A stretch of DNA of 64,000 nucleotides. Source: an uncultured Acidobacteriia bacterium. Lineage in GTDB: Bacteria; Acidobacteriota; Terriglobia; Bryobacterales; Bryobacteraceae. Below are positions 1-64,000 of the stretch, piece after piece. The notes beneath the pieces were generated by a model. That model was not told the DNA's origin, did not search any database, and saw nothing but the letters and a program-made list of their open reading frames with translations. The stretch is taken from the NCBI GenBank assembly GCA_903923395.1, contig CAIXXM010000051.1, forward strand, positions 62,001 to 126,000, written 5' to 3'. The stretch's first letter is position 1; every line of letters begins with the position of its first letter. The translations under genes were made by a program, and so were the position numbers.

Positions 1-923
1 CAGGTGTTGGATCGGAGAGCAGGGAGCCGATTCCCAAGCCCCAGACCACCAAACTGATTCCTAACATCCGCGGGACTCTTGGAAATTTTGTGATTGTCAT
101 CTTATTTAGGTCTGGCTGCCGCTGCTGGTCCAGTTGTAGAACACGATGATTGGCCGGTCAAGTAAGTTCACCGGTGAACTCACAGTGAACTGCCGGAGTT
201 AAGAGTGGCTGACCGGGCTCCCAGGAATCAGGAAATGGTGGCGGCTGGTGCAAGCAGGAACGGCGAAGCGACAATCGCGCGAATCGTGCTGTCATTCCAC
301 AGCTAGAACGCTACTCTGCTGTAGCTGGTGTCATATCGGCTCCCCCGCACTCGGCTGTTTCCAGCGAGAAATCCACGGGAATCGGCGGATCTTCCGTTCA
401 AGAGAACACGCAGTGGTACCCACGGGCGAAGCAACCCGATCTTGCGTGCGTCGCCGCGGCGTCCTAAGTTCCCGCCCGCATGCCTCTTCTCGAAGAGTCA
501 CTTCTACTCGGTCGGAGGAAGTGAATGCAGCGTCAAACACGCCGGGTAAAGCTTTTTGCTTGCCTTGTATCGAGTGAATCGTCGGAGCATTCTGCGGTGA
601 TCCATCTTCGGACAGCGATATCGATACGGAAGCTTGATTGGCCGTTTCGAGTCGATTTTCGTGCCACAGGTTTCTTAATAGCGGACCACGGGTCAATCGG
701 GGTGAGCGTCCGACGGCGCGCGGAATCAGCACGCGGAACTCCGCCCGACTTCTTTTGGGATCGAAACACTGCGTTTCAGAAGTAGGATGGACGACTGCAT
801 TGAAAGCTAACACGATCAGGTTAACTCGACTCCTGGAGTTTCACTCGCACGAAGAATTCGAATCCACAGCGGGATCACAGCCCGCCAGGCTCATAACTGC
901 AATGAAGTCTGTGCTGGTTTCCT
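1..923. other. Gene-poor region at window start
   Basis: No coding sequence can be supported here. Open frames on both strands overlap one another, have no convincing ribosome binding site, no hydrophobic or domain pattern, and a composition unlike the real genes further on. The only clear structure is a perfect 16-bp palindrome at 165-180, listed separately. The stretch may be a long intergenic region upstream of a gene lying to the left of the window, or decayed sequence. Confidence 0.5.
165..180. promoter_or_regulatory. Perfect 16-bp palindrome, possible operator
   Basis: The sequence AGTTCACCGGTGAACT is a perfect inverted repeat with no loop. A further half-site GTGAAC lies at about 184-189. 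A contiguous palindrome of this length in non-coding DNA fits a dimeric repressor site better than an RNA hairpin. No promoter elements or target gene could be identified, so the assignment is inference. Confidence 0.4.
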
Positions 924-997
924 TGGCTCCCCGACATGGATTCGAACCACGATTCACGCCTCCAAAGGGCGCTGTCCTACCGTTAGACGATCGGGGA
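924..997 (-). tRNA. tRNA-Gln (anticodon TTG)
   Basis: Read on the minus strand this folds into a full cloverleaf of 74 nt including an encoded CCA. The acceptor stem is TCCCCGA paired with TCGGGGA. The D arm holds GTC/GAC around TAACGGTAG. The anticodon stem is GCGCC/GGCGT with loop CTTTGGA, giving anticodon TTG. The T arm is CGTGG/CCATG around TTCGAAT. The D-arm and loop sequence closely resembles bacterial tRNA-Gln. It is divergent from the selenocysteine tRNA, 57 bp away. Confidence 0.93.
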
Positions 998-1054
998 GTG
1001 TCTTCGCTATTGCTCCGACAAGACCAGTTTAACCTACGCTGCTACAATCACCAA

Positions 1055-1149
1055 GGAAGCCAGTCTTGGCCGGTGCTGGGTCCGGGCTTCAAACCCGGCG
1101 GGCGTCACTGAGTGTCGCTGGTGGGTTCGACTCCCACTGGCTTCCGCCA
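1055..1149 (+). tRNA. selC: tRNA-SeC (anticodon TCA), selenocysteine tRNA
   Basis: This is a 95-nt tRNA, the same length as Escherichia coli selC. The acceptor stem has 8 bp (GGAAGCCA with TGGCTTCC) followed by G and an encoded CCA. The T arm is GTGGG/CCCAC with loop TTCGACT. The anticodon stem CCGGG/CCCGG encloses CTTCAAA, so the anticodon is TCA, which reads UGA. The D stem can form 6 bp (CTTGGC/GCTGGG with wobble pairs), and a long variable arm forms around 1101-1117. The 8+5 acceptor/T stack, long D stem and TCA anticodon are diagnostic for bacterial tRNA-Sec. No selA, selB or selD is visible in the window. The J-domain gene starts 21 nt downstream. Confidence 0.95.
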
Positions 1150-1170
1150 AGCCTTTTCTATCCCGATCCA

Positions 1171-2226
1171 ATGCCCGACCAACCGACTCATGGCGACGTC
1201 ACCTACTACGACCAGCTCGGGGTCGAACGCACCGCCACCACTGAAGAAATTCGCCGTGCTTACCGCAGTCTCGTCAAAATCCTGCACCCTGATCACCAGA
1301 CGGATCCGGAACTCAAACAAGCCGCCGAAAAGCAACTGCTCCGCCTTAACCGGATGCACTCTGTCCTCTGTGACCCCACCCAAAGGGCAGCCTATGACCA
1401 GTACCTCGTAGACGAAGTTGCCCCTCCGATTCCAGTCGAGGAGGATGACCACAAAGTCAAACTCCGCAAATTCCTCATCCGCGCTGGTTTCCTCGCCGCT
1501 GCCCTGATGACGCTCGCTCTGATCTTCTGGCTTGGGTCGCAGAGCTCACCCTCGGAAATTCCCTCCACCCCTGTTGGGAAACAGACTGCTGCCAGAGGCG
1601 CGGAACTGGACAACCTTCGCAAACAATTGCAGCAAACCACCAAAGAGCGCGACCAGGCCAGAGCCGAGCTGGCGCAATTCCGCACCCCTGTCCGCACCGG
1701 ACTCACAACAGGAAGAGTGCAGTTCCCGCCCCTGCCCGTCGGCCAGAGCAAGCCCGCAGTGCCCGTGATGACGGAACTTCCCGCCACGGCCGCCGCCATG
1801 CCGCAACTGCCGGTTCCTCCTCCCGCTTTGCCGGATGCAGCAGCCCAGCCTGTTACCAGAAAGCTGGCCGGACTCTGGATTTATGTCCGCCCCAAAGAAG
1901 GCCAGCGCAATGAGAACAAGCTGCTCTATCTGCCCGAGTTCATTGAAATGACCATCAAAGATGACAACGGCAATCTGCACGGGAAATACCGGGCCCGCTA
2001 CCGTGTGCCGGACCAGCCTCTTTCCCCGGACGTAAACTTCGAATTCACCGGCAAGAATATCAACGGTTCCTGCGCCTGCAACTGGACCGGCATCGGTGGC
2101 GCCCGCGGCCCCATCAACCTTCAAATCACCACTGACAACCGCCTTCGCTTTGACTGGTTTGCAACGGAACGGGGCCAGCAGGGTCTCACCAACGGCACGG
2201 CCGTTTTGATCCGGCGCCCGGAGTAG
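1171..2226 (+). CDS. J-domain (DnaJ-like) membrane protein
   Basis: A 351-residue protein. Residues 11-78 form a J domain with the HPD tripeptide at 39-41, so it should stimulate an Hsp70 (DnaK). There is no Gly/Phe region or zinc finger, so it is not DnaJ itself. A transmembrane helix lies at about 102-124, followed by a short coiled coil (about 145-170), a Pro/Ala-rich linker and a beta-rich C-terminal domain (about 230-350) that I do not recognise. The inferred topology is a cytosolic J domain with a C-terminal part outside. The frame is open upstream through selC, but ATG 1171 is the first start that does not overlap the tRNA. It is convergent with the next gene. Confidence 0.8.
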   Translation: MPDQPTHGDVTYYDQLGVERTATTEEIRRAYRSLVKILHPDHQTDPELKQAAEKQLLRLNRMHSVLCDPTQRAAYDQYLVDEVAPPIPVEEDDHKVKLRKFLIRAGFLAAALMTLALIFWLGSQSSPSEIPSTPVGKQTAARGAELDNLRKQLQQTTKERDQARAELAQFRTPVRTGLTTGRVQFPPLPVGQSKPAVPVMTELPATAAAMPQLPVPPPALPDAAAQPVTRKLAGLWIYVRPKEGQRNENKLLYLPEFIEMTIKDDNGNLHGKYRARYRVPDQPLSPDVNFEFTGKNINGSCACNWTGIGGARGPINLQITTDNRLRFDWFATERGQQGLTNGTAVLIRRPE

Positions 2227-2233
2227 GCCCGGT

Positions 2234-3139
2234 TTACTTCGCTGCCCGGGCCTGAAAATAGGCCGCAGTAGCCTGCGCAATCCGGCCGATCGCTTCTTCC
2301 AACTGTCCGCCCTCCCCATAGTGGTCGCCGTCAAAAATGGAAATCACCACACGGTTCTTCGGGCCGAGTTCCAGCACACCAACATCGTTCCCGATGTAAG
2401 GCAGGAAGTCCCCTGTCTTGTGTGGCACCGGAACGTTGGAAAGGAATCTCGGAATACGGGTGCGGTAAAGCTGTCCGCGCATGATCTGCAGCATCTGTCT
2501 GGAGGACTCCTCATCCACCAGCATCCCTTTCTCCATCATTTCGAGCAGCGTGCCGATATCTTTGGCGCTAGATAGTCCGTAAGGGGTCTTCTTCGAGCGG
2601 TAGAACTCCACCGTGCTGGGGGCCGCCCGAAGCGCCGCGAACCAGGCGCTGCCCGGCGCCACCGCACGTGTATTCTTCAGGCCAAGGCCGGACATCCTCT
2701 GGTTCACGGCTTCGATGCCGCCAGTCATGCGGAAGAGCAGATCCGTGGCGGTATTGTCACTTACGATGATCATGAGTGTAACCAGATCTTTGACCGTGAC
2801 CACAGTGCCGGGGTCGAGGGACCGCAGCACGCCTGTACCCGGACGCGAATCCTCCCTGGTTACCGTATAGCGGTCCGCGAGCTTGAGCCTGCCTTCTTTG
2901 ACCTGATAGAAAACCTCAGCCATGAGCGGGATCTTGATGACGCTCATCGTATCCATCTGCCGGTCGGGGTCGAAGGCGATTTCTTCTTCTGTGTCGATGT
3001 TACGGATGTAAATACTCCACGTAGCATTGACGGATTTTGTCATACGCTCAATGGAGCCTTTCAACTGATCAAGTGGTGCCTGCACGGGACGCTGTGCGAA
3101 CAGGGCTGTGGCAAAGAAGAAAGTAAGATACCGGAGCAT
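2234..3139 (-). CDS. Class A beta-lactamase-like serine hydrolase, exported
   Basis: A 301-residue protein with an N-terminal signal peptide (about 1-16). It carries the three active-site motifs of the class A beta-lactamase/penicillin-binding fold: SVIK (Ser66, Lys69), SDN (127-129) and KTG (241-243). The omega-loop Glu of class A enzymes (Glu166 in ABL numbering, in ExxLN) is not visible: the segment about 35 residues after SDN reads VAPGSAWF. Deacylation is therefore probably slow or different, and a role as a resistance enzyme should not be assumed; a peptidoglycan-related or esterase role is equally possible. Length is near the class A norm. It lies 54 bp downstream of the amidohydrolase gene on the same strand. 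Confidence 0.8.
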   Translation of the reverse strand: MLRYLTFFFATALFAQRPVQAPLDQLKGSIERMTKSVNATWSIYIRNIDTEEEIAFDPDRQMDTMSVIKIPLMAEVFYQVKEGRLKLADRYTVTREDSRPGTGVLRSLDPGTVVTVKDLVTLMIIVSDNTATDLLFRMTGGIEAVNQRMSGLGLKNTRAVAPGSAWFAALRAAPSTVEFYRSKKTPYGLSSAKDIGTLLEMMEKGMLVDEESSRQMLQIMRGQLYRTRIPRFLSNVPVPHKTGDFLPYIGNDVGVLELGPKNRVVISIFDGDHYGEGGQLEEAIGRIAQATAAYFQARAAK

Positions 3140-3193
3140 AAGAAAGTATCCAACTTCCGGGTAGCATTTGGGAAGCGATTTCCGTGGCTGATG

Positions 3194-4495
3194 TTAGGGT
3201 CGGTTCTTATACTTCTCGTATAACTGCTTCTGGCGTGTGTCGATACTTACCGGCTTGCCGTCAATGAACACGTAGCTCACTTTGGTATTCGCTTCCATCG
3301 GGTCGCCATCAGTAACAATCAGATCCGCCACTTTGCCTTCGTCAATGGAACCGTAGCGCTTGCCGAGACCGAAGATTTCGGCGGCATTGAGTGACACGGC
3401 TTTGAACGCTTCGTCGTGCGGGAGTCCGTAACCCACAGCAGCGGCCGCCTGGTAGGGAAGGTTCCGGGTGGAAAGCGCGCTGAACGTGGCGATGCAGAAC
3501 TTCACTCCGCCTTTGTAGAGCAGCCCCGGCGTGGTGTTACTGCGGTCGTAGGGATCATCTTCATCGAGCGGCAGCGACAGGGTGGGGCCCAGCACGACCG
3601 GGATATTCTTCGCCTTCAGCAGTGGAATTGCTTTGTATGCTTCATAACCATCTGCCAGGATCATCTTGATCTTCTGTTTGTCCGCCCAGGCCACCGCTTC
3701 CCGGATTTCGCGCTCGCGCACCGCCGTAATCAGCAGAGGCTTGGTCCCTTCGAGCACAGGCAACAGCGCTTCATAGCGGAGATCCTGCGCCACGTTCTTC
3801 CCCTTCATCTGCCGGGAACGACGGTAGCGCCGGGCATCTTCGAAGAACTTGTTCAGCGCCCGCAGTTTGACGTCGTACTCCTGTTTTGCCTCGGCATAGG
3901 GGCGCGGTTCCGGTTCGAGCGGTTCGTCATCGTCCTCTTCCGGTTCATATTTGCGGCGCGGCAGCAGCTCAATGGCGGGGAAGCGCAAGTGGATGGCGGT
4001 AAAGCTGTCCGCGACCATCGCGTCGTTCGTTCCCGGCTGCATGTGGACCAGTGACATCTGTCCGGCGAGCAGTTCGCCATCCGGCATTTCAATCACGGTG
4101 GTGACGCCGTTGGCGCGCGCGCCGGGAATGTGCTGGTTTTCGGGATTGATGGCCGTTGCCGCACGGATCTGCGGGTTGAAGAGCCCCATCTCCTTCGCGT
4201 CTGAGGCCTGGTCGGCGGAGGGCTTCTGCAGCCCGATGAAGGAGGCGGCATCGATCATGCCGGGGTAAACGTGCTGGCCGGTGATATCGATCACCTGCAC
4301 GCCTTCCGGTGCCGTGAGATTCTTGCCTACGCCCACAATCTTGCCATTCCGGACCAGCACCGAACCGCTTTCAATCGTGGCACCGGAGACCGTATGGACC
4401 GTGCCGCCCTGCAAGAGAAAAGCCCCTGTGTCGGGAGGCGTGTTCTGGGCTGTTGCCGCAGTAACAAAAAGAGCAAAAGTGAAGTTACGAAGCAT
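3194..4495 (-). CDS. Amidohydrolase-like protein lacking the HxH metal motif, exported
   Basis: A 433-residue protein with a signal peptide ending near residue 16. The N-terminal beta-sandwich and the C-terminal segment (FGLGKRYGSIDEGKVADLIV, then DGDP and IDGKPV) are typical of the imidazolonepropionase/dihydroorotase-like amidohydrolase superfamily. Where the family has PGxIDxHxH, this protein reads PGMIDAASF at 78-86, so both strand-1 metal-ligand histidines are replaced. An acidic, Pro-rich insert (EPEEDDDEPLEPEPRP) lies near residue 185. It is probably a non-catalytic or altered-metal paralogue. Its start codon overlaps the end of the upstream small gene by 11 nt, suggesting translational coupling. 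Confidence 0.78.
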   Translation of the reverse strand: MLRNFTFALFVTAATAQNTPPDTGAFLLQGGTVHTVSGATIESGSVLVRNGKIVGVGKNLTAPEGVQVIDITGQHVYPGMIDAASFIGLQKPSADQASDAKEMGLFNPQIRAATAINPENQHIPGARANGVTTVIEMPDGELLAGQMSLVHMQPGTNDAMVADSFTAIHLRFPAIELLPRRKYEPEEDDDEPLEPEPRPYAEAKQEYDVKLRALNKFFEDARRYRRSRQMKGKNVAQDLRYEALLPVLEGTKPLLITAVREREIREAVAWADKQKIKMILADGYEAYKAIPLLKAKNIPVVLGPTLSLPLDEDDPYDRSNTTPGLLYKGGVKFCIATFSALSTRNLPYQAAAAVGYGLPHDEAFKAVSLNAAEIFGLGKRYGSIDEGKVADLIVTDGDPMEANTKVSYVFIDGKPVSIDTRQKQLYEKYKNRP

Positions 4496-4790
4496 CCTCG
4501 ATAGCCTTCTGGAGGAAGTAATTCAACTGTTCCTCAGTCAATTCTGTTGAAATAAACAATTCCTGCCGGGCACCGTTGCAAAGGGCGATGGCCTTCCAGC
4601 CATTCTGCACCGGCACGGTAATCCGGATCTTGACCGGCCCCTTCGCATCGCGGACCGGGCGGATGACACCGGGAATGATGGAGCGTATGTCCTCTTCCGC
4701 CACCAGCTTGTTCAGCACCGGGCGCAGGTTGTCGAGAATACTATGCTCGATTTTGAGCTTGCCCTGCGCGGTCCGAAGCCGGAATGCCAT
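4485..4790 (-). CDS. Small conserved protein, possibly DUF2103-like
   Basis: A 101-residue soluble protein with no signal peptide or membrane segment. Its pattern (basic N-terminal strand, EHSILDNLRPVLNKL helix, IIPGVIRP, then RITVPVQNGWKAIA and an FISTELTEEQLNYF helix) resembles my recollection of the small DUF2103 family of putative metal-binding proteins, but I cannot confirm this. The single Cys and few His argue against a typical metal site. It overlaps the amidohydrolase start by 11 nt and is divergent from the Uma2 gene, so a promoter should lie between 4791 and 4837. Confidence 0.6.
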   Translation of the reverse strand: MAFRLRTAQGKLKIEHSILDNLRPVLNKLVAEEDIRSIIPGVIRPVRDAKGPVKIRITVPVQNGWKAIALCNGARQELFISTELTEEQLNYFLQKAIEDAS

Positions 4791-4837
4791 CTGAAACTAT
4801 AGTACGGCAGAACAAAACGCGCGATACTGGATGCATT

Positions 4838-5380
4838 ATGGCCGCTGTCGCCGAAGCCAAACTCGCGTTGGATGCGTTCCACGCCCGCTACGGGCAAGAG
4901 AAGCCCTACTTCGAGTTTTGGGACGGGGAGGCCATCCAGAAAAGCATGCCCACTGGAATTCACGGGCTCATTCAAATCATCCTGGGCCAGTTACTTTTTG
5001 AAGCAGGATTACTTTCCGCTGTCGAGGTCCGGCTGAAACTGCGGGAGGCATTCGAACCGGTTCCCGATGTGATCGCATCCGCCGGAACCGCGATTTTCCC
5101 CTTTCCAACGCAGCCGTTTGAAGTGGTGATTGAAGTTCTTTCTCCCAGTGATTCTTTCCACCATCTGGTTCGGAAGTGCCAGAAGTACGAACTTTGGGGC
5201 ATTGAACGTGTGGTTTTGATCAATCCGGAGACACGGGAAGTGTGGGCCATGGTCCGCGGCGATCTGCAGCATACTGATTTCATCGCGCGCAGCGGAGCCA
5301 AGTGCATCACTACTGAAGCTCTGTGGGGCGAACTCGACCGCCGCCTCGCGATGTTCCCCGGGCTTACACTGGAGGCGTGA
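4838..5380 (+). CDS. Uma2 family (DUF820) putative endonuclease
   Basis: A 180-residue protein of the Uma2/DUF820 family, which has a PD-(D/E)XK nuclease fold. The visible core is VPDVIAS (Asp about 77) followed about 20 residues later by VIEVLSPSD (Glu about 99) and then an amphipathic helix (KCQKYELWGIERVVLIN), as in family members. The in-vivo role of this family is unknown. ATG 4838 is preferred because the longer frame from 4784 would overlap the divergent gene's start. The stop overlaps the GTG start of isocitrate dehydrogenase (GTGA at 5377-5380), so the two are probably co-translated. A second Uma2 gene is at 10267. Confidence 0.82.
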   Translation: MAAVAEAKLALDAFHARYGQEKPYFEFWDGEAIQKSMPTGIHGLIQIILGQLLFEAGLLSAVEVRLKLREAFEPVPDVIASAGTAIFPFPTQPFEVVIEVLSPSDSFHHLVRKCQKYELWGIERVVLINPETREVWAMVRGDLQHTDFIARSGAKCITTEALWGELDRRLAMFPGLTLEA

Positions 5381-6381
5381 GCCACCACATTACTCTCCTG
5401 CCTGGCGACGGCATCGGTCCTGAAGTCGCGGATGCAACTGTAAAAGTGATTGAAGCCCTTGGCGTGGACGTGGTTTGGGACCGCGTCGACATTGGGGTGG
5501 AGGCAGAACGGGCCACAGGCAAGTTCCTGCCGGACACGGTTTATGAATCTCTTGAGAAGACGAAGATTGCGCTGAAAGGGCCCGTTGGCACGCCGATTGC
5601 CAAGGGCCATCCGAGCGTCAACGTCGCGCTGCGCAAGCACCTGAATCTCTTCGTCAATTTCCGCCCGGTGAAGATGCTGCCCGGGTTGCGGACCCGCTAC
5701 TCGGATGTGCCCATCGACCTCGTCATTTTCCGCGAGAACACGGAAGATCTCTACAGCGGCATTGAGCACGAAGTGGTAACCGATGTGGTTGAGAGCCTGA
5801 AGGTCATAACGAAGACAGCCTCCATGCGGATCGCGAAAGCTGCCTTCGAATGGGCCGTACTCGAAGGCCGCCACAAAGTAGTGGCGGTTCACAAGGCCAA
5901 CATCATGAAGATGTCTGATGGCCTTTTCCTCCGGTGCTGCCGGGAAGTCGCGGCGGGCTTCCCGCAGATCGAGTATGGCGAGTTGATTGTCGATAACGCC
6001 TGCATGCAACTGGTGATGCGGCCGGAGACTTTCGATGTGCTGGTGACAACGAATCTCTACGGTGACATCGTCAGCGACCTCACAGCCGGCCTGGTTGGCG
6101 GACTCGGGATTGTTCCCGGTGCCAATCTGGGGGACACCTGCGCGGTGTTTGAAGCCGTGCACGGCTCAGCTCCGGATATCGCAGGCAAAGGCCTGGCGAA
6201 CCCGACGGCACTCATGCAATCGGCACGGCTCATGCTTTCGCGCTTGGGCGAACGCGAAGCCGCACGCAGAATGCAAAAAGCCATCGAGGCAGTGTATGCC
6301 GGAGGCAAGCACCTGACACACGACGTCGGCGGGTCTGCGGGAACCAAGGAGTTCACGCAGGCTGTTATCGACAAACTCTAA
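5377..6381 (+). CDS. icd: Isocitrate dehydrogenase, NAD-type (isocitrate/isopropylmalate family)
   Basis: A 334-residue beta-decarboxylating dehydrogenase. The N-terminus ITLLPGDGIGPEV is the family signature. RENTEDLYSG carries the substrate-binding Arg and the Glu/Asp-Leu-Tyr segment of isocitrate enzymes. HKANIMKMSDG holds the catalytic Lys, and TTNLYGDIVSDL the metal-binding Asp. HGSAPDIAGK and ANPTA near the nucleotide site fit NAD-dependent isocitrate dehydrogenases; homoisocitrate dehydrogenase is the main alternative. GTG 5377 is preferred over an in-frame start at 5323 because it begins exactly at the family N-terminus, overlaps the upstream TGA by 3 nt and has GGAG just ahead. Role: TCA cycle, isocitrate to 2-oxoglutarate. 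Confidence 0.88.
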   Translation: MSHHITLLPGDGIGPEVADATVKVIEALGVDVVWDRVDIGVEAERATGKFLPDTVYESLEKTKIALKGPVGTPIAKGHPSVNVALRKHLNLFVNFRPVKMLPGLRTRYSDVPIDLVIFRENTEDLYSGIEHEVVTDVVESLKVITKTASMRIAKAAFEWAVLEGRHKVVAVHKANIMKMSDGLFLRCCREVAAGFPQIEYGELIVDNACMQLVMRPETFDVLVTTNLYGDIVSDLTAGLVGGLGIVPGANLGDTCAVFEAVHGSAPDIAGKGLANPTALMQSARLMLSRLGEREAARRMQKAIEAVYAGGKHLTHDVGGSAGTKEFTQAVIDKL

Positions 6382-6392
6382 GTGCAGGGGAC

Positions 6393-6539
6393 TTACCCCA
6401 TATACTTCATCGCGGCCAGAATGCCGCCAAACAGCAGCAGTGAGACACCGGCTACACTGCCGTATAACATCATCCGCTCCCTGGGCGAGCTTTGCGCCTT
6501 CAGGTCATGCTTCAGTGTTTCGTCCAGGCTATCGAACAT
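6393..6539 (-). CDS. Small single-span membrane protein (48 aa)
   Basis: A 48-residue protein starting MFDSLDETLKHDL, with a hydrophilic amphipathic N-terminal half (about 1-24) and one transmembrane helix (about 25-45, LYGSVAGVSLLLFGGILAAM). ATG 6539 has a good GGAGG site 6 nt upstream, which distinguishes it from the longer frame that runs into the aldo/keto reductase gene. It is convergent with isocitrate dehydrogenase, 11 nt apart, and lies downstream of the reductase on the same strand. Function unknown. Confidence 0.6.
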   Translation of the reverse strand: MFDSLDETLKHDLKAQSSPRERMMLYGSVAGVSLLLFGGILAAMKYMG

Positions 6540-6636
6540 GGGCAACCTCCACGGGGAAACGTAATCGTTTCGACCTGATATTACTCCAGAGATATCCCAA
6601 AGGGAAGCGTTTTCTTTGGTATGAGTGCAACCGTTT

Positions 6637-7599
6637 TTAACGGTTGTACTTCGGCGTAATCCCGCGCAGGCCCTTCCAGACCGTCTCGCAGGTTTCCAGT
6701 AATTCAATGGGCAATGGTCCATCCTGCAGCGCCGCCAGATTCTGCTCCAGTTGCTCTGCACGGGATGCACCCAGGATCACGCATTCTACTTCCGTGTGAT
6801 GCCAAACCCAGTTCAGTGCGGTACTCACCAGTGTCCGGCCTTCCTTAGTGGCGGCTGCCTGTAACTCATCCACCGCAGCAAAGTAAGCCGGGTGCCAGTA
6901 ACGGTCCAGATATAGCTGGTTGTTGTCAAAACGGCTGCCTTCGAGCGGGCGGCTCTGTTGCTGCTTGCCCGTCAACAGTCCGCCGGCCAGGGGATTATAG
7001 ATACAGTTCGAGATACCGAAGCGCTTGCACATGGCAAGATACTCCTGCTCAATGCCGCGCGCGAGCATGTTATACATCGGCTGACCCACAGTCGGCGGTA
7101 CATAGCCATGTTTCTCAGAAAGCCATAACATCTCTGTCACCTGCCAGGAGGCATAATTCGAGAATGCCGGGTATCTTACTTTGCCCGCTTTGACGATCTC
7201 ATCCATCGTCGCCAGGGTCTCTTCGATATCTACGGTGTGGTCCGGCATATGCAGATAGTAGAGGTCGAGATAGTCCACGTTGAGCCGCTGCAGGGTTTCG
7301 TCCACGGCCCGCAGCATGGCACGCCGGCTCAGCCCTTCCAGACCATCGGCCATCTTCGCGCGGACCTTGCTCGCGAGCACAATCTTGTCGCGCTTTCCGG
7401 CCAGGCACTTGCCAAGAATCCGCTCTGCCTCGCCGTTGTTATACATGTTCGCGGTATCGAAGAAGTTGATCCCGTGATCGATGCATAGGTCAACCATGCG
7501 CTGCGAGGCAGCCTGATCGGCCTGCGAGCCGAAGGTCATGGTGCCGAAGCAGGCGCGCGAAACGTTGAGTCCGGTCTTGCCAAGAGTTCTCATCTGCAT
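6637..7599 (-). CDS. Aldo/keto reductase
   Basis: A 320-residue TIM-barrel oxidoreductase. The catalytic tetrad is visible as Asp48 (FFDTANMY), Tyr53, Lys78 (LASKV) and His117 (YYLHMPD). The N-terminus RTLGKTGLNVSRACFGTMTFG is typical of the YajO/Tas-like potassium-channel-beta branch, which use NADPH to reduce aldehydes or ketones. Substrate cannot be predicted. A perfect 8-bp inverted repeat (CAACCGTT/AACGGTTG) covers its stop codon at 6628-6646 but has no T-tract. The gene follows the GT-C-like protein by 7 nt on the same strand. Confidence 0.9.
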   Translation of the reverse strand: MQMRTLGKTGLNVSRACFGTMTFGSQADQAASQRMVDLCIDHGINFFDTANMYNNGEAERILGKCLAGKRDKIVLASKVRAKMADGLEGLSRRAMLRAVDETLQRLNVDYLDLYYLHMPDHTVDIEETLATMDEIVKAGKVRYPAFSNYASWQVTEMLWLSEKHGYVPPTVGQPMYNMLARGIEQEYLAMCKRFGISNCIYNPLAGGLLTGKQQQSRPLEGSRFDNNQLYLDRYWHPAYFAAVDELQAAATKEGRTLVSTALNWVWHHTEVECVILGASRAEQLEQNLAALQDGPLPIELLETCETVWKGLRGITPKYNR

Positions 7600-7606
7600 G
7601 AAAACA

Positions 7607-9328
7607 TCATAGGCGACGGTAGTAGAGGATCTGCTTCACTGGTTCCTCGCGCAGAATCTTCTCTTCGATAATGGGCGTCCAGCCCGTGGTGTCTGCCCAT
7701 TTTGGCACCTGGCTGGCGAAGACCCACTTGGCGCCCGTGGACCGCATGGCATTGTAAACACGTCGTTTCGTGGACTCATCGGCGGCCCAGAACTCATCGA
7801 TCTTTTCCCAGGTAAAGCGCAGCGGGCGGCCCCATTCGTTATCGATGTGGTAGAGCCGTGCCGGGACCGCGGCGGATTCCTGCCCTTCCAACAACTGCAG
7901 ATACTGCACACCCAGTGTCATCCCGATGAGGCCGATCCGGTCCCCCGGCTGGAAGCCCTGGTGTTGCATGTAGAGGCAAACGTCGACCATGTAGGCATCG
8001 TCGGCGCGCTCTAAGCCCCGGAATTCCTTCCATGCAGCCATGACCCCTTCATCCCATTCGGTGGAAAGGGAGAACCAGGCGGAGGCAAGCAGCACGGCAA
8101 TGCCGGCCAGGCGCGTCCAGCGGGGAAGTTCAATGTTCCAACAGGCGGCAAGTAAACCGAAGCCGAAGAGCATGAACGGCCCGGCGGTATAGCGGGATAA
8201 CACATAGACGAAACAATAGGAACCGGACATGGCCAGTGCCGGAAGCCACAGAAACCAGGCGCTGCCAAGCTGGAACCGGCGCAGGCCGAAGGGCAGGAGC
8301 AACGCGGTCAGCCACAATGCCGGGCACCAGCGGAATTCAGAAAGGGTCTCCGGAATATTCGCCCGCAGCACCATCCACTGGCGCTCCCAGTTGATGTTCG
8401 CCGGGTAGCCCGCGCACCACCAAAGCGGGTCAAAGTGCACGGGCGTGGTACCGACCATGTGATCCGTGAACGAAATCACGCGTGGGGATTCGAGCAAGTG
8501 GGGAATCGGATGGGGAATGTTCGCCGGGGCAGGGAAGCCTTCCTCCTTGTAGCCCTCCACGCCGTAGCCGGAAACCTGCCAGGCGTAGTTCATTTTGCCG
8601 GTGTCACTCAGCGCGAAGCGACCCTTCGTCAGCGACGCGGGAATGACGAACGGCAGCAGCGTGAGGCACAGCGCTGCCGCGGCTGTGAGTGCGGCCGGTT
8701 TACGCTTCCAGAACAGCAGGATCAATATGACTGGAATGACGGTGGAAAATGCCGCTTTGGCGTAGAATCCGAAGGCGAGCACGATGCCGAGTGTGATCCA
8801 GTCCCGCCGCGTATCTGCTTCGCGCCAGATTCGTGTGAGCAGTGCGGCCGTAAGCAGCAGGAAGAAAATCACGGCGTCATCGGCGGAGTTGAAGTCCACG
8901 CCGGCGAGATCCAGCCCCGTCCAGCCGATCAGCAGGTAGCCCGCGGCGTCAATGAGCGCCCATTCGCGCGGCGCGCCCTTCCAGGCTTCCCACTCCCTTT
9001 GCAGCCATTCCCAGGCCAAGACCATGCCGAGGAATTCAAACCAGCAGACGGCGTGGGTGAGCGGGATCACCCACTCCGGCCCCGGCTTACCCACACCGAA
9101 GACCAGTGTGAGAAGCCAGGGATACAAAGGGCTCCAGTAGGTGGACAGAGCGTTGGTCCAGTCGCCGCGCAGGTAACAGCGGGCCACGTCGATATAGGAC
9201 ATTCCGTCGGGGTCGAGCGTGAAGCGCGTGCTCCATGCCATGACGGCGGCAAGGGTCAGAATGAACACCCGCAGAGCCCAGCGCAGGGTTGCTCTCAATT
9301 TCACGTCCCTGTCATTGAGTGGCGGCAT
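7607..9328 (-). CDS. GT-C-like polytopic membrane protein (ArnT/PMT-type glycosyltransferase fold)
   Basis: A 573-residue protein with a TM helix near the N-terminus (about 14-32) followed by the short acidic segment LDPDGMSYIDVAR and then about ten more TM helices. After residue 400 there is a soluble C-terminal domain. An acidic motif in the first external loop plus many TM helices is the architecture of GT-C glycosyltransferases that use polyprenyl-phosphate sugars. No specific family signature beyond this was recognised, so substrate and acceptor are unknown. It is divergent from the Mrp ATPase gene with only 18 nt between the starts. Confidence 0.7.
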   Translation of the reverse strand: MPPLNDRDVKLRATLRWALRVFILTLAAVMAWSTRFTLDPDGMSYIDVARCYLRGDWTNALSTYWSPLYPWLLTLVFGVGKPGPEWVIPLTHAVCWFEFLGMVLAWEWLQREWEAWKGAPREWALIDAAGYLLIGWTGLDLAGVDFNSADDAVIFFLLLTAALLTRIWREADTRRDWITLGIVLAFGFYAKAAFSTVIPVILILLFWKRKPAALTAAAALCLTLLPFVIPASLTKGRFALSDTGKMNYAWQVSGYGVEGYKEEGFPAPANIPHPIPHLLESPRVISFTDHMVGTTPVHFDPLWWCAGYPANINWERQWMVLRANIPETLSEFRWCPALWLTALLLPFGLRRFQLGSAWFLWLPALAMSGSYCFVYVLSRYTAGPFMLFGFGLLAACWNIELPRWTRLAGIAVLLASAWFSLSTEWDEGVMAAWKEFRGLERADDAYMVDVCLYMQHQGFQPGDRIGLIGMTLGVQYLQLLEGQESAAVPARLYHIDNEWGRPLRFTWEKIDEFWAADESTKRRVYNAMRSTGAKWVFASQVPKWADTTGWTPIIEEKILREEPVKQILYYRRL

Positions 9329-9346
9329 CTGTAATCATGGAATCAC

Positions 9347-10177
9347 ATGAGTCCGAATCAACCGGGCAGCGCCCCGAAGCTGCCTATTCCTGGAGTGCAG
9401 AACCTGATCGCCGTCGGCAGCGGCAAAGGCGGCGTTGGCAAGACCACGGTATCCGTGAATATTGCCATCGCGCTGGCGAAACTGGGCCACAAGGTCGGTC
9501 TGCTGGATGCTGACGTTTATGGCCCGAATGTGCCGCTGATGATGGGCACCAACCAAACGCCTTCCGCGATTGGCGAGCGCATACAGCCGCTGGAGAATTA
9601 CGGCGTGAAGCTGATGTCGATGGGCTTTCTGAGCCCGGGCGACAAGCCGCTGGTGTGGCGCGGCCCCATGCTCCATTCCGTGATCCAACAGTTCCTGCGC
9701 GGTGTGGATTGGGGAACGCTCGATTACCTGATCATTGATCTTCCGCCGGGCACGGGCGATGTGCAGCTTTCGTTGATCCAAACCGCTCCGGTCTCCGGCG
9801 CAGTGGTGGTGACCACGCCGAGTGATGTGTCGCTTGAAGACGCGCGCAAGGCGATCCACATGTTCGAAAACGTGAAGGTGCCAATTCTGGGCCTGGTCGA
9901 GAACATGAGCTGGCTCGATTGTCCGCACTGCAATGAGCGGATTGATGTGTTCTCCTCGGGCGGCGGCAAGAGCACGGCCAAGGCGATGGGGATCGAGTTC
10001 CTGGGCGCGTTGCCGATGCATCCCGCGGTGCGGATTGGCGGAGATACCGGCCAGCCGGTGGCCGTCTTTGGGCCCGATGACAAGCGCGGCAAGGCGTTTT
10101 ACGATCTGGCGAAGCTGGTGGTGGAACGCGCCGGAGCGGTGGATAACTCCGGGCCGACGATTACGATTGCGGATTAG
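9347..10177 (+). CDS. mrp: Mrp/ApbC-type P-loop Fe-S cluster carrier ATPase
   Basis: A 276-residue protein with the deviant Walker A motif GSGKGGVGKTT (24-34), the DADVYGPN and LIIDLPPGTGD segments (Walker B region about 127-137) and a CPHC pair (Cys192, Cys195) that binds a bridging 4Fe-4S cluster in a dimer. This is the Mrp/NBP35 family, which delivers Fe-S clusters to apoproteins. Many bacterial Mrp proteins carry an N-terminal MIP18/DUF59 domain; here it is absent and the protein starts about 20 residues before the P-loop domain. It is followed by the convergent Uma2 gene. Confidence 0.92.
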   Translation: MSPNQPGSAPKLPIPGVQNLIAVGSGKGGVGKTTVSVNIAIALAKLGHKVGLLDADVYGPNVPLMMGTNQTPSAIGERIQPLENYGVKLMSMGFLSPGDKPLVWRGPMLHSVIQQFLRGVDWGTLDYLIIDLPPGTGDVQLSLIQTAPVSGAVVVTTPSDVSLEDARKAIHMFENVKVPILGLVENMSWLDCPHCNERIDVFSSGGGKSTAKAMGIEFLGALPMHPAVRIGGDTGQPVAVFGPDDKRGKAFYDLAKLVVERAGAVDNSGPTITIAD

Positions 10178-10266
10178 CCGCACAGGCGCAAGGGCCGCGC
10201 TGAAATCCTAAAGCAAGAGCGGAAGGATTCTGGCGGCCAGAAGGCGTCCGTTGTGCGGATTGTTTC

Positions 10267-10773
10267 TCAGCAGAAAACGTCTTCGCTGGAGAAAATCTCT
10301 TCGAGGGTGAAGGTGATGCGGCCGTCCGCGGCTGCGATGTTTTCCTTAACCTCATGCAAGCCGTGAATTGCATCCACGACATAGGCTTTGCGCTCCAGCG
10401 GATCGAGCAGCCAAACGGTTGCAACACCCATGGCAAGGTAATCTTCTGCAACTCGGGCGGTGCGATGGATGCGGTCTTCCGGGGAAAGCACTTCGATGCA
10501 CAGGAGTGGTGGGTTTTTCAAAACTGAATCTGTTTGGCGTTCTGCGTAGGCGCAGATGTCCGGGATCCGATAGCGGGTTGCAGAGACCTTCAGCCGGGTT
10601 TCGATATACGCCGCGAACCGCTGCCGCTTTAGAAGATAAGAAACTCGCCACTGCAGTTCCCCGTGTTCCCGTTCCCCCACATTGCGCTCCTCGATATGGC
10701 CATCCACGAAATCCACGTCAGGATGGTAGGCGGTGGAGAGATACTCGCGCTCTGAGATTAATGTGTCGAGCAT
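10267..10773 (-). CDS. Uma2 family (DUF820) putative endonuclease
   Basis: A 168-residue Uma2 protein. The PD-(D/E)XK core is visible as RIPDIC (Asp72) and LCIEVLSPED (Glu94), followed by an amphipathic helix and VWLLDP. The N-terminus has the family pattern FVDGHIEER...GEREHGELQ. Its start codon overlaps the stop of the upstream phosphatase gene by 16 nt, so it is probably translated from the same mRNA. It is only distantly similar to the Uma2 protein at 4838, so this is not a recent duplication. Confidence 0.85.
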   Translation of the reverse strand: MLDTLISEREYLSTAYHPDVDFVDGHIEERNVGEREHGELQWRVSYLLKRQRFAAYIETRLKVSATRYRIPDICAYAERQTDSVLKNPPLLCIEVLSPEDRIHRTARVAEDYLAMGVATVWLLDPLERKAYVVDAIHGLHEVKENIAAADGRITFTLEEIFSSEDVFC

Positions 10774-12587
10774 GCAGTTGCCTCCCTTGGTGACAGTTTA
10801 GCCGATACCTGCACAACGGTGATGTCATCGTCCTGGCCCCAACGCCGCGCTTCTTCTGCAATCACTGACGCGGGCTTTGCTGTCAACGGACCTGTGCGCT
10901 CAAACCCCAGTAACTCCCCCGCGCCGTTGCGGGCTTCCACCACACCATCCGAGAGGAATGTTACCGTCCCAAGGGCCAGGCGCGTAGTGGTTTCATACTC
11001 CATGTCCGCGATGATGCCGAGCGGGGGGGCGGAATCCACCTCCACTTCCGAGCCATCCATGTAGGGCGAAATGTGTCCAGCGTTGGCGAACTCGACGTTT
11101 CCGTTGCCATCAAAGAGCGCGCAGCCGCAGGTCACGAAACCACCTCCGGTCTTGCCGAGAATCGCACGGTTGAGATGCGCCAGCACTTCGGCAGGCTGGC
11201 GGGAGGCGAGATCTCCCAAAGCGCCAATCACCGTCGCGACGAGCATCGCGGCATCGAGGCCCTTGCCGCTCACATCCCCGACCACGACCAACAGACTGCC
11301 ATCGGCTGCGGGAAGGCATTGGTAGAAGTCGCCGCCAACATCATTCGCCGGCACATAGGCAGTGGCGATTTCATAGCCCGGAATATCGGTCTGCGCCGGC
11401 ACCAGACGCTGCTGCACGTTCCGCGCGGCATCCATGTCGCTCCGCAATTGCTCCCGCTCCCGGCCAACGCGGCGGAAGCGCAGGGCGAGTAGAACGATGA
11501 AGAATATAATCGCCGGAGTGCGGAGGGCCGAGAGTAGGTTGTTGGCCCCGTAGAGATGGATTTCCTGCCCGATCCAGGGCAACTGCACAAATAGCGGAAC
11601 TCCCGTGGCCAAAGCCCAGATGCCACCCACCACGACGGCCAGCCACTCCGGCCACGACCGGTTCCGGTAGGGCAGGAAGGCGGTGATCAGACAAGCGGTA
11701 TTGACGAAGCCCAGCGGCACCGCAACATAATTCAGGACAAAAATGCGAGCCGGTGTGAGGGCCCCGTTTGCCACGAAGGGATCCACCAGGAGCGGGAGAT
11801 ACGCTGCGGCGACAATGACGCGAAGCCACCGGTAGAAGGCCGGGACCGGCTTGCCCTGAAAGGCGTAGATGAACCACGGCAATGCAAAGTTCAGGACTTG
11901 CGATAGCCACCACAACACGAGCGGCATCCAAATCGGGAGGGGCAACTGAAACGTGAAGGGAACATCCGCGAGCTGATAGATCAGCAAACGAAGACAGAAA
12001 ATTCCGAGCCAGAGTGTTTCTCTATGCTTCTGGTCGGCGATGGACAGGATGAGCAGGATCAGCCCGGCAATTCCCATCGCATAACTGGCCACGCGTGTCC
12101 CGAGGCCTTCAAGGATGGCATCGTGAAAGACTTCGAAGCGACTCACCTCGAGTTCCTGCGCGGTGCCGAGAACTGGCTTGCTGAGCAAGCGGTACAGCAG
12201 GGGACGGTCCCCAACCCTGACCGCGATTAGAAGCTCTCCCCGGGCCGGTTCTGCTGGAATTTGGCGCTGTTGAATGGTATCCGCAGTGGCGAATCCCGAT
12301 GCTGGATCACCGAATGTTCCGATCTTCCGTCCGTTTGCGTAGAGTTCCCAGGCAGCGCTGAGGTTCAACTGGACGTACAGCGGGGATGTTTTGACGGGGA
12401 GTGTTCCACGGCACCGCATCCAGAGCCCGCCGGGGAGGCCGTTCGGGGTTCTTGCCCAGCCGCTGTCGTCGTAGCCAACTGCGGCCCAGGCTGGATCATC
12501 GCCGCCGCGATAGACGCAATTCGACATCTCGACCGTCTGGCCGAATGCTGAAACCGCGAAGAGCACCGCAGCGGCGAACAGTTTCAA
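10758..12587 (-). CDS. Membrane-anchored SpoIIE/RsbU-type PP2C phosphatase with extracytoplasmic sensor
   Basis: A 609-residue protein in three parts. Residues 1-17 are a signal peptide, followed by a beta-sandwich domain (about 20-150) resembling the galactose-binding-like or 7TMR-DISM extracellular domains. Residues about 160-380 hold seven or so TM helices. Residues about 385-600 are a SpoIIE PP2C phosphatase domain: AARNVQQRLVP linker helix, DVGGDFY, VGDVSGKGLDAAM, NAGHISPY, LSDGVVEARN and DDDITVV carry the metal-binding aspartates. Such proteins dephosphorylate anti-sigma-factor antagonists in partner-switching pathways. No antagonist or anti-sigma gene is adjacent. It overlaps the Uma2 gene. 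Confidence 0.88.
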   Translation of the reverse strand: MKLFAAAVLFAVSAFGQTVEMSNCVYRGGDDPAWAAVGYDDSGWARTPNGLPGGLWMRCRGTLPVKTSPLYVQLNLSAAWELYANGRKIGTFGDPASGFATADTIQQRQIPAEPARGELLIAVRVGDRPLLYRLLSKPVLGTAQELEVSRFEVFHDAILEGLGTRVASYAMGIAGLILLILSIADQKHRETLWLGIFCLRLLIYQLADVPFTFQLPLPIWMPLVLWWLSQVLNFALPWFIYAFQGKPVPAFYRWLRVIVAAAYLPLLVDPFVANGALTPARIFVLNYVAVPLGFVNTACLITAFLPYRNRSWPEWLAVVVGGIWALATGVPLFVQLPWIGQEIHLYGANNLLSALRTPAIIFFIVLLALRFRRVGREREQLRSDMDAARNVQQRLVPAQTDIPGYEIATAYVPANDVGGDFYQCLPAADGSLLVVVGDVSGKGLDAAMLVATVIGALGDLASRQPAEVLAHLNRAILGKTGGGFVTCGCALFDGNGNVEFANAGHISPYMDGSEVEVDSAPPLGIIADMEYETTTRLALGTVTFLSDGVVEARNGAGELLGFERTGPLTAKPASVIAEEARRWGQDDDITVVQVSAKLSPREATACSTH

Positions 12588-12594
12588 GGGTCAG

Positions 12595-12831
12595 TTACAC
12601 CTTCGGCTTCGGGGCAGGCAAATCGCGGGCCACCACGGGGTCAGAGAAGCCATTGCGGGCATGCGCACCGTCACAGAACGGCTTGTTCGCGGAAAGTCCG
12701 CAGCGGCAGAGACCGATTGCCGTGCGGCCCCCCAGGCCAAACGGCGTACCGGTGGGATCTACGATTTCAAAGTCACCCTCGACCTTGATGGAACCGTTGT
12801 TGTTGATCGTGATTTTTGTTTTTTCAGACAT
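12595..12831 (-). CDS. CDGSH iron-sulfur domain protein
   Basis: A 78-residue protein with one CDGSH signature: Cys42, Cys44, Cys53 and His57 in CRCGLSANKPFCDGAH, the 3-Cys/1-His ligand set of a 2Fe-2S cluster. It has no membrane segment. Bacterial CDGSH proteins of this size are thought to be electron-transfer or redox-sensing proteins. It sits between a LolA-like secreted protein and the SpoIIE phosphatase on the same strand, with a 7-nt gap to the phosphatase start. Confidence 0.93.
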   Translation of the reverse strand: MSEKTKITINNNGSIKVEGDFEIVDPTGTPFGLGGRTAIGLCRCGLSANKPFCDGAHARNGFSDPVVARDLPAPKPKV

Positions 12832-12854
12832 CGTGCCGATGCTAGCACGCGGCC

Positions 12855-13613
12855 CTACGGTTTCTTGGTTTCCGGTTTGACTTCGTCGCCGAACGTGATC
12901 TTCGTTTCTGCTCCGAAGCGCTTATAATCCTGATACTTCACGGTCATGCGAATGCGCTGCGACAGGGTCTTGAAGTGCAGTGTGTCATTGGCGCGCGTAT
13001 AAGTGGGGAACCAATACTTGCCGTCGATTTGTTCGCGGTAAGTCTCAAACCGGGGGAACTGGTTGTCTTCCCCTTTTTTGAGCAGGCCCACACCTTTGCC
13101 GTAGGTCTTGACGATCTGGAAATCGCGGTCATCCACCCAGATCTCGCCCTCGAAGTAGCGCTCGCCTTTGACCATGGTCTTCGGGCGAACATCGAACTTA
13201 TAACAGGGAATCTCATCGGCCTTGTCTTTGCCGGTGTACCGAATGTCGTACTTGTTGATGTCATCAGAGGTCAGCACGAACGGCTGCACGTTGCGGAGAT
13301 CCTGCTCGTCCTGCGGCGTGAGAATCAGATTGTGAAGCGTGATCATCGGCGCACGGACCACCTTTTCGGTCCGCTTATTATCGGCCCCGAAGATGATGTC
13401 TGAAACGATTTCCCACTTGCCGGTGGTACTGCCGTCGGCGTCGAGTTCCTCAAGCTTGACAGACTGCCGGTAGGTGTAGACCTCACGGGCCGTCTTGAAT
13501 TCCTTTTCCTTGGCGGCGAACTTGCGGATAATTTCTTCCGGACTCGGGTCAGCGGCTGGCGCAACCGCTACGAACAGGGCCGCAAGCAAACTGGCTGTCA
13601 ACAAAGTACGCAT
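12855..13613 (-). CDS. Exported LolA-like/outer-membrane lipoprotein-sorting-fold protein
   Basis: A 252-residue protein with a clear signal peptide (cleavage after AAPA/VAPA, about residue 20). The rest alternates beta strands with patterns such as YTYRQSVKLEELD, RYFEGEIWVDDRDFQIVKTYG and KYWFPTYTRANDTLHF, which match proteins of the LolA/LolB-like half-barrel type common in acidobacteria. A true LolA role is not implied. It probably acts in the periplasm. The start lies 24 nt downstream of the acyl-CoA dehydrogenase stop. Confidence 0.65.
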   Translation of the reverse strand: MRTLLTASLLAALFVAVAPAADPSPEEIIRKFAAKEKEFKTAREVYTYRQSVKLEELDADGSTTGKWEIVSDIIFGADNKRTEKVVRAPMITLHNLILTPQDEQDLRNVQPFVLTSDDINKYDIRYTGKDKADEIPCYKFDVRPKTMVKGERYFEGEIWVDDRDFQIVKTYGKGVGLLKKGEDNQFPRFETYREQIDGKYWFPTYTRANDTLHFKTLSQRIRMTVKYQDYKRFGAETKITFGDEVKPETKKP

Positions 13614-13637
13614 GATCTCTCCAGAAAGACGTTGCCC

Positions 13638-14786
13638 TTAGCCTAACAGTTTCCTGGCAATCGTCATCAATTGAATATTGCTGGTGCCTTCGTAGATTCG
13701 GCCAATCTTGGCGTCGCGATAGAGCTTCTCGACAGGATAATCCTTCGTCACACCCACGCCACCGTGGATTTCCACGGCTTTGGACGCGACTTTCTCCGCG
13801 ATCTCCGAGGCGTACCACTTCACCATGGCGGCCTCTTTGATATACGGTTGCCCGGCATCACGAAGCCGCGCACTGTTGTAGACGAGCAGGCGGGAAGCCT
13901 CCACGTCAATTGCCATGCGGGCCAGGTCGAATTGGACTGCCTGGAATTCGCCAATCGCCTTGCCGAATTGCTTCCGCTCTTTCGCATACTTCACGGCGTG
14001 GTCAAGAGCGCCCTGGGCGAGACCCGTCATCTGCGCGCCAATGGCGATGCGCCCTTCGTTGAGTGTTTCGATGGCGATCTTGTAGCCCTTGCCCGGCTCG
14101 CCCAGAACGCTGGTTTTCGGCACACGGACGTTATCCAGGATCAGTTCGCACGTGGAAGACGCGCGTAGGCCGATTTTGTCTTCTTTCTTGCCGACTTGAA
14201 AGCCGGGAGTATTCCTGTCCACCAGGAATGCTGTGATGCCTTTATATCCGGCGGCGGGGTTGATGTTGGCGAAAAGCACAAACAGTCCGGCTTCGGCGGC
14301 GTTGCTGATCCAGAGCTTGCGCCCGGTGATGCGGTATTCGCTGCCATCCTCCACTGCCGCTGTTGTGAGGGCGAAGGCGTCCGAGCCGGCACCGGCTTCC
14401 GACAGCGCGTAGGCACCAATGGTATCGTTCGCGAGGCGGGGAAGGTACTGGCGTTTTTGTTCTTCCGTGCCCCAGCGCATTACCGCATTGTTGACGATGC
14501 TGTTTTGGATATCGACAACAATCGCCGCGGCAGGGTCCACGGCCGCGAGTTCTTCAATGGCCAGCATGCACTGGAAGAAGTTGCCGCCCTGTCCGCCATA
14601 CTCTTCAGGGATCTCGATTCCCATTAGTCCAAGTTCAAAGAACTGTTTGAGAATCCCTTTGTCGAGAACACAGGCCTCGTCCATCTGCCGGACCAGCGGC
14701 TGGATGCGCTCCCTGGCAAAGCGCCGGACTGTGTCGCGGAAGAGTTTTTCGTCTTCGTCCAGGTGTGTAAGTGCAGCAGCGGTCAT
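13638..14786 (-). CDS. Acyl-CoA dehydrogenase
   Basis: A 382-residue flavoprotein. The first family signature is ALSEAGAGSDA, the second is KDYPVEKLYRDAKIGRIYEGTSNIQ with the catalytic Glu at about 366. Length and order match short/medium/branched-chain acyl-CoA dehydrogenases, which introduce the alpha-beta double bond with FAD. Chain-length specificity cannot be read with certainty. It starts 2 nt from the stop of alanine dehydrogenase on the same strand, so they are likely co-transcribed, which would fit amino-acid carbon catabolism. Confidence 0.94.
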   Translation of the reverse strand: MTAAALTHLDEDEKLFRDTVRRFARERIQPLVRQMDEACVLDKGILKQFFELGLMGIEIPEEYGGQGGNFFQCMLAIEELAAVDPAAAIVVDIQNSIVNNAVMRWGTEEQKRQYLPRLANDTIGAYALSEAGAGSDAFALTTAAVEDGSEYRITGRKLWISNAAEAGLFVLFANINPAAGYKGITAFLVDRNTPGFQVGKKEDKIGLRASSTCELILDNVRVPKTSVLGEPGKGYKIAIETLNEGRIAIGAQMTGLAQGALDHAVKYAKERKQFGKAIGEFQAVQFDLARMAIDVEASRLLVYNSARLRDAGQPYIKEAAMVKWYASEIAEKVASKAVEIHGGVGVTKDYPVEKLYRDAKIGRIYEGTSNIQLMTIARKLLG

Positions 14787-14788
14787 GG

Positions 14789-15901
14789 TTAGAAAAGTTC
14801 GGCGAGCGGGGTGAACTCGCGGTCCTGGGATTCGGCCACACCCTGGTAGGTGAGCTTGCCGTTGTATGTGTTGACGCCGGTGGCGATTGCGGGATGCCCG
14901 GCGCAGGCATTCTTCACGCCCTTGTTCGCGATTTCGAGCAGGTAGGGGAACGTGGCGTTGGTCAAGCCGAAGGTGGAGGTGTGGGGTACGGCCGCCGGCA
15001 TGTTCGAAACGCAGTAGTGCAGCACCTGATCGACGAAGTAGATGGGGTCCGTGTGCGTGGTGGCATGAGAGGTTTCGAAGCAGCCACCCTGGTCAATGGC
15101 GACGTCCACCACGACCGAGCCACGCTTCATGTTCGCGATCATTTCGCGGCGTACAATTTTGGGCGCGGAGGCACCGGGGATGAGGACGGCGCCGATGACC
15201 AAATCCGCGTGCTTCAGGGCTTCCGAGATGGTCCAGGAGTTCGACGCGAGAGTGACGATCTGCCCGCCAAAGATGTCATCGAGATGGCGCAGGCGGTTGA
15301 GGCTGCGGTCGATCATGGTGACGTGAGCGCCCATGCCAAGAGCGATCTTGGCGGCATTCGTACCCACCACGCCGCCGCCGATGATGACGACGTTCGCGGG
15401 TGCCACGCCGGGGATGCCGCTGAGGAGAATACCGCGGCCACCGTTCGGGCGTTCCAGGTACTGTGCACCGATCTGGACGGACATGCGCCCGGCCACTTCA
15501 CTCATCGGGGTGAGCAGGGGCAGGGAACCATCTCTCTCGACGATAGTCTCGTAGGCAATGCCGGTTACGCCGGTGGAGAGCAGTTTGTCGGTCAACTCGC
15601 GGAGTGGGGCAAGATGCAGGTAGGTGAAGAGGTTGAGCCCGGGCCGGAAGTATTGGTATTCGGAGACTTGCGGTTCCTTGACTTTCACGACGAGGTCGGC
15701 CTTGCGCCAAACCTCGGCTGCGCTCAGGGCAATGTGTGCCCCGGCGGACATATATTCTTTGTCGGAAACCGAACTGCCTTCGCCGGCATGGGTTTCGACA
15801 AGCACTTCATGGCCTGCTTCGCGGAGCGCGGTTACGCCGCTGGGGACAAGGCCGACACGGGTCTCGTGGTCTTTTACTTCTCTGGGTACGCCAATGATCA
15901 T
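14789..15901 (-). CDS. ald: Alanine dehydrogenase
   Basis: A 370-residue enzyme that interconverts L-alanine and pyruvate plus ammonia with NAD. The N-terminus [18 protein letters not shown] is the family signature. Lys75 (VKVKEP) and His96 (YLHLAPL) match the substrate-binding and catalytic residues of known alanine dehydrogenases. The Rossmann segment [17 protein letters not shown] is in the middle and the signature [14 protein letters not shown] follows. Length is the usual 370-372. It is followed by the acyl-CoA dehydrogenase gene 2 nt on. Confidence 0.95.
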
Positions 15902-15946
15902 GACATCTCTATCGTGCCACCACGCCAGCGTTGGTGTACAGGTGGT

Positions 15947-16456
15947 TTACTTTGCTTCGCCCGGAGCGGGCGGCGGGGACACGGCGGGCGTGGGTACACC
16001 CGTGTTGTGCTTGGGGCCCAGGCCGAGGTCAATCAGCGACGGCGCATTGACCTTCCCCGTTGGTGTGAGCTTGCGTTCCGACTGGAATTGCTTCATCGCT
16101 TCCTGGGATTCGGTGTCCCAGACTCCGTTCGGCTGCGACTTCAGGTAGCCCTTGTCATAGAGCGCCTGCTGGATTTCTTTGTAGCGTTCTGGAGAAGGTG
16201 CTGTTTGTCTGTTCCGCCAGGTGGTGGAGGCAACGGCTTTTTTGCCAGTTTTCTTCGAAGATTTCGAGGACTTGGCTTGAACAGTGCCGGTTTTTGAGGC
16301 CGCTTTTTTCTTGGTTGCCGCGTTCTTGGTTGCAGTGGACTTCTTTGCCGGTGCCTTCTTGGCGGTCGTGGATTTCTGCACCGCAGCCGCCGCCGTAAAC
16401 ACCAGGATCGGCAGAAGAAGTGTCGGCAGGAGCCGCTGGATGGTGGTGCGAGTCAT
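15947..16456 (-). CDS. Exported peptidoglycan-binding-domain protein with Lys/Ala-rich linker
   Basis: A 169-residue protein with a signal peptide (about 1-25), a low-complexity Lys/Ala/Thr/Ser-rich segment (about 28-78, repeats of the KKAPAKKS type, strongly basic), and a PG_binding_1 domain (about 90-147: RYKEIQQALYDKGYL, NGVWDTESQEAMKQFQ) followed by a Pro-rich tail. No catalytic domain is present, so it is probably a structural or anchoring cell-wall protein. ATG 16456 has no clear Shine-Dalgarno sequence, and an intrinsic terminator sits 14 nt upstream. Confidence 0.8.
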   Translation of the reverse strand: MTRTTIQRLLPTLLLPILVFTAAAAVQKSTTAKKAPAKKSTATKNAATKKKAASKTGTVQAKSSKSSKKTGKKAVASTTWRNRQTAPSPERYKEIQQALYDKGYLKSQPNGVWDTESQEAMKQFQSERKLTPTGKVNAPSLIDLGLGPKHNTGVPTPAVSPPPAPGEAK

Positions 16457-16466
16457 TGGGGAAATG

Positions 16467-16490
16467 AAAAGGGGCTGCCGAAACAGCCCC
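16467..16490 (-). terminator. Intrinsic terminator after htrA, in leader of the next gene
   Basis: On the minus strand GGGGCTG pairs with CAGCCCC around a short TTTCGG loop and is followed by TTTT. It lies 27-50 nt past the htrA stop and only about 11 nt before the ATG of the peptidoglycan-binding gene. It should end htrA transcripts, yet leaves no space for a promoter for the next gene, so partial read-through or attenuation is likely. Confidence 0.75.
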
Positions 16491-16516
16491 TGATTACCGT
16501 TCGATTGTATCCGATG

Positions 16517-18136
16517 TTACTGTGCTGCGGGTAAGGAGCCCGCGAGGAACACAGGCTGCCAAGTCACTCCGGGCGTGGAGCGGTTGAAGCCCTGCACCGG
16601 TCGCATGACTTTGAATGCTACGGCATCGCCGGGCTTGAGATTGCCCTGGATCTGCTTCACATCATCGACACTCTTGATCGACTGGCGGTTAACTTCCACG
16701 ATGATGTCGCCCTTGCCAATCCCGATGTCATCGGCGAACGAACCGGGCTCGACGGAGGTGACTGTGACCCCCGCACCCTTGTAGCCGGTACGGTCGCCCT
16801 CCCGCAGGTTTTGGATTGTGATGCCGAACCGGGCCTGCGTGGTCTCCGGCTTTTCGCTTTCCGCGGACTTGGCGAGGCCATAGTTTTCCGCGTAAATCTT
16901 GACGCGGTCGCCCACCACGACGTCCAGAGTCATGGGACGCTTGTCGCGCATGATACTCACCTTGATGGAGTTGCCAACGGGGGTATCGGCCACGGCATCA
17001 ATGAGATCCTGACTCTTCAGAATCGCTTTGCCGTTGATCGACGTGACGATGTCTTCTGCCTTCAAGCCTGCCTTTTCACCGGGTCCGCCTTCCGTGGTGG
17101 ACTGGATGAAGACGCCGTGATCCGCGCCATAGACCTTGAGCAGTTCCTTGTTCGGGTCAGAGATGCTGACGCCAATGGACCCGCGGGTCACACGGCCCGT
17201 CTTGATGATCGCGTTGTAAACCTTCGCGGCCGTATTGATGGGCAGCGCAAAGCCGATTCCCTGGTTGCCACCGCTGCGGCTCGCGATCATCGTGTTGATG
17301 CCGATGATTTCGCCATTGATATTGGCGAGCGGGCCACCGCTGTTGCCGGGGTTGATGGCAGCGTCGGTCTGGATGAAGTGCTGGAAGCTGTTCTTCATGT
17401 TGCCCACTTCACTGGGCACGTCGCGGGAAAGCGCGCTCACGATTCCCGCCGTGACGGTGGCTTCGAAGCCGAAGGGAGAACCGATTGCGATAGCCCAGTC
17501 ACCCACCTGCACGGCATCCGAGTTTCCGATCTTCGCGGGCATAACGTTCTTCTTCTCGACCTTGATCACCGCGAGGTCAGTGTCGACGTCCGTGCCGATC
17601 ACCTTGGCAGGATATTCCACGGTGTCGTTATTGAACTTCACCGTGATCTTGGTGGCCTTTTCCACCACGTGGTTATTGGTGATGATGTAGCCGTTCTTGT
17701 CGACGACCACACCAGAGCCAAGGCTGGCACTGCGCCGGTCTTCCATTTGGCCCATGCCACCACCGGGGTTGCCGAAGAAGCGCTGCATGAAATCCTGCAT
17801 GCCGCCCTGTTGATCTTCTTCATCGTCCTGCGGAACGGCGCGACGGCGCTGTTGCTGCCGGGGCTGGTTCTGCGTGGTTGCCTTCTGGGGAATGTATTCC
17901 GTCGAAATGTTAACAACGGAAGGTTCCAACTGCTTGGCCAGTTTGGAAAAGGAATTCTGCAACTGCACCGGACTCGGGATGCTCAGAGGTGTAGCGTCCT
18001 GGGCCACTGCCTGATCCTTGGCAGCCTTTGCACCGGTCTGCGCGACGGTGCCGATGACCACGCCGACTGCCAGCATAAAAAGCATCAGCGTGAAGGACAG
18101 GTATTTTTGTCTCCGCACTTTATCCAAAATGTTCAT
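16517..18136 (-). CDS. degP: HtrA/DegP-type periplasmic serine protease with two PDZ domains
   Basis: A 539-residue protein. An N-terminal membrane anchor or signal (about 13-33) precedes the trypsin-like domain with the triad His156 (ITNNHVV), Asp187 (DTDLAVIKV) and Ser266 (NPGNSGGP). Two PDZ domains follow (about 305-395 and 430-525). A Gln/Arg/Gly-rich LA-type loop lies at about 85-130. This is the quality-control protease Do, degrading misfolded envelope proteins. An AAGGAG site lies 11 nt upstream of the ATG and a possible -10 (TATAGT) further upstream at about 18175. It is followed by an intrinsic terminator. Confidence 0.95.
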   Translation of the reverse strand: MNILDKVRRQKYLSFTLMLFMLAVGVVIGTVAQTGAKAAKDQAVAQDATPLSIPSPVQLQNSFSKLAKQLEPSVVNISTEYIPQKATTQNQPRQQQRRRAVPQDDEEDQQGGMQDFMQRFFGNPGGGMGQMEDRRSASLGSGVVVDKNGYIITNNHVVEKATKITVKFNNDTVEYPAKVIGTDVDTDLAVIKVEKKNVMPAKIGNSDAVQVGDWAIAIGSPFGFEATVTAGIVSALSRDVPSEVGNMKNSFQHFIQTDAAINPGNSGGPLANINGEIIGINTMIASRSGGNQGIGFALPINTAAKVYNAIIKTGRVTRGSIGVSISDPNKELLKVYGADHGVFIQSTTEGGPGEKAGLKAEDIVTSINGKAILKSQDLIDAVADTPVGNSIKVSIMRDKRPMTLDVVVGDRVKIYAENYGLAKSAESEKPETTQARFGITIQNLREGDRTGYKGAGVTVTSVEPGSFADDIGIGKGDIIVEVNRQSIKSVDDVKQIQGNLKPGDAVAFKVMRPVQGFNRSTPGVTWQPVFLAGSLPAAQ

Positions 18137-18187
18137 CTGTGAAATGGCTCCTTGCGCTTGTATGCCTGTACAGACTATAACCTTCCG

Positions 18188-19078
18188 CTACGAGGCTGCC
18201 GCGCTCTCTGTATCTGACTGATGTTCCTTACCTTTACCACGTTTCAATTCGACCATTAAGATGCCTCCAAGAATCAGGAAGGCGCCAAAAACAGCCCGTT
18301 GTGACAGCTTTTCGCCCAGCAACAGGTACGACGTCACCCAAGCCACCACCGGTTCGAGCGAATAGATCAGTGCCGCCCGTGTCGCCGACGTGTATTGCTG
18401 CGCCCATGCCTGTGTTCCAAACGCCACCGCCGTAGCGAAGATACCGCACACCAGCACCGCTGACCAGACTGCGAAGGTTGGTTCGAACCGGACGTGTTCG
18501 GCGAACCGGAACGTTCCCCATCCCAAAATGGCAGCAGTGCCAATTTGAACCACGGCGAGTGTTTCAAAACCGATCATGGACGAATAGTGACCTACCACTA
18601 CAATATGCAGCGCGAATGCCACGGCGCAAAGCAGGCTGAGGAAATCGCCCCGGCTCAAGTCAAACCTGCCCGGGGGCAGCGTCATCAACCCCATGCCGAG
18701 GGTCGCGACGAGAATTCCCGCGACCTCAAAGGCGCGCGGCCTGTTGTGATAGACGAGCGAACTGAGCAAAGGTACCATCGGAATCGAAAGTCCGGTCAAA
18801 AAAGCTGATTTTGAGGCCGTGGTGGTTTCGAGACCCGCTGTTTGAAAGACATATGCAATAAACAGCAGGCCGCCAGCCATGACTGCGGGCCACATTCTGT
18901 CCCGCCGGACTGCTTTTCTGTAAAGCACGAAGAGTGCCAAAGCCGCCACCGAAAATCGCATGGAGAGGAACAGGAAAGTCGAAACCTGTTCCAATGCATT
19001 CTTGACCAGGACGAAGGTGGTTCCCCAAATGATTGCGACACCGAGTAATGCCAGTTCGGCGCGGGTTCTCAACGGCAT
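18188..19078 (-). CDS. EamA/DMT-family transporter
   Basis: A 296-residue protein with about ten TM helices in two EamA repeats (about 5-135 and 148-285), the drug/metabolite transporter superfamily. Family patterns include ALLGVAIIWGTTFVLVK near the start and SATRAALIYSLEPVVAWVTSYLLLGE in the second repeat. Substrate unknown. ATG 19078 is chosen because it directly precedes the first TM helix; an in-frame ATG at 19141 would overlap the M13 peptidase gene. The tail is basic. Confidence 0.88.
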   Translation of the reverse strand: MPLRTRAELALLGVAIIWGTTFVLVKNALEQVSTFLFLSMRFSVAALALFVLYRKAVRRDRMWPAVMAGGLLFIAYVFQTAGLETTTASKSAFLTGLSIPMVPLLSSLVYHNRPRAFEVAGILVATLGMGLMTLPPGRFDLSRGDFLSLLCAVAFALHIVVVGHYSSMIGFETLAVVQIGTAAILGWGTFRFAEHVRFEPTFAVWSAVLVCGIFATAVAFGTQAWAQQYTSATRAALIYSLEPVVAWVTSYLLLGEKLSQRAVFGAFLILGGILMVELKRGKGKEHQSDTESAAAS

Positions 19079-19115
19079 CGGGGGCACAATTCCAGTGTAG
19101 CGGCAGGCTGAACCC

Positions 19116-21161
19116 CTACCAGACGCGGCAAGCCTTTTCACTCACCATCGGCTGCCCGGCCTTGCAGCCGAACGCCTGCTGGAACTCCGGCATATTCTGC
19201 ACCACGCCATTGGTCCGGTAGAGCCCCGGCGAGTGAGGATCGGTCTTGGCCTGCACCCGCGCCGATTCGGGCGTCGCATTCGCACACCAGATCTGCGCGA
19301 AGCCCAGGAAGAAGCGCTGTTGGGGCGTGAAGCCGTCCTTCTCCGGGGCAATGCCGGTATGGGCCGCGAGCGAATCCATCAATGCCATGTAGGCCAGCCG
19401 GACGCCGCCGTTGTCTGCCCCGTTTTCTCCGAGAGTCAGGCGGCCGTTCAGCTTCACATCGCCCACGGCCACAAAGTTTCCGTACTCGTTGACGATGCAG
19501 TCGGCACGCTCCTTGAAGGCTTTTGCATCTTCCGGTGTCCACCAATCGCGCAAATTACCCTCGCCATCGTATTGACGGCCAGAGTCGTCAAAGCCGTGGG
19601 TCAGTTCGTGTCCCACTACGGCACCAATGCCGCCGTAGTTCACTGCCTCATCTCCACCCTTGTAATAAAACGGAGGCTGCAGAATTCCGGCTGGGAAGTT
19701 GATGTTGTTCTGGGATGGCATGTAATACGCATTCACGGTCGGCGGCGTCATGCCCCATTCCGTCTTGTCGACTGGCTGCCCGATCTTGGCCAGCGCGCGC
19801 CGCACCAGGTAAGAGGAGGCATTCCGGTCGCTGGCAACCAGATCGCCCGCGATGATCTTCACACTTGAATAGTCACGCCACTTCTCCGGATAGCCGATCT
19901 TATTGGCGACCGCATCCAACTTCTTGATCGCCTGTTGCTTCGTCTCCGGGCTCATCCAAAGCAGAGAGTTGATATCCTTCTTCATCTCGGCTTCGATCTC
20001 ACCCACCATGCGAAGCGTCCGTTCCTTGCCATCTTTGCCGAAGGCCACGTCCACATAGGCTTGGCCAACCGCCTCGCCGAGCAGGCTGTCGACCATGCGC
20101 ACGCAGGTCTTCCAGCGGGGTTGCTGCTCCTTGGTGCCGCGCAGGGTCCGGGAGAAATAATCAAAGTCTTCCTGCACGAATGGCGTGGAAAGCAGATTCG
20201 CGTGCGCATGAACGACGTGCCAGGCGAGATACGTTTTGATGTCGTCCAGGCTGGTTTTTTCGAGCAGCGCGTTCAAGCCTTTCACAAAATCCGGCACGGC
20301 GACATTCAATGTGGGCACGAACACGTCCCGGTCTTTCATGTAGCCCTTCCAGTCGAAGGACGGGCCCAGCTTCGACAGTTCCGCGACGGGCATGCGGTGG
20401 TAGCGGGCATTCGGGTCGCGGAGTGCGACGCGGTCCAGGGAGACGTTGGCGAGTGCTGTTTCCATTGCCACCACCACCTTGGCTTCTGCTTCTGCCTTGG
20501 CTGCGGGATGGCCCAACAGGATGAACATTTTCTGTATGTGGGCTGTGTATTTGCCGCGCAGTTCAACGGATTTCGGGTCTGTGGCGACGTAAAAGTCTTT
20601 GTCCGGCAGACTCAGCCCGCCCTGAAATGTCTGCGCGATGATCTCCGCCGAGTTCTTGGCATCCTGTCCCGAAGAAAAAGAAAAGAACGCAGGAATCCCC
20701 ATGGAGTGCAAGCGGGCGATTTCCCCAGGCAGAGCAGCCTTGTCACTGATCTTTGCAACGCGGTCCAGCAGCGGTTGGATCGGGGCGGCGCCCTTCGCAT
20801 CAATTGCCTTTTCGTCCATGCAGGCGCCGTAGAGATCCCCAATCTTCTGGTCATTGTCAGAGCGTCCGGGACGGACCACGGCGGCCTTCTCCAGAATGCT
20901 TTTCAGAATCAGCTGGTTGTTTTCGGCGAGTTCATTGAAGCGGCCCCAACGGGATTGATCCGAAGGAATCGGGTGGTTTTTCACCCAGGTGCCGCAGGCG
21001 TACTGATAAAAGTTCTCGCAGGGATTCGCCGCGCGGTCAATCGCGCCGAGGTCGACCCCTCCTGCGTTTTGCGCCGCGACCGGTGTTGCGAGCAGAGCGA
21101 GGATGGAAACCGCCGAAAAAGCGTACAAGTGCATGGTGGAACCAGAATAACAACGCAACAT
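19116..21161 (-). CDS. M13 family (neprilysin/PepO) zinc endopeptidase, exported
   Basis: A 681-residue metallopeptidase. The signal peptide is the segment HLYAFSAVSILALLATPVAA. The N-terminal M13 domain has the usual ANPCENFYQYACGTW. The catalytic domain has HELTH at 518-522, the third zinc ligand Glu579 in ENGADNGG, and the C-terminal CRVW. It hydrolyses oligopeptides in the periplasm. The start is either ATG 21161 or ATG 21134; neither has an ideal ribosome binding site, and the second gives the more typical signal peptide. The gene follows the M20 peptidase by 9 nt, suggesting a peptide-degradation operon. Confidence 0.93.
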   Translation of the reverse strand: MLRCYSGSTMHLYAFSAVSILALLATPVAAQNAGGVDLGAIDRAANPCENFYQYACGTWVKNHPIPSDQSRWGRFNELAENNQLILKSILEKAAVVRPGRSDNDQKIGDLYGACMDEKAIDAKGAAPIQPLLDRVAKISDKAALPGEIARLHSMGIPAFFSFSSGQDAKNSAEIIAQTFQGGLSLPDKDFYVATDPKSVELRGKYTAHIQKMFILLGHPAAKAEAEAKVVVAMETALANVSLDRVALRDPNARYHRMPVAELSKLGPSFDWKGYMKDRDVFVPTLNVAVPDFVKGLNALLEKTSLDDIKTYLAWHVVHAHANLLSTPFVQEDFDYFSRTLRGTKEQQPRWKTCVRMVDSLLGEAVGQAYVDVAFGKDGKERTLRMVGEIEAEMKKDINSLLWMSPETKQQAIKKLDAVANKIGYPEKWRDYSSVKIIAGDLVASDRNASSYLVRRALAKIGQPVDKTEWGMTPPTVNAYYMPSQNNINFPAGILQPPFYYKGGDEAVNYGGIGAVVGHELTHGFDDSGRQYDGEGNLRDWWTPEDAKAFKERADCIVNEYGNFVAVGDVKLNGRLTLGENGADNGGVRLAYMALMDSLAAHTGIAPEKDGFTPQQRFFLGFAQIWCANATPESARVQAKTDPHSPGLYRTNGVVQNMPEFQQAFGCKAGQPMVSEKACRVW

Positions 21162-21170
21162 AACGCCTGT

Positions 21171-22403
21171 TTACTCTCCTTCCCCGGGCAACAACAGACC
21201 GAGCGTCAGCAAAACTCGCTTCAGCCCCAAATCCCGCCCTTCCGGCTGGAACCATTCCGCCGTTGTGTGCGCCCCGCCGCCAGTTCCGCCGGCACCAATG
21301 GAGATGGCAGGAATTCCCATGGACAGCGGGATATTTGCGTCGGTGGAGGCGCAATCCAGACGCGACCGGATTCCGAGATGCGCATCGACGGCGCGTACTG
21401 AAGCCAGTAACCCGGAATCCGGTGCGAGCTTGGCCGCCGGACGGTTGCCGATCTCTTTGATTTTCGACGTGACCCGGCCGGCAACAGCCCGGCGGTTCTC
21501 CGCTTCCTCACTTTTGGCAACAGCCTGAAACAGCACGTTCACCATCTCCTCGATCCGGTCATTGTTCTCCGAGCGGATATCCACTTTTGCCCTCGCCGCC
21601 GAGGCAATCGCGTTGACTCCGGTACCACCATCGATCAGCCCCACATTGACGGAAACCTTGGCCCCGTCCCGCAACAGCGTGCGGGTTTCCACAGCCTTGG
21701 AATCCACAAAGGCTGTCATGGCGCGGGTAAGGGCATGGACCGGGTTTCCGATACCAAAATCGCTCCAGCTATGCCCGCCTGGTCCAGCGAACGATACTTC
21801 GAAGCGGCGGCTGCCCAGAGCCTGCACCGTAATGTGATCTGTCGCAGCTCCGTCCAGCACGACGAAGGCTGAGATTCGTCGCGCCAGATCGGGCTGCCGG
21901 CACAAGTGCCGCATGCCGCTCAAATTGCCCTCGCCCTCCTCCCCGACGTTGGCAACAAGCAGCAATCTGCGGAATAGATCGGCGGAATCGGGGTGAACCT
22001 TTATAGCGCGGGCAATCGCAATCAGTCCGGCGAGTCCGGCACCGTTATCAGAGACACCAGGGCCGTGAAAGACACCGCCGGGGTCCACAAAGATGTCATC
22101 TTTGGTGCGCGGTGCCAGGACGGTATCGAGATGTGCGGTCACCGCAACGAGGTTGCCTTCCGGGGTCGCTTCGAGGGAGGCCAGGACATTTCCGGCACGG
22201 TCAATACCCGTGTGCCAGCCAAGGTTCCGCAGTTGCTGCGAGACCCATTCGGCGCGCTGCTGCTCCAGAAATGTCGGTGACGGCACCCGGCAAAGCTTCA
22301 GGTGGATCTCATTGACCCATTGTTTTTCCCGCGTGAACCACTGGAGTGCCTCACGCATGCCGGGACGATCGGCCAACGCGCCGGCCGCAGCGGCTGCAGG
22401 CAT
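21171..22403 (-). CDS. M20 family metallopeptidase (PepT/ArgE-like)
   Basis: A 410-residue zinc peptidase. Metal-ligand segments visible are VTAHLDTV, GPGVSDNGAGLAG, VGEEGEGNLSG and, near the C-terminus, AISIGAGGTGGGAHTTAEW (final His). The dimerisation domain sits between (about 210-320). Such enzymes cleave di/tripeptides or acylated amino acids. ATG 22403 is chosen; the open frame extends much further upstream but that part overlaps the next gene in another frame and does not look like the family. It has no signal peptide, unlike the M13 peptidase downstream. Confidence 0.88.
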   Translation of the reverse strand: MPAAAAAGALADRPGMREALQWFTREKQWVNEIHLKLCRVPSPTFLEQQRAEWVSQQLRNLGWHTGIDRAGNVLASLEATPEGNLVAVTAHLDTVLAPRTKDDIFVDPGGVFHGPGVSDNGAGLAGLIAIARAIKVHPDSADLFRRLLLVANVGEEGEGNLSGMRHLCRQPDLARRISAFVVLDGAATDHITVQALGSRRFEVSFAGPGGHSWSDFGIGNPVHALTRAMTAFVDSKAVETRTLLRDGAKVSVNVGLIDGGTGVNAIASAARAKVDIRSENNDRIEEMVNVLFQAVAKSEEAENRRAVAGRVTSKIKEIGNRPAAKLAPDSGLLASVRAVDAHLGIRSRLDCASTDANIPLSMGIPAISIGAGGTGGGAHTTAEWFQPEGRDLGLKRVLLTLGLLLPGEGE

Positions 22404-22473
22404 TAGATTGACTGCCACAGTTTGAGTGTAGCGGGAGGGCGGATGGTGACCTGGGTGGTTCAGAAAGCGCGGT

Positions 22474-22953
22474 TCAGAAAGCGATCGGCTTGGCCACGCT
22501 TTGGCTGGCGAGAACGAGTTCCCGCATCTGCCGTTCGAAGTCCCGGAGAGCATTCTCGTCATCGGCCGTTCGGCCTTTGACGTAGAGCAGGTGCTCCAGT
22601 TCAGTGGCGAGTCGTGCCACTTCATTAGCTGCGATGTAGTCCCCAGTATGGGCACCGTCATAAAGAACTTTTCCCAAAAGCATGGGGAATGACTCAGCGA
22701 ATTTGGACAGCATAGTATGCAGCGCCGAAATTTGGGAAATGTTACCGAGACGGCGGGTGATAAGTTGAAACCGCAATCCATGTTCGCAGCCCTGTGCCAG
22801 CCACTGCTCCAACAGGGATTGGTTCGGGCCTGCCTGCTCCCATCGAAAATCGATTGCTCCACTATCTTCCACGTAAACGAGTTCCGGCTGCGCGGGTGGC
22901 ACAGCTTTGCCGGTCTCATAGCAATTGCAGTAAACCACCGCGTCCAGTCCCAT
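22474..22953 (-). CDS. Hypothetical protein, MGLDAVVYCNC type
   Basis: A 159-residue soluble protein with no family I can name. The N-terminus MGLDAVVYCNCYETGK looks like a conserved opening I associate with small uncharacterised bacterial proteins that often sit alone. The rest is mainly helical and acidic, with LEHLLYVKGRTADDENALRDFERQMREL predicted as long helices. No catalytic motif. Its ATG shares one base with the stop of the upstream membrane-protein gene (TAATG), so the two are probably coupled. Confidence 0.6.
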   Translation of the reverse strand: MGLDAVVYCNCYETGKAVPPAQPELVYVEDSGAIDFRWEQAGPNQSLLEQWLAQGCEHGLRFQLITRRLGNISQISALHTMLSKFAESFPMLLGKVLYDGAHTGDYIAANEVARLATELEHLLYVKGRTADDENALRDFERQMRELVLASQSVAKPIAF

Positions 22954-23411
22954 TACGGTTCAACCTCGCAGCTTATCGCGACTCCGCCACCCCGCGCCGG
23001 GCAGCCTGTCTCCGTTTGATAGCCCTGGATGAGTAAGTGCGTGCCATCGGGCCAGCTAACTCGCGGCGGATGCGGACTACTATAAACGCGGCTCGCCACA
23101 GGGCTCCACCAGGGGCGCACGGAGACAATGAAGCTGTCCTCGTCGAGGGCGCTGCCTAAGATCCTGGTGATGATGGCGACATGGTGTCGATCTGGTGAGT
23201 AGAGGACGGGCTGGTGCACGGTGCAGCCGATCTCGGATAGTGTCATGAAGGCGACACAGATTGCACCGGCACAGACAGTAAGCGACGCGGCGAAGCGGAA
23301 CGGCAGCCGGAGCCATCTACGGGCAACCTTTCCTGCCCCTCGGAAGCCGGCAATCCCTGCGGCGGGGATGAGATAGAACTGCAAGTAAGTAACCGCCTCA
23401 GAGATATCCAC
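22953..23411 (-). CDS. Hypothetical membrane protein
   Basis: A 152-residue protein with two hydrophobic segments (about 9-23 and 39-58) and a C-terminal soluble part of about 90 residues rich in beta strands (HHVAIITRIL, DSFIVSVRPWWSP, THLLIQGYQ), probably outside the membrane. No family recognised. It overlaps the following gene by one base and follows the acetyltransferase gene by 6 nt, so GNAT, this protein and the 159-residue protein may form one operon. Confidence 0.55.
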   Translation of the reverse strand: MDISEAVTYLQFYLIPAAGIAGFRGAGKVARRWLRLPFRFAASLTVCAGAICVAFMTLSEIGCTVHQPVLYSPDRHHVAIITRILGSALDEDSFIVSVRPWWSPVASRVYSSPHPPRVSWPDGTHLLIQGYQTETGCPARGGGVAISCEVEP

Positions 23412-23417
23412 GATAAG

Positions 23418-23930
23418 TTATCCCTCTCTGAGTCGAAGAATCATATGTTCTTCATCAATGTAAGTTGTGCCGATCTTCAGCGCTCTGGGTTCCAAGCCGA
23501 ACGTTTCGAATCCCAGCGAACGGTACATATGTTTCGCGGTGTCCTGCGTGGAGCCGACGGCGAGGAGGATCTGCTCAATCGACGGGACTCCTGCGGCCTG
23601 CCCGATCGCAGCTTGGAGCAGGCGTTTGCCGATGCCCAAGCCCCGGTGGGCAGCCTGGACATAGACGCCATAGATATGAGCCTTGTGGCGTTCTTTCGCC
23701 GAACTGTGGCGCAACAGAGTAACCATGCCGATGAGACGGTCTTGTTCGAATGCGCCAAGATAGCAACTGCCCGGCTCGACAGTACGAAACCGTTGCGCAG
23801 CTTCGTCAGGCGTGGTGGCGCTGTGCTCCTCTACTGTCTTGCCGAATGCGAAGGGTTGCTCACGCAGCGATTCCAGGCGCAGATTCCACCAGTCTCGTGC
23901 GTCGGCTTCCTGCAGGGCGCGGATTTCCAT
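23418..23930 (-). CDS. GNAT family N-acetyltransferase
   Basis: A 170-residue acetyltransferase. Motif A of the GNAT fold is visible as HIYGVYVQAAHRGLGIGKRLLQAAI (about 86-110, with the R/Q-x-x-G-x-G/A acetyl-CoA loop RGLGIG), followed by ILLAVGSTQDTAKHMYRSLGFETFG, the usual motif B. Acceptor unknown. It is the first gene of a minus-strand group and is divergent from the small membrane protein at 24319 across a 388-bp non-coding region. Confidence 0.9.
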   Translation of the reverse strand: MEIRALQEADARDWWNLRLESLREQPFAFGKTVEEHSATTPDEAAQRFRTVEPGSCYLGAFEQDRLIGMVTLLRHSSAKERHKAHIYGVYVQAAHRGLGIGKRLLQAAIGQAAGVPSIEQILLAVGSTQDTAKHMYRSLGFETFGLEPRALKIGTTYIDEEHMILRLREG

Positions 23931-24318
23931 TGGCTTTGCACACCAGATTACCGCAGTGCTGGTTTGGGAGCACGCTGCGTCGGAAGTACCATGCGATGAA
24001 GGTACAACAGTCCTGTGTGGCCTGCCACTGAGGACTCATAGAACTATAACTCAAAAAAACTATTTGCCAGTACTCGACGCAACCCGCGGGAGTCAGTTAG
24101 ACTCTGAGCAGGTAACCACTTTATGTACCCTGCTCACCAAAGGATCGCTGCCGGCCTGCCAGTCCGAATTGGCGGAGACGTCGTGACATGTGCGGGGGAC
24201 TAGTTCTTACCTGAATTTGAGGACTTTCCAAACCCGCCACGCTAATCGCGCTGGCGGGCTTTTTGTTTCAATCAAGCAATCCCAAAATGCCCTCTGGAAG
24301 GGCAAGTGGAGGAGAAAC
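23931..24318. other. Non-coding region with structured leader and terminator
   Basis: There is no supportable gene in these 388 bases. The right half, read on the plus strand, holds a CTGCCA/TGGCGG hairpin near 24160-24176 and a strong intrinsic terminator at 24233-24264, then the ribosome binding site of the small membrane-protein gene. It could be a regulated leader of that gene or a separate small RNA ending at the terminator. The left half should contain the GNAT promoter. Confidence 0.5.
24233..24264 (+). terminator. Intrinsic terminator upstream of small membrane-protein gene
   Basis: CCCGCCA (24233-24239) pairs perfectly with TGGCGGG (24252-24258), followed by CTTTTTG. It lies 55 nt before the start codon of the next plus-strand gene with no coding sequence ahead of it, so it ends either a small RNA or a prematurely terminated leader. 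Confidence 0.8.
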
Positions 24319-24525
24319 ATGTTTCGCTTTACACGCGCGGAATTTCCGCCAGTGTTTATTTTTGTCCTTTCTTTGGTGTTGATTGGCGTCACGGCATCCG
24401 CAGTGGGTGTCAAAGGCGCTGACAGCATCATCACTGTTGGTCTCGGTGCTGTTGGCTTTGTTCTTCATGGCCGCCGCGATGACAAGAAAGAGGAACCGCA
24501 GGGTTCGAATGAACCCGAAGGATAG
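24319..24525 (+). CDS. Small membrane protein (68 aa)
   Basis: A 68-residue protein with two hydrophobic segments (about 9-30, PPVFIFVLSLVLIGVTASAVG, and about 36-50, SIITVGLGAVGFVLHG) and a charged, Glu/Lys-rich hydrophilic tail. ATG 24319 has a strong GGAGGA site 6 nt ahead, which rules out the longer frame from 24190 that runs through the terminator. Function unknown. The gene stands alone between two intrinsic terminators. Confidence 0.65.
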   Translation: MFRFTRAEFPPVFIFVLSLVLIGVTASAVGVKGADSIITVGLGAVGFVLHGRRDDKKEEPQGSNEPEG

Positions 24526-24555
24526 TAAGAAGGGGAACATCCTGTGATCTTTACG

Positions 24556-24582
24556 GGTACAAGCCGGGAACCTGCTTGTACC
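24556..24582. repeat. 9-bp perfect inverted repeat after the small membrane gene
   Basis: GGTACAAGC (24556-24564) and GCTTGTACC (24574-24582) are separated by 9 nt. It lies between the stop codon at 24525 and the terminator at 24602. It may be a 3'-end RNA stem or a protein-binding site; there is no T-tract directly after it. Confidence 0.6.
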
Positions 24583-24601
24583 TGATCCTGGCCCTGCCCA
24601 G

Positions 24602-24620
24602 CCGCTTCGGAAGCGGTTTT
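24602..24620 (+). terminator. Intrinsic terminator of small membrane-protein gene
   Basis: CCGCTT pairs with AAGCGG across CGG and is followed by TTTT, with a second T-run after CCTGG. It separates the plus-strand small gene from the convergent addA gene, whose stop is at 24641. Confidence 0.7.
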
Positions 24621-24640
24621 CCTGGTTTTTCAATAAGTAC

Positions 24641-27600
24641 TTACCCGCGTCCTGCCGGGCATTGTCCTTTGAAATAGGGACAGCGGAAGCAGTGCGGTCC
24701 CTCCACCAGCGGGAACACGCCGGTTTCCTGCGCTTCCGTTAACTCCCGCACCAGCGATCCCGCGCCTTCATAATCCAACTCCACCTCCACAGGCTGGTCC
24801 GTTTGCAAGAAATGCAGCCAGGCCCGGACCGGTTCCTTCTTCAGTGCCATCGCATAAAGCGCCAGCTGTGGAGCATAAGTTGCCGCCCGGGCTGCTGCTT
24901 CCGAGGGGCGGATGGAATCCGTCTTGTAATCGACAATGACCGTCTCGCCTTGATAAGTGAACCATAGGTCGATGACGCCGCGCACCAGAATACCTTCAAT
25001 CCCGACGATGAACTCCCACTCCCGCGACGCCTGCTCCGCCGCTGCTGCCTGCCGTGCCAGTTCACTCTTCTGGAAGACTGCGGCAAGGCGCTTGGCCTCC
25101 GGCGGATAAGGCCCATCAATGCCGGCGAGCAGCGCGTGAGTCAGCGTCCCGAGTTCCGCTGCTGTGGGCGGCTCATCGGTGTCAGGCAGGTCCTCCATCA
25201 CTTCTTGCGGCTCGGAATCCGGGTCCCAATCCAATAACCTCCCCGGTCTCGCACTTACATATCTCTGTAAGTAATACTTGCGCGGACATTGCCCGAACAC
25301 CGCAAGGGCTGTTACATTGACCGCGGAATCATATTGCCCTGTTACCCTTGGACGCCGCAGGATGAGCACTCCTTCGGAATCACGGGCCTCCTGCGGATCA
25401 GAAGTCAAAGCGGGCGGCTCCGAATCCACCACACGAAGCAGGGTTTCGAAGGTATCCGTCGCATGAATGAACGGTTCTGGCGAGGGTGCCTGTTGTTTCA
25501 AATCATAGAAGTTATCCAGATAGGCTGCCCAGCCGCCAGGTGAGCCTTTGGATGCCGGGTAAGACAGGATCAGATGTTCCTCTGCCCTTGTCATTGCGAC
25601 ATAGAGCAGGCGATTCATTTCCGCATCTTCTCTGGCCCGGACGACTTCACCGTTGGCCGCATGCCAGCTATCCTTAACCCCATCGTCGTTATTCGCGGGG
25701 TTCCGCCAGCGTATCCCCAGCCCAAACTGCGGCGTGAAGTTAATACTGCCGGTATCATTCCTGCCTTTGGTTCCCATGGCCGCGACAAAGACCACCGGGA
25801 ATTCCAAACCCTTGGCCGCATGTGCGGTAAGTATCTGTACGCGGTTGCCCTGATCTTCATCGGCCAGCTCTGCTTCCTTATCCACGGCTTCGGCGAGGTC
25901 ATCCAGTTCGATCAAGAAATCCGCGAGAGGCATGGAGTTGCCTGTCGTACGGGCCAAGTGCAGGAAGTTCTCAATGTTACTGCCAGCCAGGCTTTCCGGC
26001 GGCCAGTCATAACCCTGATCCTGCAGTGCCCGGACTAAGACCAGATCAAGCGGCAAGACCAGTTGTTCCTGCCGCCAGCGGTTCATGTTAGCCAGGAAGC
26101 CGCTGAGTTTGGAGTGGTCGTCTTCCGCGAGTTGTGCCTCGTCCAAGCGGCGCAGGGCATCGAAGATCCCGCGTTTTGTGATGAGGCGCAGAGCCAGCAG
26201 CGCATCATCAGAAAGACTGACGAGCGGCGACCGCAGTACCGTTGCCAGGGCCACTTCATCGCGGGGGTTGGAGATAACATGCAGCAGTGCGGTGAGGTCT
26301 TTTCCCTCGCGCGAGATCAAAAACGAATCCTTGCGGCTCGAAACGTACGGGATTCCCGCTTTCTCAAACGCCGCAATGATGGGCACCATGGCTTCCCCGG
26401 TGCGGGTAAGTACGGCGAAGTCCTTATAATCAGCCGGATGGGTCTTGCCGCTCTGGCCAACATCGATCCGGTTGCGCATCTGCAGCAGCCGCCAGGTGAT
26501 CCACTGTGCCTCGAGTTCCGCAGCCCTGTCTTTGTCATCGGACACAGCGCGCAGCACCTCAATGAATGGCCCCGGTTTGTCTGGAAACGCAAGGCCCGCG
26601 ACAAGCTTCCGTGGTTCTATCCCCGGCTTATTTGCCAGGATCGCCTCGACCGATGCCAGCACCTCCTTCCGGCTTCGGAAGTTTGCAAATAATTCGGTGT
26701 AATGCTTGTCCGCTGTCTCCTTTTGATACCGTTCGAAGATCTCCGGTTGGGCGTGGCGGAAACCGTAGATCGACTGGTTGATATCGCCGACAGCGAAGAA
26801 GGTATCCGGTCCGCGGAGCAGTTTGAGTAACTGCCACTGCTGGTCATTGATGTCCTGAAACTCATCCAGCATGATTTGCCGGAACTGCTGCTGGATGCGT
26901 TCTCTGACTTCATCACGGGTTTCCAGCAGCTGGATTGCGCGGCTCTCCAGATCATTGAAGTCCAGCGCTGCCAGTTCGTACTTACGGCTTCGGTAACTGG
27001 AATCAAAGCGGGCCATCGTATCGAGAACCGCTTCCCGCAAGTGCAGATATTGGCGGTCAGCCGTGGAAGAGAGCAGTGCCGGGAGGGTAACTTCGTAGAG
27101 TTCCCGCATTGTCTCTTCCTGGCCCTGTGCGATGCCCTGGCGCTTGGGTCTGCGCTTATTCCACTCCCACAGTGACGCCACCGTTTCTATCTTTGGTGCC
27201 GTGGCGATCCACTCGGAAAGTTCTGCATGCCGCGTGGTTTGCGCGGTGCTGCTGGAATTCCAGTTCCGCAGGACGCCGCGCAGGATTGCAGCAACATCCG
27301 CAACGGTCACGGCTGCTCCCGGTACTTTCTTCGCGCGCACTTCTTCCACGCTCATGCCGGAGGAACGCATGGCGTCGAAAACACCCTGCAGCGGCCCTGT
27401 CAATTCGGCAGCCTGCATGGCTTCAATCAACTGCAGGGCTTCCGCGCGGCGGGTCTCCGCCAGATGATTCACGGCCTCACTTAAACATTCCTGCTGCAAG
27501 CGTTCGGATTGTCGTGCATCCAGCACCGTGAAGCGGGGATCAATCTTTGCCGCCACCGCATTCTGTTTCAGCAGGCGGGAACAGAAACCGTGGATCGTGG

Positions 27601-27862
27601 ACACATAGGCCGATTCCAGTTCCTGCCGCCGCTCGTGATCATGCTCAAACTCTTTGGCGAGCTTGCTCATCATATTCGCGGCAGCCTTCTCAGTGAAGGT
27701 GATCGCGAGTATCTGGTCCGTGGTGAAACCTTCCAGCCGCAGTAAGTTCGCGTAGCGCTCGACCAGGACCGTGGTCTTGCCGGAGCCGGGGCCTGCCACC
27801 ACGCAGGCATCCTGTCGCAGATAAGTGGAGGCGTGGCGCTGTTCCTGAGTAAACTGGGGCAT
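24641..27862 (-). CDS. addA: AddA-type helicase-nuclease subunit (UvrD family, C-terminal PD-(D/E)XK)
   Basis: A 1073-residue protein with the full superfamily 1 helicase set: Walker A GPGSGKT (24-30), TFTEKAAANM (Ia), LDEFQDINDQQ (II), VGDINQSIYGFRHA (III), FRSRKEVL (IV), LTAHAAKGLEFPVVF (V) and LLYVAMTRAEEHL (VI). The C-terminal part has a nuclease core (GVIDLWF, IVDYKTD, QLALYA). It also has a cysteine set typical of Fe-S nucleases: FGQCPRKYY before the core and Cys1058, Cys1061, Cys1068 at the end. With AddB it should resect double-strand breaks for RecA-dependent repair. It follows the addB stop directly. Confidence 0.92.
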   Translation of the reverse strand: MPQFTQEQRHASTYLRQDACVVAGPGSGKTTVLVERYANLLRLEGFTTDQILAITFTEKAAANMMSKLAKEFEHDHERRQELESAYVSTIHGFCSRLLKQNAVAAKIDPRFTVLDARQSERLQQECLSEAVNHLAETRRAEALQLIEAMQAAELTGPLQGVFDAMRSSGMSVEEVRAKKVPGAAVTVADVAAILRGVLRNWNSSSTAQTTRHAELSEWIATAPKIETVASLWEWNKRRPKRQGIAQGQEETMRELYEVTLPALLSSTADRQYLHLREAVLDTMARFDSSYRSRKYELAALDFNDLESRAIQLLETRDEVRERIQQQFRQIMLDEFQDINDQQWQLLKLLRGPDTFFAVGDINQSIYGFRHAQPEIFERYQKETADKHYTELFANFRSRKEVLASVEAILANKPGIEPRKLVAGLAFPDKPGPFIEVLRAVSDDKDRAAELEAQWITWRLLQMRNRIDVGQSGKTHPADYKDFAVLTRTGEAMVPIIAAFEKAGIPYVSSRKDSFLISREGKDLTALLHVISNPRDEVALATVLRSPLVSLSDDALLALRLITKRGIFDALRRLDEAQLAEDDHSKLSGFLANMNRWRQEQLVLPLDLVLVRALQDQGYDWPPESLAGSNIENFLHLARTTGNSMPLADFLIELDDLAEAVDKEAELADEDQGNRVQILTAHAAKGLEFPVVFVAAMGTKGRNDTGSINFTPQFGLGIRWRNPANNDDGVKDSWHAANGEVVRAREDAEMNRLLYVAMTRAEEHLILSYPASKGSPGGWAAYLDNFYDLKQQAPSPEPFIHATDTFETLLRVVDSEPPALTSDPQEARDSEGVLILRRPRVTGQYDSAVNVTALAVFGQCPRKYYLQRYVSARPGRLLDWDPDSEPQEVMEDLPDTDEPPTAAELGTLTHALLAGIDGPYPPEAKRLAAVFQKSELARQAAAAEQASREWEFIVGIEGILVRGVIDLWFTYQGETVIVDYKTDSIRPSEAAARAATYAPQLALYAMALKKEPVRAWLHFLQTDQPVEVELDYEGAGSLVRELTEAQETGVFPLVEGPHCFRCPYFKGQCPAGRG

Positions 27863-30520
27863 TTAGGCTGGAACTCCCGCCGTCAGCGTCTTCTTTTCGG
27901 CCTCATCGACACGGCACCCATTCCGGAAATCGCAATACCGGCAGGAGTCGCTGTTGGCAGGTTGCGGTTGTATAGCACCACTTAGGTACAAGGACAGCTT
28001 CTCCACGGCCTTGTCGGTGGCCGTATCCATCCAGTCTTCCGGCATTTCCAGCAGTTTGAGTTTTGCGCCCGGAATCTGGCCCCAGCCATGCTGCTTATCA
28101 CCGTTCAGTGCCCAATAGAACATGGCGATCGGTTCCAACTGCAACAGGCGGTTGGCAGCCAGAGCATACAAAGGCCCCTGCAGCTTGGTGGTATCTTCCA
28201 GTAACTTCTTGACGTTGTTGGCGTTGCCGGATTTGTAGTCAATGATTACGCACTGATTGCCGATCACATCGATCCTGTCCACACGGCCTTTCAGTTCGAT
28301 GCCTTCCATGATGGGTAACTGGATTTCATGCTCCACCAGGATTTGATCTGCTCTCCACTTTGGAGTCAGGTCGAGCGCGGCGATGATCTGCCGTTTCTTG
28401 AAGCGTTCCACTTCGAGCTTGTAACTTGCGGGGATGCGGTGCGCAGTTACGGCATCATCAAACGCCTGCTCGTAGAGTTGCAGGATATCCGGATTCGTCT
28501 GTTCCGCCCACTCTTTCATGACGGCATGAAGAATATTTCCCGCCACAAGATGATTGAAACGGTCTTCCGGCCGGTCCGGCGCGGCTTTCAAGCGCAAGGC
28601 TCTGCCGGCAAAGAACTGGAAGTGGCATTGGGCCAGACTCTCCAGCCCCGTGGGACTCACCTGGGCATGTAACTGCACCAAAGATGCCGCAGTGATTCTT
28701 CCGAGCCGCCCCGGTGCCGGTGCTTCGCGGCGGGGCTCCGGCCGCACCAGCCGCCAGGAAGTGTTGCGCTCCGCATAAGGCAGCAGGAAGCGGGAGACCA
28801 CAGCGGACCGACCGGCCATATCTTTCGCCGGCGCGGAGAGCACTAATATCTCGCGCGCACGCTGCATCAGGGAAGGGAAGAGCTTGGTCTCCTCGACGTC
28901 TTTCTCCTGCGCTGTGCGGACACGAAGCCCCAGGCGTTTGATTTCCCCGTCCGGGAACAAGAGATTTTCCTGGTGGCGCCGCGGATAATCGCGGTCTGAC
29001 ATGCCGCAAACAAACAGCGCCCGGACTTCCCACTGCCTGGCCTCGAAGGCGCTCATCACATGCACCACGTTCCGGCGGTCATCGGCCACGCGCAGGCTGG
29101 CCCCGGCCATGCATTCTGCGGCCACGGCCCAGAACGCTTCGAGGGTAATGGGGCCTTGCGTGGCAGGCCAGAATGCAGCCGCCTGTGCAGCTGCGTCGCA
29201 CCATACCTGCGCGGCCGCGGCATAGGATCGCGCTGCTTCAATGTTGACGAAATCCGGCTCCACGGGTGCGGACCGGTCATCCATCAGCTCGGTGAGGGCT
29301 TCGAACTTCAATTGCCACTGCGCGGGAGTCAGTGGCTGGGTGCGCCAGCTGTCAAGGCGCAGGCAGTGCAACAGACCCTGGCGAAGACGGTTTTCGGGGT
29401 CCTCAAATTGCCCTTCGATGAAGCTTTTCAGGGCGTCCACGCCTTTGCCCGGCATCGCTTCCCGCAAGGCGAAGTCGAAGCGGTCAAAGCTGTTGTTGCC
29501 CCGCCATTTCGGATGCGCCCGAAAGGCTGCCAGTGCTCTTGCGAAGTCCCAACCCTCCAGGGCGGCCTCCAGCAGACCTTTCAAAAACTTTGACGCCGGG
29601 TGCGCCGCGAAAAACGTGGCGAAGTAGTAGCGGGCGGGAATGCCGAAGCGTTCAAAAGCAGTCTTGAGCAGGGGCAGATAGACCGCATTCTCGCGAAGCG
29701 CCACCCCGATTTCGCGAAACGCATAGCCGCGTTCGGTCAATTGAATGATCCTGCGGCAGACCTCGTCGACTTCGCGCGTCGGCGTGGTGGGTTGGAAGGT
29801 TTCTATCACTGGCTTGGGGCGGCTGCCGGGAAGCAGGCGGTCCCTGGCGCTCAGGGTGAGTGCGAACTTCTGCGCCTCCAGCGCCTCTGGACCCACGGGC
29901 AGGGAGAGCGTGAGCGCGACCTTTTGATCCAGTTCCCGCAGGAATTCCCGCTCGATCTGGCTGAAGGTCAGAAAGCCATCCATCCAGACGGTGTCCAGTG
30001 CCAGGCTGGGCAATCTTCGCGCGGCTTCTCGAAACAGATCCAGACGGCTGACAAAGCCCCGCTTTCGAATCTCGCTGTCCACCGCTGCCCAGACCTTGAA
30101 GAACGCAGCGCCAAGCGGTTGCGGACGTTTGCCCTTCGCGTTGGCGGGAATCAGCCCCGCATTCTCGAAGAGAGTGATTGTTTCGATCACGGTGGCCGCC
30201 AGACCCTCCGTGGAGGCTACTTCTCCAAATTCCTCGGTGACGCCACTGCGCAAAACATCGCGGACGATTGCATAACGGAGGCCATCGGGAATCACTTTGA
30301 CCTCCGGCGCACACTCACCTGCGAAGCGTGTCAGGGTCAGGATTCGTGCGGGAGAGAAGACGGCACCATCGCGCGCCAGTTCATGCCGGCAATGCCGCAC
30401 CAGCGTGGCTGTGGGCACAATGAGCCGCACCCCCGCGCGCCCTTCCTGCATGGCTGCTTTGAATTCCTGAAAGATAATCGCTGTCTTGCCGGAGCCCGGC
30501 TCGCCACGGAGGAGTTGCAT
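27863..30520 (-). CDS. addB: AddB-type helicase-nuclease subunit (PD-(D/E)XK, Fe-S)
   Basis: An 885-residue protein. The N-terminus has a Walker A motif (GEPGSGKTA, about 6-14), but the remaining helicase motifs are degenerate, as in AddB, where this domain serves to recognise Chi. The C-terminal nuclease has GNILHAVMKEW, GRVDRIDV, IIDYKSGN and QGPLYALA. A 4Fe-4S ligand set is present: Cys in LAQCHFQFF ahead of the core and Cys860, Cys863, Cys869 in CRYCDFRNGC. Length is shorter than Bacillus AddB (about 1160). ATG 30520 has GGAGATACCC just upstream. It is immediately followed by addA. Confidence 0.88.
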   Translation of the reverse strand: MQLLRGEPGSGKTAIIFQEFKAAMQEGRAGVRLIVPTATLVRHCRHELARDGAVFSPARILTLTRFAGECAPEVKVIPDGLRYAIVRDVLRSGVTEEFGEVASTEGLAATVIETITLFENAGLIPANAKGKRPQPLGAAFFKVWAAVDSEIRKRGFVSRLDLFREAARRLPSLALDTVWMDGFLTFSQIEREFLRELDQKVALTLSLPVGPEALEAQKFALTLSARDRLLPGSRPKPVIETFQPTTPTREVDEVCRRIIQLTERGYAFREIGVALRENAVYLPLLKTAFERFGIPARYYFATFFAAHPASKFLKGLLEAALEGWDFARALAAFRAHPKWRGNNSFDRFDFALREAMPGKGVDALKSFIEGQFEDPENRLRQGLLHCLRLDSWRTQPLTPAQWQLKFEALTELMDDRSAPVEPDFVNIEAARSYAAAAQVWCDAAAQAAAFWPATQGPITLEAFWAVAAECMAGASLRVADDRRNVVHVMSAFEARQWEVRALFVCGMSDRDYPRRHQENLLFPDGEIKRLGLRVRTAQEKDVEETKLFPSLMQRAREILVLSAPAKDMAGRSAVVSRFLLPYAERNTSWRLVRPEPRREAPAPGRLGRITAASLVQLHAQVSPTGLESLAQCHFQFFAGRALRLKAAPDRPEDRFNHLVAGNILHAVMKEWAEQTNPDILQLYEQAFDDAVTAHRIPASYKLEVERFKKRQIIAALDLTPKWRADQILVEHEIQLPIMEGIELKGRVDRIDVIGNQCVIIDYKSGNANNVKKLLEDTTKLQGPLYALAANRLLQLEPIAMFYWALNGDKQHGWGQIPGAKLKLLEMPEDWMDTATDKAVEKLSLYLSGAIQPQPANSDSCRYCDFRNGCRVDEAEKKTLTAGVPA

Positions 30521-30529
30521 GGGTATCTC

Positions 30530-31624
30530 CTACTTCGCTGACGGCACGATGCCGCCCTGCGGTACCCGCCCGCCGTCCGTCCAGGCCTTCAATTCCTTGA
30601 ATGCGTCGAGGGTCTCCTGCGGCGTAATCACGCAATGACCGTCATGTTTCACATATTGCTGGACGAAGCGGCTGGACGCGCCGGCCGTGCGGGTCAGTCC
30701 GATATAGCGGTCTGGAATCCAGGTGGGCACGAGCGGGTCATAAGTGGTGTGGACGGCCAGCATCGGCGCGGTCAGGTTTCCCGTCGGCGTATACCAGGCG
30801 GCGATATATGCGGCGGCCTGAGGCGCGGCCTTGTAGCGCTTGATGTTGTCATTCAGCGTGTTGTAATCGCCCTCAATGGTGTAGACCATGTCCTGATTTT
30901 CAAAGGGCAGGCCACCGGCGCGCTGGGTTAACTCGCGGATCATGCCATAGGCGAAGACGGTATCGTTAGCCAGATCCATTTCAGACTTCAGATGCCCGTA
31001 CCGGACCAGTGCCTGCGCCGCTTCCGGCTTGGTCTTTAACGCCGCGAGGATGGTGTCCCGGAGTCCAGTGGGCTGCTTGATTTCGAGAATGCGTGCGGGG
31101 TCCGGCAGAATTCCCGGGAAGTAGTAATCGAAGAGAACATAGCCGTCGAAGGCGCCCCGGTTCATGAATTCCGTGGAGGAACTGAGCGGCCCACAGAGGG
31201 CGAGTCCACCCTTGTATTCTCCAGCAGTCCGCTCCATGGTCATCATGGTCAGAAAACCGCCCATGGAGTGGCCCATGATGAAAACTTCTTTCGCCGGACC
31301 ATATTTCCGGAGGAAGAAGCGCTGCAGTTCTTCCGTATTCTCGAAGGCTTCTTTCACAGTCCAGCCGCCGGAAGCATAGCCGGATTGCGCCACAGCATAG
31401 CCCTGGGATACGAAGACTTCCGCGAGAGGAATTGGCCGGTCATTGAAGCGGCCCGGCGTCGCGGCATAGCCATGGCAATACATGATCAACGTGCCATTCC
31501 AGTTCGCCGGCATGTCGATCCGGTAGTTGGCACCGTTCAGTTCGCCGGTGTCGATCTTATTCTGTGCAGTGAGAAAACCAGCGGGAATCAGCAGGGCGAA
31601 GAGAAGGAGAATTGCGGGACGCAC
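30530..31624 (-). CDS. Exported alpha/beta hydrolase
   Basis: A 364-residue protein starting at GTG, with a signal peptide (about 1-20). The nucleophile elbow is GHSMGG (Ser120); the oxyanion region is MYCHGYAA; the catalytic His is probably in HDGHCVI near residue 336. Acid residue unclear. Substrate unknown; esterase or peptidase activity are both plausible. It ends 9 nt before addB but there is no functional link, and addB has its own strong ribosome binding site. Confidence 0.85.
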   Translation of the reverse strand: MRPAILLLFALLIPAGFLTAQNKIDTGELNGANYRIDMPANWNGTLIMYCHGYAATPGRFNDRPIPLAEVFVSQGYAVAQSGYASGGWTVKEAFENTEELQRFFLRKYGPAKEVFIMGHSMGGFLTMMTMERTAGEYKGGLALCGPLSSSTEFMNRGAFDGYVLFDYYFPGILPDPARILEIKQPTGLRDTILAALKTKPEAAQALVRYGHLKSEMDLANDTVFAYGMIRELTQRAGGLPFENQDMVYTIEGDYNTLNDNIKRYKAAPQAAAYIAAWYTPTGNLTAPMLAVHTTYDPLVPTWIPDRYIGLTRTAGASSRFVQQYVKHDGHCVITPQETLDAFKELKAWTDGGRVPQGGIVPSAK

Positions 31625-31650
31625 CTGCTTAGGTTAGCACCCGCAAAAAC

Positions 31651-31679
31651 AAAAAAAGGCGGCCCGTTTCCGGACCGCC
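31651..31679 (-). terminator. Intrinsic terminator of the beta-propeller gene
   Basis: On the minus strand a 9-bp GC-rich stem (GGCGGTCCG with CGGGCCGCC, one wobble) with an AAAC-containing loop is followed by a run of seven T. It lies 23 nt downstream of the 31703 stop and upstream of the hydrolase start at 31624. Confidence 0.9.
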
Positions 31680-31702
31680 TCCAGGGGATGTGTTTCTTGC
31701 CC

Positions 31703-34672
31703 TTACTGCTTGATGACGCGGCCCTGACCGATGATTCCCGGTGTCTGATCCGGGGTGCCGCCTGCGGTGCCGCTGCCGGTGGGAGGCAGCACCGTGACGA
31801 TCACGGGCGAGGAATAGGTCCCGGTGGAGAGTGAGCGGACCTGCACCACGTTGGTGCCGCTGTTCACTGTGGCAGGGATCTGCGCCTGGATGGTGCCAGC
31901 CGCCGTCTTGATCAACGGCAGAGCCACATCGTTGAAGAGAACACAGGAGCCGCCCAGCACGGTGGGTGCCGGGGTGGTGGTCGCGGTCACTGTGCCCGCA
32001 AGGTTTGTGCCGTTGATGGTCACAAAGCCGCCGACTTTCAGTGCAGCCGCGGTGCCTGTTGTGGAATCCACAACGCCCTTGGTTGCAGCGATTGCCGGAG
32101 CCTTCGCGCCACCCACGGTGAGGGGGGCCACGGTCAGCCCGGACAAAGTGATCATGTAAGCCAGACCAGCTTTGGTATCCACCACCATGCTGCGGGGAGA
32201 GACGTTGAAGCGTGTCGTGCCGAAGAGGGTGTAGCGGGGATTTTCCGCCAGCACGCCCAACTGCTGCACAGAGTTGGAGGGAATGTTGACGAGTTCCAGT
32301 TCCGGCCGCGGCTCATCGGTGCTGGTCGCGGTGATGTTGGCCCGGATGGTGGTCGAGAACCGCACATAGTTGTTGGCATCGTACGGAGCCGTTGCAACGA
32401 TGTTGCGGGTCGCCAGCGGAGATGCGTTGTTGGCGGAGGGGTTCGAGGCACCGCCCACCGTGGTCAGCGAATTGTTCAACACGAGGGCGTTCGAGAGCAG
32501 ATAGTTCTGGCCGCTCGAAACGCTCATCGGGCCGTAGTAGCTGATGATCGGGTTGGAGAACAGCGCGCGGCTGGCGATGTAAGTATCGTTCAAGCCGTTA
32601 TAGAGATAAGCCGTACCCGTGCCTCCCAGCGTCAGAATCGTCTGGTTATCCGGCGAATTCATCATGAACGCAGGTGTCGGAATGGTGTTGGTGTTGTTGG
32701 TCTGCTTGGTGACGGTATCCGGTGCACGGGGCTGCGCCACATTGCCGACCACTTCCCATTGGGTGCCGTTCGACATGATGAACTGCAATCCGTAAGTACC
32801 CATGGCAAGAGTGAGCGGTGTGATCAGTGCCGCGGTCGCGCCGCCTGCCTGCCGGGGCAGTGGCGGATAGGAGACCGTGCCAATGACTGTATTCACGTTG
32901 AGATCCACGATGGAGATCAATTCCCCGCCGCTGCTGCCGACGTACAAGTACCGGTTATCCGAAGTCATCGCCATCTGGTTGGGCAACTGGCCTACGGCGA
33001 TCGGCGTCAGGAACTGCAGCTTGGTGGTGTCGAAGACTTCCACACGGTTGTAGCCTGCATTCGTGATGTAGACGCGGCCGCGGCTGGAATCGAGCATGAT
33101 GTCCCGCAAGCCCTGGTCGCCTCCAATCAAGCCGGTGTTGCCGGTGATCTGGGTAGCAGTCGGCGAATTGTTGGGGATGGTCGGGATGGGATAGATAATG
33201 CCGCGCTGATCCAACTGCCGGTAATTCATGTAGACACGGATGGTCGGCGGGATATTCACGGCTTCATGGGATGCGAGGGTGACGTCAAAAGGCAAGCCCG
33301 AGAGAGTGGTCGCGCCGGTGGCCAGGTTCGTTCCCGGCTGCCGCACGATATTGGTTCTGCCCGGTTCCATGGTGAAGGTGATGGTTGCGGGAGCAACACC
33401 GCTCGACACACTCGCCACCAGAGCATTGGAAATCGTGGCGACACTGAAGGTCAGCTTGCCCTTGCCCAGATTGTTGATCTTAAGCGTTGCCGAGGCGATG
33501 CCGGGGTTGCAGGCGTCCACTGCGAGGAAGACTTGCGTCGTTTCGGGCACCAGCAGCGGAGAACTGTAGATGGTGCTGAGCGGCAGATAAATCATGCCGG
33601 ATTCCGAAAGGCTCCAGGCTTTGGAACCGTCTGCCGTGATCACCACTTTCGCCACAATGCTTTCCGGCATCTTCAAGCCAAGCTGAATGCCCAGGTTGCG
33701 GGAATCTGAGACGAGCAGCGTCGAAGCATTGGTTGCGGCGGGAGGATTGGAAAACGGGGTCACGTTGAAAGCGCCGAGGATCGTGCTGCCATCGGGCGAG
33801 AAGACGCTGCCGCCGATGTTCTGGCGCGTGTTGAAGTTCGCGGTGAAGCTGAACGGCGCATTCGCTACGTTCATTTGTCCGATCACGCTCAGCGTGGAGG
33901 TGTCGTAGAGCGTGAAGCCGGCCATGAAGCGCGAGCCGTCAGGAGCGATGGAGAGGACGGTGGATTGTCCAGTCACTGTGCGGCTGCGGAGAATCGTGCC
34001 GGAGGCGACTTCATAAACGAAGAGATAAGTGGATGTCGTCGAGGGGTTCGTCAACCCGACGATGTACTGCCCGTCAGGCGTGCGGATGAGCTTCGAAGGG
34101 AACGTAGTGTCCGGTCGGGTGAGCGTCGTGGTGGGCAGGACGTTGGAGGGCGATGGCGGCGGGGGCGTGATCACCGCAGTGACCGCATTCGCCGCAGCTT
34201 GCGTCGGGTCCACGATCACCAGGGTGTTCGCTCCGCCCGTGGTACCTGCCGTGCTGACCAGAGCCCGTCCGTCGGCACCAACTTCCACACCTTGCGGCGC
34301 GGCCGGAAGGCTGATGGTCTGGATCACGGCGAGAGCGTTGAGATCGATAATGCTCACGCTGGAGTCTTGCTGGTTGGTCACCCAAAGAACAGATTTGTCC
34401 AAAGACATCGCCCCGGCGAGCGGAATGCGCCCGACTGGCACGGACTGGATGACTGTCTGTCCGCTGATGCTGAAAATATCGACCGTATTGCTGCCGTTGT
34501 TGATCAGGTAGATGCGCTGGCGGCTTTCATCCAGCACGAGATCGGACGGGGTATACCCGAGGGCGAGCACCTGGCCGAATGTCGCGGAGGTGTTCTGGGC
34601 GACAGCCGGAGTCAGGGAAACGGCGACAGTGGCGGCGAAAAGCAGATGGGTAAGAATTCGGTTCTGGATCAC
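31703..34672 (-). CDS. Large exported beta-propeller (YVTN-type) protein with Solibacter-type C-terminal domain
   Basis: A 989-residue protein from a GTG start (AAGGA 5 nt upstream) with a signal peptide ending near residue 25. It contains many YVTN/NHL-like blades, such as LDESRQRIYLINNGSNTVDIF and LDSSRGRVYITNAGYNRVEVF, arranged as two propellers (about 30-360 and 520-860). The C-terminus (about 870-965; GGFVTINGTNLAG, PTVLGGSCVLFNDVALPL, IQAQIPATV) matches my recollection of the TIGR03437 (Soli_cterm) domain, found mainly in Solibacter relatives. No catalytic residues were seen. It is likely a surface or periplasmic binding protein. Its promoter faces the DUF192/Tad operon. Confidence 0.8.
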   Translation of the reverse strand: MIQNRILTHLLFAATVAVSLTPAVAQNTSATFGQVLALGYTPSDLVLDESRQRIYLINNGSNTVDIFSISGQTVIQSVPVGRIPLAGAMSLDKSVLWVTNQQDSSVSIIDLNALAVIQTISLPAAPQGVEVGADGRALVSTAGTTGGANTLVIVDPTQAAANAVTAVITPPPPSPSNVLPTTTLTRPDTTFPSKLIRTPDGQYIVGLTNPSTTSTYLFVYEVASGTILRSRTVTGQSTVLSIAPDGSRFMAGFTLYDTSTLSVIGQMNVANAPFSFTANFNTRQNIGGSVFSPDGSTILGAFNVTPFSNPPAATNASTLLVSDSRNLGIQLGLKMPESIVAKVVITADGSKAWSLSESGMIYLPLSTIYSSPLLVPETTQVFLAVDACNPGIASATLKINNLGKGKLTFSVATISNALVASVSSGVAPATITFTMEPGRTNIVRQPGTNLATGATTLSGLPFDVTLASHEAVNIPPTIRVYMNYRQLDQRGIIYPIPTIPNNSPTATQITGNTGLIGGDQGLRDIMLDSSRGRVYITNAGYNRVEVFDTTKLQFLTPIAVGQLPNQMAMTSDNRYLYVGSSGGELISIVDLNVNTVIGTVSYPPLPRQAGGATAALITPLTLAMGTYGLQFIMSNGTQWEVVGNVAQPRAPDTVTKQTNNTNTIPTPAFMMNSPDNQTILTLGGTGTAYLYNGLNDTYIASRALFSNPIISYYGPMSVSSGQNYLLSNALVLNNSLTTVGGASNPSANNASPLATRNIVATAPYDANNYVRFSTTIRANITATSTDEPRPELELVNIPSNSVQQLGVLAENPRYTLFGTTRFNVSPRSMVVDTKAGLAYMITLSGLTVAPLTVGGAKAPAIAATKGVVDSTTGTAAALKVGGFVTINGTNLAGTVTATTTPAPTVLGGSCVLFNDVALPLIKTAAGTIQAQIPATVNSGTNVVQVRSLSTGTYSSPVIVTVLPPTGSGTAGGTPDQTPGIIGQGRVIKQ

Positions 34673-34747
34673 GCTAGTCCTTCAAGTTTGGGCAGTCCTG
34701 TGGGGCAGACCCGGGATTCGGTTCGGTACCGTCTACAGCGAACCAGC

Positions 34748-34753
34748 ATTATA
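34748..34753 (-). promoter_or_regulatory. Putative -10 element for the beta-propeller gene
   Basis: The minus strand reads a perfect TATAAT here, about 76 nt upstream of the GTG start at 34672. No good -35 hexamer is seen at 16-18 bp, so an extended or alternative sigma promoter is possible. Confidence 0.35.
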
Positions 34754-34821
34754 ACCCGTCGTGCGCTGGAAAGTTGTATTGTCCGTAACTATTGAAGGAA
34801 GAGCGTGTTATAACAGGGAAC

Positions 34822-35175
34822 TTGAAATTCGTTGTGCGCAATGTGACCCGGGACACGGTTGTCGGCTGGTCCGTGGTTCTAGCCTCGTCGAGCGATCAGC
34901 GGCGGACTGGATTGTTGAAACATAAGGGTTTAGGTGTCGGGGAAGGCCTCTGGATTGTGCCGTGTGAAGCGATCCACACCTTCTTTATGAAGTTTGCGAT
35001 TGATGTTTTGTATGTGGATCGCAAGCGGGTTGTCCGGAAAACTGTGCGGGCATTGGGTCCGTGGAAACTTTCTGGATGTTGGGTGGCAAACTCGGTACTG
35101 GAACTTCCTGCCGGGGTGATTGATGCCACCGGGACACAGCCCGGCGACCAACTGGAATTCGTCAAAATTGAATAA
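34822..35175 (+). CDS. DUF192 family protein, first gene of the Tad operon
   Basis: A 117-residue protein (from TTG 34822) of the DUF192 family, recognisable from VRNVTRDTVVG, RRTGLLKHKGLGVGEGLWIVPCEAIHTFFMKFAIDVLYVDR and the ending ANSVLELPAGVIDATGTQPGDQLEF. Its biochemical role is unknown. The start is uncertain: TTG 34792, TTG 34822 (AGGG 4 nt ahead) and GTG 34834 are all in frame. A TATAAC hexamer at 34809-34814 could be a -10 site. It ends 7 nt before the TPR lipoprotein gene, placing it at the head of the pilus operon. Confidence 0.78.
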   Translation: MKFVVRNVTRDTVVGWSVVLASSSDQRRTGLLKHKGLGVGEGLWIVPCEAIHTFFMKFAIDVLYVDRKRVVRKTVRALGPWKLSGCWVANSVLELPAGVIDATGTQPGDQLEFVKIE

Positions 35176-35182
35176 TCTGATC

Positions 35183-36229
35183 ATGTTGTCTCCCGCCAAT
35201 TCGAAGTCCCGCCCGATGAGTGTGCGGCTGCTCGCGCTCGCCGCTCTGTCACTCGCCGTGACGGCTTGTGCGACCAAGACGACGGTCACTTCGTCCTACG
35301 GCCTGCCGACGGCGACGTCGAAGAGCACTACCCCTGTCGCCTCGACAATCGAACGGCAAGTGGTCAATGCCGTGGAATTGCCGGATGGGGATTTGGAGTT
35401 GAAGCTCCTCCGCCGGAAGGTGACGGACAATCCCACAGATTTGAAAGCCCGCCTCGCTCTTGTGAACTACTACCGCGAGCGTGGCTTCGGCGAAATCGCA
35501 GCAGAGCATCTGCGTCTGGCTTGTGAACGTACTCCTGATTCCGCTGAGGCGCATGTGGAACTGGCGCGGCTGCTGCACCGGCAGGGTGACCTCGAAGAGA
35601 GCTTGGCGGTTGTGAAGACCTTCGCTGAAAAGTATCCCGCCGCCGCGGCGCAGAGTGTTGAGGTTTGGGCCTGGCTCGGTCTCTTGCAGGATGAGTCAAA
35701 GGATTTCAAAGCCGGGGAAGCCGCGCACCGGAAGGCTCTGGCGCTGGCACCCAAACGGGACGATCTGCACAACAACCTCGGGTATTGTTTGCTGGAGCAG
35801 GGCCGGAAAGAGGACGCTGCCGCTGAGTTCCGCGAGGCGCTCAAGCTCAACAAGAACTCCGTCTTCGCCCGCGATAATCTCGGTCTAGCCACCACAGCCA
35901 ATCCCAAAGAGGCAGTGCTCCACTGGCAGTCCGTGTCAGATCCGGCCTCGGCACATAGCAATATGGCCGCTGTGCTGATCGAAGAGGGGAAATACCCCGA
36001 AGCCAGAAAAGAAATTGATGCTGCTTTGAGTTATAATCGGCAGCACCGCGCAGCCTTGGAAAATTTGGTCTTGCTTTCCCAACTCGATGGAAAGCCGGCA
36101 GCAGTGAAGCCTGTCGGTTCCAAGGCAGGGTGGTCTAAATTCCGCGCCGGATGGCAGCGGTTTTGGACCGGCAAGCCAGAAGATAAAGTTGATTCAACAG
36201 ATTCCGGGAAGGCAGTCGCTTCCCGATAA
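35183..36229 (+). CDS. TPR-repeat lipoprotein, TadD-like
   Basis: A 348-residue protein with a lipoprotein signal (LAALSLAVTAC, Cys about 29) and a run of tetratricopeptide repeats from about 80 to 310, such as DLKARLALVNYYRERGFGEIA and DDLHNNLGYCLLEQGRKEDAAAEFREALKLN. In Tad systems TadD is a TPR lipoprotein needed for secretin assembly; position directly before flp and architecture support the same role here. ATG 35183 or 35216 are both possible; the upstream frame overlaps DUF192. It ends 19 nt before the pilin start. Confidence 0.75.
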   Translation: MLSPANSKSRPMSVRLLALAALSLAVTACATKTTVTSSYGLPTATSKSTTPVASTIERQVVNAVELPDGDLELKLLRRKVTDNPTDLKARLALVNYYRERGFGEIAAEHLRLACERTPDSAEAHVELARLLHRQGDLEESLAVVKTFAEKYPAAAAQSVEVWAWLGLLQDESKDFKAGEAAHRKALALAPKRDDLHNNLGYCLLEQGRKEDAAAEFREALKLNKNSVFARDNLGLATTANPKEAVLHWQSVSDPASAHSNMAAVLIEEGKYPEARKEIDAALSYNRQHRAALENLVLLSQLDGKPAAVKPVGSKAGWSKFRAGWQRFWTGKPEDKVDSTDSGKAVASR

Positions 36230-36248
36230 AACCGGAGAAATAAAAGTC

Positions 36249-36455
36249 ATGAAGCTCTCGTTTCGCAATATCGCCAGCTTTACCGCCCGCTTCGTTCAGG
36301 ACGAACAGGGTCAGGATCTCGTGGAGTACGCTCTGATCGTCGCGGCCGTCGGCCTCGCGCTCATCACCACGGTCAACCAGTTGAGCCAGGGCATCATCAG
36401 CCTCTACTCCAGCATCACGGGTGATCTTTCGAGCATCGGCGCCACCGCGCAGTAA
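36249..36455 (+). CDS. flp: Flp-type pilin
   Basis: A 68-residue prepilin with a basic, Phe-containing leader and the Flp cleavage motif: Gly21 followed by QDLVEY, with Glu and Tyr at +5 and +6 of the mature protein. A hydrophobic helix (about 25-48) follows, then a Ser/Gln-rich tail. Mature length would be 47 residues, within the Flp range. GGAG lies 12-15 nt upstream of the ATG. It is the major subunit of the Tad pilus encoded downstream. Confidence 0.92.
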   Translation: MKLSFRNIASFTARFVQDEQGQDLVEYALIVAAVGLALITTVNQLSQGIISLYSSITGDLSSIGATAQ

Positions 36456-36486
36456 GTCTTTCTCCGGCAGATTCCAAGGTTCATTG

Positions 36487-38073
36487 GTGCAGGCCATTCA
36501 TACATCTGCGTCCACGGGGACACGTGTTTCCAGCGTGTTCCCGTCAGCGCGTCCGGCAGTCCGCCAAAGCGGCATTGCAGCGTCATGGCTTCTGCCTGAC
36601 CTTGCGATGGTGGCCGCGTTCGCGACGCTGGTGTATCTATTCGCCATGTTTGGCGGGATGACTGCTCTGTTCCGGGATTCTGACGCCGGCTGGCATATCC
36701 GCAACGGGGAAACCATCCTCGCCACGGGTCTGCTGCCGCGCGTGGACCCCTATTCGTTTTCGAAGGCGGGCTTGCCCTGGGTGAGTTGGGAATGGGTCGC
36801 GGATGTGGCTTCTGGATGGGTCCACCGGTCATGGGGACTTTCTGGAGTCGCCTGCATGTACGGCCTTGCGATCGCTGCGACAGTCTGGTTTTGGTTCAGA
36901 TTGAATTGGGTGGTCAAAGGGAACTTCCTGCTGGCCTGCCTCTTCGCCGCACCCATGCTCTCCACGGCGAATCTTCATTGGCTGGCCAGACCGCATGTGT
37001 TTGGCTGGCTCTTTCTGCTGGGTGGCATCTGGTACTGCGAGTCGCTGCGCAAGCAGCCCGGCAAGTTGGCGCTGGCCGCGGTGCTGGGCATCTCTGCATT
37101 GTGGGCCAACACGCACGGCAGCTTCTTCCTGGCTCCCGTCGTCGCCATGGTTTATGCGTGCGGCCACTGGTTCCGCGGGCTTCTTTGGGTGGATGCACGC
37201 CCCAGTTTTACGAAATCATTCTTACTCATTGCCGCAGCCTCCCTGCTGGGGACTTTCCTTAACCCCTACGGCTTGGACCTGCACCGTCATGTGCTGGCTT
37301 ATCTGGCGGATTCCCAATTGCTTGATCGAATTGGGGAATTCCAGACCTTTAACTTTCATGCAGAAGGTGCGGAGCAGATCATTCTCGCGCTCGGCCTCGG
37401 TTTCGCCGGCGGTATTGCGGCTCTGGCGGATCGCCGTCCGGAACGCTTTCTGCTGGCCGTTGTTTTGTTCGCCATGGCGCTGCGGACGGCAAGAACTCTG
37501 CCCATCGCTGCCCTGGTGCTGCTGCCTTTAGCCAACGGTTCTCTCACCGCCGTGCTGCGGGGTGCTGATGTCCGGTTCCGCAAGGGTTTGGCGTCGGTCC
37601 TTGACTACGGTGATTCTCTCCGCCGGCTCGATTGCCGCTTCCATGGGGCCGCGTTGGTGCCGGTGGTCGCGGTACTGCTGTTCGCCGCGTTGAGAACTCC
37701 TGTAGCGCAGGCACAAACCGGATTTCCGAAAGATCAGTTTCCGGTGGCTGCCTCGCAAGCCGTGGAAAGTCTGCCTGCGGAAGCGCGTTTGTTTTCGCCG
37801 GATAAGTTCGGTGGCTATTTGATTTACCGTTTTGCCGGTCAGAGAAAAGTCTTTTTCGACGGCCGGAGTGATTTTTATGGAGCCAGCTTCCTGAAGGATT
37901 ACGGACGCATGGTGCAAGTACGGCCTGGCTGGGAACAGCAATGGAACAGCTGGGGATTTACACACGCGCTGCTGCCGCGCGATTATTCGCTGATTCCCGC
38001 TCTCGAAGCGGGCGGCTGGAAAGAGATCTATAGGGACGGCACCTCCGTCCTGCTGGAGTCCTTGAGGAACTGA
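36487..38073 (+). CDS. GT-C-like polytopic membrane protein within the Tad operon
   Basis: About 528 residues with ten or more TM helices. The first large loop after TM1 has FRDSDAGWHIRNGETILATG and DPYSFSKAGLPWVSWEWV, the arrangement of an acidic motif after the first TM seen in GT-C glycosyltransferases. A short soluble C-terminal domain (about 410-528) includes the segments LFSPDKFGGYLIYRF and VFFDGRSDFYG. It is not a known Tad component; a pilin glycosyltransferase is one possibility. The start is uncertain: GTG 36487 is chosen to clear the pilin, ATG 36604 is another choice. The stop overlaps cpaB by one base (TGATG). Confidence 0.68.
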   Translation: MQAIHTSASTGTRVSSVFPSARPAVRQSGIAASWLLPDLAMVAAFATLVYLFAMFGGMTALFRDSDAGWHIRNGETILATGLLPRVDPYSFSKAGLPWVSWEWVADVASGWVHRSWGLSGVACMYGLAIAATVWFWFRLNWVVKGNFLLACLFAAPMLSTANLHWLARPHVFGWLFLLGGIWYCESLRKQPGKLALAAVLGISALWANTHGSFFLAPVVAMVYACGHWFRGLLWVDARPSFTKSFLLIAAASLLGTFLNPYGLDLHRHVLAYLADSQLLDRIGEFQTFNFHAEGAEQIILALGLGFAGGIAALADRRPERFLLAVVLFAMALRTARTLPIAALVLLPLANGSLTAVLRGADVRFRKGLASVLDYGDSLRRLDCRFHGAALVPVVAVLLFAALRTPVAQAQTGFPKDQFPVAASQAVESLPAEARLFSPDKFGGYLIYRFAGQRKVFFDGRSDFYGASFLKDYGRMVQVRPGWEQQWNSWGFTHALLPRDYSLIPALEAGGWKEIYRDGTSVLLESLRN

Positions 38074-38966
38074 TGGATCGCCAACGCATCATTTTGCTGT
38101 TTGCCGGAGCCTGGATCTCAGCTGGTTTGCTGAGCTGGTTCCTCTATGTCAACACCATCGCGCCCAAGCCCGATGTCCGCACGGCGGTAATTGCCGTGAC
38201 CAAGGACCTCGACGTTGGTGCCATGGTGAGAAAGGCTGACTTGAAGCGCATCTCCGTGCTTCAGAAAGATATCCCGAAAGGGGCCATCTTCTCGGAGAAA
38301 GACGCTCTCGGCCGCGCGGTGCTTTATCCTGTTGCCGCGAATGAAACCCTGGTGACCACGAAGCTCGCGAAACTCGCCGGCGCGGAAGGAATCCCCGCCA
38401 CGATTGACGCCGGAATGCGTGCTGTCTCCGTGTCCATCACCGATGTCAGCGGCGTGGGAGGCCTGATCCTTCCCGGCTCTCACGTGGACGTGCTCTACAC
38501 TCACCCCGGCAACGTCACCGAGGCGATCACCACCACTCTTCTCGAAGACGTGAAGGTTCTCGCTTACGGCCGCCAGACGCAGGTCGGCCAGGTGATTGAC
38601 CCGAAACTTCCCAAGATGCCAGTAGCCACGCTCGTGATGAATCCAGAGCAGGCACAGAAGCTGGAACTGGCGAAGAATGAGGGCAAGATCAGTTTGTCTC
38701 TCCGGAATCCGCTCGACAAATCCTACGCGACCGGCCTCAAGCCCATGGGCGCCGATGTGCTGGATCCGGAATATCAAGATCGTCTGGACAAGGCGCGCCG
38801 CCGCGCCGGTATGCGTACTGCTGCCGATATTCAGAAAGCCATGGCAGATGCCGGCCCCAAACCTGCACCTCCCGTCAAAGTTGTGAAAGCAGAACCGCCG
38901 CCACCGCGCGCCGTCGTTGACGTATACCGCGGTGAAAAACACGTCCAGGAAGTTTTCCATGATTAA
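38073..38966 (+). CDS. cpaB: Flp pilus assembly protein CpaB/RcpC
   Basis: A 297-residue protein with an N-terminal TM helix (about 8-27) and a SAF domain (about 38-105, VTKDLDVGAMVRKADLKRISV), followed by the CpaB-specific region with AVSVSITDVSGVGGLILPGSHVDVL. CpaB stabilises or anchors the secretin. The C-terminal tail is Pro/Lys-rich. It overlaps the previous gene by one base and cpaC by 8 bases, so the genes are translationally coupled. Confidence 0.9.
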   Translation: MDRQRIILLFAGAWISAGLLSWFLYVNTIAPKPDVRTAVIAVTKDLDVGAMVRKADLKRISVLQKDIPKGAIFSEKDALGRAVLYPVAANETLVTTKLAKLAGAEGIPATIDAGMRAVSVSITDVSGVGGLILPGSHVDVLYTHPGNVTEAITTTLLEDVKVLAYGRQTQVGQVIDPKLPKMPVATLVMNPEQAQKLELAKNEGKISLSLRNPLDKSYATGLKPMGADVLDPEYQDRLDKARRRAGMRTAADIQKAMADAGPKPAPPVKVVKAEPPPPRAVVDVYRGEKHVQEVFHD

Positions 38967-40344
38967 TCGGCACATGTTGTCCGCAGCCCTGCTGCTGGTC
39001 CTGCCGCTCGGTTGTCTGCAAGCCCAGACCACACCTGCGGCGAGTTCTCCCATCAAGCTCGAAATCATCGCCGGCCGCGGCGAATTGAAGACCTTCGCCA
39101 CTGACGTGAAGCAGGTTGCCGCGGCGGAGCCCAAGATTGCCGATGTCATCGTCATTTCGCCCCGCGAAGTGATGATCAACGCCAAGGCAGCGGGCAAGAC
39201 CACCGTCATCATCTGGGAAGGGACCAAACCTGTCCAGTATCTGGTGGACGTGGTTCCTGACAACGGCGACTTCGACACCTTCAAAGCCGACCTGGCTGCT
39301 CAACTTCCCGGCGCGAAGATTGTTGTTTCCGGCAAAGGGGAAACCATCACCCTGACCGGCACCACCACCAGCGCAGCGCAAACCAAACAGGCCGCTGCCA
39401 TCGCACAGAGCCGGGCCAAGACGGTCGTCAACATGTTGACGAATCCGCCGGAGCCGGAACCGCGCCAGATCGTCTTGCAGGTGAAGTTTGCCGCGCTCGA
39501 CCGCAGCACGCTCACGCAGCTCGGCTTCAATCTCTTCAGCCGCAACGGCACGCTGATCGGCGAAGCGACAACGCAGCAGTTCCAGAGCCCGCGCTTCAGC
39601 CAGTTGCAGTATCAGAACGGCGCGTTCTCCAACACCTCTGTGAACTTTGCCGATCTGTTGAATTTCTTCGTCTACCGGCCTGACCTGAACATCGGTGCCA
39701 CCATCAAAGCGCTGCAGGAGAATGACGTTCTGCAGATCCTCGCTGAACCGAATCTCATCACCGTGGAAGGCAAGGAGGCCAGCTTCCTCGCCGGCGGTTC
39801 GTTCCCCTTTCCCGTGCTAACCACCACGTCCACCGGCGGTTCCACTTCGCCTGTGATCACGGTGCAGTTCAAGCCCTTCGGCGTGCAGTTGAACTTCACC
39901 CCGACGGTGACGCCGCAGGGTTCCATTGACCTGAAGGTGGCACCGGAAGTCAGTTCTCTCGATTACTCGAACGGTGTTACCCTGCAAGGCTTCCTGATCC
40001 CTGCGCTCTCGCAACGCAAGGCCGAGACCGAAGTTGTCCTGAAGGACGGCGAAAGCTTCGCGATTGCCGGTCTGATTGACAACCGTGTCGTGGAGACCAT
40101 GTCGAAGGTCCCCGGTTTCGGTAACATCCCGATCCTCGGCAAGCTCTTCAGCAGCCGCTCCACCACCAAGAGCGAAACCGAACTCCTGGTTGTGGTTACT
40201 CCGCGGTTCGTGAAGCCTCTCACGGCGGAAGAAAAGGCAGCGATGCCGGACTTCCCGATCACCTTCCTCCCGAAGCCGGTGGACAAGAACAAGAAGAAGA
40301 AAGCTGCATTCGTTGGACCCCGTGGCCAGCAGGAACCCAATTAA
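38959..40344 (+). CDS. cpaC: Tad secretin CpaC/RcpA
   Basis: A 461-residue secretin with a signal peptide (about 1-20). The N-terminal pilus-type domain (about 30-105) holds IADVIVISPREVMINAKAAGKTTVIIWEG. A BON-like segment (about 115-150) follows, then the secretin domain (about 240-425) with VEGKEASFLAGGSFPFPV and KDGESFAIAGLID ... KVPGFGNIPILGKLFSSR. It forms the outer-membrane channel for the pilus. ATG 38959 is fixed by AGGAAG 7 nt upstream and excludes the longer frame from 38917. The tail is Lys-rich. Confidence 0.93.
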   Translation: MINRHMLSAALLLVLPLGCLQAQTTPAASSPIKLEIIAGRGELKTFATDVKQVAAAEPKIADVIVISPREVMINAKAAGKTTVIIWEGTKPVQYLVDVVPDNGDFDTFKADLAAQLPGAKIVVSGKGETITLTGTTTSAAQTKQAAAIAQSRAKTVVNMLTNPPEPEPRQIVLQVKFAALDRSTLTQLGFNLFSRNGTLIGEATTQQFQSPRFSQLQYQNGAFSNTSVNFADLLNFFVYRPDLNIGATIKALQENDVLQILAEPNLITVEGKEASFLAGGSFPFPVLTTTSTGGSTSPVITVQFKPFGVQLNFTPTVTPQGSIDLKVAPEVSSLDYSNGVTLQGFLIPALSQRKAETEVVLKDGESFAIAGLIDNRVVETMSKVPGFGNIPILGKLFSSRSTTKSETELLVVVTPRFVKPLTAEEKAAMPDFPITFLPKPVDKNKKKKAAFVGPRGQQEPN

Positions 40345-41644
40345 GCTTGCGGATGATCTCCAGCCGCGCCGGGGAGCAGGCAACTGCTCACGGCGTGGTG
40401 CCATGTCCATTCAGTTCCTGATCATCATGGTTCCCGTGATCTTCGGGATGATGGGCTTCGCTCTCGATCTGGGCCGCCTCTATCTGGTGCGCTCGGAATT
40501 GACTGACGCAGCCACCACCATGGCTGTGGCAGCCGCATCCCGTTTGAACGGAACTGTGCAGGCTTCTTCGACAGCTGGATCCATCGCGCAATCCGTTCTG
40601 GATGACACCCTGGGCACGGCGGCCAAATTCAATTACGGCAGTGTTTTGCTGGGAGACAGCAGCAATTTTCTTCAAAGCACCACACCACAGGTATCGCTGT
40701 TCGCGACTGCCGCTGATGCCATTAGTTCGGTAAGTACTCCGTCCGCGAATACTGCGGATGGCACCACTGCCCGCCATGTTGCCGTGAATGTGACGGCGGA
40801 AGCTCCCTTGCTGTACTGGGCGCTGCTGGCGCTGGGGCAAACACGCAAGACGACCATCGCCGCTGCCGCCGTGGCTGGAGTAAGTGCCCCGGTCTGTACC
40901 GCCTGCGCCATTGTCCCAATGGCGATTGCCGCGATCAGCACCGCGGATACGACCGACTTCGGCTTTGTCGCAGGCACACGTTATTCCTTCAACATGCAGT
41001 GTACAGGCGCACAGCCTGCGCTCCTTTCCGGTGGTGTGACGCGGGTGCCTTACCTGCTCATTGACCGCTATGACACCTCCAGTGCGTTTGATGAAACGCA
41101 GCAGTTATTCCGCGATGGTGCCCAGGGCATGGTTTACTCCCCGAATATCACCCAGTGCTCCACCATCGGCACCACGGAGAATATCTGGGCGACAGCCACT
41201 CCGCGCGGTTGCAATGCGGGTGTTTCTCCTTCTGTGCTCGACTATCTCTGCGGGATCAGTTCCCGCATGGATGACAATACTCCGTCAGGCTGTTCGGTAG
41301 TTACAGATGTGGCGACCATCGCCACGGCTTATAACCAGGACATTGATCCGACGGACCTAGACGATTACACGCAGTACGTGGGCAATAACCGGCGCGTGAT
41401 TACCGTCGCGATTGTGGATGCGCTCTCCACCGCTGCTTCCACCATGAACGTGTTGGGCTTCCGCCAGTTCCTGCTGGAACCTACACCCGGCAATACGGCG
41501 AACCCGACCGCGAATAACCCTTCAGATGCGAACGGCCGCTTTGTCGCGCTCTATCTGGGCACGGTCATGCCGGTCCAGAGCGGTAGTTTTGGCGGTACCT
41601 GCGGCGTGACTTCCGGCCCTGGAAAGGTGGTTATCCACAGATGA
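40322..41644 (+). CDS. TadG-like pilus assembly protein
   Basis: About 440 residues. The N-terminal region has RRGAMSIQFLIIMVPVIFGMMGFALDLGRLY, the TadE/TadG-type motif of a hydrophobic helix preceded by basic residues and Gly. The remaining 370 residues are an exposed, Ser/Thr/Ala-rich domain with a CTAC pair (in APVCTACAIVP) and scattered cysteines that may form disulfides. No von Willebrand A motif (DxSxS) is seen, unlike Actinobacillus TadG. The start is uncertain: GTG 40322 keeps the basic segment before the helix; ATG 40403 would remove it. It overlaps cpaC upstream and the next gene (ATGA). Confidence 0.75.
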   Translation: MASRNPIKLADDLQPRRGAGNCSRRGAMSIQFLIIMVPVIFGMMGFALDLGRLYLVRSELTDAATTMAVAAASRLNGTVQASSTAGSIAQSVLDDTLGTAAKFNYGSVLLGDSSNFLQSTTPQVSLFATAADAISSVSTPSANTADGTTARHVAVNVTAEAPLLYWALLALGQTRKTTIAAAAVAGVSAPVCTACAIVPMAIAAISTADTTDFGFVAGTRYSFNMQCTGAQPALLSGGVTRVPYLLIDRYDTSSAFDETQQLFRDGAQGMVYSPNITQCSTIGTTENIWATATPRGCNAGVSPSVLDYLCGISSRMDDNTPSGCSVVTDVATIATAYNQDIDPTDLDDYTQYVGNNRRVITVAIVDALSTAASTMNVLGFRQFLLEPTPGNTANPTANNPSDANGRFVALYLGTVMPVQSGSFGGTCGVTSGPGKVVIHR

Positions 41645-42150
41645 TCTCCGCTTTCCGTTCCCGCAAGGGCAGTGCTGTGATTGAAGGCCCTGCCGCTGCT
41701 CTGATTATTGTGGTTCTGATGGCCGGCATGGTCGAGGTGGCGAAGATCGGCATCACTTACTACAGCCTGAAGAAGACCATGTTCACTATCGCCCGCTATG
41801 TGGCGACGCAACAGGGCGTAAACTTTTGTGATCCGGCTGACCCCACGGTCACTGCGGCGATCAATCTTGGCATGACGGGAACCACCGATAACTCCGCACC
41901 GGTGATTATTCCGAATTTAACGCCGGATATGTTCGCGATTACCATTGAACGCGTTGACCCAAGTGCTTTTGCTCTGACTCCCTGTGATTGCAGCATCACC
42001 GGCTGCGATATTTCGCAGGGCGGCGGCTTCCCGGATTATGTCGTTGTTACCATGCCCAACGGCTATACTTTCTCGCCTAAAATCCCCTTCACCACAGTGG
42101 AACCGTTTCCGCTGAAACCAATCGTGAAGATTCCGTTTGGGGGCTCTTAA
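41641..42150 (+). CDS. TadE-like pseudopilin
   Basis: A 169-residue protein with the TadE pattern at its N-terminus: RSRKGSAVIEGPAAALIIVVLMAGMVEVAK, i.e. a Gly followed by a Glu at +5 and a hydrophobic helix. The exposed domain has four cysteines including CDC (in TPCDCSITGCD). In other Tad systems TadE-type proteins are processed by TadV. Its ATG overlaps the preceding stop by 4 nt and its stop is 1 nt before the next start. Confidence 0.85.
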   Translation: MISAFRSRKGSAVIEGPAAALIIVVLMAGMVEVAKIGITYYSLKKTMFTIARYVATQQGVNFCDPADPTVTAAINLGMTGTTDNSAPVIIPNLTPDMFAITIERVDPSAFALTPCDCSITGCDISQGGGFPDYVVVTMPNGYTFSPKIPFTTVEPFPLKPIVKIPFGGS

Positions 42151-42151
42151 C

Positions 42152-42664
42152 ATGCCCAGCAGGAATCGTTCTTCGCGCGCCGGCCAGACCATTGTGGAAT
42201 TCCCGCTGCTTTATGTCGGCATCCTGCTGCCGCTGACATTCGGCATCGTTTATGCAGCGCAAATGTACTGGGTCTGGAACAGCATGGTGGAGTTCACGCG
42301 CCAGGGTGCCAGGTATGCCGCCACCCACTGCTGGCAGACAGACACCAGCAATGTGATTACGTATATGCAGGGCAATGTGCCCCTGACCGTGGATATCGCC
42401 CAGTTCCAGAATGGACAGGCGACCATCAACGTGAACTACTATCAGCGCGACCCCTCATCTGGCGTATTGAATCCTTTTACCTGCGATGGTGATTGCACCT
42501 CCAACTGCGTGCCGGATACCGTAACCATCACCATCAGCGGTTACCAATTCAGTCATTTTGTGGGCTTTCTCAAGCTCCCCCCGGTTGTCATGCCGGAATT
42601 TCTGACTACCATGCCCATTGAGAGCAATGGGTGCGACCCCGAACTGAACGTTTGCAATCCCTGA
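42152..42664 (+). CDS. tadE: TadE-like pseudopilin
   Basis: A 170-residue protein. The N-terminus SSRAGQTIVEFPLLYVGILLPLTFGIVYAAQ is the canonical TadE domain (Gly, then Glu at +5, Phe at +6, then a TM helix), followed by RQGARYAATHCW. The remaining domain has four cysteines including CDGDC. ATG 42152 is used; an upstream TTG at 42137 is in frame but overlaps the previous gene. It is followed by the ATPase TadZ after 16 nt. Confidence 0.9.
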   Translation: MPSRNRSSRAGQTIVEFPLLYVGILLPLTFGIVYAAQMYWVWNSMVEFTRQGARYAATHCWQTDTSNVITYMQGNVPLTVDIAQFQNGQATINVNYYQRDPSSGVLNPFTCDGDCTSNCVPDTVTITISGYQFSHFVGFLKLPPVVMPEFLTTMPIESNGCDPELNVCNP

Positions 42665-42680
42665 GAGGCAGCCGAAAACT

Positions 42681-43862
42681 ATGTCCACCCCCTTCGTTTT
42701 GATGATCGCTTCGAGTGACGAACACTTCCGTGAAATGGTGAAGGACAACCTTCTGAACATTCCGGATTCGAAGGTCGCTTCTGAATATCAGGAAGTCTCT
42801 CCGAACCTCTATGTCCGTGTGCTGCAGGATGCGGAGCGCCATCCGAACTCCGCTGTAATCATCGACCTCGCCGGCGATACGGAACAGGGTCTGAAGTCAC
42901 TGGAACGGCTCAAGCAGGCGGCTCCGGACATGTATGTCATCGCTTCCCACTATCACGTGGATTCCGACACCGTGATTGCCGCGATGCGCATGGGGGCAAA
43001 TGATTTCCTCTTGCAGCCGCTGAAACGTACGGAATTCCGCGAAGCCGTGGCCCGCTTTGAGCGCGCACCGAAGCGCGTCATCACCACGGAAAGCAAACTC
43101 GGCAAGGTCTATACCTTCCTCGGCACGAAGGGAGGTTGCGGCACCACCACTCTGGCCGCGAACTTCATCGCGGTGCAGGCGCAGCGAAAGAACAGTGTGG
43201 TCGGCATTGATTTGGACTGGACCGCCAATGATCTCGCGATGCAGTTCGGCGTGACGGCACAGAACTCCCTCGCCGAAGTTGGCGACAATCTGAACCGGAT
43301 GGATCAGGCGCTCTTCGAAAGTCTGGTGACCCGTGAGAACCTCGGTTCGTACCTCATCGGACCGCAGGAATCGCTGGAAGCGCGCGGCTATTTCTCTGAA
43401 GCGATGTTCCGCGACCTCGGCACCTTCCTCATCGAAAACTATGACAACACCGTGGTCGATGCAGGCAAGATGATTTCCGATGAGGTTGTGCTCGCGGCAT
43501 GCGAGGTTTCGACCACGATCTTCCTGGTGGTCACGCAGGAATACGCATCGATCCGGAATGCGCAGCGCTACATGGGTGTGCTGGTCCGCTCCGGCTACAC
43601 CAATGAGCAAATCAAAGTTGTGGTGAACAAGTACAACAAGAAGGCCAGTTCGACGCTTGCTTCGCTTGCACAGATCCAGCAGACGCTGAACCAGCCGGTG
43701 TTCTACGGCATTCCTGATTCCCCGGCCTTTACGGCGGCGATCAACAAGGCGCGGCCTCTGGTGACGGATCGCCAGGCGGCGCCGGAAGTGGACAAGTCGT
43801 TCCGTGCGTTTGTGGACAAGGCAACCAAGGCGCAGGGCCCGGTCCTTGCGAAATCGGCGTAG
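42681..43862 (+). CDS. cpaE: CpaE/TadZ pilus-localisation ATPase
   Basis: A 393-residue protein. Residues 1-130 form a receiver-like domain (VLMIASSDEHFREM, SAVIIDLAGD, ANDFLLQPLKRTEF); an Asp is present at the expected strand end but phosphorylation is not assured. Residues about 140-380 are a ParA/MinD-type ATPase with Walker A LGTKGGCGTTTLAANF. CpaE/TadZ places the Tad complex at its site in the cell. It precedes cpaF by 43 nt. Confidence 0.92.
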   Translation: MSTPFVLMIASSDEHFREMVKDNLLNIPDSKVASEYQEVSPNLYVRVLQDAERHPNSAVIIDLAGDTEQGLKSLERLKQAAPDMYVIASHYHVDSDTVIAAMRMGANDFLLQPLKRTEFREAVARFERAPKRVITTESKLGKVYTFLGTKGGCGTTTLAANFIAVQAQRKNSVVGIDLDWTANDLAMQFGVTAQNSLAEVGDNLNRMDQALFESLVTRENLGSYLIGPQESLEARGYFSEAMFRDLGTFLIENYDNTVVDAGKMISDEVVLAACEVSTTIFLVVTQEYASIRNAQRYMGVLVRSGYTNEQIKVVVNKYNKKASSTLASLAQIQQTLNQPVFYGIPDSPAFTAAINKARPLVTDRQAAPEVDKSFRAFVDKATKAQGPVLAKSA

Positions 43863-43905
43863 TCATCATGCGATCATGTAGCTCAAGGAACGGGGATTCT
43901 ATAGC

Positions 43906-45219
43906 ATGAGCACACGGCCCATGGTCCGCCCGCAGGGCGCTGACCGCTGGTTTGATCTCAAACACCAGGTACATCTCAAACTTCTCAATACTCTCTCGCC
44001 GGATCAGCTGAAGGCGCTGAACAAAGAGGGCATCAAGGCGCAGATCGGCATCATGGTGGAGCGAATCGTCGTGGACGAAGGCGTCCCGATGACGATGCCG
44101 GAGCGCGACCGTGTCATTGAAGAAATTCAGGATGAAGTCTTCGGCCTGGGTCCGCTGGAGCCTTTGCTGAAGGACAACTCCATCAGCGACATCATGGTCA
44201 ACGGCTACGACAACGTCTATATTGAACGTGGCGGCCGTCTGGTGGAAACGAATGTCCGGTTCAAAGATCAGGCGCATCTCCGCATGATCATCGACCGTAT
44301 TGTGTCGAACGTTGGCCGCCGTATTGACGATTCCTCCCCTATCGTGGACGCCCGTCTTGAAGACGGCTCCCGTGTTTGCGCCGTGATTCCGCCGCTGTCA
44401 CTGATCGGCCCCTGTATGTCGATCCGGCGTTATGGCAAGAAGCTGATGAGCGTGGATGATCTTCTGAAGAACTATACGTTCTCCAGCGGCATGCTCGACT
44501 TCATCAGCGGTTGCGTGGAAGCGCGCTTGAATATCGTGATCGCCGGCGGTTCCGGTTCCGGCAAGACCACGATGTTGAATACGCTCTCCCGCTTTATCGG
44601 CGAGACCGAACGCATCATCACCATCGAAGATACGGCCGAACTGCAGTTGCAGCAGGTTCACGTGGTGCGGCTCGAAACACGTCCGACCAACATTGAAGGT
44701 GCCGGCGGCGTGAGCGCGCGCGACCTTCTGATCAATACTCTGCGTATGCGTCCCGACCGCATCATCGTCGGTGAATCGCGCGGGCCGGAAGCTCTGGATA
44801 TGTTGCAGGCCATGAACACCGGTCACGACGGTTCCATGACCACGGTCCACGCGAATACTCCCCGTGACGCCTTCTCCCGTCTGGAAACCATGGTGATGAT
44901 GGCCAGCCAGAATGTGCCCGACAAGGTCATCCGGCAGCAGTTGGCTTCGGCGATCAATCTGGTGATTCAGTGCGTCCGTCTCGCGGATGGTTCGCGTAAG
45001 ATTACGGCCATTGGTGAGGTTACCGGCGTGGCGCGGGATCAGGTTGAAATGCAGGATATCTTCGAGTTTGAACGCACAGGCATCAGCCCGCGGGGCAAGG
45101 TGGTTGGGCGTTTCCGCGGTCTCGGGAATACACCCCTGTGTCTGGACCGTTTGCGCGGCTATGGCATCCATCTGTCCAAGTCCATCTTCAATGAAGTAGT
45201 GGAGGTCAACGACAAGTAA
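43906..45219 (+). CDS. cpaF: CpaF/TadA secretion ATPase
   Basis: A 437-residue hexameric secretion ATPase of the CpaF/TadA type. Walker [11 protein letters not shown] is at about 213-222, Asp box [10 protein letters not shown] at about 238, Walker B region [16 protein letters not shown] at about 283, His box [13 protein letters not shown] at about 305. It powers pilus extension and, in this family, possibly retraction. It is preceded by a weak AAGGA further upstream and followed by tadB after one base. Confidence 0.96.
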
Positions 45220-45220
45220 T

Positions 45221-46189
45221 ATGTTCACCTTTGTGGTCTTCCTCATCTTTTCGGGTGCGCTCTTTGGCGTGGCCTACTATCTGTGGATTGTTCCCGAGCA
45301 GGAAGCCGCAAGGATTCTGGATGCCCGTCTGCGTGGTGTCAAAGGCAGTTCGGGTGGCGGGCGGCAAGACCGTGCCGTCGACTTGATGCGTCACGAAAAG
45401 CGCGGATCGTTCGCATTCCTGGGCGATATTGTTTCGTGGATTGGCATCATCAAGAAGCTGGACATGTACATCCTGCAGGCAAATCTGGGATACCGTGCGG
45501 CGGATGTCGTCGGTGTCTGTATCGCGATGGCGCTGGTTTCCTTCGTGATTCTTGGTTTCTTCCTCGATATATGGGTGTTGCAGCTCGGCGGCGCACTGGG
45601 CGTCGGCTATCTTCCGATTTTCTACATTCTCAAGAAGCGCGATGGCCGGATGAAGAAGTTCGAAGAGCAGCTGCCTGACGCCATCGATCTTTTCACCAGA
45701 ACCATGCGCGCCGGACACAACCTGCACAGCGGTCTCGATACCATGGCGCAGGAAACCTCTGATCCCGTCCAGATGGAGTTCAAGAAGGTGATGGAAGAGC
45801 TGGCGCTCGGTTCACAGATTGAGCCTGCCCTGCATAACCTGGGTGCCCGTGTGCCGATTATCGACTTGAAGTTCTTCATCACCGGCCTGATTCTGCAACG
45901 CCAAACCGGTGCCAACATGGTGTCCGTACTTGAAAATCTCTCGCTGCTCGTCCGCGAACGTTTGAACATGGCGGCGAAGATGAAGGCGCACACCGCGCAG
46001 CAGCGCTTCTCGGCTGGTTTGCTCTGTCTGCTTCCTGTGGTTGTGGGTATCGGCTTCTGGTTCCTGAAGCCGGATTACGTCCGCTTGCTCTGGACCGACG
46101 AAATTGGAAAGATCGCCTTCACTTATGCGATCTGCTCGGAAATTATCGGGATCATCGTGATCCGTCACTTCTCGAATATCAAGGCATAA
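45221..46189 (+). CDS. tadB: Tad inner-membrane platform protein TadB
   Basis: A 322-residue membrane protein with a T2SS-F (GspF) domain at about 155-285 (EEQLPDAIDLFTRTMRAGHNLHSGLD is the family signature). TM helices lie at about 2-22, 98-135 and 265-315. TadB and TadC form the cytoplasmic-membrane platform that couples to the CpaF ATPase. It is one base from cpaF and 4 nt from tadC. Confidence 0.93.
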   Translation: MFTFVVFLIFSGALFGVAYYLWIVPEQEAARILDARLRGVKGSSGGGRQDRAVDLMRHEKRGSFAFLGDIVSWIGIIKKLDMYILQANLGYRAADVVGVCIAMALVSFVILGFFLDIWVLQLGGALGVGYLPIFYILKKRDGRMKKFEEQLPDAIDLFTRTMRAGHNLHSGLDTMAQETSDPVQMEFKKVMEELALGSQIEPALHNLGARVPIIDLKFFITGLILQRQTGANMVSVLENLSLLVRERLNMAAKMKAHTAQQRFSAGLLCLLPVVVGIGFWFLKPDYVRLLWTDEIGKIAFTYAICSEIIGIIVIRHFSNIKA

Positions 46190-46193
46190 CGCG

Positions 46194-47129
46194 ATGTTAC
46201 AGGCACTTTTGTTCTTCCTCTTGTCCGGTGCGACCATCATTGCCCTTGTTTGGGTGACTCCGCGAATGCTGGAGCCGCAGGAAGATCCGCTCGGCGACCG
46301 GCTGACGGAACTACAGTCGGCGGGCATTGTTGGCGGTGCCAGCGCCAGCCGGCAGCGGCGCAGAGGCGGGGGGTTCTTGAACAGCTACCTCAACATGCTC
46401 TCGTCCATCCCTGGTGCCGATGACTGGCTCAAGGGCTGCGAAAAGAAGCTGCGCATGGCAGGTTACCGCAGTGAGAAGGCTGTCGGCATTTACGCCATGG
46501 TCTCCAACAGCATTCTCGTTGTGGCCGTGATCGGCATGCTCTTCCTGCAGCGCAATAATGACTTCTCCGGCATGCTGGCCGGTGTGGTCGCCGCAGGGAT
46601 CATGGGCTTCATGATGCCGAACTTTGTCCTGAGCAAGATGTCCAAGGGCTACAAGAAGCGTCTGCAGGAAGCTCTTCCTGATACGGTCGATCTGCTGGGT
46701 ATCGTGCTGGGAACCGGTCTTGCGCTTGATCAAGCCATGTTGCGCGTGAGCGAGGAAATGCAGTACATCTATCCGGAACTGGCCAATGAGTTCTACACGG
46801 TCGTGATGCAGGTTCGCGCCGGGCAGGACCGCGCCAAGTCATTCAACAGTCTGGTCAAGAGAACGGGACTCGAAGATATCAAGTCTCTCTCCGCCATGAT
46901 CATTCAGAGCGAACGGTTCGGTACCAGCTTGTCGATGGCCCTGAAGGTTTATGCCGACGCGCTGCGTACCCGCCGCAAGCTGCGCGCGGAAGAAGCCGTG
47001 GGCAAGGCCGGTATCAAGATGCTGTTCCCGATCGTGATCTTCATTCTGCCCTGCCTGTTCGTCATCACGCTTGTCCCCGGCATGCTCAGCGTGCTGCATG
47101 ACATGAAGATGCTGGGCGGCGGCCGGTAA
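46194..47129 (+). CDS. tadC: Tad inner-membrane platform protein TadC
   Basis: A 311-residue membrane protein, paralogous to TadB, with a GspF domain at about 150-280 (LQEALPDTVDLLGIVLGTGLALDQAM, then MIIQSERFGTSLSMALKVYAD) and TM helices at about 3-22, 100-145 and 275-300. It is the last gene of the Tad operon and is convergent with the cupin gene, with only 1 nt between stop codons. Confidence 0.93.
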   Translation: MLQALLFFLLSGATIIALVWVTPRMLEPQEDPLGDRLTELQSAGIVGGASASRQRRRGGGFLNSYLNMLSSIPGADDWLKGCEKKLRMAGYRSEKAVGIYAMVSNSILVVAVIGMLFLQRNNDFSGMLAGVVAAGIMGFMMPNFVLSKMSKGYKKRLQEALPDTVDLLGIVLGTGLALDQAMLRVSEEMQYIYPELANEFYTVVMQVRAGQDRAKSFNSLVKRTGLEDIKSLSAMIIQSERFGTSLSMALKVYADALRTRRKLRAEEAVGKAGIKMLFPIVIFILPCLFVITLVPGMLSVLHDMKMLGGGR

Positions 47130-47130
47130 G

Positions 47131-47535
47131 TTATTTGATATCTTCCCGGTCGTTGTGGCTCGGCGGCTGGGAAGTTACCACAAGGTCCAGTGCGGCTTTG
47201 GTTTCGTTCTTGACCCGGTGTGCGGTGCCGGGAGGAACTTCAAAACCTTCTCCTGCGTGCAGGATCGTACTTTTCCCATCGTGATCCAACACGGCGGTGC
47301 CCTTCAAAATCAGGAAAAACTGGCGCGCTTTGGCGTGACGGTGTAGTACTTCCGCGGTACCTGCAGGCATGCGTTCCTGGATGATATGCATGGCATCTGT
47401 CTTCAGCAGATACCAGCCGTCGCAGTTATCGCCCCACTTGTAATGTTCTGCATTTGCAGTACTTACAGGCGTTTGTGCGCAGAGCAGGGCAGTGGTGATC
47501 AGGATGGCGGCCGGGAGGCTTTTACGGAGTCTCAT
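47131..47535 (-). CDS. Exported cupin-domain protein
   Basis: A 134-residue protein with a signal peptide (about 1-20) and a single cupin barrel. Motif 1 HRHAKARQFFLILKGTAVL and motif 2 GEGFEVPPGTAHRVKN are visible, with His residues suited to metal binding. Substrate unknown. ATG 47535 is chosen over an in-frame start at 47586 since it begins the signal peptide. It is convergent with the end of the Tad operon. Confidence 0.85.
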   Translation of the reverse strand: MRLRKSLPAAILITTALLCAQTPVSTANAEHYKWGDNCDGWYLLKTDAMHIIQERMPAGTAEVLHRHAKARQFFLILKGTAVLDHDGKSTILHAGEGFEVPPGTAHRVKNETKAALDLVVTSQPPSHNDREDIK

Positions 47536-47643
47536 GGGGAGACTGTCAGGGTAGCATGAGACAGAAGTACCTGACTTGCTGGACAAACCCCGTTAACCTT
47601 GGACAGTCTTGTCAGCGCTGCCGGTTGAGCATAAACTTCTTTC

Positions 47644-47904
47644 GTGGATCACTCAGTCAATCTAGCCGAGCTGCAGCAGGTTCTCGGCAAATACGTCGAT
47701 CAATATCAACTGCTGCCCGCTGCCGGACCTCTTGCCGCCGCCAGTCTCGCACGGCTTGTGCTGGGAAAGAACAAGGCCATTAGTATCGCGGTCAAAGGAA
47801 GTGCCGCCTGGTTTGCCGTGAAAGAGATTTCCGGCCCGGCATTGCACTTGATGAACGACCAGTTTGGTTATCTCCAAAATATCTTTGGGATGTTTCGGCA
47901 CTAA
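47644..47904 (+). CDS. Hypothetical protein (86 aa)
   Basis: An 86-residue protein starting at GTG, with a helical N-terminus (AELQQVLGKYVDQYQ) and two moderately hydrophobic segments (about 24-42 and 45-62). No family recognised. There is no clear Shine-Dalgarno sequence. It is followed after one base by another 86-residue gene, so the two are likely coupled. Confidence 0.5.
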   Translation: MDHSVNLAELQQVLGKYVDQYQLLPAAGPLAAASLARLVLGKNKAISIAVKGSAAWFAVKEISGPALHLMNDQFGYLQNIFGMFRH

Positions 47905-47905
47905 T

Positions 47906-48166
47906 ATGGCACGCTTCGTAAAAGTTCATCACCGCATGATCAATATAGATCAAATTGCCTACGTTGACTTCCTCGATTCCGGGCGCGCCATGATTTTCAT
48001 GAGCGGACTTTCCCTGGAGAAGCAGAACATCCCCGTCGAGCCCGAAGAAGCCCGCCGCCTGCTGCACTTCATGGAAGGGGAACGGGCCGATGTTGCTCTG
48101 CCCGCGCCGGGAACACCTGCGCTGCCGCCCCGGACCTTCGTCGCACCACCGCTTCGCAGTTATTGA
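47906..48166 (+). CDS. Hypothetical protein (86 aa)
   Basis: An 86-residue protein with a compact beta-rich core of about 55 residues (FVKVHHRMINIDQIAYVDFLDSG, then RAMIFMSGLSLEKQNIPVEPEEARRLL) and a Pro/Ala-rich tail. The pattern, strands ending in an EPEEA helix start, is reminiscent of small single-domain proteins but no family can be named. It starts one base after the stop of the preceding gene and overlaps the end of the convergent ABC-exporter gene by 7 nt. Confidence 0.6.
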   Translation: MARFVKVHHRMINIDQIAYVDFLDSGRAMIFMSGLSLEKQNIPVEPEEARRLLHFMEGERADVALPAPGTPALPPRTFVAPPLRSY

Positions 48167-49944
48167 GAAGCGATCCCGGCTTCCATCTCGTCTTCCAGCA
48201 TCTGGCGGGAGACCAGTCCGCTGTAGTAGCCGCCCATCCCGCTGAGCTCGTCGTGGGTTCCGGTTTCGACCACCTTCCCATGTTCGAGGACCACGATCTG
48301 GTCCGCATGCCGGACCGTCGAAACGCGATGGGAAATCAAAATGACCGTGCGCCCGGCGAAGACCTTCGCGAGGCCCGTCAGGATGCGGTCTTCCGTGAGG
48401 GTATCCACGCTCGCCAGGGCATCATCCAGAATCAATACAGGTGCCTGGCGAATCACCGCACGGGCAATGGCTGTGCGCTGCTTCTGCCCGCCCGATAACG
48501 TAATCCCCCGTTCTCCAACAATAGTCTCGTAGCCTGCTGGAAAATCAGCGATGTCACCCGCCAAGCCCGCCGTTTCGGCAGCTTCCCGGATCGCGGCTTC
48601 CGAAGCGTTGTCGCGGCCAAACGACACGTTTTCGCCGAGGGTCGCACTGAACAGGAAGCTTTCCTGCGGAACGAAGCCAATCGCCTGGCGCAGAACAGCC
48701 GGATCATACTCGCGCACGTCAATGCCATCCATCAACACACGGCCCGCGGTGACATCGAGTAGCCGGGGAATCAAGCCGGCGAGTGTCGACTTGCCAGAGC
48801 CCGTATGTCCCACGATCGCGATGGTTTGTCCCGCCGGAATGTCGAAGGTGACATCGCACAGGGCGTAAGTGCTCCCAAACTTCACGGCCACATTTTCGAA
48901 CCGTATATTCCCGCGGATTTCTACCGGTGCCTTTGGTTCCGGCGGGGCGGCAATCGAAGGCTTCTGGTGCAGCACCTCCACAATCCTGCCCAGTGAAGCG
49001 GTGCCGCGCTGGATCAAGTTCACCACCCAACCCAGTGCGATCATGGGCCACACCAGCATCCCCATGTAGGTGTTGAACATGACGAACTCACCCAGGGACA
49101 GCTTGTGTTGCATGACCTGATACCCGCCCGCCCACAGGACCGCGAGGAAGGTCAGTCCGATCAACAGTTCGAGCAGGGGTTCGAAGATGCCCTGCAGTTT
49201 CACGAGCCGCAGGTTCTGCCGGATGTACTCCCGGTTCAAGCTCTCAAACTTCGCGATCTCTGCCTCTTCCTGTGCGAACGCACGAACGATACGGACCCCC
49301 GCGAGATTCTCCTGCACCCGGCTGCTGATATCGCTGAACATGCCCTGGATCTGCTCAAAACGCGAGTGGATTCGCTGGCCAAAATAGATCACCGCGAAAC
49401 TGACCAGCGGGGCAGGGATGAGCGCAAGCGTTGTGAGACGCCAGTCGATTCCCATCATGATGGAAACCGCGAACAGAGTGGTGAGCGTTGTTTCGGAGAG
49501 ATACATCACGCCCGGCCCCAGCATCATCCGCACGGCGTTCAAATCATTGGTCGCGCGCGCCATGATGTCACCGGTGCGCTGGCCCGCGAAGTACTCTGGC
49601 GGCAGTTGCACCAGGTTTCCGAAGAGATCGTTCCTCAGGTCATATTCAATGTCCCGCGAAACCCCGACCAGCACGAGCCGTGTGAAGTATTGGAAAATCC
49701 CCTTCACCACGCAAACACCCAACAGCAGCAAGGCCAACAGCGCGATGGAGGACCCGGGTTCGCCGCGCGTCAGGGCATTCACACCATTGCGCAGCACCAG
49801 GGGAGCACAAACTCCGGCACCATTCTTGCAGATCAGGCAAACGAAGCCCGTCAGGAACTCGCGCCTGTAGCGTTTCGCGTAGGGCAGAAGGATGCGGATC
49901 GACTGGCGGAGTGTAAGACCCGATTCAGACTGACTACCGCTCAT
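48160..49944 (-). CDS. MsbA-like ABC exporter (fused permease and ATPase)
   Basis: A 594-residue half-transporter. Six TM helices (about 25-310) are followed by a nucleotide-binding domain (about 345-580) with Walker A GHTGSGKSTL, Q-loop FVPQESFLF, signature LSGGQKQR, Walker B LILDDALASVD and switch His in ISHRVST. It probably acts as a homodimer exporting lipids or drugs. ATG 49944 is used; the frame extends to 49977 within the next gene. It overlaps the upstream PH-like gene by 11 nt. Confidence 0.94.
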   Translation of the reverse strand: MSGSQSESGLTLRQSIRILLPYAKRYRREFLTGFVCLICKNGAGVCAPLVLRNGVNALTRGEPGSSIALLALLLLGVCVVKGIFQYFTRLVLVGVSRDIEYDLRNDLFGNLVQLPPEYFAGQRTGDIMARATNDLNAVRMMLGPGVMYLSETTLTTLFAVSIMMGIDWRLTTLALIPAPLVSFAVIYFGQRIHSRFEQIQGMFSDISSRVQENLAGVRIVRAFAQEEAEIAKFESLNREYIRQNLRLVKLQGIFEPLLELLIGLTFLAVLWAGGYQVMQHKLSLGEFVMFNTYMGMLVWPMIALGWVVNLIQRGTASLGRIVEVLHQKPSIAAPPEPKAPVEIRGNIRFENVAVKFGSTYALCDVTFDIPAGQTIAIVGHTGSGKSTLAGLIPRLLDVTAGRVLMDGIDVREYDPAVLRQAIGFVPQESFLFSATLGENVSFGRDNASEAAIREAAETAGLAGDIADFPAGYETIVGERGITLSGGQKQRTAIARAVIRQAPVLILDDALASVDTLTEDRILTGLAKVFAGRTVILISHRVSTVRHADQIVVLEHGKVVETGTHDELSGMGGYYSGLVSRQMLEDEMEAGIASQ

Positions 49945-50497
49945 CGCTTCCCGAGTTGCGGGGGTCGATATTCCCAACCGTTTTCAGCAGGAAGTAGAGT
50001 CGTTCCACTTCTTCTTCATCTTCCGGCCGCAGCAGACGGTAGCGGGGCGGTGCCATCTTCTCGGCTTCGGCGGCGTTGATGATTTCGCCCCAATACTGCC
50101 GGTGGGGAATGCCATCAATGGAGGCGTCGCGCGAGTACTGGCGAATGGTGCGCAACAGGTGCTTGCAGCAATCCACTTCGCCGGGGTAGACAATCGTCAC
50201 CACTTCGTCGTCATACAGCGTGAGTTTCACGATCAGGGGAGAGATCCAGCCTGTGCGGTCCACGCGGCGGATGTCAGACCAGGGGATGACCCGCTTGCCG
50301 ATTTCGAGACAGCTTCCGGTGACTTGGATGGCAGGGCGGAAGGCCATCACCAGCAGCAGGGCTCCGGTAAGGACGAAAAGCGCGGACGGGATGAACGCGG
50401 GGTGCCATCTCCAGCCAAGCCAGCCGGCGAAAGCGGCAAGTCCGAGGGCCACGACTCCAAATGAAATGTAATGGCGTGCGGACACGTAGCGGCTCAT
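49934..50497 (-). CDS. PH-like-domain membrane protein
   Basis: A 187-residue protein with two TM helices (about 10-30 and 34-53) and a soluble domain with the strand pattern IQVTGSCLEIGKRVIPWSDIRRVDRTG and VVTIVYPGEVD, similar to the bacterial PH-like domains that follow a TM hairpin. A charged C-terminal tail with DEEEVERLY follows. No function is known. It overlaps the exporter start. Confidence 0.65.
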   Translation of the reverse strand: MSRYVSARHYISFGVVALGLAAFAGWLGWRWHPAFIPSALFVLTGALLLVMAFRPAIQVTGSCLEIGKRVIPWSDIRRVDRTGWISPLIVKLTLYDDEVVTIVYPGEVDCCKHLLRTIRQYSRDASIDGIPHRQYWGEIINAAEAEKMAPPRYRLLRPEDEEEVERLYFLLKTVGNIDPRNSGSDER

Positions 50498-50540
50498 AGG
50501 GACTCCGACTCTCTAAGACTACTCCCACGCGTGCGCCAAA

Positions 50541-51086
50541 TCAATGCTTGCGGAGATAACAAATTCCCCGCCATGTGTAGTGGGCTCCGCTGAATGCGGT
50601 GAAGCAGGCTGTGATCCAGGAAAAGAACTCCGCGGCGTCGAGAAAGACAGCTTCTCCGTAGGCTCTGGCGGCAATCGTTCCCACGGCGGTCATGATCTGG
50701 CAGAAGGTGCTGAGTTTGCCCCAGATGCTGGGTTTCAAGTCTGCTGTGGCACCGATGCGGAAGGCCCAGGCACTCATCGCTAAAATCCACAGGTCCCTGG
50801 TGAAGACTAGAACGATGAGCCACACCGGCAAGGCTCCACCGAGTCCGAGGCCCAGGTACACCGTGCCGAGCATCAACTTGTCGGCAATGGGGTCCAGCAG
50901 TTGGCCGGCCTTGGAGTGCCAGTTGAATTTGCGGGCGAGCGTGCCGTCGGCGATGTCTGAGATTCCCGCTGCTCCCAGCATCCAGCCTCCGGCCAGCCAG
51001 TGTCCGCGGGACAACTCCAGCAAAATGAACGGGGTAAGCAGAATACGGAACAGCGTGAAAGCGTTCGGTATGGTCAGCCAATTCAC
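50541..51086 (-). CDS. pgsA: CDP-alcohol phosphatidyltransferase (PgsA-like)
   Basis: A 181-residue membrane enzyme. The catalytic motif DG-x2-AR-x8-G-x3-D-x3-D is complete (DGTLARKFNWHSKAGQLLDPIADK, about 48-70). The N-terminus LTIPNAFTLFRILLTPF matches phosphatidylglycerolphosphate synthases, which make PG-phosphate from CDP-diacylglycerol and glycerol-3-phosphate; cardiolipin or other alcohols are possible. It is upstream of, and co-directional with, the PH-like and exporter genes. It is divergent from the beta-propeller gene at 51144. Confidence 0.88.
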   Translation of the reverse strand: MNWLTIPNAFTLFRILLTPFILLELSRGHWLAGGWMLGAAGISDIADGTLARKFNWHSKAGQLLDPIADKLMLGTVYLGLGLGGALPVWLIVLVFTRDLWILAMSAWAFRIGATADLKPSIWGKLSTFCQIMTAVGTIAARAYGEAVFLDAAEFFSWITACFTAFSGAHYTWRGICYLRKH

Positions 51087-51143
51087 GTTCTTTCATCATA
51101 TGCCCCCACCCTCCCGTGCGTCCGTTGTACTCTCAATTCACAG

Positions 51144-52142
51144 ATGACCCGACGCACAATTCCGACGTTTCTTCTTGCCGCGGCACTCTGCGCCGCCGTT
51201 GCCGGCTACAAGGTGACTGCCCATTGGAAAATTGGCGGCGAAGGCGGCTGGGACTATGTTGCCGTCGATTCCGAGGCGCACCGGCTCTATGTTTCGCACG
51301 CCACGAAGGCCGTGGTGCTGGATACGGATTCCGGCAAAGTCGTGGGCGAAATTCCCGATACGCAGGGGATTCATGGCATCGCCATCGTGCCCAAGGCCGG
51401 GCTCGGATTCACGTCCAACGGCAAGGACAACAGCGTATCCGTCTTCGATCTCAAGACGCTGGCGGTGAAACGCAAGATTAAGGTGGGGGCCAACCCCGAT
51501 GCGATTCAGTATGAGCCGCTATCGAATGTGCTGGTCACGTTCAATGGCACCAGCAAAGACGCGACCGTGATCTCCGTGGAAGGCCTGGCCGCCTTGAACA
51601 ACATTCCTCTCGGTGCCAAGCCGGAATTCTCTGCAGCCGATGGCAAGGGCAACATCTGGGTGAACCTCGAAGACAAGAATTCCGTGGTGAAGATGAGCGG
51701 TTCGCCGCTGAAGGTGGTCAACACCTGGCCGCTGAGTGGCTGCGATGAACCTTCCGGCCTGGCGCTGGATGCGAAGAACCGCCGTGTCTTCTCCGTCTGC
51801 GGCAACAAAGTGATGACGGTGCTGGATGCGGATTCAGGCAAACAACTGGCGAAATTGCCTATCGGCGACGGCGCGGATGGCGTGGCGTTTGACCCCATCG
51901 GCATGAATGCACTGGCGTCTAATGGCGCGGATGGCACGGTCACTGTGGTGCATGAAAGCTCGCCCGATAAGTTCAGCGTTGCAGGCACCATTCCGACTAT
52001 GAAGAGCGCGCGGACGATCGGTATCGACCCCGCAAATGGCCGCGCTTTCCTGCCTGCCGCGGACATGCTTCCTCCGGCGCCGGGCTCGAAGCGGGGCACC
52101 GCCAAGGCCAATAGTTTCGAGATCCTGGTTTTAGGCCGTTGA
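51144..52142 (+). CDS. Exported YVTN beta-propeller protein
   Basis: A 332-residue protein with a signal peptide (about 1-24) and a seven-bladed propeller with blades such as AVDSEAHRLYVSHATKAVVLDTDSGKVVGEI and FDPIGMNALASNGADGTVTVV. ATG 51144 begins the signal peptide; the frame open to 51000 is rejected because it overlaps the pgsA start. The function is unknown; such proteins are common in acidobacteria. It ends 28 nt before the kinase gene. Confidence 0.82.
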   Translation: MTRRTIPTFLLAAALCAAVAGYKVTAHWKIGGEGGWDYVAVDSEAHRLYVSHATKAVVLDTDSGKVVGEIPDTQGIHGIAIVPKAGLGFTSNGKDNSVSVFDLKTLAVKRKIKVGANPDAIQYEPLSNVLVTFNGTSKDATVISVEGLAALNNIPLGAKPEFSAADGKGNIWVNLEDKNSVVKMSGSPLKVVNTWPLSGCDEPSGLALDAKNRRVFSVCGNKVMTVLDADSGKQLAKLPIGDGADGVAFDPIGMNALASNGADGTVTVVHESSPDKFSVAGTIPTMKSARTIGIDPANGRAFLPAADMLPPAPGSKRGTAKANSFEILVLGR

Positions 52143-52170
52143 AGCGGTTTGTGTACGCTAACATGACTAG

Positions 52171-54285
52171 GTGCTGAACGGTACCATCCTTGGCCACTAC
52201 ACCATTCTCGAAGAATTGGGTGTGGGCGGCATGGGGGCCGTTTACCGCGCGCAGGACAACCGGCTGGGTCGGGATGTGGCGCTCAAAGTGATCCTGCCGG
52301 GGCAGGTTGATGCCACCCTTCGACGCCGCTTCTTGAATGAGGCAAAGGCGGCATCAGCCCTGAATCATCCAAACACCGTGACCGTGTATGAGGCCGCGAC
52401 GGTGGAGGATACGGACTTCATCGCAATGGAGTTTCTGGCGGGGGAAACGCTCTCGGCGCGGATCAAGCGCGGCGCCCTGTCGTCGCCTGAAGCGCTGTTC
52501 ATCGCCTTTCAAATTGCAGAAGGGCTCAACGCTGCTCACGCCGCCGGCCTGGTGCACCGGGATCTCAAGCCTTCGAACGTCATGATCCTGCCGGATGGCC
52601 GCGTCAAGATTCTCGACTTCGGCTTGGCGTTGCGGACCGAAGACGCAGTGGAAGCAGTCACCGGTGAGGTGGGGCAGTTGACCCGCTCTGGAGTGGTTGT
52701 GGGCACGCTGGCTTACATGTCTCCGGAGCAGGCACGCGGCGACGCCGCCGGGCCGCTGTCCGATATGTTCTCTTTGGGCGTGCTGGTCTACGAAATGCTG
52801 ACCGGGAAACACCCGTTTGCCGGTAAATCCCAGCTCGATGTCTATCACCAAATCTGCTTCGAAGAACCCGCTCCCTTGACTTCCCGGCGGGCTGCGCTGC
52901 CTTCCGCGGTCCCGGAAATCATCGCCAGAATGATGGCCAAGAAACCGGCGGACCGTTATCCGTCAATGTCCGCCGTGGTCGAGTTGTTGCGCCCGCTGGC
53001 CTTGGGGTCCGCCCCGCCAAAGAGCCGTGCCTGGATGTGGGCAGCTGCGGCGCTGGCGACGGTCGGCCTTGCCGCGGCAGCCTGGCTCTTCCTGCCGAAA
53101 CCCGCGGCGATCCAAAGGATGATTCCGATGAGCGCTTCCGAGCATGTGGTCCGGGGGCAAGCCTACCTGGCGCGCCGGGAGCAGAAAGGCAATATCGAGA
53201 ACGCGACCACTGAGTTCGAAGCAGCCTTGAGCCAGGACGGCGAAAATGCGGCGGCATTCGCAGGCCTTGCGGATGCCCGGATCGCGAAGTACATCGAAAG
53301 CCCCGACGCTGCTTTGCTCGCGCTCGCCGGAGACAGTGCGCGCCGCGCGGTGAAGCTGAATCCGGATCTGGCGATCGCGCACGCCAGCCTGGGTTCTTAC
53401 TTGTCGCGGGCCGAAAAGCTTCCCGATGCAGCGGTTGAATTGCAAAAGGCGGAAACTCTGGATCCGCGTAACGCGCAGATCCAGTGGCAACTGGGAAACC
53501 TGCTGCACAAGATGAAGCAGGACGCGGCTGCCGAGGTCCATTTCAAGAAGGCCATTGACGTTGCTCCCCAGAGCTGGGAAACGCACGAAAACTACGGCGT
53601 GTTTCTGTTCAGCAAAGACCGCTGCGCTCAAGCGGTGCCATATTTCCTGAAGGCCACGCAACTCGCGCCGGATAACTATGCGGCCTTCCGCAACCTGGGT
53701 GCCTGCTATTTCCAACTGGGCAGGAATGATGAGGCGATCAGTGCGCAGCAGCGTTCGCTGGAAATCCGGCCCATGGCCTCCGGCTATTCCAACCTGGCGA
53801 CGATCTATTACTACGAGGGGCGCTTTACGGAGTCCGCCGAAACACTGCAAAAGGCTGTGGACATGGGCACCACGGACCCACGCATCTGGGCGAACCTCGG
53901 CGATGCCTGGCACTGGGTGCCGGGTGGACGGGAGAAGTCCACGCAAGCTTACAACACGGCAGACGAACTCTTCCGTGCTCTGGAAGCGAAGGGCAGGCTG
54001 ACAACAGATGGCCGTGCGACGCTGGCGCGCGTGCTCGCGTTTTCCGGCCGCCAGGAAGACTGTAAAGCAGTTCTCAAGCGACTGCAGACAGCGCCGCCGG
54101 TGACTTCGACCGGACTCTACAACATGGGCCTCGCCTATGAGCTCACAGGGAATCGGGAAGCTGCCCTGTCGGTGTTGAAGCGGGCCTTCAGTGCGGGTCT
54201 TTCAAGGGCAGACGTCGAAATCGAGCCTGCCCTGCTGGATTTGCGGCGGGATGCGCGGTTCCGTCAAATTCCCGCGCAGCATTAA
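52171..54285 (+). CDS. Membrane Ser/Thr protein kinase with TPR domain
   Basis: A 704-residue protein from GTG 52171. Residues about 7-270 form a Hanks-type kinase: glycine loop LGVGGMGAVY, VALKVI Lys, HRDLKPSNVM (about 128-137), DFG at about 149, APE-like SPEQ. A TM helix lies at about 286-308 (WAAAALATVGLAAAAWLFL), then an extracytoplasmic TPR domain from about 330 to 695. All catalytic residues are present. TPRs outside suggest signal sensing or protein binding. It is followed by the unknown 192-residue gene on the opposite strand. Confidence 0.92.
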   Translation: MLNGTILGHYTILEELGVGGMGAVYRAQDNRLGRDVALKVILPGQVDATLRRRFLNEAKAASALNHPNTVTVYEAATVEDTDFIAMEFLAGETLSARIKRGALSSPEALFIAFQIAEGLNAAHAAGLVHRDLKPSNVMILPDGRVKILDFGLALRTEDAVEAVTGEVGQLTRSGVVVGTLAYMSPEQARGDAAGPLSDMFSLGVLVYEMLTGKHPFAGKSQLDVYHQICFEEPAPLTSRRAALPSAVPEIIARMMAKKPADRYPSMSAVVELLRPLALGSAPPKSRAWMWAAAALATVGLAAAAWLFLPKPAAIQRMIPMSASEHVVRGQAYLARREQKGNIENATTEFEAALSQDGENAAAFAGLADARIAKYIESPDAALLALAGDSARRAVKLNPDLAIAHASLGSYLSRAEKLPDAAVELQKAETLDPRNAQIQWQLGNLLHKMKQDAAAEVHFKKAIDVAPQSWETHENYGVFLFSKDRCAQAVPYFLKATQLAPDNYAAFRNLGACYFQLGRNDEAISAQQRSLEIRPMASGYSNLATIYYYEGRFTESAETLQKAVDMGTTDPRIWANLGDAWHWVPGGREKSTQAYNTADELFRALEAKGRLTTDGRATLARVLAFSGRQEDCKAVLKRLQTAPPVTSTGLYNMGLAYELTGNREAALSVLKRAFSAGLSRADVEIEPALLDLRRDARFRQIPAQH

Positions 54286-54293
54286 TGGCTGCC

Positions 54294-54872
54294 CTATGAC
54301 CCGGTGTTCTCACAGATGATATCCGGATCGCCGGGCACAACATAGGTGTAAACGGCGGACGCGGTGGTCTGTTGCAGGATGACCATGAACCGGATCTTGA
54401 AGTGGAAGTATCTGTATTCCGGCACATTCTGGTCCAGGGCCATGATGATGACCGGAAAGACCCAATCCGTGGTGCCATCGTTGGGGTTCTGTGCCGCCAC
54501 GGGAGGATCGAGTTTTCCCAGCAGCGGCGTGTGGTCGGCAGGTTCGCATTCAAACGGTGTCGCCATCACAGTCATCTGGGTGGAATCGTCGCCATAACCG
54601 ATGGCTAAATCCTGTGTGCTGAAAACCTGGTAGAACTCGCATGTCCAGCCAGTTGGGTCAGCAGTAGGGACATTCGTCAAACGCACCTGGAACTGCATTC
54701 CTCCCACCGCTGGCGTTGGAACCATGAAGGGGCTTGCCGGTGTTACCGTGAACCCATTCAGGCTGCCCACAACGGTTGCTGCGGGTTGCAGGATGGCGGA
54801 ACCGGCGCTTTGGGGATAGGGTACTTGTATTTCGAGACCGTAGATTGGTGTCGTATCTGTGGCGGCGGACAT
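54294..54872 (-). CDS. Hypothetical beta-rich protein (192 aa)
   Basis: A 192-residue soluble protein with no signal peptide, no membrane segment and no recognised family. It is rich in beta-strand patterns (YGLEIQVPYPQ, MQFQVRLTNVP, WVFPVIIMALDQ, YRYFHFKIRFMVIL) with Thr and Pro and three cysteines. Strand order resembles a jelly-roll or phage-tail-like fold, but that is only inference. It lies downstream of the kinase at 54942 on the same strand and convergent with the TPR kinase; a kinase substrate or partner is a reasonable hypothesis. The stop codons of it and the TPR kinase are 8 nt apart. Confidence 0.6.
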   Translation of the reverse strand: MSAATDTTPIYGLEIQVPYPQSAGSAILQPAATVVGSLNGFTVTPASPFMVPTPAVGGMQFQVRLTNVPTADPTGWTCEFYQVFSTQDLAIGYGDDSTQMTVMATPFECEPADHTPLLGKLDPPVAAQNPNDGTTDWVFPVIIMALDQNVPEYRYFHFKIRFMVILQQTTASAVYTYVVPGDPDIICENTGS

Positions 54873-54941
54873 TGGTGGTAACTCCTCAAGGTTGGGTAAC
54901 CCGTTCAGATTCCGAAGTTACAGAGAAGCGCCATTCTTTTT

Positions 54942-55922
54942 TCAGATCCCGGCCAGGCGCACGCGGGCTTCGTCAATGTTTGCCAACCGCTTCGCCACAT
55001 CCTTCACCAGGCACTGTTCCACCACGTGGAGCAGGTGTTGCGGCACATCCCCGCGCGCAACCGGCGCGGGCTCTTCCCGCAGAATCGCGGACATTGTTGC
55101 CAGTGTCGACTTCCGCTTGAAAGGCGCGCGGCCTGTGATCATTTCATAAAGCAAACTGCCGAACGAAAAGATATCGGATTGCACGGTGACGCGCTCGCCC
55201 CGCACCTGCTCCGGCGACATGTAGACCGGCGTGCCGATCACGAGTCCCCGGGCCGTGCTGGCCGCGGTCACTTCGTTCTCCGGATCGCGATAGAGTTCCT
55301 TTGCTGCACCAAAATCAAGCACACGGGTGAGGCCGGTGTTGTCGATCATCACGTTCGCCGGTTTCAGATCTCTGTGCACAATTCCCTGCGAATGTGCTGC
55401 CGCGAGGGCACTGCAAATCCCGGTCGCCGTGCGCTCGATGAGGCTGAAGTCCATGCCTCCCGGCGGGATATGTGCCGTCAGCGGTTGCCCGTCCACCAAC
55501 TCCATCACAATGGCCGCCAGATGTTCCTGTTCGATCACTTCCAGAACACGCACGATATTGGGGTGCTGTAACTTGCCAGTGAGTCTGGCTTCGCGGAGAA
55601 AGCGCTTCCGGTCAGCAGTTTCAAACAGCGCATGCCCGCCGATGATCTTGATGGCAAACACAGCTGTGTTGTCTTCCCGCGCGGCTGCAAAGACCTGCCC
55701 GAAGCCACCTTCACCGAGCTTCCTGATCATCCGGTAGCCTGCCACCGAATCTCCTGCCTGGAACGCGGGCGGTGTCCCGGTATGCAACTGCTCTTTGATT
55801 TCCTCCGCGCTTTCCTCCGCGCCTCCCCAAAGCGCGGCTAGAAGCGAATCCATGCCGGGAGGCTCGCGGCGGCGGGCCTTGTCGAAGACATCACGGACCT
55901 TCTGCCAGCGGGAGGGATTCAT
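54942..55922 (-). CDS. Ser/Thr protein kinase paired with ECF sigma factor
   Basis: A 326-residue cytosolic kinase. An N-terminal helix-rich segment (WQKVRDVFDKARRREP) of the type found in acidobacterial and planctomycete sigma-linked kinases precedes the kinase domain (about 58-325): LGEGGFGQVF, AIKII, HRDLKPANVM, DFGAAK, SPEQ. It has no TM or sensor domain. It is divergent from the ECF sigma factor gene 156 bp away, a pairing seen often in these phyla; phosphorylation control of the sigma factor is plausible. Confidence 0.9.
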   Translation of the reverse strand: MNPSRWQKVRDVFDKARRREPPGMDSLLAALWGGAEESAEEIKEQLHTGTPPAFQAGDSVAGYRMIRKLGEGGFGQVFAAAREDNTAVFAIKIIGGHALFETADRKRFLREARLTGKLQHPNIVRVLEVIEQEHLAAIVMELVDGQPLTAHIPPGGMDFSLIERTATGICSALAAAHSQGIVHRDLKPANVMIDNTGLTRVLDFGAAKELYRDPENEVTAASTARGLVIGTPVYMSPEQVRGERVTVQSDIFSFGSLLYEMITGRAPFKRKSTLATMSAILREEPAPVARGDVPQHLLHVVEQCLVKDVAKRLANIDEARVRLAGI

Positions 55923-56078
55923 TTGCGGGAAACCTACAGCATATCGGTTCCCCGGGGCTGTGTAACCACTTCGGTTTGGCCCGTGGCAAGAGTTTCGCCT
56001 GACTGAAAGAATTTGAAGAAAATCACCCGTTGCTGTAACGATCTTTCAGATTTCGTGAATTGCTTTGCAGGCGCCACA

Positions 56079-56846
56079 ATGACAGACCAATCCGGTGTTA
56101 CCCTTGCAGCAATCATGAAGCAGACAGTGCTCACGTCCTCCGGTTTCCCCGCCACGCGCTGGACACTGATTCTCGCCGCCAGGTCGCTCGATTCCCGCGA
56201 GAGCCGTTCTGCTCTCGAAACGCTCTGTGCCGGTTACTGGTATCCCATCTATGCCTACGTTCGCCGCCGCGGTCATGATCCGGACCGGACGCACGATCTG
56301 ACGCAGGAATTCTTCCTGCGCTTGCTCGAAAACCCAACTTTCTCCGCGGCTGACCCGCAAAAGGGCCGCTTCCGGGCCTTCCTGCTCTCATCAGTCAAGT
56401 TCTTCCTGTCCAACGAATACCGCAGCACGCAGGCCCAAAAGCGCGGTGGAGGACTCCAGATTCTCCCCTTCGAAATCGTTTCCGGCGAGGCCAGTTACAG
56501 CCGCGAGCCCTCCCACGACGAAACTCCAGAGACCATCTATGACCGCCGCTGGGCGCATGCTCTTCTCGACCGTGTGCTCAACCGTCTGCGTGATGAGTTC
56601 GCGGCCAACGGAAGAGTGGAGCATTTCGATCAGTTGAAAGGCTGCCTGCTGGACCGCAGCGACACCCCCTATGCCGAACTCGCACTGCAAATGAAGACGA
56701 CGGAAGGCGCGCTCAAAGTGGCCATCAGCCGGCTCCGCAAGCGCTATCGCGATCTGCTTCGTGCGGAGATTGGAGATACCGTGAATGATCCCGCCGAGAT
56801 CGACGGGGAATTCCGCTATCTGGTGGCGGCACTCGGGCGGGCGTAA
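56079..56846 (+). CDS. ECF-type sigma-70 family RNA polymerase sigma factor
   Basis: A 255-residue sigma factor. Region 2 is LETLCAGYWYPIYAYVRRRG with DRTHDLTQEFFLRLL, and the region 4 helix-turn-helix is YAELALQMKTTEGALKVAISRLRKRYRDLLR. It is larger than canonical ECF factors (about 190) and matches the long group of acidobacterial/planctomycete ECFs linked to Ser/Thr kinases. No anti-sigma gene is adjacent; the divergent kinase is the likely regulator. The frame opens at 56013; ATG 56079 is used, 56115 is also possible. Confidence 0.85.
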   Translation: MTDQSGVTLAAIMKQTVLTSSGFPATRWTLILAARSLDSRESRSALETLCAGYWYPIYAYVRRRGHDPDRTHDLTQEFFLRLLENPTFSAADPQKGRFRAFLLSSVKFFLSNEYRSTQAQKRGGGLQILPFEIVSGEASYSREPSHDETPETIYDRRWAHALLDRVLNRLRDEFAANGRVEHFDQLKGCLLDRSDTPYAELALQMKTTEGALKVAISRLRKRYRDLLRAEIGDTVNDPAEIDGEFRYLVAALGRA

Positions 56847-56857
56847 TTATCTTTTTG

Positions 56858-56871
56858 TTGAACGCGTTCAA
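56858..56871. promoter_or_regulatory. 14-bp palindromic operator, upstream copy
   Basis: TTGAACGCGTTCAA, a perfect palindrome, lies 7 bp before a -35 hexamer (TTGACC). An identical copy is at 56913-56926. Sites of this size and symmetry are typical for TetR-family repressors, and a TetR gene is in the operon downstream. Confidence 0.75.
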
Positions 56872-56878
56872 ATTGTTC

Positions 56879-56907
56879 TTGACCTGGCCGCTGATCGGGC
56901 GCAGAAT
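56879..56907 (+). promoter_or_regulatory. Sigma-70-type promoter of the small membrane protein-TetR operon
   Basis: The -35 hexamer is TTGACC (56879-56884), the spacer is 17 bp and the -10 hexamer is CAGAAT (56902-56907). Predicted start is near 56914, inside the downstream palindrome. AGGAG at 56941 and ATG at 56953 follow. Confidence 0.65.
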
Positions 56908-56912
56908 GAAAT

Positions 56913-56926
56913 TTGAACGCGTTCAA
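56913..56926. promoter_or_regulatory. 14-bp palindromic operator, downstream copy
   Basis: A second exact TTGAACGCGTTCAA, 55 bp from the first (start to start, about 5 helical turns). It covers the predicted transcription start, so a bound repressor would block initiation. Confidence 0.75.
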
Positions 56927-56952
56927 GATGCGTTCTCCAAAGGAGACAAAGG

Positions 56953-57321
56953 ATGTATACGGTTGGATGTTATCTCGCCTATCTGCTGATCAGCATGGCA
57001 ATCACGGTCTGGGTGGCACGCACTTTGCATAAGAACGGACGCGTTTTTCTGATCGATTCTTTCGGCGGCAATGCGGAAATTGCCGACTCAATTAATCACC
57101 TGCTCGTCGTCGGGTTCTATCTCATCAACATTGGCTGGATTACTGTCACGTTGCGTACCGCGGGAGACCTGCAGGATTTCCGCAGCACGCTGGAACTGCT
57201 GAGTGAAAAGACGGGTGGCGTTTTACTGGTGCTCGGCATCATCCATTTCGGCAACATCTTTGGGTTCTCACGCATGCGGAACAGGGCGCTTTCCCGTCCC
57301 CAGCCGCCGCTGCCTGCATAA
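56953..57321 (+). CDS. Small membrane protein in TetR operon
   Basis: A 122-residue protein with three hydrophobic segments (about 4-22, 48-66 and 91-106) and a short basic C-terminus. No family recognised with confidence. An AGGAG site lies 7 nt ahead of the ATG. It is the first gene downstream of the operator-flanked promoter and is followed after 7 nt by the TetR regulator, so it is probably a transporter-associated or envelope protein whose level is controlled by that regulator. Confidence 0.75.
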   Translation: MYTVGCYLAYLLISMAITVWVARTLHKNGRVFLIDSFGGNAEIADSINHLLVVGFYLINIGWITVTLRTAGDLQDFRSTLELLSEKTGGVLLVLGIIHFGNIFGFSRMRNRALSRPQPPLPA

Positions 57322-57328
57322 TCGGATC

Positions 57329-57991
57329 ATGGCGAAGCGCGCGGCACAGAAGAACGAGATTACGCAAACCAAGATTATGGAAGCCGCGCTTGTGTTGTTC
57401 CGCGAGCGCGGCTTTGAGAACACAACCATGCGGGAGATCGCCGCAGCGGCCGGGGTAGCCACGGGAGCCGCCTACTACTATTTCGACTCCAAAGACGCGA
57501 TCGTGATGGCGTCTTACCAGAAGGCCCAGGCGGAACTGGCTCCGCAATTGGATGCGAAGCTGGCGGCGGCAAAGTCACTGGAGAGCCGGCTTCGAATTCT
57601 CATTGAAGGCAAGCTTCACTATTTCGCTGAGAACCGCCGTCTGCTGGGCGCGTTGACCGGCCACATCAACCCGCGCGAACCACTGTCCCCCTTCAGTGAG
57701 GTCACTGCTCCAGTGCGCAACGACGATATTCAGCGCTTCTCGAATGCACTGGCCGGAGCGGCGAAGGTGCCGGACGATCTTGTTGTTGTGCTGCCTGAGG
57801 TCCTGTGGATCTACCTGATGGGCATCATTCTTTTCTGGGTGCTCGATGAATCCGAAGACCAAAGCCGCACCAAACTCCTGCTCGACAAAAGCCTCAAGCT
57901 GGTGACTGGTTTGATTCAATTTGCAGGCCTGCCCTTAATGAAGCCTTTGCGAAGACGAGTGGTGGAACTGGTTGGGATTATCCGGCAGTGA
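57329..57991 (+). CDS. TetR family transcriptional regulator
   Basis: A 220-residue regulator. The N-terminal helix-turn-helix is canonical: ITQTKIMEAALVLFRERGFENTTMREIAAAAGVATGAAYYYFDSKDAIV (about 12-60). The C-terminal ligand-binding domain is all-helical. It is very likely autoregulatory through the two TTGAACGCGTTCAA sites upstream of its operon. ATG 57329 is the first in-frame start after the previous gene. Ligand unknown. Confidence 0.93.
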   Translation: MAKRAAQKNEITQTKIMEAALVLFRERGFENTTMREIAAAAGVATGAAYYYFDSKDAIVMASYQKAQAELAPQLDAKLAAAKSLESRLRILIEGKLHYFAENRRLLGALTGHINPREPLSPFSEVTAPVRNDDIQRFSNALAGAAKVPDDLVVVLPEVLWIYLMGIILFWVLDESEDQSRTKLLLDKSLKLVTGLIQFAGLPLMKPLRRRVVELVGIIRQ

Positions 57992-58300
57992 CCAGCCGAC
58001 AATTTGCATGACACTGCTCTTACATTTGCAAAGCGGTTGTATTACCAGTTTTTCCCATGGCTCTGAATAAGTCTTTTTGATAACACATTCAGTAATACCG
58101 GTGTTACACTCGACGAATATTCACAGGTGCGAAATGCACCTGGGACCGTGTATTCCAGGCTTCGCCGCCTCTCGTCATTGCGGCTCCCCGTCCGCCCTGG
58201 ACTTGCCCCCGACCCCGTCGGTCATGCTGGCTTCCTGCTGAAGTAATGAAGTCTTGTCAGTAATTTTAGGGATCAAATTTTCATAAAGGGGTAGTTTCGC
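57992..58300. other. Non-coding leader region of the TonB receptor gene
   Basis: A 309-bp gap without a gene. It holds an imperfect palindrome at 58092-58107 (GTAATACCGGTGTTAC), a CAGGTGC/GCACCTG hairpin at 58124-58142 and a possible -35 TTGATA at 58077, without a convincing -10. The remaining 160 nt before the ATG would be a long untranslated leader. Confidence 0.5.
58092..58107. promoter_or_regulatory. Imperfect 16-bp palindrome upstream of TonB receptor
   Basis: GTAATACCGGTGTTAC is symmetric except for one mismatched pair (T/G against A/C). Its position about 200 bp before the TonB receptor ATG and downstream of a possible -35 element suggests a repressor site. Confidence 0.4.
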
Positions 58301-61300
58301 ATGTTATCACCAAGCTTCGCTGCCGCGCGGCACCGCGGCATTATCGCAGCAGTTGCTCTTCTGGCTTCCGCAGTCTCATTGTGCGCGCAATCGTATTACG
58401 GTTCCATCCGCGGCAATGTCACGGACCCGAATGGCGGCACTGTGGCCAGCGCCAAAGTCACACTCATCAATGAGGGCACAGCGGAACAGCGCTCTGCCGT
58501 AACTTCTTCCGTCGGGGAGTTTGTCTACAGTGAAGTGGTTCCTGCCACATATTCTGTTTCCATTGAAGCGCCGGGCTTCAAGAAGTTCACGCGCAAGGGC
58601 ATAATTCTGGGCACGCAGGAACAGGTGTCTCTCAATCTGAAGATGGAAGTCGGTCAGGTCTCCGAGAGCATTCAGGTTACGGAGTCCGCACCACTGATTG
58701 AATCCGCCACTGCATCCCAGGGGCAGGTTCTTGATAATCAGAAGCTAACGGACCTGCCTAATCTGGGCCGCAATCCCTTCATGCTCTCAAAGTTGGCGCA
58801 GAACGTGATTCCCGTTGGCAACCCGGCATATAATCGCATGGAAGATCAGAGTGGTTCTTCCTCGATCTCCATTGCCGGCGGACCGGTCCGCGGCAATAAC
58901 TACCTGATTGACGGTGTGCCAATTACGGATTCCACCAACCGCGCGATCATTATTCCCTCGCTCGAAGCCGTGCAGGAAGTCAAAGTGCAGGCGAATACGT
59001 ATGATGCCGAAATGGCCCGCACGGGTGGCGGCATGTTCAACACGCTGATGAAGTCGGGTACAAATGATTATCACGGCAGCTTGTATGGCCACCTGCGCCG
59101 CACGGCCTGGGATGCCAACAGTTTCTTCAGCAACGCCGCGGGAAGCAATGCGGACGGGACGCCCAAGCAGCCGATTACAGATCAACCGAACAGCACCTGG
59201 GGCGCGAGCTTCGGTGGTGCAGTACGCGTTCCCAAGGTCTATGACGGACGCAACAAGACCTTCTTCTATCTGGCTTATGAGCACTATGACGACACGCAGT
59301 CGGCATCGTCGCTCTTTGCCGCACCTACGGCGGCCGAGCGCACCGGGGATTTCTCAAAGAGTGTGAACTCCAAAGGTGTTGCGCTCGTGATCAATGACCC
59401 GATCAACGGTCACACCCCCTTCCCGAATGGCATCATTCCTTCGAGCCGCATCAATACCGTCGGCAAAGCGCTTGCTTCTTACTATCAGGCACCGCAGACG
59501 GCACCGGCTTACTATGGCGCAAACGATATCACCGGTTCGGCCAGCCTGCCGGCCCGCGCGGCGCAATACACCGCCAAACTGGATCAGGACATCACAAAGT
59601 GGTGGCGCGCCAGTGTGAGCTATCTTCGCTACTTCTCGCTGGAACCCGGCAACACCTGGTTCCCGGGCCCTGCCACGGTGGACGGCTGGCGTTTGCAGCG
59701 CCGTGTGGATACCACCCAGTTCAACAGCCTCTTCACCGTAAATCCGACGACGATTATTACGGTGCGTTACGGCTTCAACCGCTTCCCGAACTACACCTAT
59801 GATGTGAGCCAGGGCTTTGATCTCGCGAGCCTGGGTTACAACCCTGCGATCATTAACGCGGTGCCTTCTTCGAAGACACAGTTCCCCTATGTCACCACCA
59901 ACAACTTGATGACACTGGGCGTGAATGACAACAACTCGCTGTTCGTTCTCTCTTCCAATAACTTCGGCACCAGCGTGGCGAAGTATATGGGCCGTCACAG
60001 CCTGAAAGCCGGTTTTGATTACCGCAAGATCAAAGCTGCCGGGAATGACTTTAACAATGCGGAAGGTGACTTCGCCTTCAATGGCGTCTTCAGCGGCAAT
60101 GATTTGGCGGACATGCTGCTCGGCTATCCTTCGAGCGGTAACATCTACACCTCCACCAAGCTCTCGCAGTTCGCCAACTATTATGGCGTGTATCTGCAGG
60201 ATGACTTCCGCGTCAACAACAAGCTGACGCTGAATCTCGGTATCCGCTGGGAGCATGAACTCGGCGTCGGCGAACAAAATAACGGCATTGTCGTGAATTT
60301 TGACGGCAAGGCCACGAACGTTCTGGCTTCCGGTGTGACCGGTATTTCGCCCAAGGGTGCTGTGGTTTATGCGGGACAGAATGGAGCTCCGACGACTACC
60401 GGCAATCCGTTCACCAGCAAGTGGGGGCCGCGTATCGGTGCGGCGTATCAATTTAACCAGAAGACCGTTTTCCGTGCCGGCTACGGCATCTTCTTTGCCC
60501 CGCAGTTCGCGCTCGGCGGACCCATTGCCACAGTTGGTTACAACCAGACCACCGGTTATGTTGCTTCGAATGACAGCAACGTCACACCCGCGAATTCCCT
60601 CAGCAATCCTTTCCCTGCGGGTATCCTGCCGCCTGTAGGCAATACGCTCGGTGCCGCAACTGGTTTGGGCCAGAGCTTCTCTCTGATTGATCCCCATGCC
60701 CGTTCGCCCTACGTGCAGCAGTATTCCTTCGATATCCAGAGGGAACTGCCGTTCGGGATCAGCGCGGAGGTTGGCTTTGTAGGTTCCAAATCAAGCCATA
60801 TGATCCTCGGCGCAGGGGCCATCAATATCAATGCGCTCGATCCCAGCTTGTTGAGCTCCGTGGGCGTGGCGGCTTTGACGAAGTCCGTGCCGAATCCCTT
60901 CTACGGTCATGGCGGTACCGGCGTGATTGCCGCGGCCAACGTGGCGCAATCGCAGTTACTGCTGCCCTATCCCACTTACAACGCCATCAGTCTCACTTTC
61001 CCGGATAGCAACAAGGCTCTCTATGATTCGATGATCATGAAGGTTCAGAAGCGGATGGGGATGGGGATGACGCTGCTTTCTACTGTGACTTGGTCCCGGA
61101 ACCGGGATGAATCGAGCGGTGGTGTTGGCAACACGCTGAACAGTGGTGCCAAGGCTCCGCAGAATCCGTATGATCTGGCGAGCGAGTATGCTTTCTCGAA
61201 CATCGATTCGCCCTGGCGCTGGTCAACGTCTTTGTCATACCAGTTGCCGTTCGGCAAAGGCAAAGCGTTCCTCAACAAGAGTGGCGCGCTGAACTACGTG

Positions 61301-61759
61301 GTGGGTGGCTGGAGCTTCAACACAGTTTCAGTCTTCCAGACCGGCTTCCCGCTGCAGATTACCCAGGCGACCAATAACAACTCCACCTTCGGATACGGCA
61401 GCCAGCGCCCGAATGCGACGGGAATTTCCCCGTTCACCACCGGCAGCCTGGAAGACCGCTTGAACAACTACATCAACCCGGCGGCCTTCTCGACTGCGCC
61501 CATCGGCACGTTTGGCAACCTGAGCCGCACCATCGACATGCGCGGCCCCGGCCAGGTGAACTGGGACATGTCCATGTTCAAAGACGTTCTGATCAAAGAG
61601 AAGCTCAAGGCCCAGTTCCGGTGTGAAGCGCTCAACGCTTTCAATACGCCGCTGTTCTATGGCCCGAACACCTCGTTTGGCAGCAGTTCGTTTGGCAAGA
61701 TCACCACGCAGGCGAACTTCTCCCGGCAGTTGCAACTCGCGATCCGTTTGTCGTTCTGA
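58301..61759 (+). CDS. TonB-dependent outer-membrane receptor with carboxypeptidase-like regulatory domain
   Basis: A 1152-residue outer-membrane protein. A signal peptide ends near residue 29. A CarboxypepD_reg-like beta-sandwich (about 33-120, GSIRGNVTDPNGGTVASAKVTL) and a plug domain (about 125-250, RNPFMLSKLAQNV, YLIDGVP) precede a long beta-barrel ending in aromatic LSF, the usual barrel terminus. No TonB box is obvious. This Oar-like architecture is amplified in acidobacteria and takes up oligosaccharides or other large ligands. It has no partner SusD gene. A strong terminator follows. Confidence 0.93.
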   Translation: MLSPSFAAARHRGIIAAVALLASAVSLCAQSYYGSIRGNVTDPNGGTVASAKVTLINEGTAEQRSAVTSSVGEFVYSEVVPATYSVSIEAPGFKKFTRKGIILGTQEQVSLNLKMEVGQVSESIQVTESAPLIESATASQGQVLDNQKLTDLPNLGRNPFMLSKLAQNVIPVGNPAYNRMEDQSGSSSISIAGGPVRGNNYLIDGVPITDSTNRAIIIPSLEAVQEVKVQANTYDAEMARTGGGMFNTLMKSGTNDYHGSLYGHLRRTAWDANSFFSNAAGSNADGTPKQPITDQPNSTWGASFGGAVRVPKVYDGRNKTFFYLAYEHYDDTQSASSLFAAPTAAERTGDFSKSVNSKGVALVINDPINGHTPFPNGIIPSSRINTVGKALASYYQAPQTAPAYYGANDITGSASLPARAAQYTAKLDQDITKWWRASVSYLRYFSLEPGNTWFPGPATVDGWRLQRRVDTTQFNSLFTVNPTTIITVRYGFNRFPNYTYDVSQGFDLASLGYNPAIINAVPSSKTQFPYVTTNNLMTLGVNDNNSLFVLSSNNFGTSVAKYMGRHSLKAGFDYRKIKAAGNDFNNAEGDFAFNGVFSGNDLADMLLGYPSSGNIYTSTKLSQFANYYGVYLQDDFRVNNKLTLNLGIRWEHELGVGEQNNGIVVNFDGKATNVLASGVTGISPKGAVVYAGQNGAPTTTGNPFTSKWGPRIGAAYQFNQKTVFRAGYGIFFAPQFALGGPIATVGYNQTTGYVASNDSNVTPANSLSNPFPAGILPPVGNTLGAATGLGQSFSLIDPHARSPYVQQYSFDIQRELPFGISAEVGFVGSKSSHMILGAGAININALDPSLLSSVGVAALTKSVPNPFYGHGGTGVIAAANVAQSQLLLPYPTYNAISLTFPDSNKALYDSMIMKVQKRMGMGMTLLSTVTWSRNRDESSGGVGNTLNSGAKAPQNPYDLASEYAFSNIDSPWRWSTSLSYQLPFGKGKAFLNKSGALNYVVGGWSFNTVSVFQTGFPLQITQATNNNSTFGYGSQRPNATGISPFTTGSLEDRLNNYINPAAFSTAPIGTFGNLSRTIDMRGPGQVNWDMSMFKDVLIKEKLKAQFRCEALNAFNTPLFYGPNTSFGSSSFGKITTQANFSRQLQLAIRLSF

Positions 61760-61780
61760 CGTATTTTTCCCACAGGAAGA

Positions 61781-61807
61781 GGCGGGGCTTCGGTCCCGCC
61801 TTTTTTT
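61781..61807 (+). terminator. Intrinsic terminator of the TonB receptor gene
   Basis: GGCGGG pairs with CCCGCC around a TTCG loop (GCTTCGGT) and is followed by seven T. It lies 21 nt after the receptor stop codon. Confidence 0.92.
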
Positions 61808-61877
61808 GGTGTTTTCTTGCTATAGAAAATTTTTCTTGCGCCGATAAGGAAAACAGTGAATCATAGGGACGGTAGCA

Positions 61878-62594
61878 ATGTTTGCTTCCAGATCCCTGTT
61901 GGATCGGTTGTCCATGGCGACAAGAATACTTTTCTCACTGTTCCTAGGCGCGTGCGCCTGTCTATCTGCGGAAACTCCAGCCTCCCTGCCGGGGGAGCCG
62001 ACCCTCATTGCTGTTTTCTACTCTTTTGACCAGCCACCTGCGCCCGATGTTGTGGCGACTATGCAGACGGAGATTGGTCGAATCCTCGCGCCTACGGGTG
62101 TCCGTGTCGCGTGGCGTCCGCTTTCTGATTCCTCACCGGCGGAGAACTACCCCGAGATCATGGTGATGCGGTTCCATGGGGCGTGTGATGCGCAAATGCC
62201 TATTATTTACAGTGAGTTGGGTCCGGAAGGGACGGTGCATGAGTTGGCGGAAACGCAGCGCGTGGATGGCAAAATGATTCCTTTCGGCTCCGTGGAATGC
62301 GATCAATTGCGGCGCTATTTGGCTCCGGTTGCAGTGAAGGACCGTGCGGAGACCCGCAACAGTGTCTTCGGCAAGGCAGTGGCGCGCGTCCTGGCACATG
62401 AGATGTACCACATGCTGACCGGTTCGGCGACACATGCGAAACAGGGCATTGCGAGGGCATCTCACTCGCGTCAGGACTTGACGGCGAAGACCTTTGATTT
62501 CGGGAAAAGTGAGACGGAATGGCTGCGGAATTGGCGAAGCCGGTCGTTGATGGCGGGCGAAGGTTTAAGTCCGTCTGATATCAATCAACATTAG
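61878..62594 (+). CDS. Exported HExxH putative metalloprotein
   Basis: A 238-residue protein with a signal peptide (about 14-31). It carries HEMYH at 174-178 followed by TGSATHA (His186), an HExxHx7H arrangement consistent with a zinc-metallopeptidase helix and third ligand, though the spacing is not the metzincin HExxHxxGxxH. The N-terminal half has no recognised fold. No other motif identifies a family. ATG 61878 is preceded by AGGGA; ATG 61914 is an alternative that would give a shorter signal peptide. Probable periplasmic protease, unproven. Confidence 0.72.
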   Translation: MFASRSLLDRLSMATRILFSLFLGACACLSAETPASLPGEPTLIAVFYSFDQPPAPDVVATMQTEIGRILAPTGVRVAWRPLSDSSPAENYPEIMVMRFHGACDAQMPIIYSELGPEGTVHELAETQRVDGKMIPFGSVECDQLRRYLAPVAVKDRAETRNSVFGKAVARVLAHEMYHMLTGSATHAKQGIARASHSRQDLTAKTFDFGKSETEWLRNWRSRSLMAGEGLSPSDINQH

Positions 62595-62806
62595 GGTGTT
62601 TCGGATTCGTCTGACAATGATCTTCAAGATAATCGGATGAGCCTTTCATCGATAAGAAACTTCTATCTAATACCCCTGCGGAGTCTGTCATAATCTTGCA
62701 TTAGAGCGGGCGCGTCGCGTCCAATCTATTGCCCGCCAAGACCCTGCCGTCTCCCGTGCGTGCGCCAGTCGGAATCCCTAGATCAACCGGAGAGCGTAAT
62801 ATACAC

Positions 62807-63952
62807 ATGTCGAACATCATCACCCTCGAAGAGCAGAAGGAACTGTTGAAGCGGGGCTTTTCGCGCCGCGCATTCGGTCGCTTCGCGACCCTGCTGACGG
62901 CCGGCGCCACGCTGCCGTTCTATAACGAAGCCGCGATGGCTCAGCTCTCGCAGGTTGGCAACGTGCCGGCCGATGCGGTGCGCATCAATGCAAACGAAAA
63001 TCCACTCGGTCCCTGCAAAGAGGCGGCTGAAGCGATGCACGGCATCATCCAGGGTGGTGGCCGTTACCAGTACGACATCACCGGAGATTTCACGAAGACC
63101 CTGGCTGCGATCGAAGGCGTGAAGCCCAGCTACGTGATGCCCTTCGCCGGTTCGAGCGATCCTCTGCACCGTTGCGTTCTCGCGTTCTGCTCGCCCACCA
63201 AGAGCCTGGTTGTCGCCGACCCCGGTTATGAAGCCGCTGGCCGCGCGGCGGAATACATCTCCGCAAAGACCTACCAGGTGCCCCTGACCAAGACCTATGC
63301 GCACGATGTCAAGGCGATGATCGCCAAAGACACGAACGCGGGTATGATTTACATCTGCAACCCCAACAATCCGAGCGGCACGCTGACCTCGCGCGCTGAC
63401 ATCGAATGGGCACTTGCCAACAAGCCCGCCGGTTCCGTCCTGGTTCTCGACGAAGCCTATCTGCACTTCTCTGACGCTACCCCGGGTTCTGACCTGGTGG
63501 CCAAGGACAAGGACGTTGTCGTCCTCCGCACCTTCTCGAAGCTCTTCGGTATGGCCGGTCTCCGCGCCGGTGCCGCTCTTGGCCGCCCCGACCTGCTTGA
63601 AAAGCTGAAGCCCTTCTCCGCTGGCGCACTGCCCATCACCGGCATGATCGGCGCCAAGGTCAGCCTCGAACAGAAGTACCTGGTGGCAGAGCGCAAGAAG
63701 AACATGCGTGCCATCCGCTCGGAAACGTTCGACTTCCTGGCGAAGAAGAACATTACCTTCATCCCCTCTGACTCCAACTGCTTCATGATGGACGTGAAGC
63801 GCCCTGCGCGCGAATTCATGGCCGCCATGATGAAGGAAAAGGTGCTTGTTGGCCGCGCATGGCCCTCCATGCCGACCTATTCCCGCATCACGGTTGGAAC
63901 CAAGGAAGAAATGCTGAAGTTCCAGGCTGCCGTTTCGAAGGTCATGGCCTAA
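62807..63952 (+). CDS. Tat-exported PLP-dependent aminotransferase (class I/II, HisC-like)
   Basis: A 381-residue protein. The N-terminus has a Tat motif (SRRAFGR at 19-25) and a moderately hydrophobic region before AMA, as in exported cofactor proteins. The aminotransferase fold spans about 58-380: INANENPLGP, ICNPNNPSGT (about 183-192), LDEAYLHF and the PLP lysine Lys245 in TFSKLFGMAGLRAG. It resembles histidinol-phosphate aminotransferase, but a Tat signal makes a histidine biosynthetic role unlikely; the substrate is unknown. ATG 62807 is the first start after the promoter region and begins MSNIITLEE. Confidence 0.85.
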   Translation: MSNIITLEEQKELLKRGFSRRAFGRFATLLTAGATLPFYNEAAMAQLSQVGNVPADAVRINANENPLGPCKEAAEAMHGIIQGGGRYQYDITGDFTKTLAAIEGVKPSYVMPFAGSSDPLHRCVLAFCSPTKSLVVADPGYEAAGRAAEYISAKTYQVPLTKTYAHDVKAMIAKDTNAGMIYICNPNNPSGTLTSRADIEWALANKPAGSVLVLDEAYLHFSDATPGSDLVAKDKDVVVLRTFSKLFGMAGLRAGAALGRPDLLEKLKPFSAGALPITGMIGAKVSLEQKYLVAERKKNMRAIRSETFDFLAKKNITFIPSDSNCFMMDVKRPAREFMAAMMKEKVLVGRAWPSMPTYSRITVGTKEEMLKFQAAVSKVMA

Positions 63953-63970
63953 CCCGGGTTCGCCCCGGTT
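63951..63970. terminator. Hairpin at end of aminotransferase gene
   Basis: AACCCGGG pairs with CCCCGGTT (one mismatch) around a TTCG loop, starting at the stop codon. There is no T-tract in the following bases, so termination would be weak or factor-dependent. Confidence 0.4.
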
Positions 63971-64000
63971 CAACCCTTTCCCCGTCGGCCGCGTCCGCTG

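Follow-up and report, generated by a model that had tools for sequence, protein, structure and literature searches.

Bacterial tRNAs for selenocysteine (Sec), as represented by the Rfam model RF01852, are 95 nt long and combine an 8/5 fold with a 6-bp D stem, a 4-nt D loop, a long variable arm, the anticodon UCA, a G discriminator and an encoded CCA; the bacterial 8/5 form is described in the part of PMC5330540 available to us. The Sec-decoding trait of bacteria comprises this tRNA gene, selC, together with selA, selB and selD. For SelD itself, conversions of Sec to Cys and SECIS remnants below Cys codons are reported in the accessible sections of PMC1794560, and fusions of an oxidoreductase with SelD that carry Cys are already known (PMC4561486, in excerpt). 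All of the tRNA features listed above are shared, without any noteworthy difference, by a gene at positions 1055-1149 of the window, by which we mean the whole 64-kb stretch of DNA analysed here (positions 62001-126000 of contig 51 in a genome of 6,152,153 bases and 169 contigs that is 98.46% complete). Judging from sequence comparisons, we regard it as almost certain that this gene is selC of a Sec-decoding acidobacterium in which both the machinery and the UGA-containing genes are present. The finding is correct but ordinary, since the host also carries the Sec machinery and several Sec proteins, and no new mechanism is implied.

Table 1. The selC gene, its structural parts and its two neighbours (positions in the window; paired cells refer to the alignment with relatives)
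Feature	Positions	Strand	Description
tRNA-Gln (TTG)	924..997	-	divergent from selC; ARAGORN, Rfam
selC, tRNA-Sec gene	1055..1149	+	95 nt including encoded CCA; ARAGORN, Rfam, covariation
selC acceptor stem, 5' side	1055..1062	+	8 bp, partner 1138-1145; 99.5% of cells paired (25 distinct sequences)
selC D arm	1065..1080	+	6-bp stem 1065-1070/1075-1080, 4-nt loop CGGU; 100% of cells paired, both-sided change in 5 of 6 pairs (25 distinct sequences)
selC anticodon arm	1082..1098	+	5-bp stem, loop CUUCAAA 1087-1093, anticodon UCA 1089-1091; 92.8% of cells paired (25 distinct sequences)
selC variable arm	1099..1120	+	22 nt, 7 bp with one U.U mismatch; 89.7% of cells paired
selC T arm	1121..1137	+	5-bp stem; 100% of cells paired
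selC 3' end	1138..1149	+	acceptor 3' side 1138-1145, discriminator G 1146, CCA 1147-1149
DnaJ-domain protein gene, 351 aa	1171..2226	+	downstream of selC; PF00226 60.6 bits

The original prediction had placed a selC gene here from the letters of the DNA, and two programs agree with it: ARAGORN calls a tRNA-Sec with anticodon tca on the forward strand at exactly these coordinates, and RF01852 matches 1055-1145 with 76.6 bits (E 5.5e-14 in 64 kb; gathering score 47) over its full length (model positions 1-91 of 91), so that the covariance model returns a tRNA-Sec and neither a tRNA-Ser nor a pseudogene. As in bacterial tRNA-Sec generally, the 8-bp acceptor and 5-bp T stems add up to 13 bp and stand beside a UCA anticodon, a 6-bp D stem with a 4-nt loop and a long variable arm, and all 31 pairs form in the window's copy. 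An alignment of 30 sequences (the window and 29 relatives' loci; 25 distinct rows scored) has standard pairs in 96.4% of the 774 cells of the cloverleaf, compared with 33.7-46.2% in the slid-partner controls. Moreover, 20 of the 31 pairs are altered on both sides, and the five measures applied were reached by none of 500 shuffles. Folded alone by free energy, the selC strand forms a rod and not a cloverleaf (z -2.26; 7 of 200 shuffles equally good), which leaves the covariance model and the comparison with relatives to carry the case for selC. Among the 233 loci compared, an exact copy is found only at the host genome's own locus (L001).

At E<=0.001, RF01852 matches 13 places in the host genome, of which eight, all but the five weaker ones, were scanned. 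Only selC was called as tRNA-Sec among these eight; the seven others are tRNA-Ser, Trp or Leu, and selC is apparently present in one copy. Two of the host's tRNA-Ser genes reach 51.3 bits, which is above the gathering score. The claim that the structural features of this gene occur in tRNA-Sec only thus stands for the 8/5 fold, the 6-bp D stem and TCA taken together, a combination that is diagnostic, and fails for the long variable arm alone, given the tRNA-Ser hits.

Both neighbours of selC (Table 1) recur in only 2 of 29 relatives' loci each, the tRNA-Gln in L041 and L049 (within <=1.5 kb per side) and a similar DnaJ-domain protein in L049 and L038, and for this reason we claim no functional link with selC for either of them. 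A search for ybbB/selU (TIGR03167) in the host genome returned one fragment of 23.6 bits only (cut-off 219.75; the controls gave matches in 7 of 14 genomes, one of them above the cut-off), and since the full gene was not found there, selenouridine formation is probably no second use of the selenium donor. The tRNA-Gln was also considered as a substrate for selenouridine and rejected, as ybbB was not found and adjacency with selC is seen in just 2 of the 29 loci; on present evidence, this tRNA gene lies outside the Sec system.

The remaining genes of the trait are located on three other contigs and all score above their curated cut-offs, which bears out the expectation that selA, selB and selD would be found elsewhere in the genome: selA (C45; 507.6 bits, cut-off 267.9; 435 aa), selB (C54; 344 bits, cut-off 242.25; 615 aa) and selD (C67; 364.5 bits, cut-off 125; one internal TGA). 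SelA and SelB are full length, and NCBIfam scans of Sec-pathway proteins are concordant with the three calls. The host thus possesses all four genes of the bacterial trait, spread over four contigs (C45, C54, C51 and C67) without a visible cluster. Following the pathway outlined in the accessible part of PMC13188914, seryl-tRNA synthetase would load serine onto the selC tRNA, SelA and selenophosphate from SelD would turn the seryl-tRNA into selenocysteyl-tRNA, and SelB with GTP would deliver the latter to a UGA with a SECIS hairpin after it. This route would supply SelD, formate dehydrogenase-N alpha and two proteins with an AhpC-TSA domain at the least.

SECIS-like UGA codons, proposed as a further check, were sought in chosen families across the host genome, and four genes were found with an in-frame UGA at the catalytic position, i.e. 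those for SelD, formate dehydrogenase-N alpha (FdhA), a peroxiredoxin (Prx) and a Prx-like protein. TIGR00476 has five matches, one of them with TGA; this is SelD, which reads HVKAAGUASKLSP and whose U aligns to a Cys of 3u0o, which we take to be E. coli SelD. The AhpC-TSA domain (PF00578) has 20 matches, two with TGA, namely the peroxiredoxin (AFTGGUTKEM) and the Prx-like protein (DWUPFCKAQ). Neither of these two reaches the cut-off of any NCBIfam family among its matches, and both hence carry no subfamily assignment. For the molybdopterin domain (PF00384) there are five matches, of which two share a frame and one carries a TGA; FdhA reads ARTUHGPSV and reaches 1254.2 bits with TIGR01553 (cut-off 814.2). 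Neither PF02627 (three matches in the host genome, none with a stop) nor the UGSC family NF041046 (no match in the host genome, the controls being equally silent) added a gene. The search covered these five families, and there may be further selenoproteins in the host genome. The motifs UxxK, UHxP, TxxU and UxxC of known families, as given in Table 1 of PMC13188914 (available in part), fit the host UGA genes. SelD and FdhA are complete only when the UGA is read through; the standard code truncates both, and annotation of the host genome must read UGA as Sec at certain sites.

Downstream of each of the four UGAs lies a SECIS-like hairpin with 6 or 7 pairs in its stem and 5 or 3 nt in its loop, the stem starting at nt 13-17 after the UGA. 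The energy of these hairpins was equalled or beaten by 6 (SelD), 1 (Prx), 2 (Prx-like) and 8 (FdhA) of 60 shuffles each and is therefore weak evidence when taken alone. For SelD, support for a SECIS comes from comparing Sec rows with Cys rows; for FdhA, Prx and the Prx-like protein it comes from single-sequence folds only.

Within the 64-kb window, two runs of a codon-usage read-through scan found no convincing recoded UGA, in agreement with the earlier reading of the window's genes; the scan recovers three of the four known positives (SelD is missed) and gives two further candidates in the same loci. There were nine candidates in one run and ten in the other, nine being common to both, and they were judged by eye from their position relative to longer ORFs, not by homology. 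Eight are opposite longer ORFs (4052, 4202, 13401, 16278, 21870, 35696, 45812 and 51506), candidate 42662 is the end of the ORF 42137-42664 with the next gene directly after it, and candidate 48164 is the end of the ORF 47864-48166, its continuation lying opposite the ORF 48160-49977. The same scan gave four candidates in the stretches L023-L026, one of which, L026:5252, was rejected because it marks the end of an ORF resembling hydroxyisobutyrate dehydrogenase.

A tRNA-Sec match at E<=1e-10 was obtained in 48 of 61 genomes, with the host counted. A repeat search at E<=0.001 in 12 of the 13 match-less genomes (all but G039) yielded 88 matches; none of the 30 that were examined with ARAGORN is a tRNA with a TCA anticodon, 29 being tRNA-Ser, Leu or Gly and one (L117) receiving no call. 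L117 starts inside a selC gene severed by the contig start in G003, and some of the absences are thus assembly effects. Five genomes combine a TGA-bearing SelD with the lack of a full tRNA-Sec (G003, G011, G024, G028 and G035), and in the last four of these we consider an assembly gap the likeliest cause of the missing tRNA. One of them, G028, has an assembly of 50 contigs at 96% completeness. A tRNA-Sec with no SelD at E<=1e-40 was seen in G021, G027, G029 and G058. Two genomes, G001 and G012, have neither selC nor SelD matches, for which reason the Sec trait may be truly lost in some relatives. Further, two tRNA-Sec matches per genome were recorded in G009, G056 and G060, those of G060 sharing a contig with about 3.6 kb between them; G056 has 7% contamination.

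This patchy distribution bears on the notion that the window's selC is a decayed relic of a lost trait, which we hold to be very improbable. It agrees with the 6 of 19 genomes of the genus (host included) that show no tRNA-Sec match at E<=1e-10, G003 with its cut contig among them, and with the empty G001 and G012, but in the host all 31 pairs of the tRNA form, SelA and SelB are of full length, and two proteins depend on reading through UGA for their completeness. It is barely conceivable that we are dealing with an unusual tRNA-Ser, or with a suppressor of UGA, that merely resembles tRNA-Sec, as the two tRNA-Ser genes above the gathering score might hint, for the gene has 76.6 bits, the 8/5 fold, the 6-bp D stem and TCA, is kept in relatives, and shares its genome with selA, selB, selD and recoded UGA genes. 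With 1055-1149 read as selC, a well-supported Sec-decoding genome, acidobacterial by the similarity of its SelD, is added to those known.

Near relatives with Sec or Cys in SelD reveal how the SECIS hairpin is retained or lost by need. Across the Acidobacteriota loci compared (L018, L056-L084, L147-L149 and L154-L233), SelD has Sec in some and Cys in others. Our first set comprised 37 loci, host copy included, and 26 Sec and 7 Cys rows (33 in all) entered the comparison; L150, L151 and L152, in which the site was unreadable, were omitted, as was L153 because it is an oxidoreductase-SelD fusion. All six pairs of the hairpin are preserved in 24 of the 26 Sec rows but in none of the 7 Cys rows, with 96.7% of 150 cells paired in the former and 64.3% of 42 in the latter. 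Covariation among the Sec rows is modest: two pairs are altered on both sides, a value equalled by 15 of 500 shuffles and also when the partners are slid by -1 or -2. The number of further pair types was attained in every shuffle, whereas no shuffle attained the paired percentage or the covariation score.

A second set came from a scan of named genomes with a SelD alignment headed by the host SelD, and consisted of the best 80 of 571 relatives, 77 of which were read (L182, L204 and L229 being left out). Among these best 80, 76 bear names of Acidobacteriota lineages, many of them Bryobacterales, and four those of Proteobacteria (L175, L183, L188 and L230), from which we infer that the host is an acidobacterium near Bryobacterales. 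All six pairs are found in 61 of the 62 Sec rows. Fifteen rows were read as Cys, including L194, which was misread at the wrong place; L219 has six hairpin pairs, L211 and L230 have five, and the other Cys rows one to four. Seven of the 77 rows reproduce 48-nt pieces already present in the first set, and duplicates occur among the rows as well, so that the two sets are not independent. The loss of the hairpin in Cys rows fits a SECIS function, since recoding by SelB is not needed there. In L211 and L219, Cys-SelD rows with Ala at position -2, a hairpin outliving its UGA after a recent change from Sec to Cys is likely.

The SelD tree was built without the first six residues, among which is the Sec/Cys site itself. 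On the best tree the Sec/Cys label changes six times, at least four of them on starred branches. The labels cluster no better than shuffled ones (190 of 500 shuffles were as low for Sec and 215 for Cys), and G008 has its Cys row placed with members of other families, apart from its own genus. Not all label changes need therefore be switches in place, and some of them may be gains of foreign SelD genes. All seven genomes with Cys-SelD in the first set (G002, G008, G010, G016, G020, G026 and G032) have a tRNA-Sec match.

The residue at -2, two positions upstream of the Sec/Cys site, mostly differs along with the label. In the first set, for which the pattern used allowed only Ala or Gly, all 26 Sec rows have Ala there and all 7 Cys rows have Gly. 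In the second set, read with an unrestricted pattern, Ala is present in every one of the 62 Sec rows; of the 15 Cys rows, 12 have Gly, two have Ala and the last is the misread L194. A universal rule was rejected, as Cys occurs with Ala in 3u0o, L211, L219 and the fusion L153. Four independent Sec/Cys pairs agree on the residue, a number that cannot reach 0.05. Since Cys-SelD usually has Gly in place of Ala at -2, both residues may need to change jointly, and it is conceivable, if somewhat doubtful, that SelD of Acidobacteriota has undergone repeated Sec/Cys change with selC kept and the -2 residue obliged to follow. We found no earlier mention of the Ala/Gly partner in the portions of the literature at hand, and repeated conversion of SelD from Sec to Cys has already been reported (PMC1794560, in part).

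The fusion L153, from G050, carries Cys with Ala at -2 and scores 321.7 bits with TIGR00476 and 359.2 bits with TIGR04369, the latter below the cut-off of 700. It is the one locus read from 16 genomes of family f3 (among G038-G056) in which the best SelD match lies in an open frame of 749-832 aa without TGA, and tRNA-Sec matches are present.
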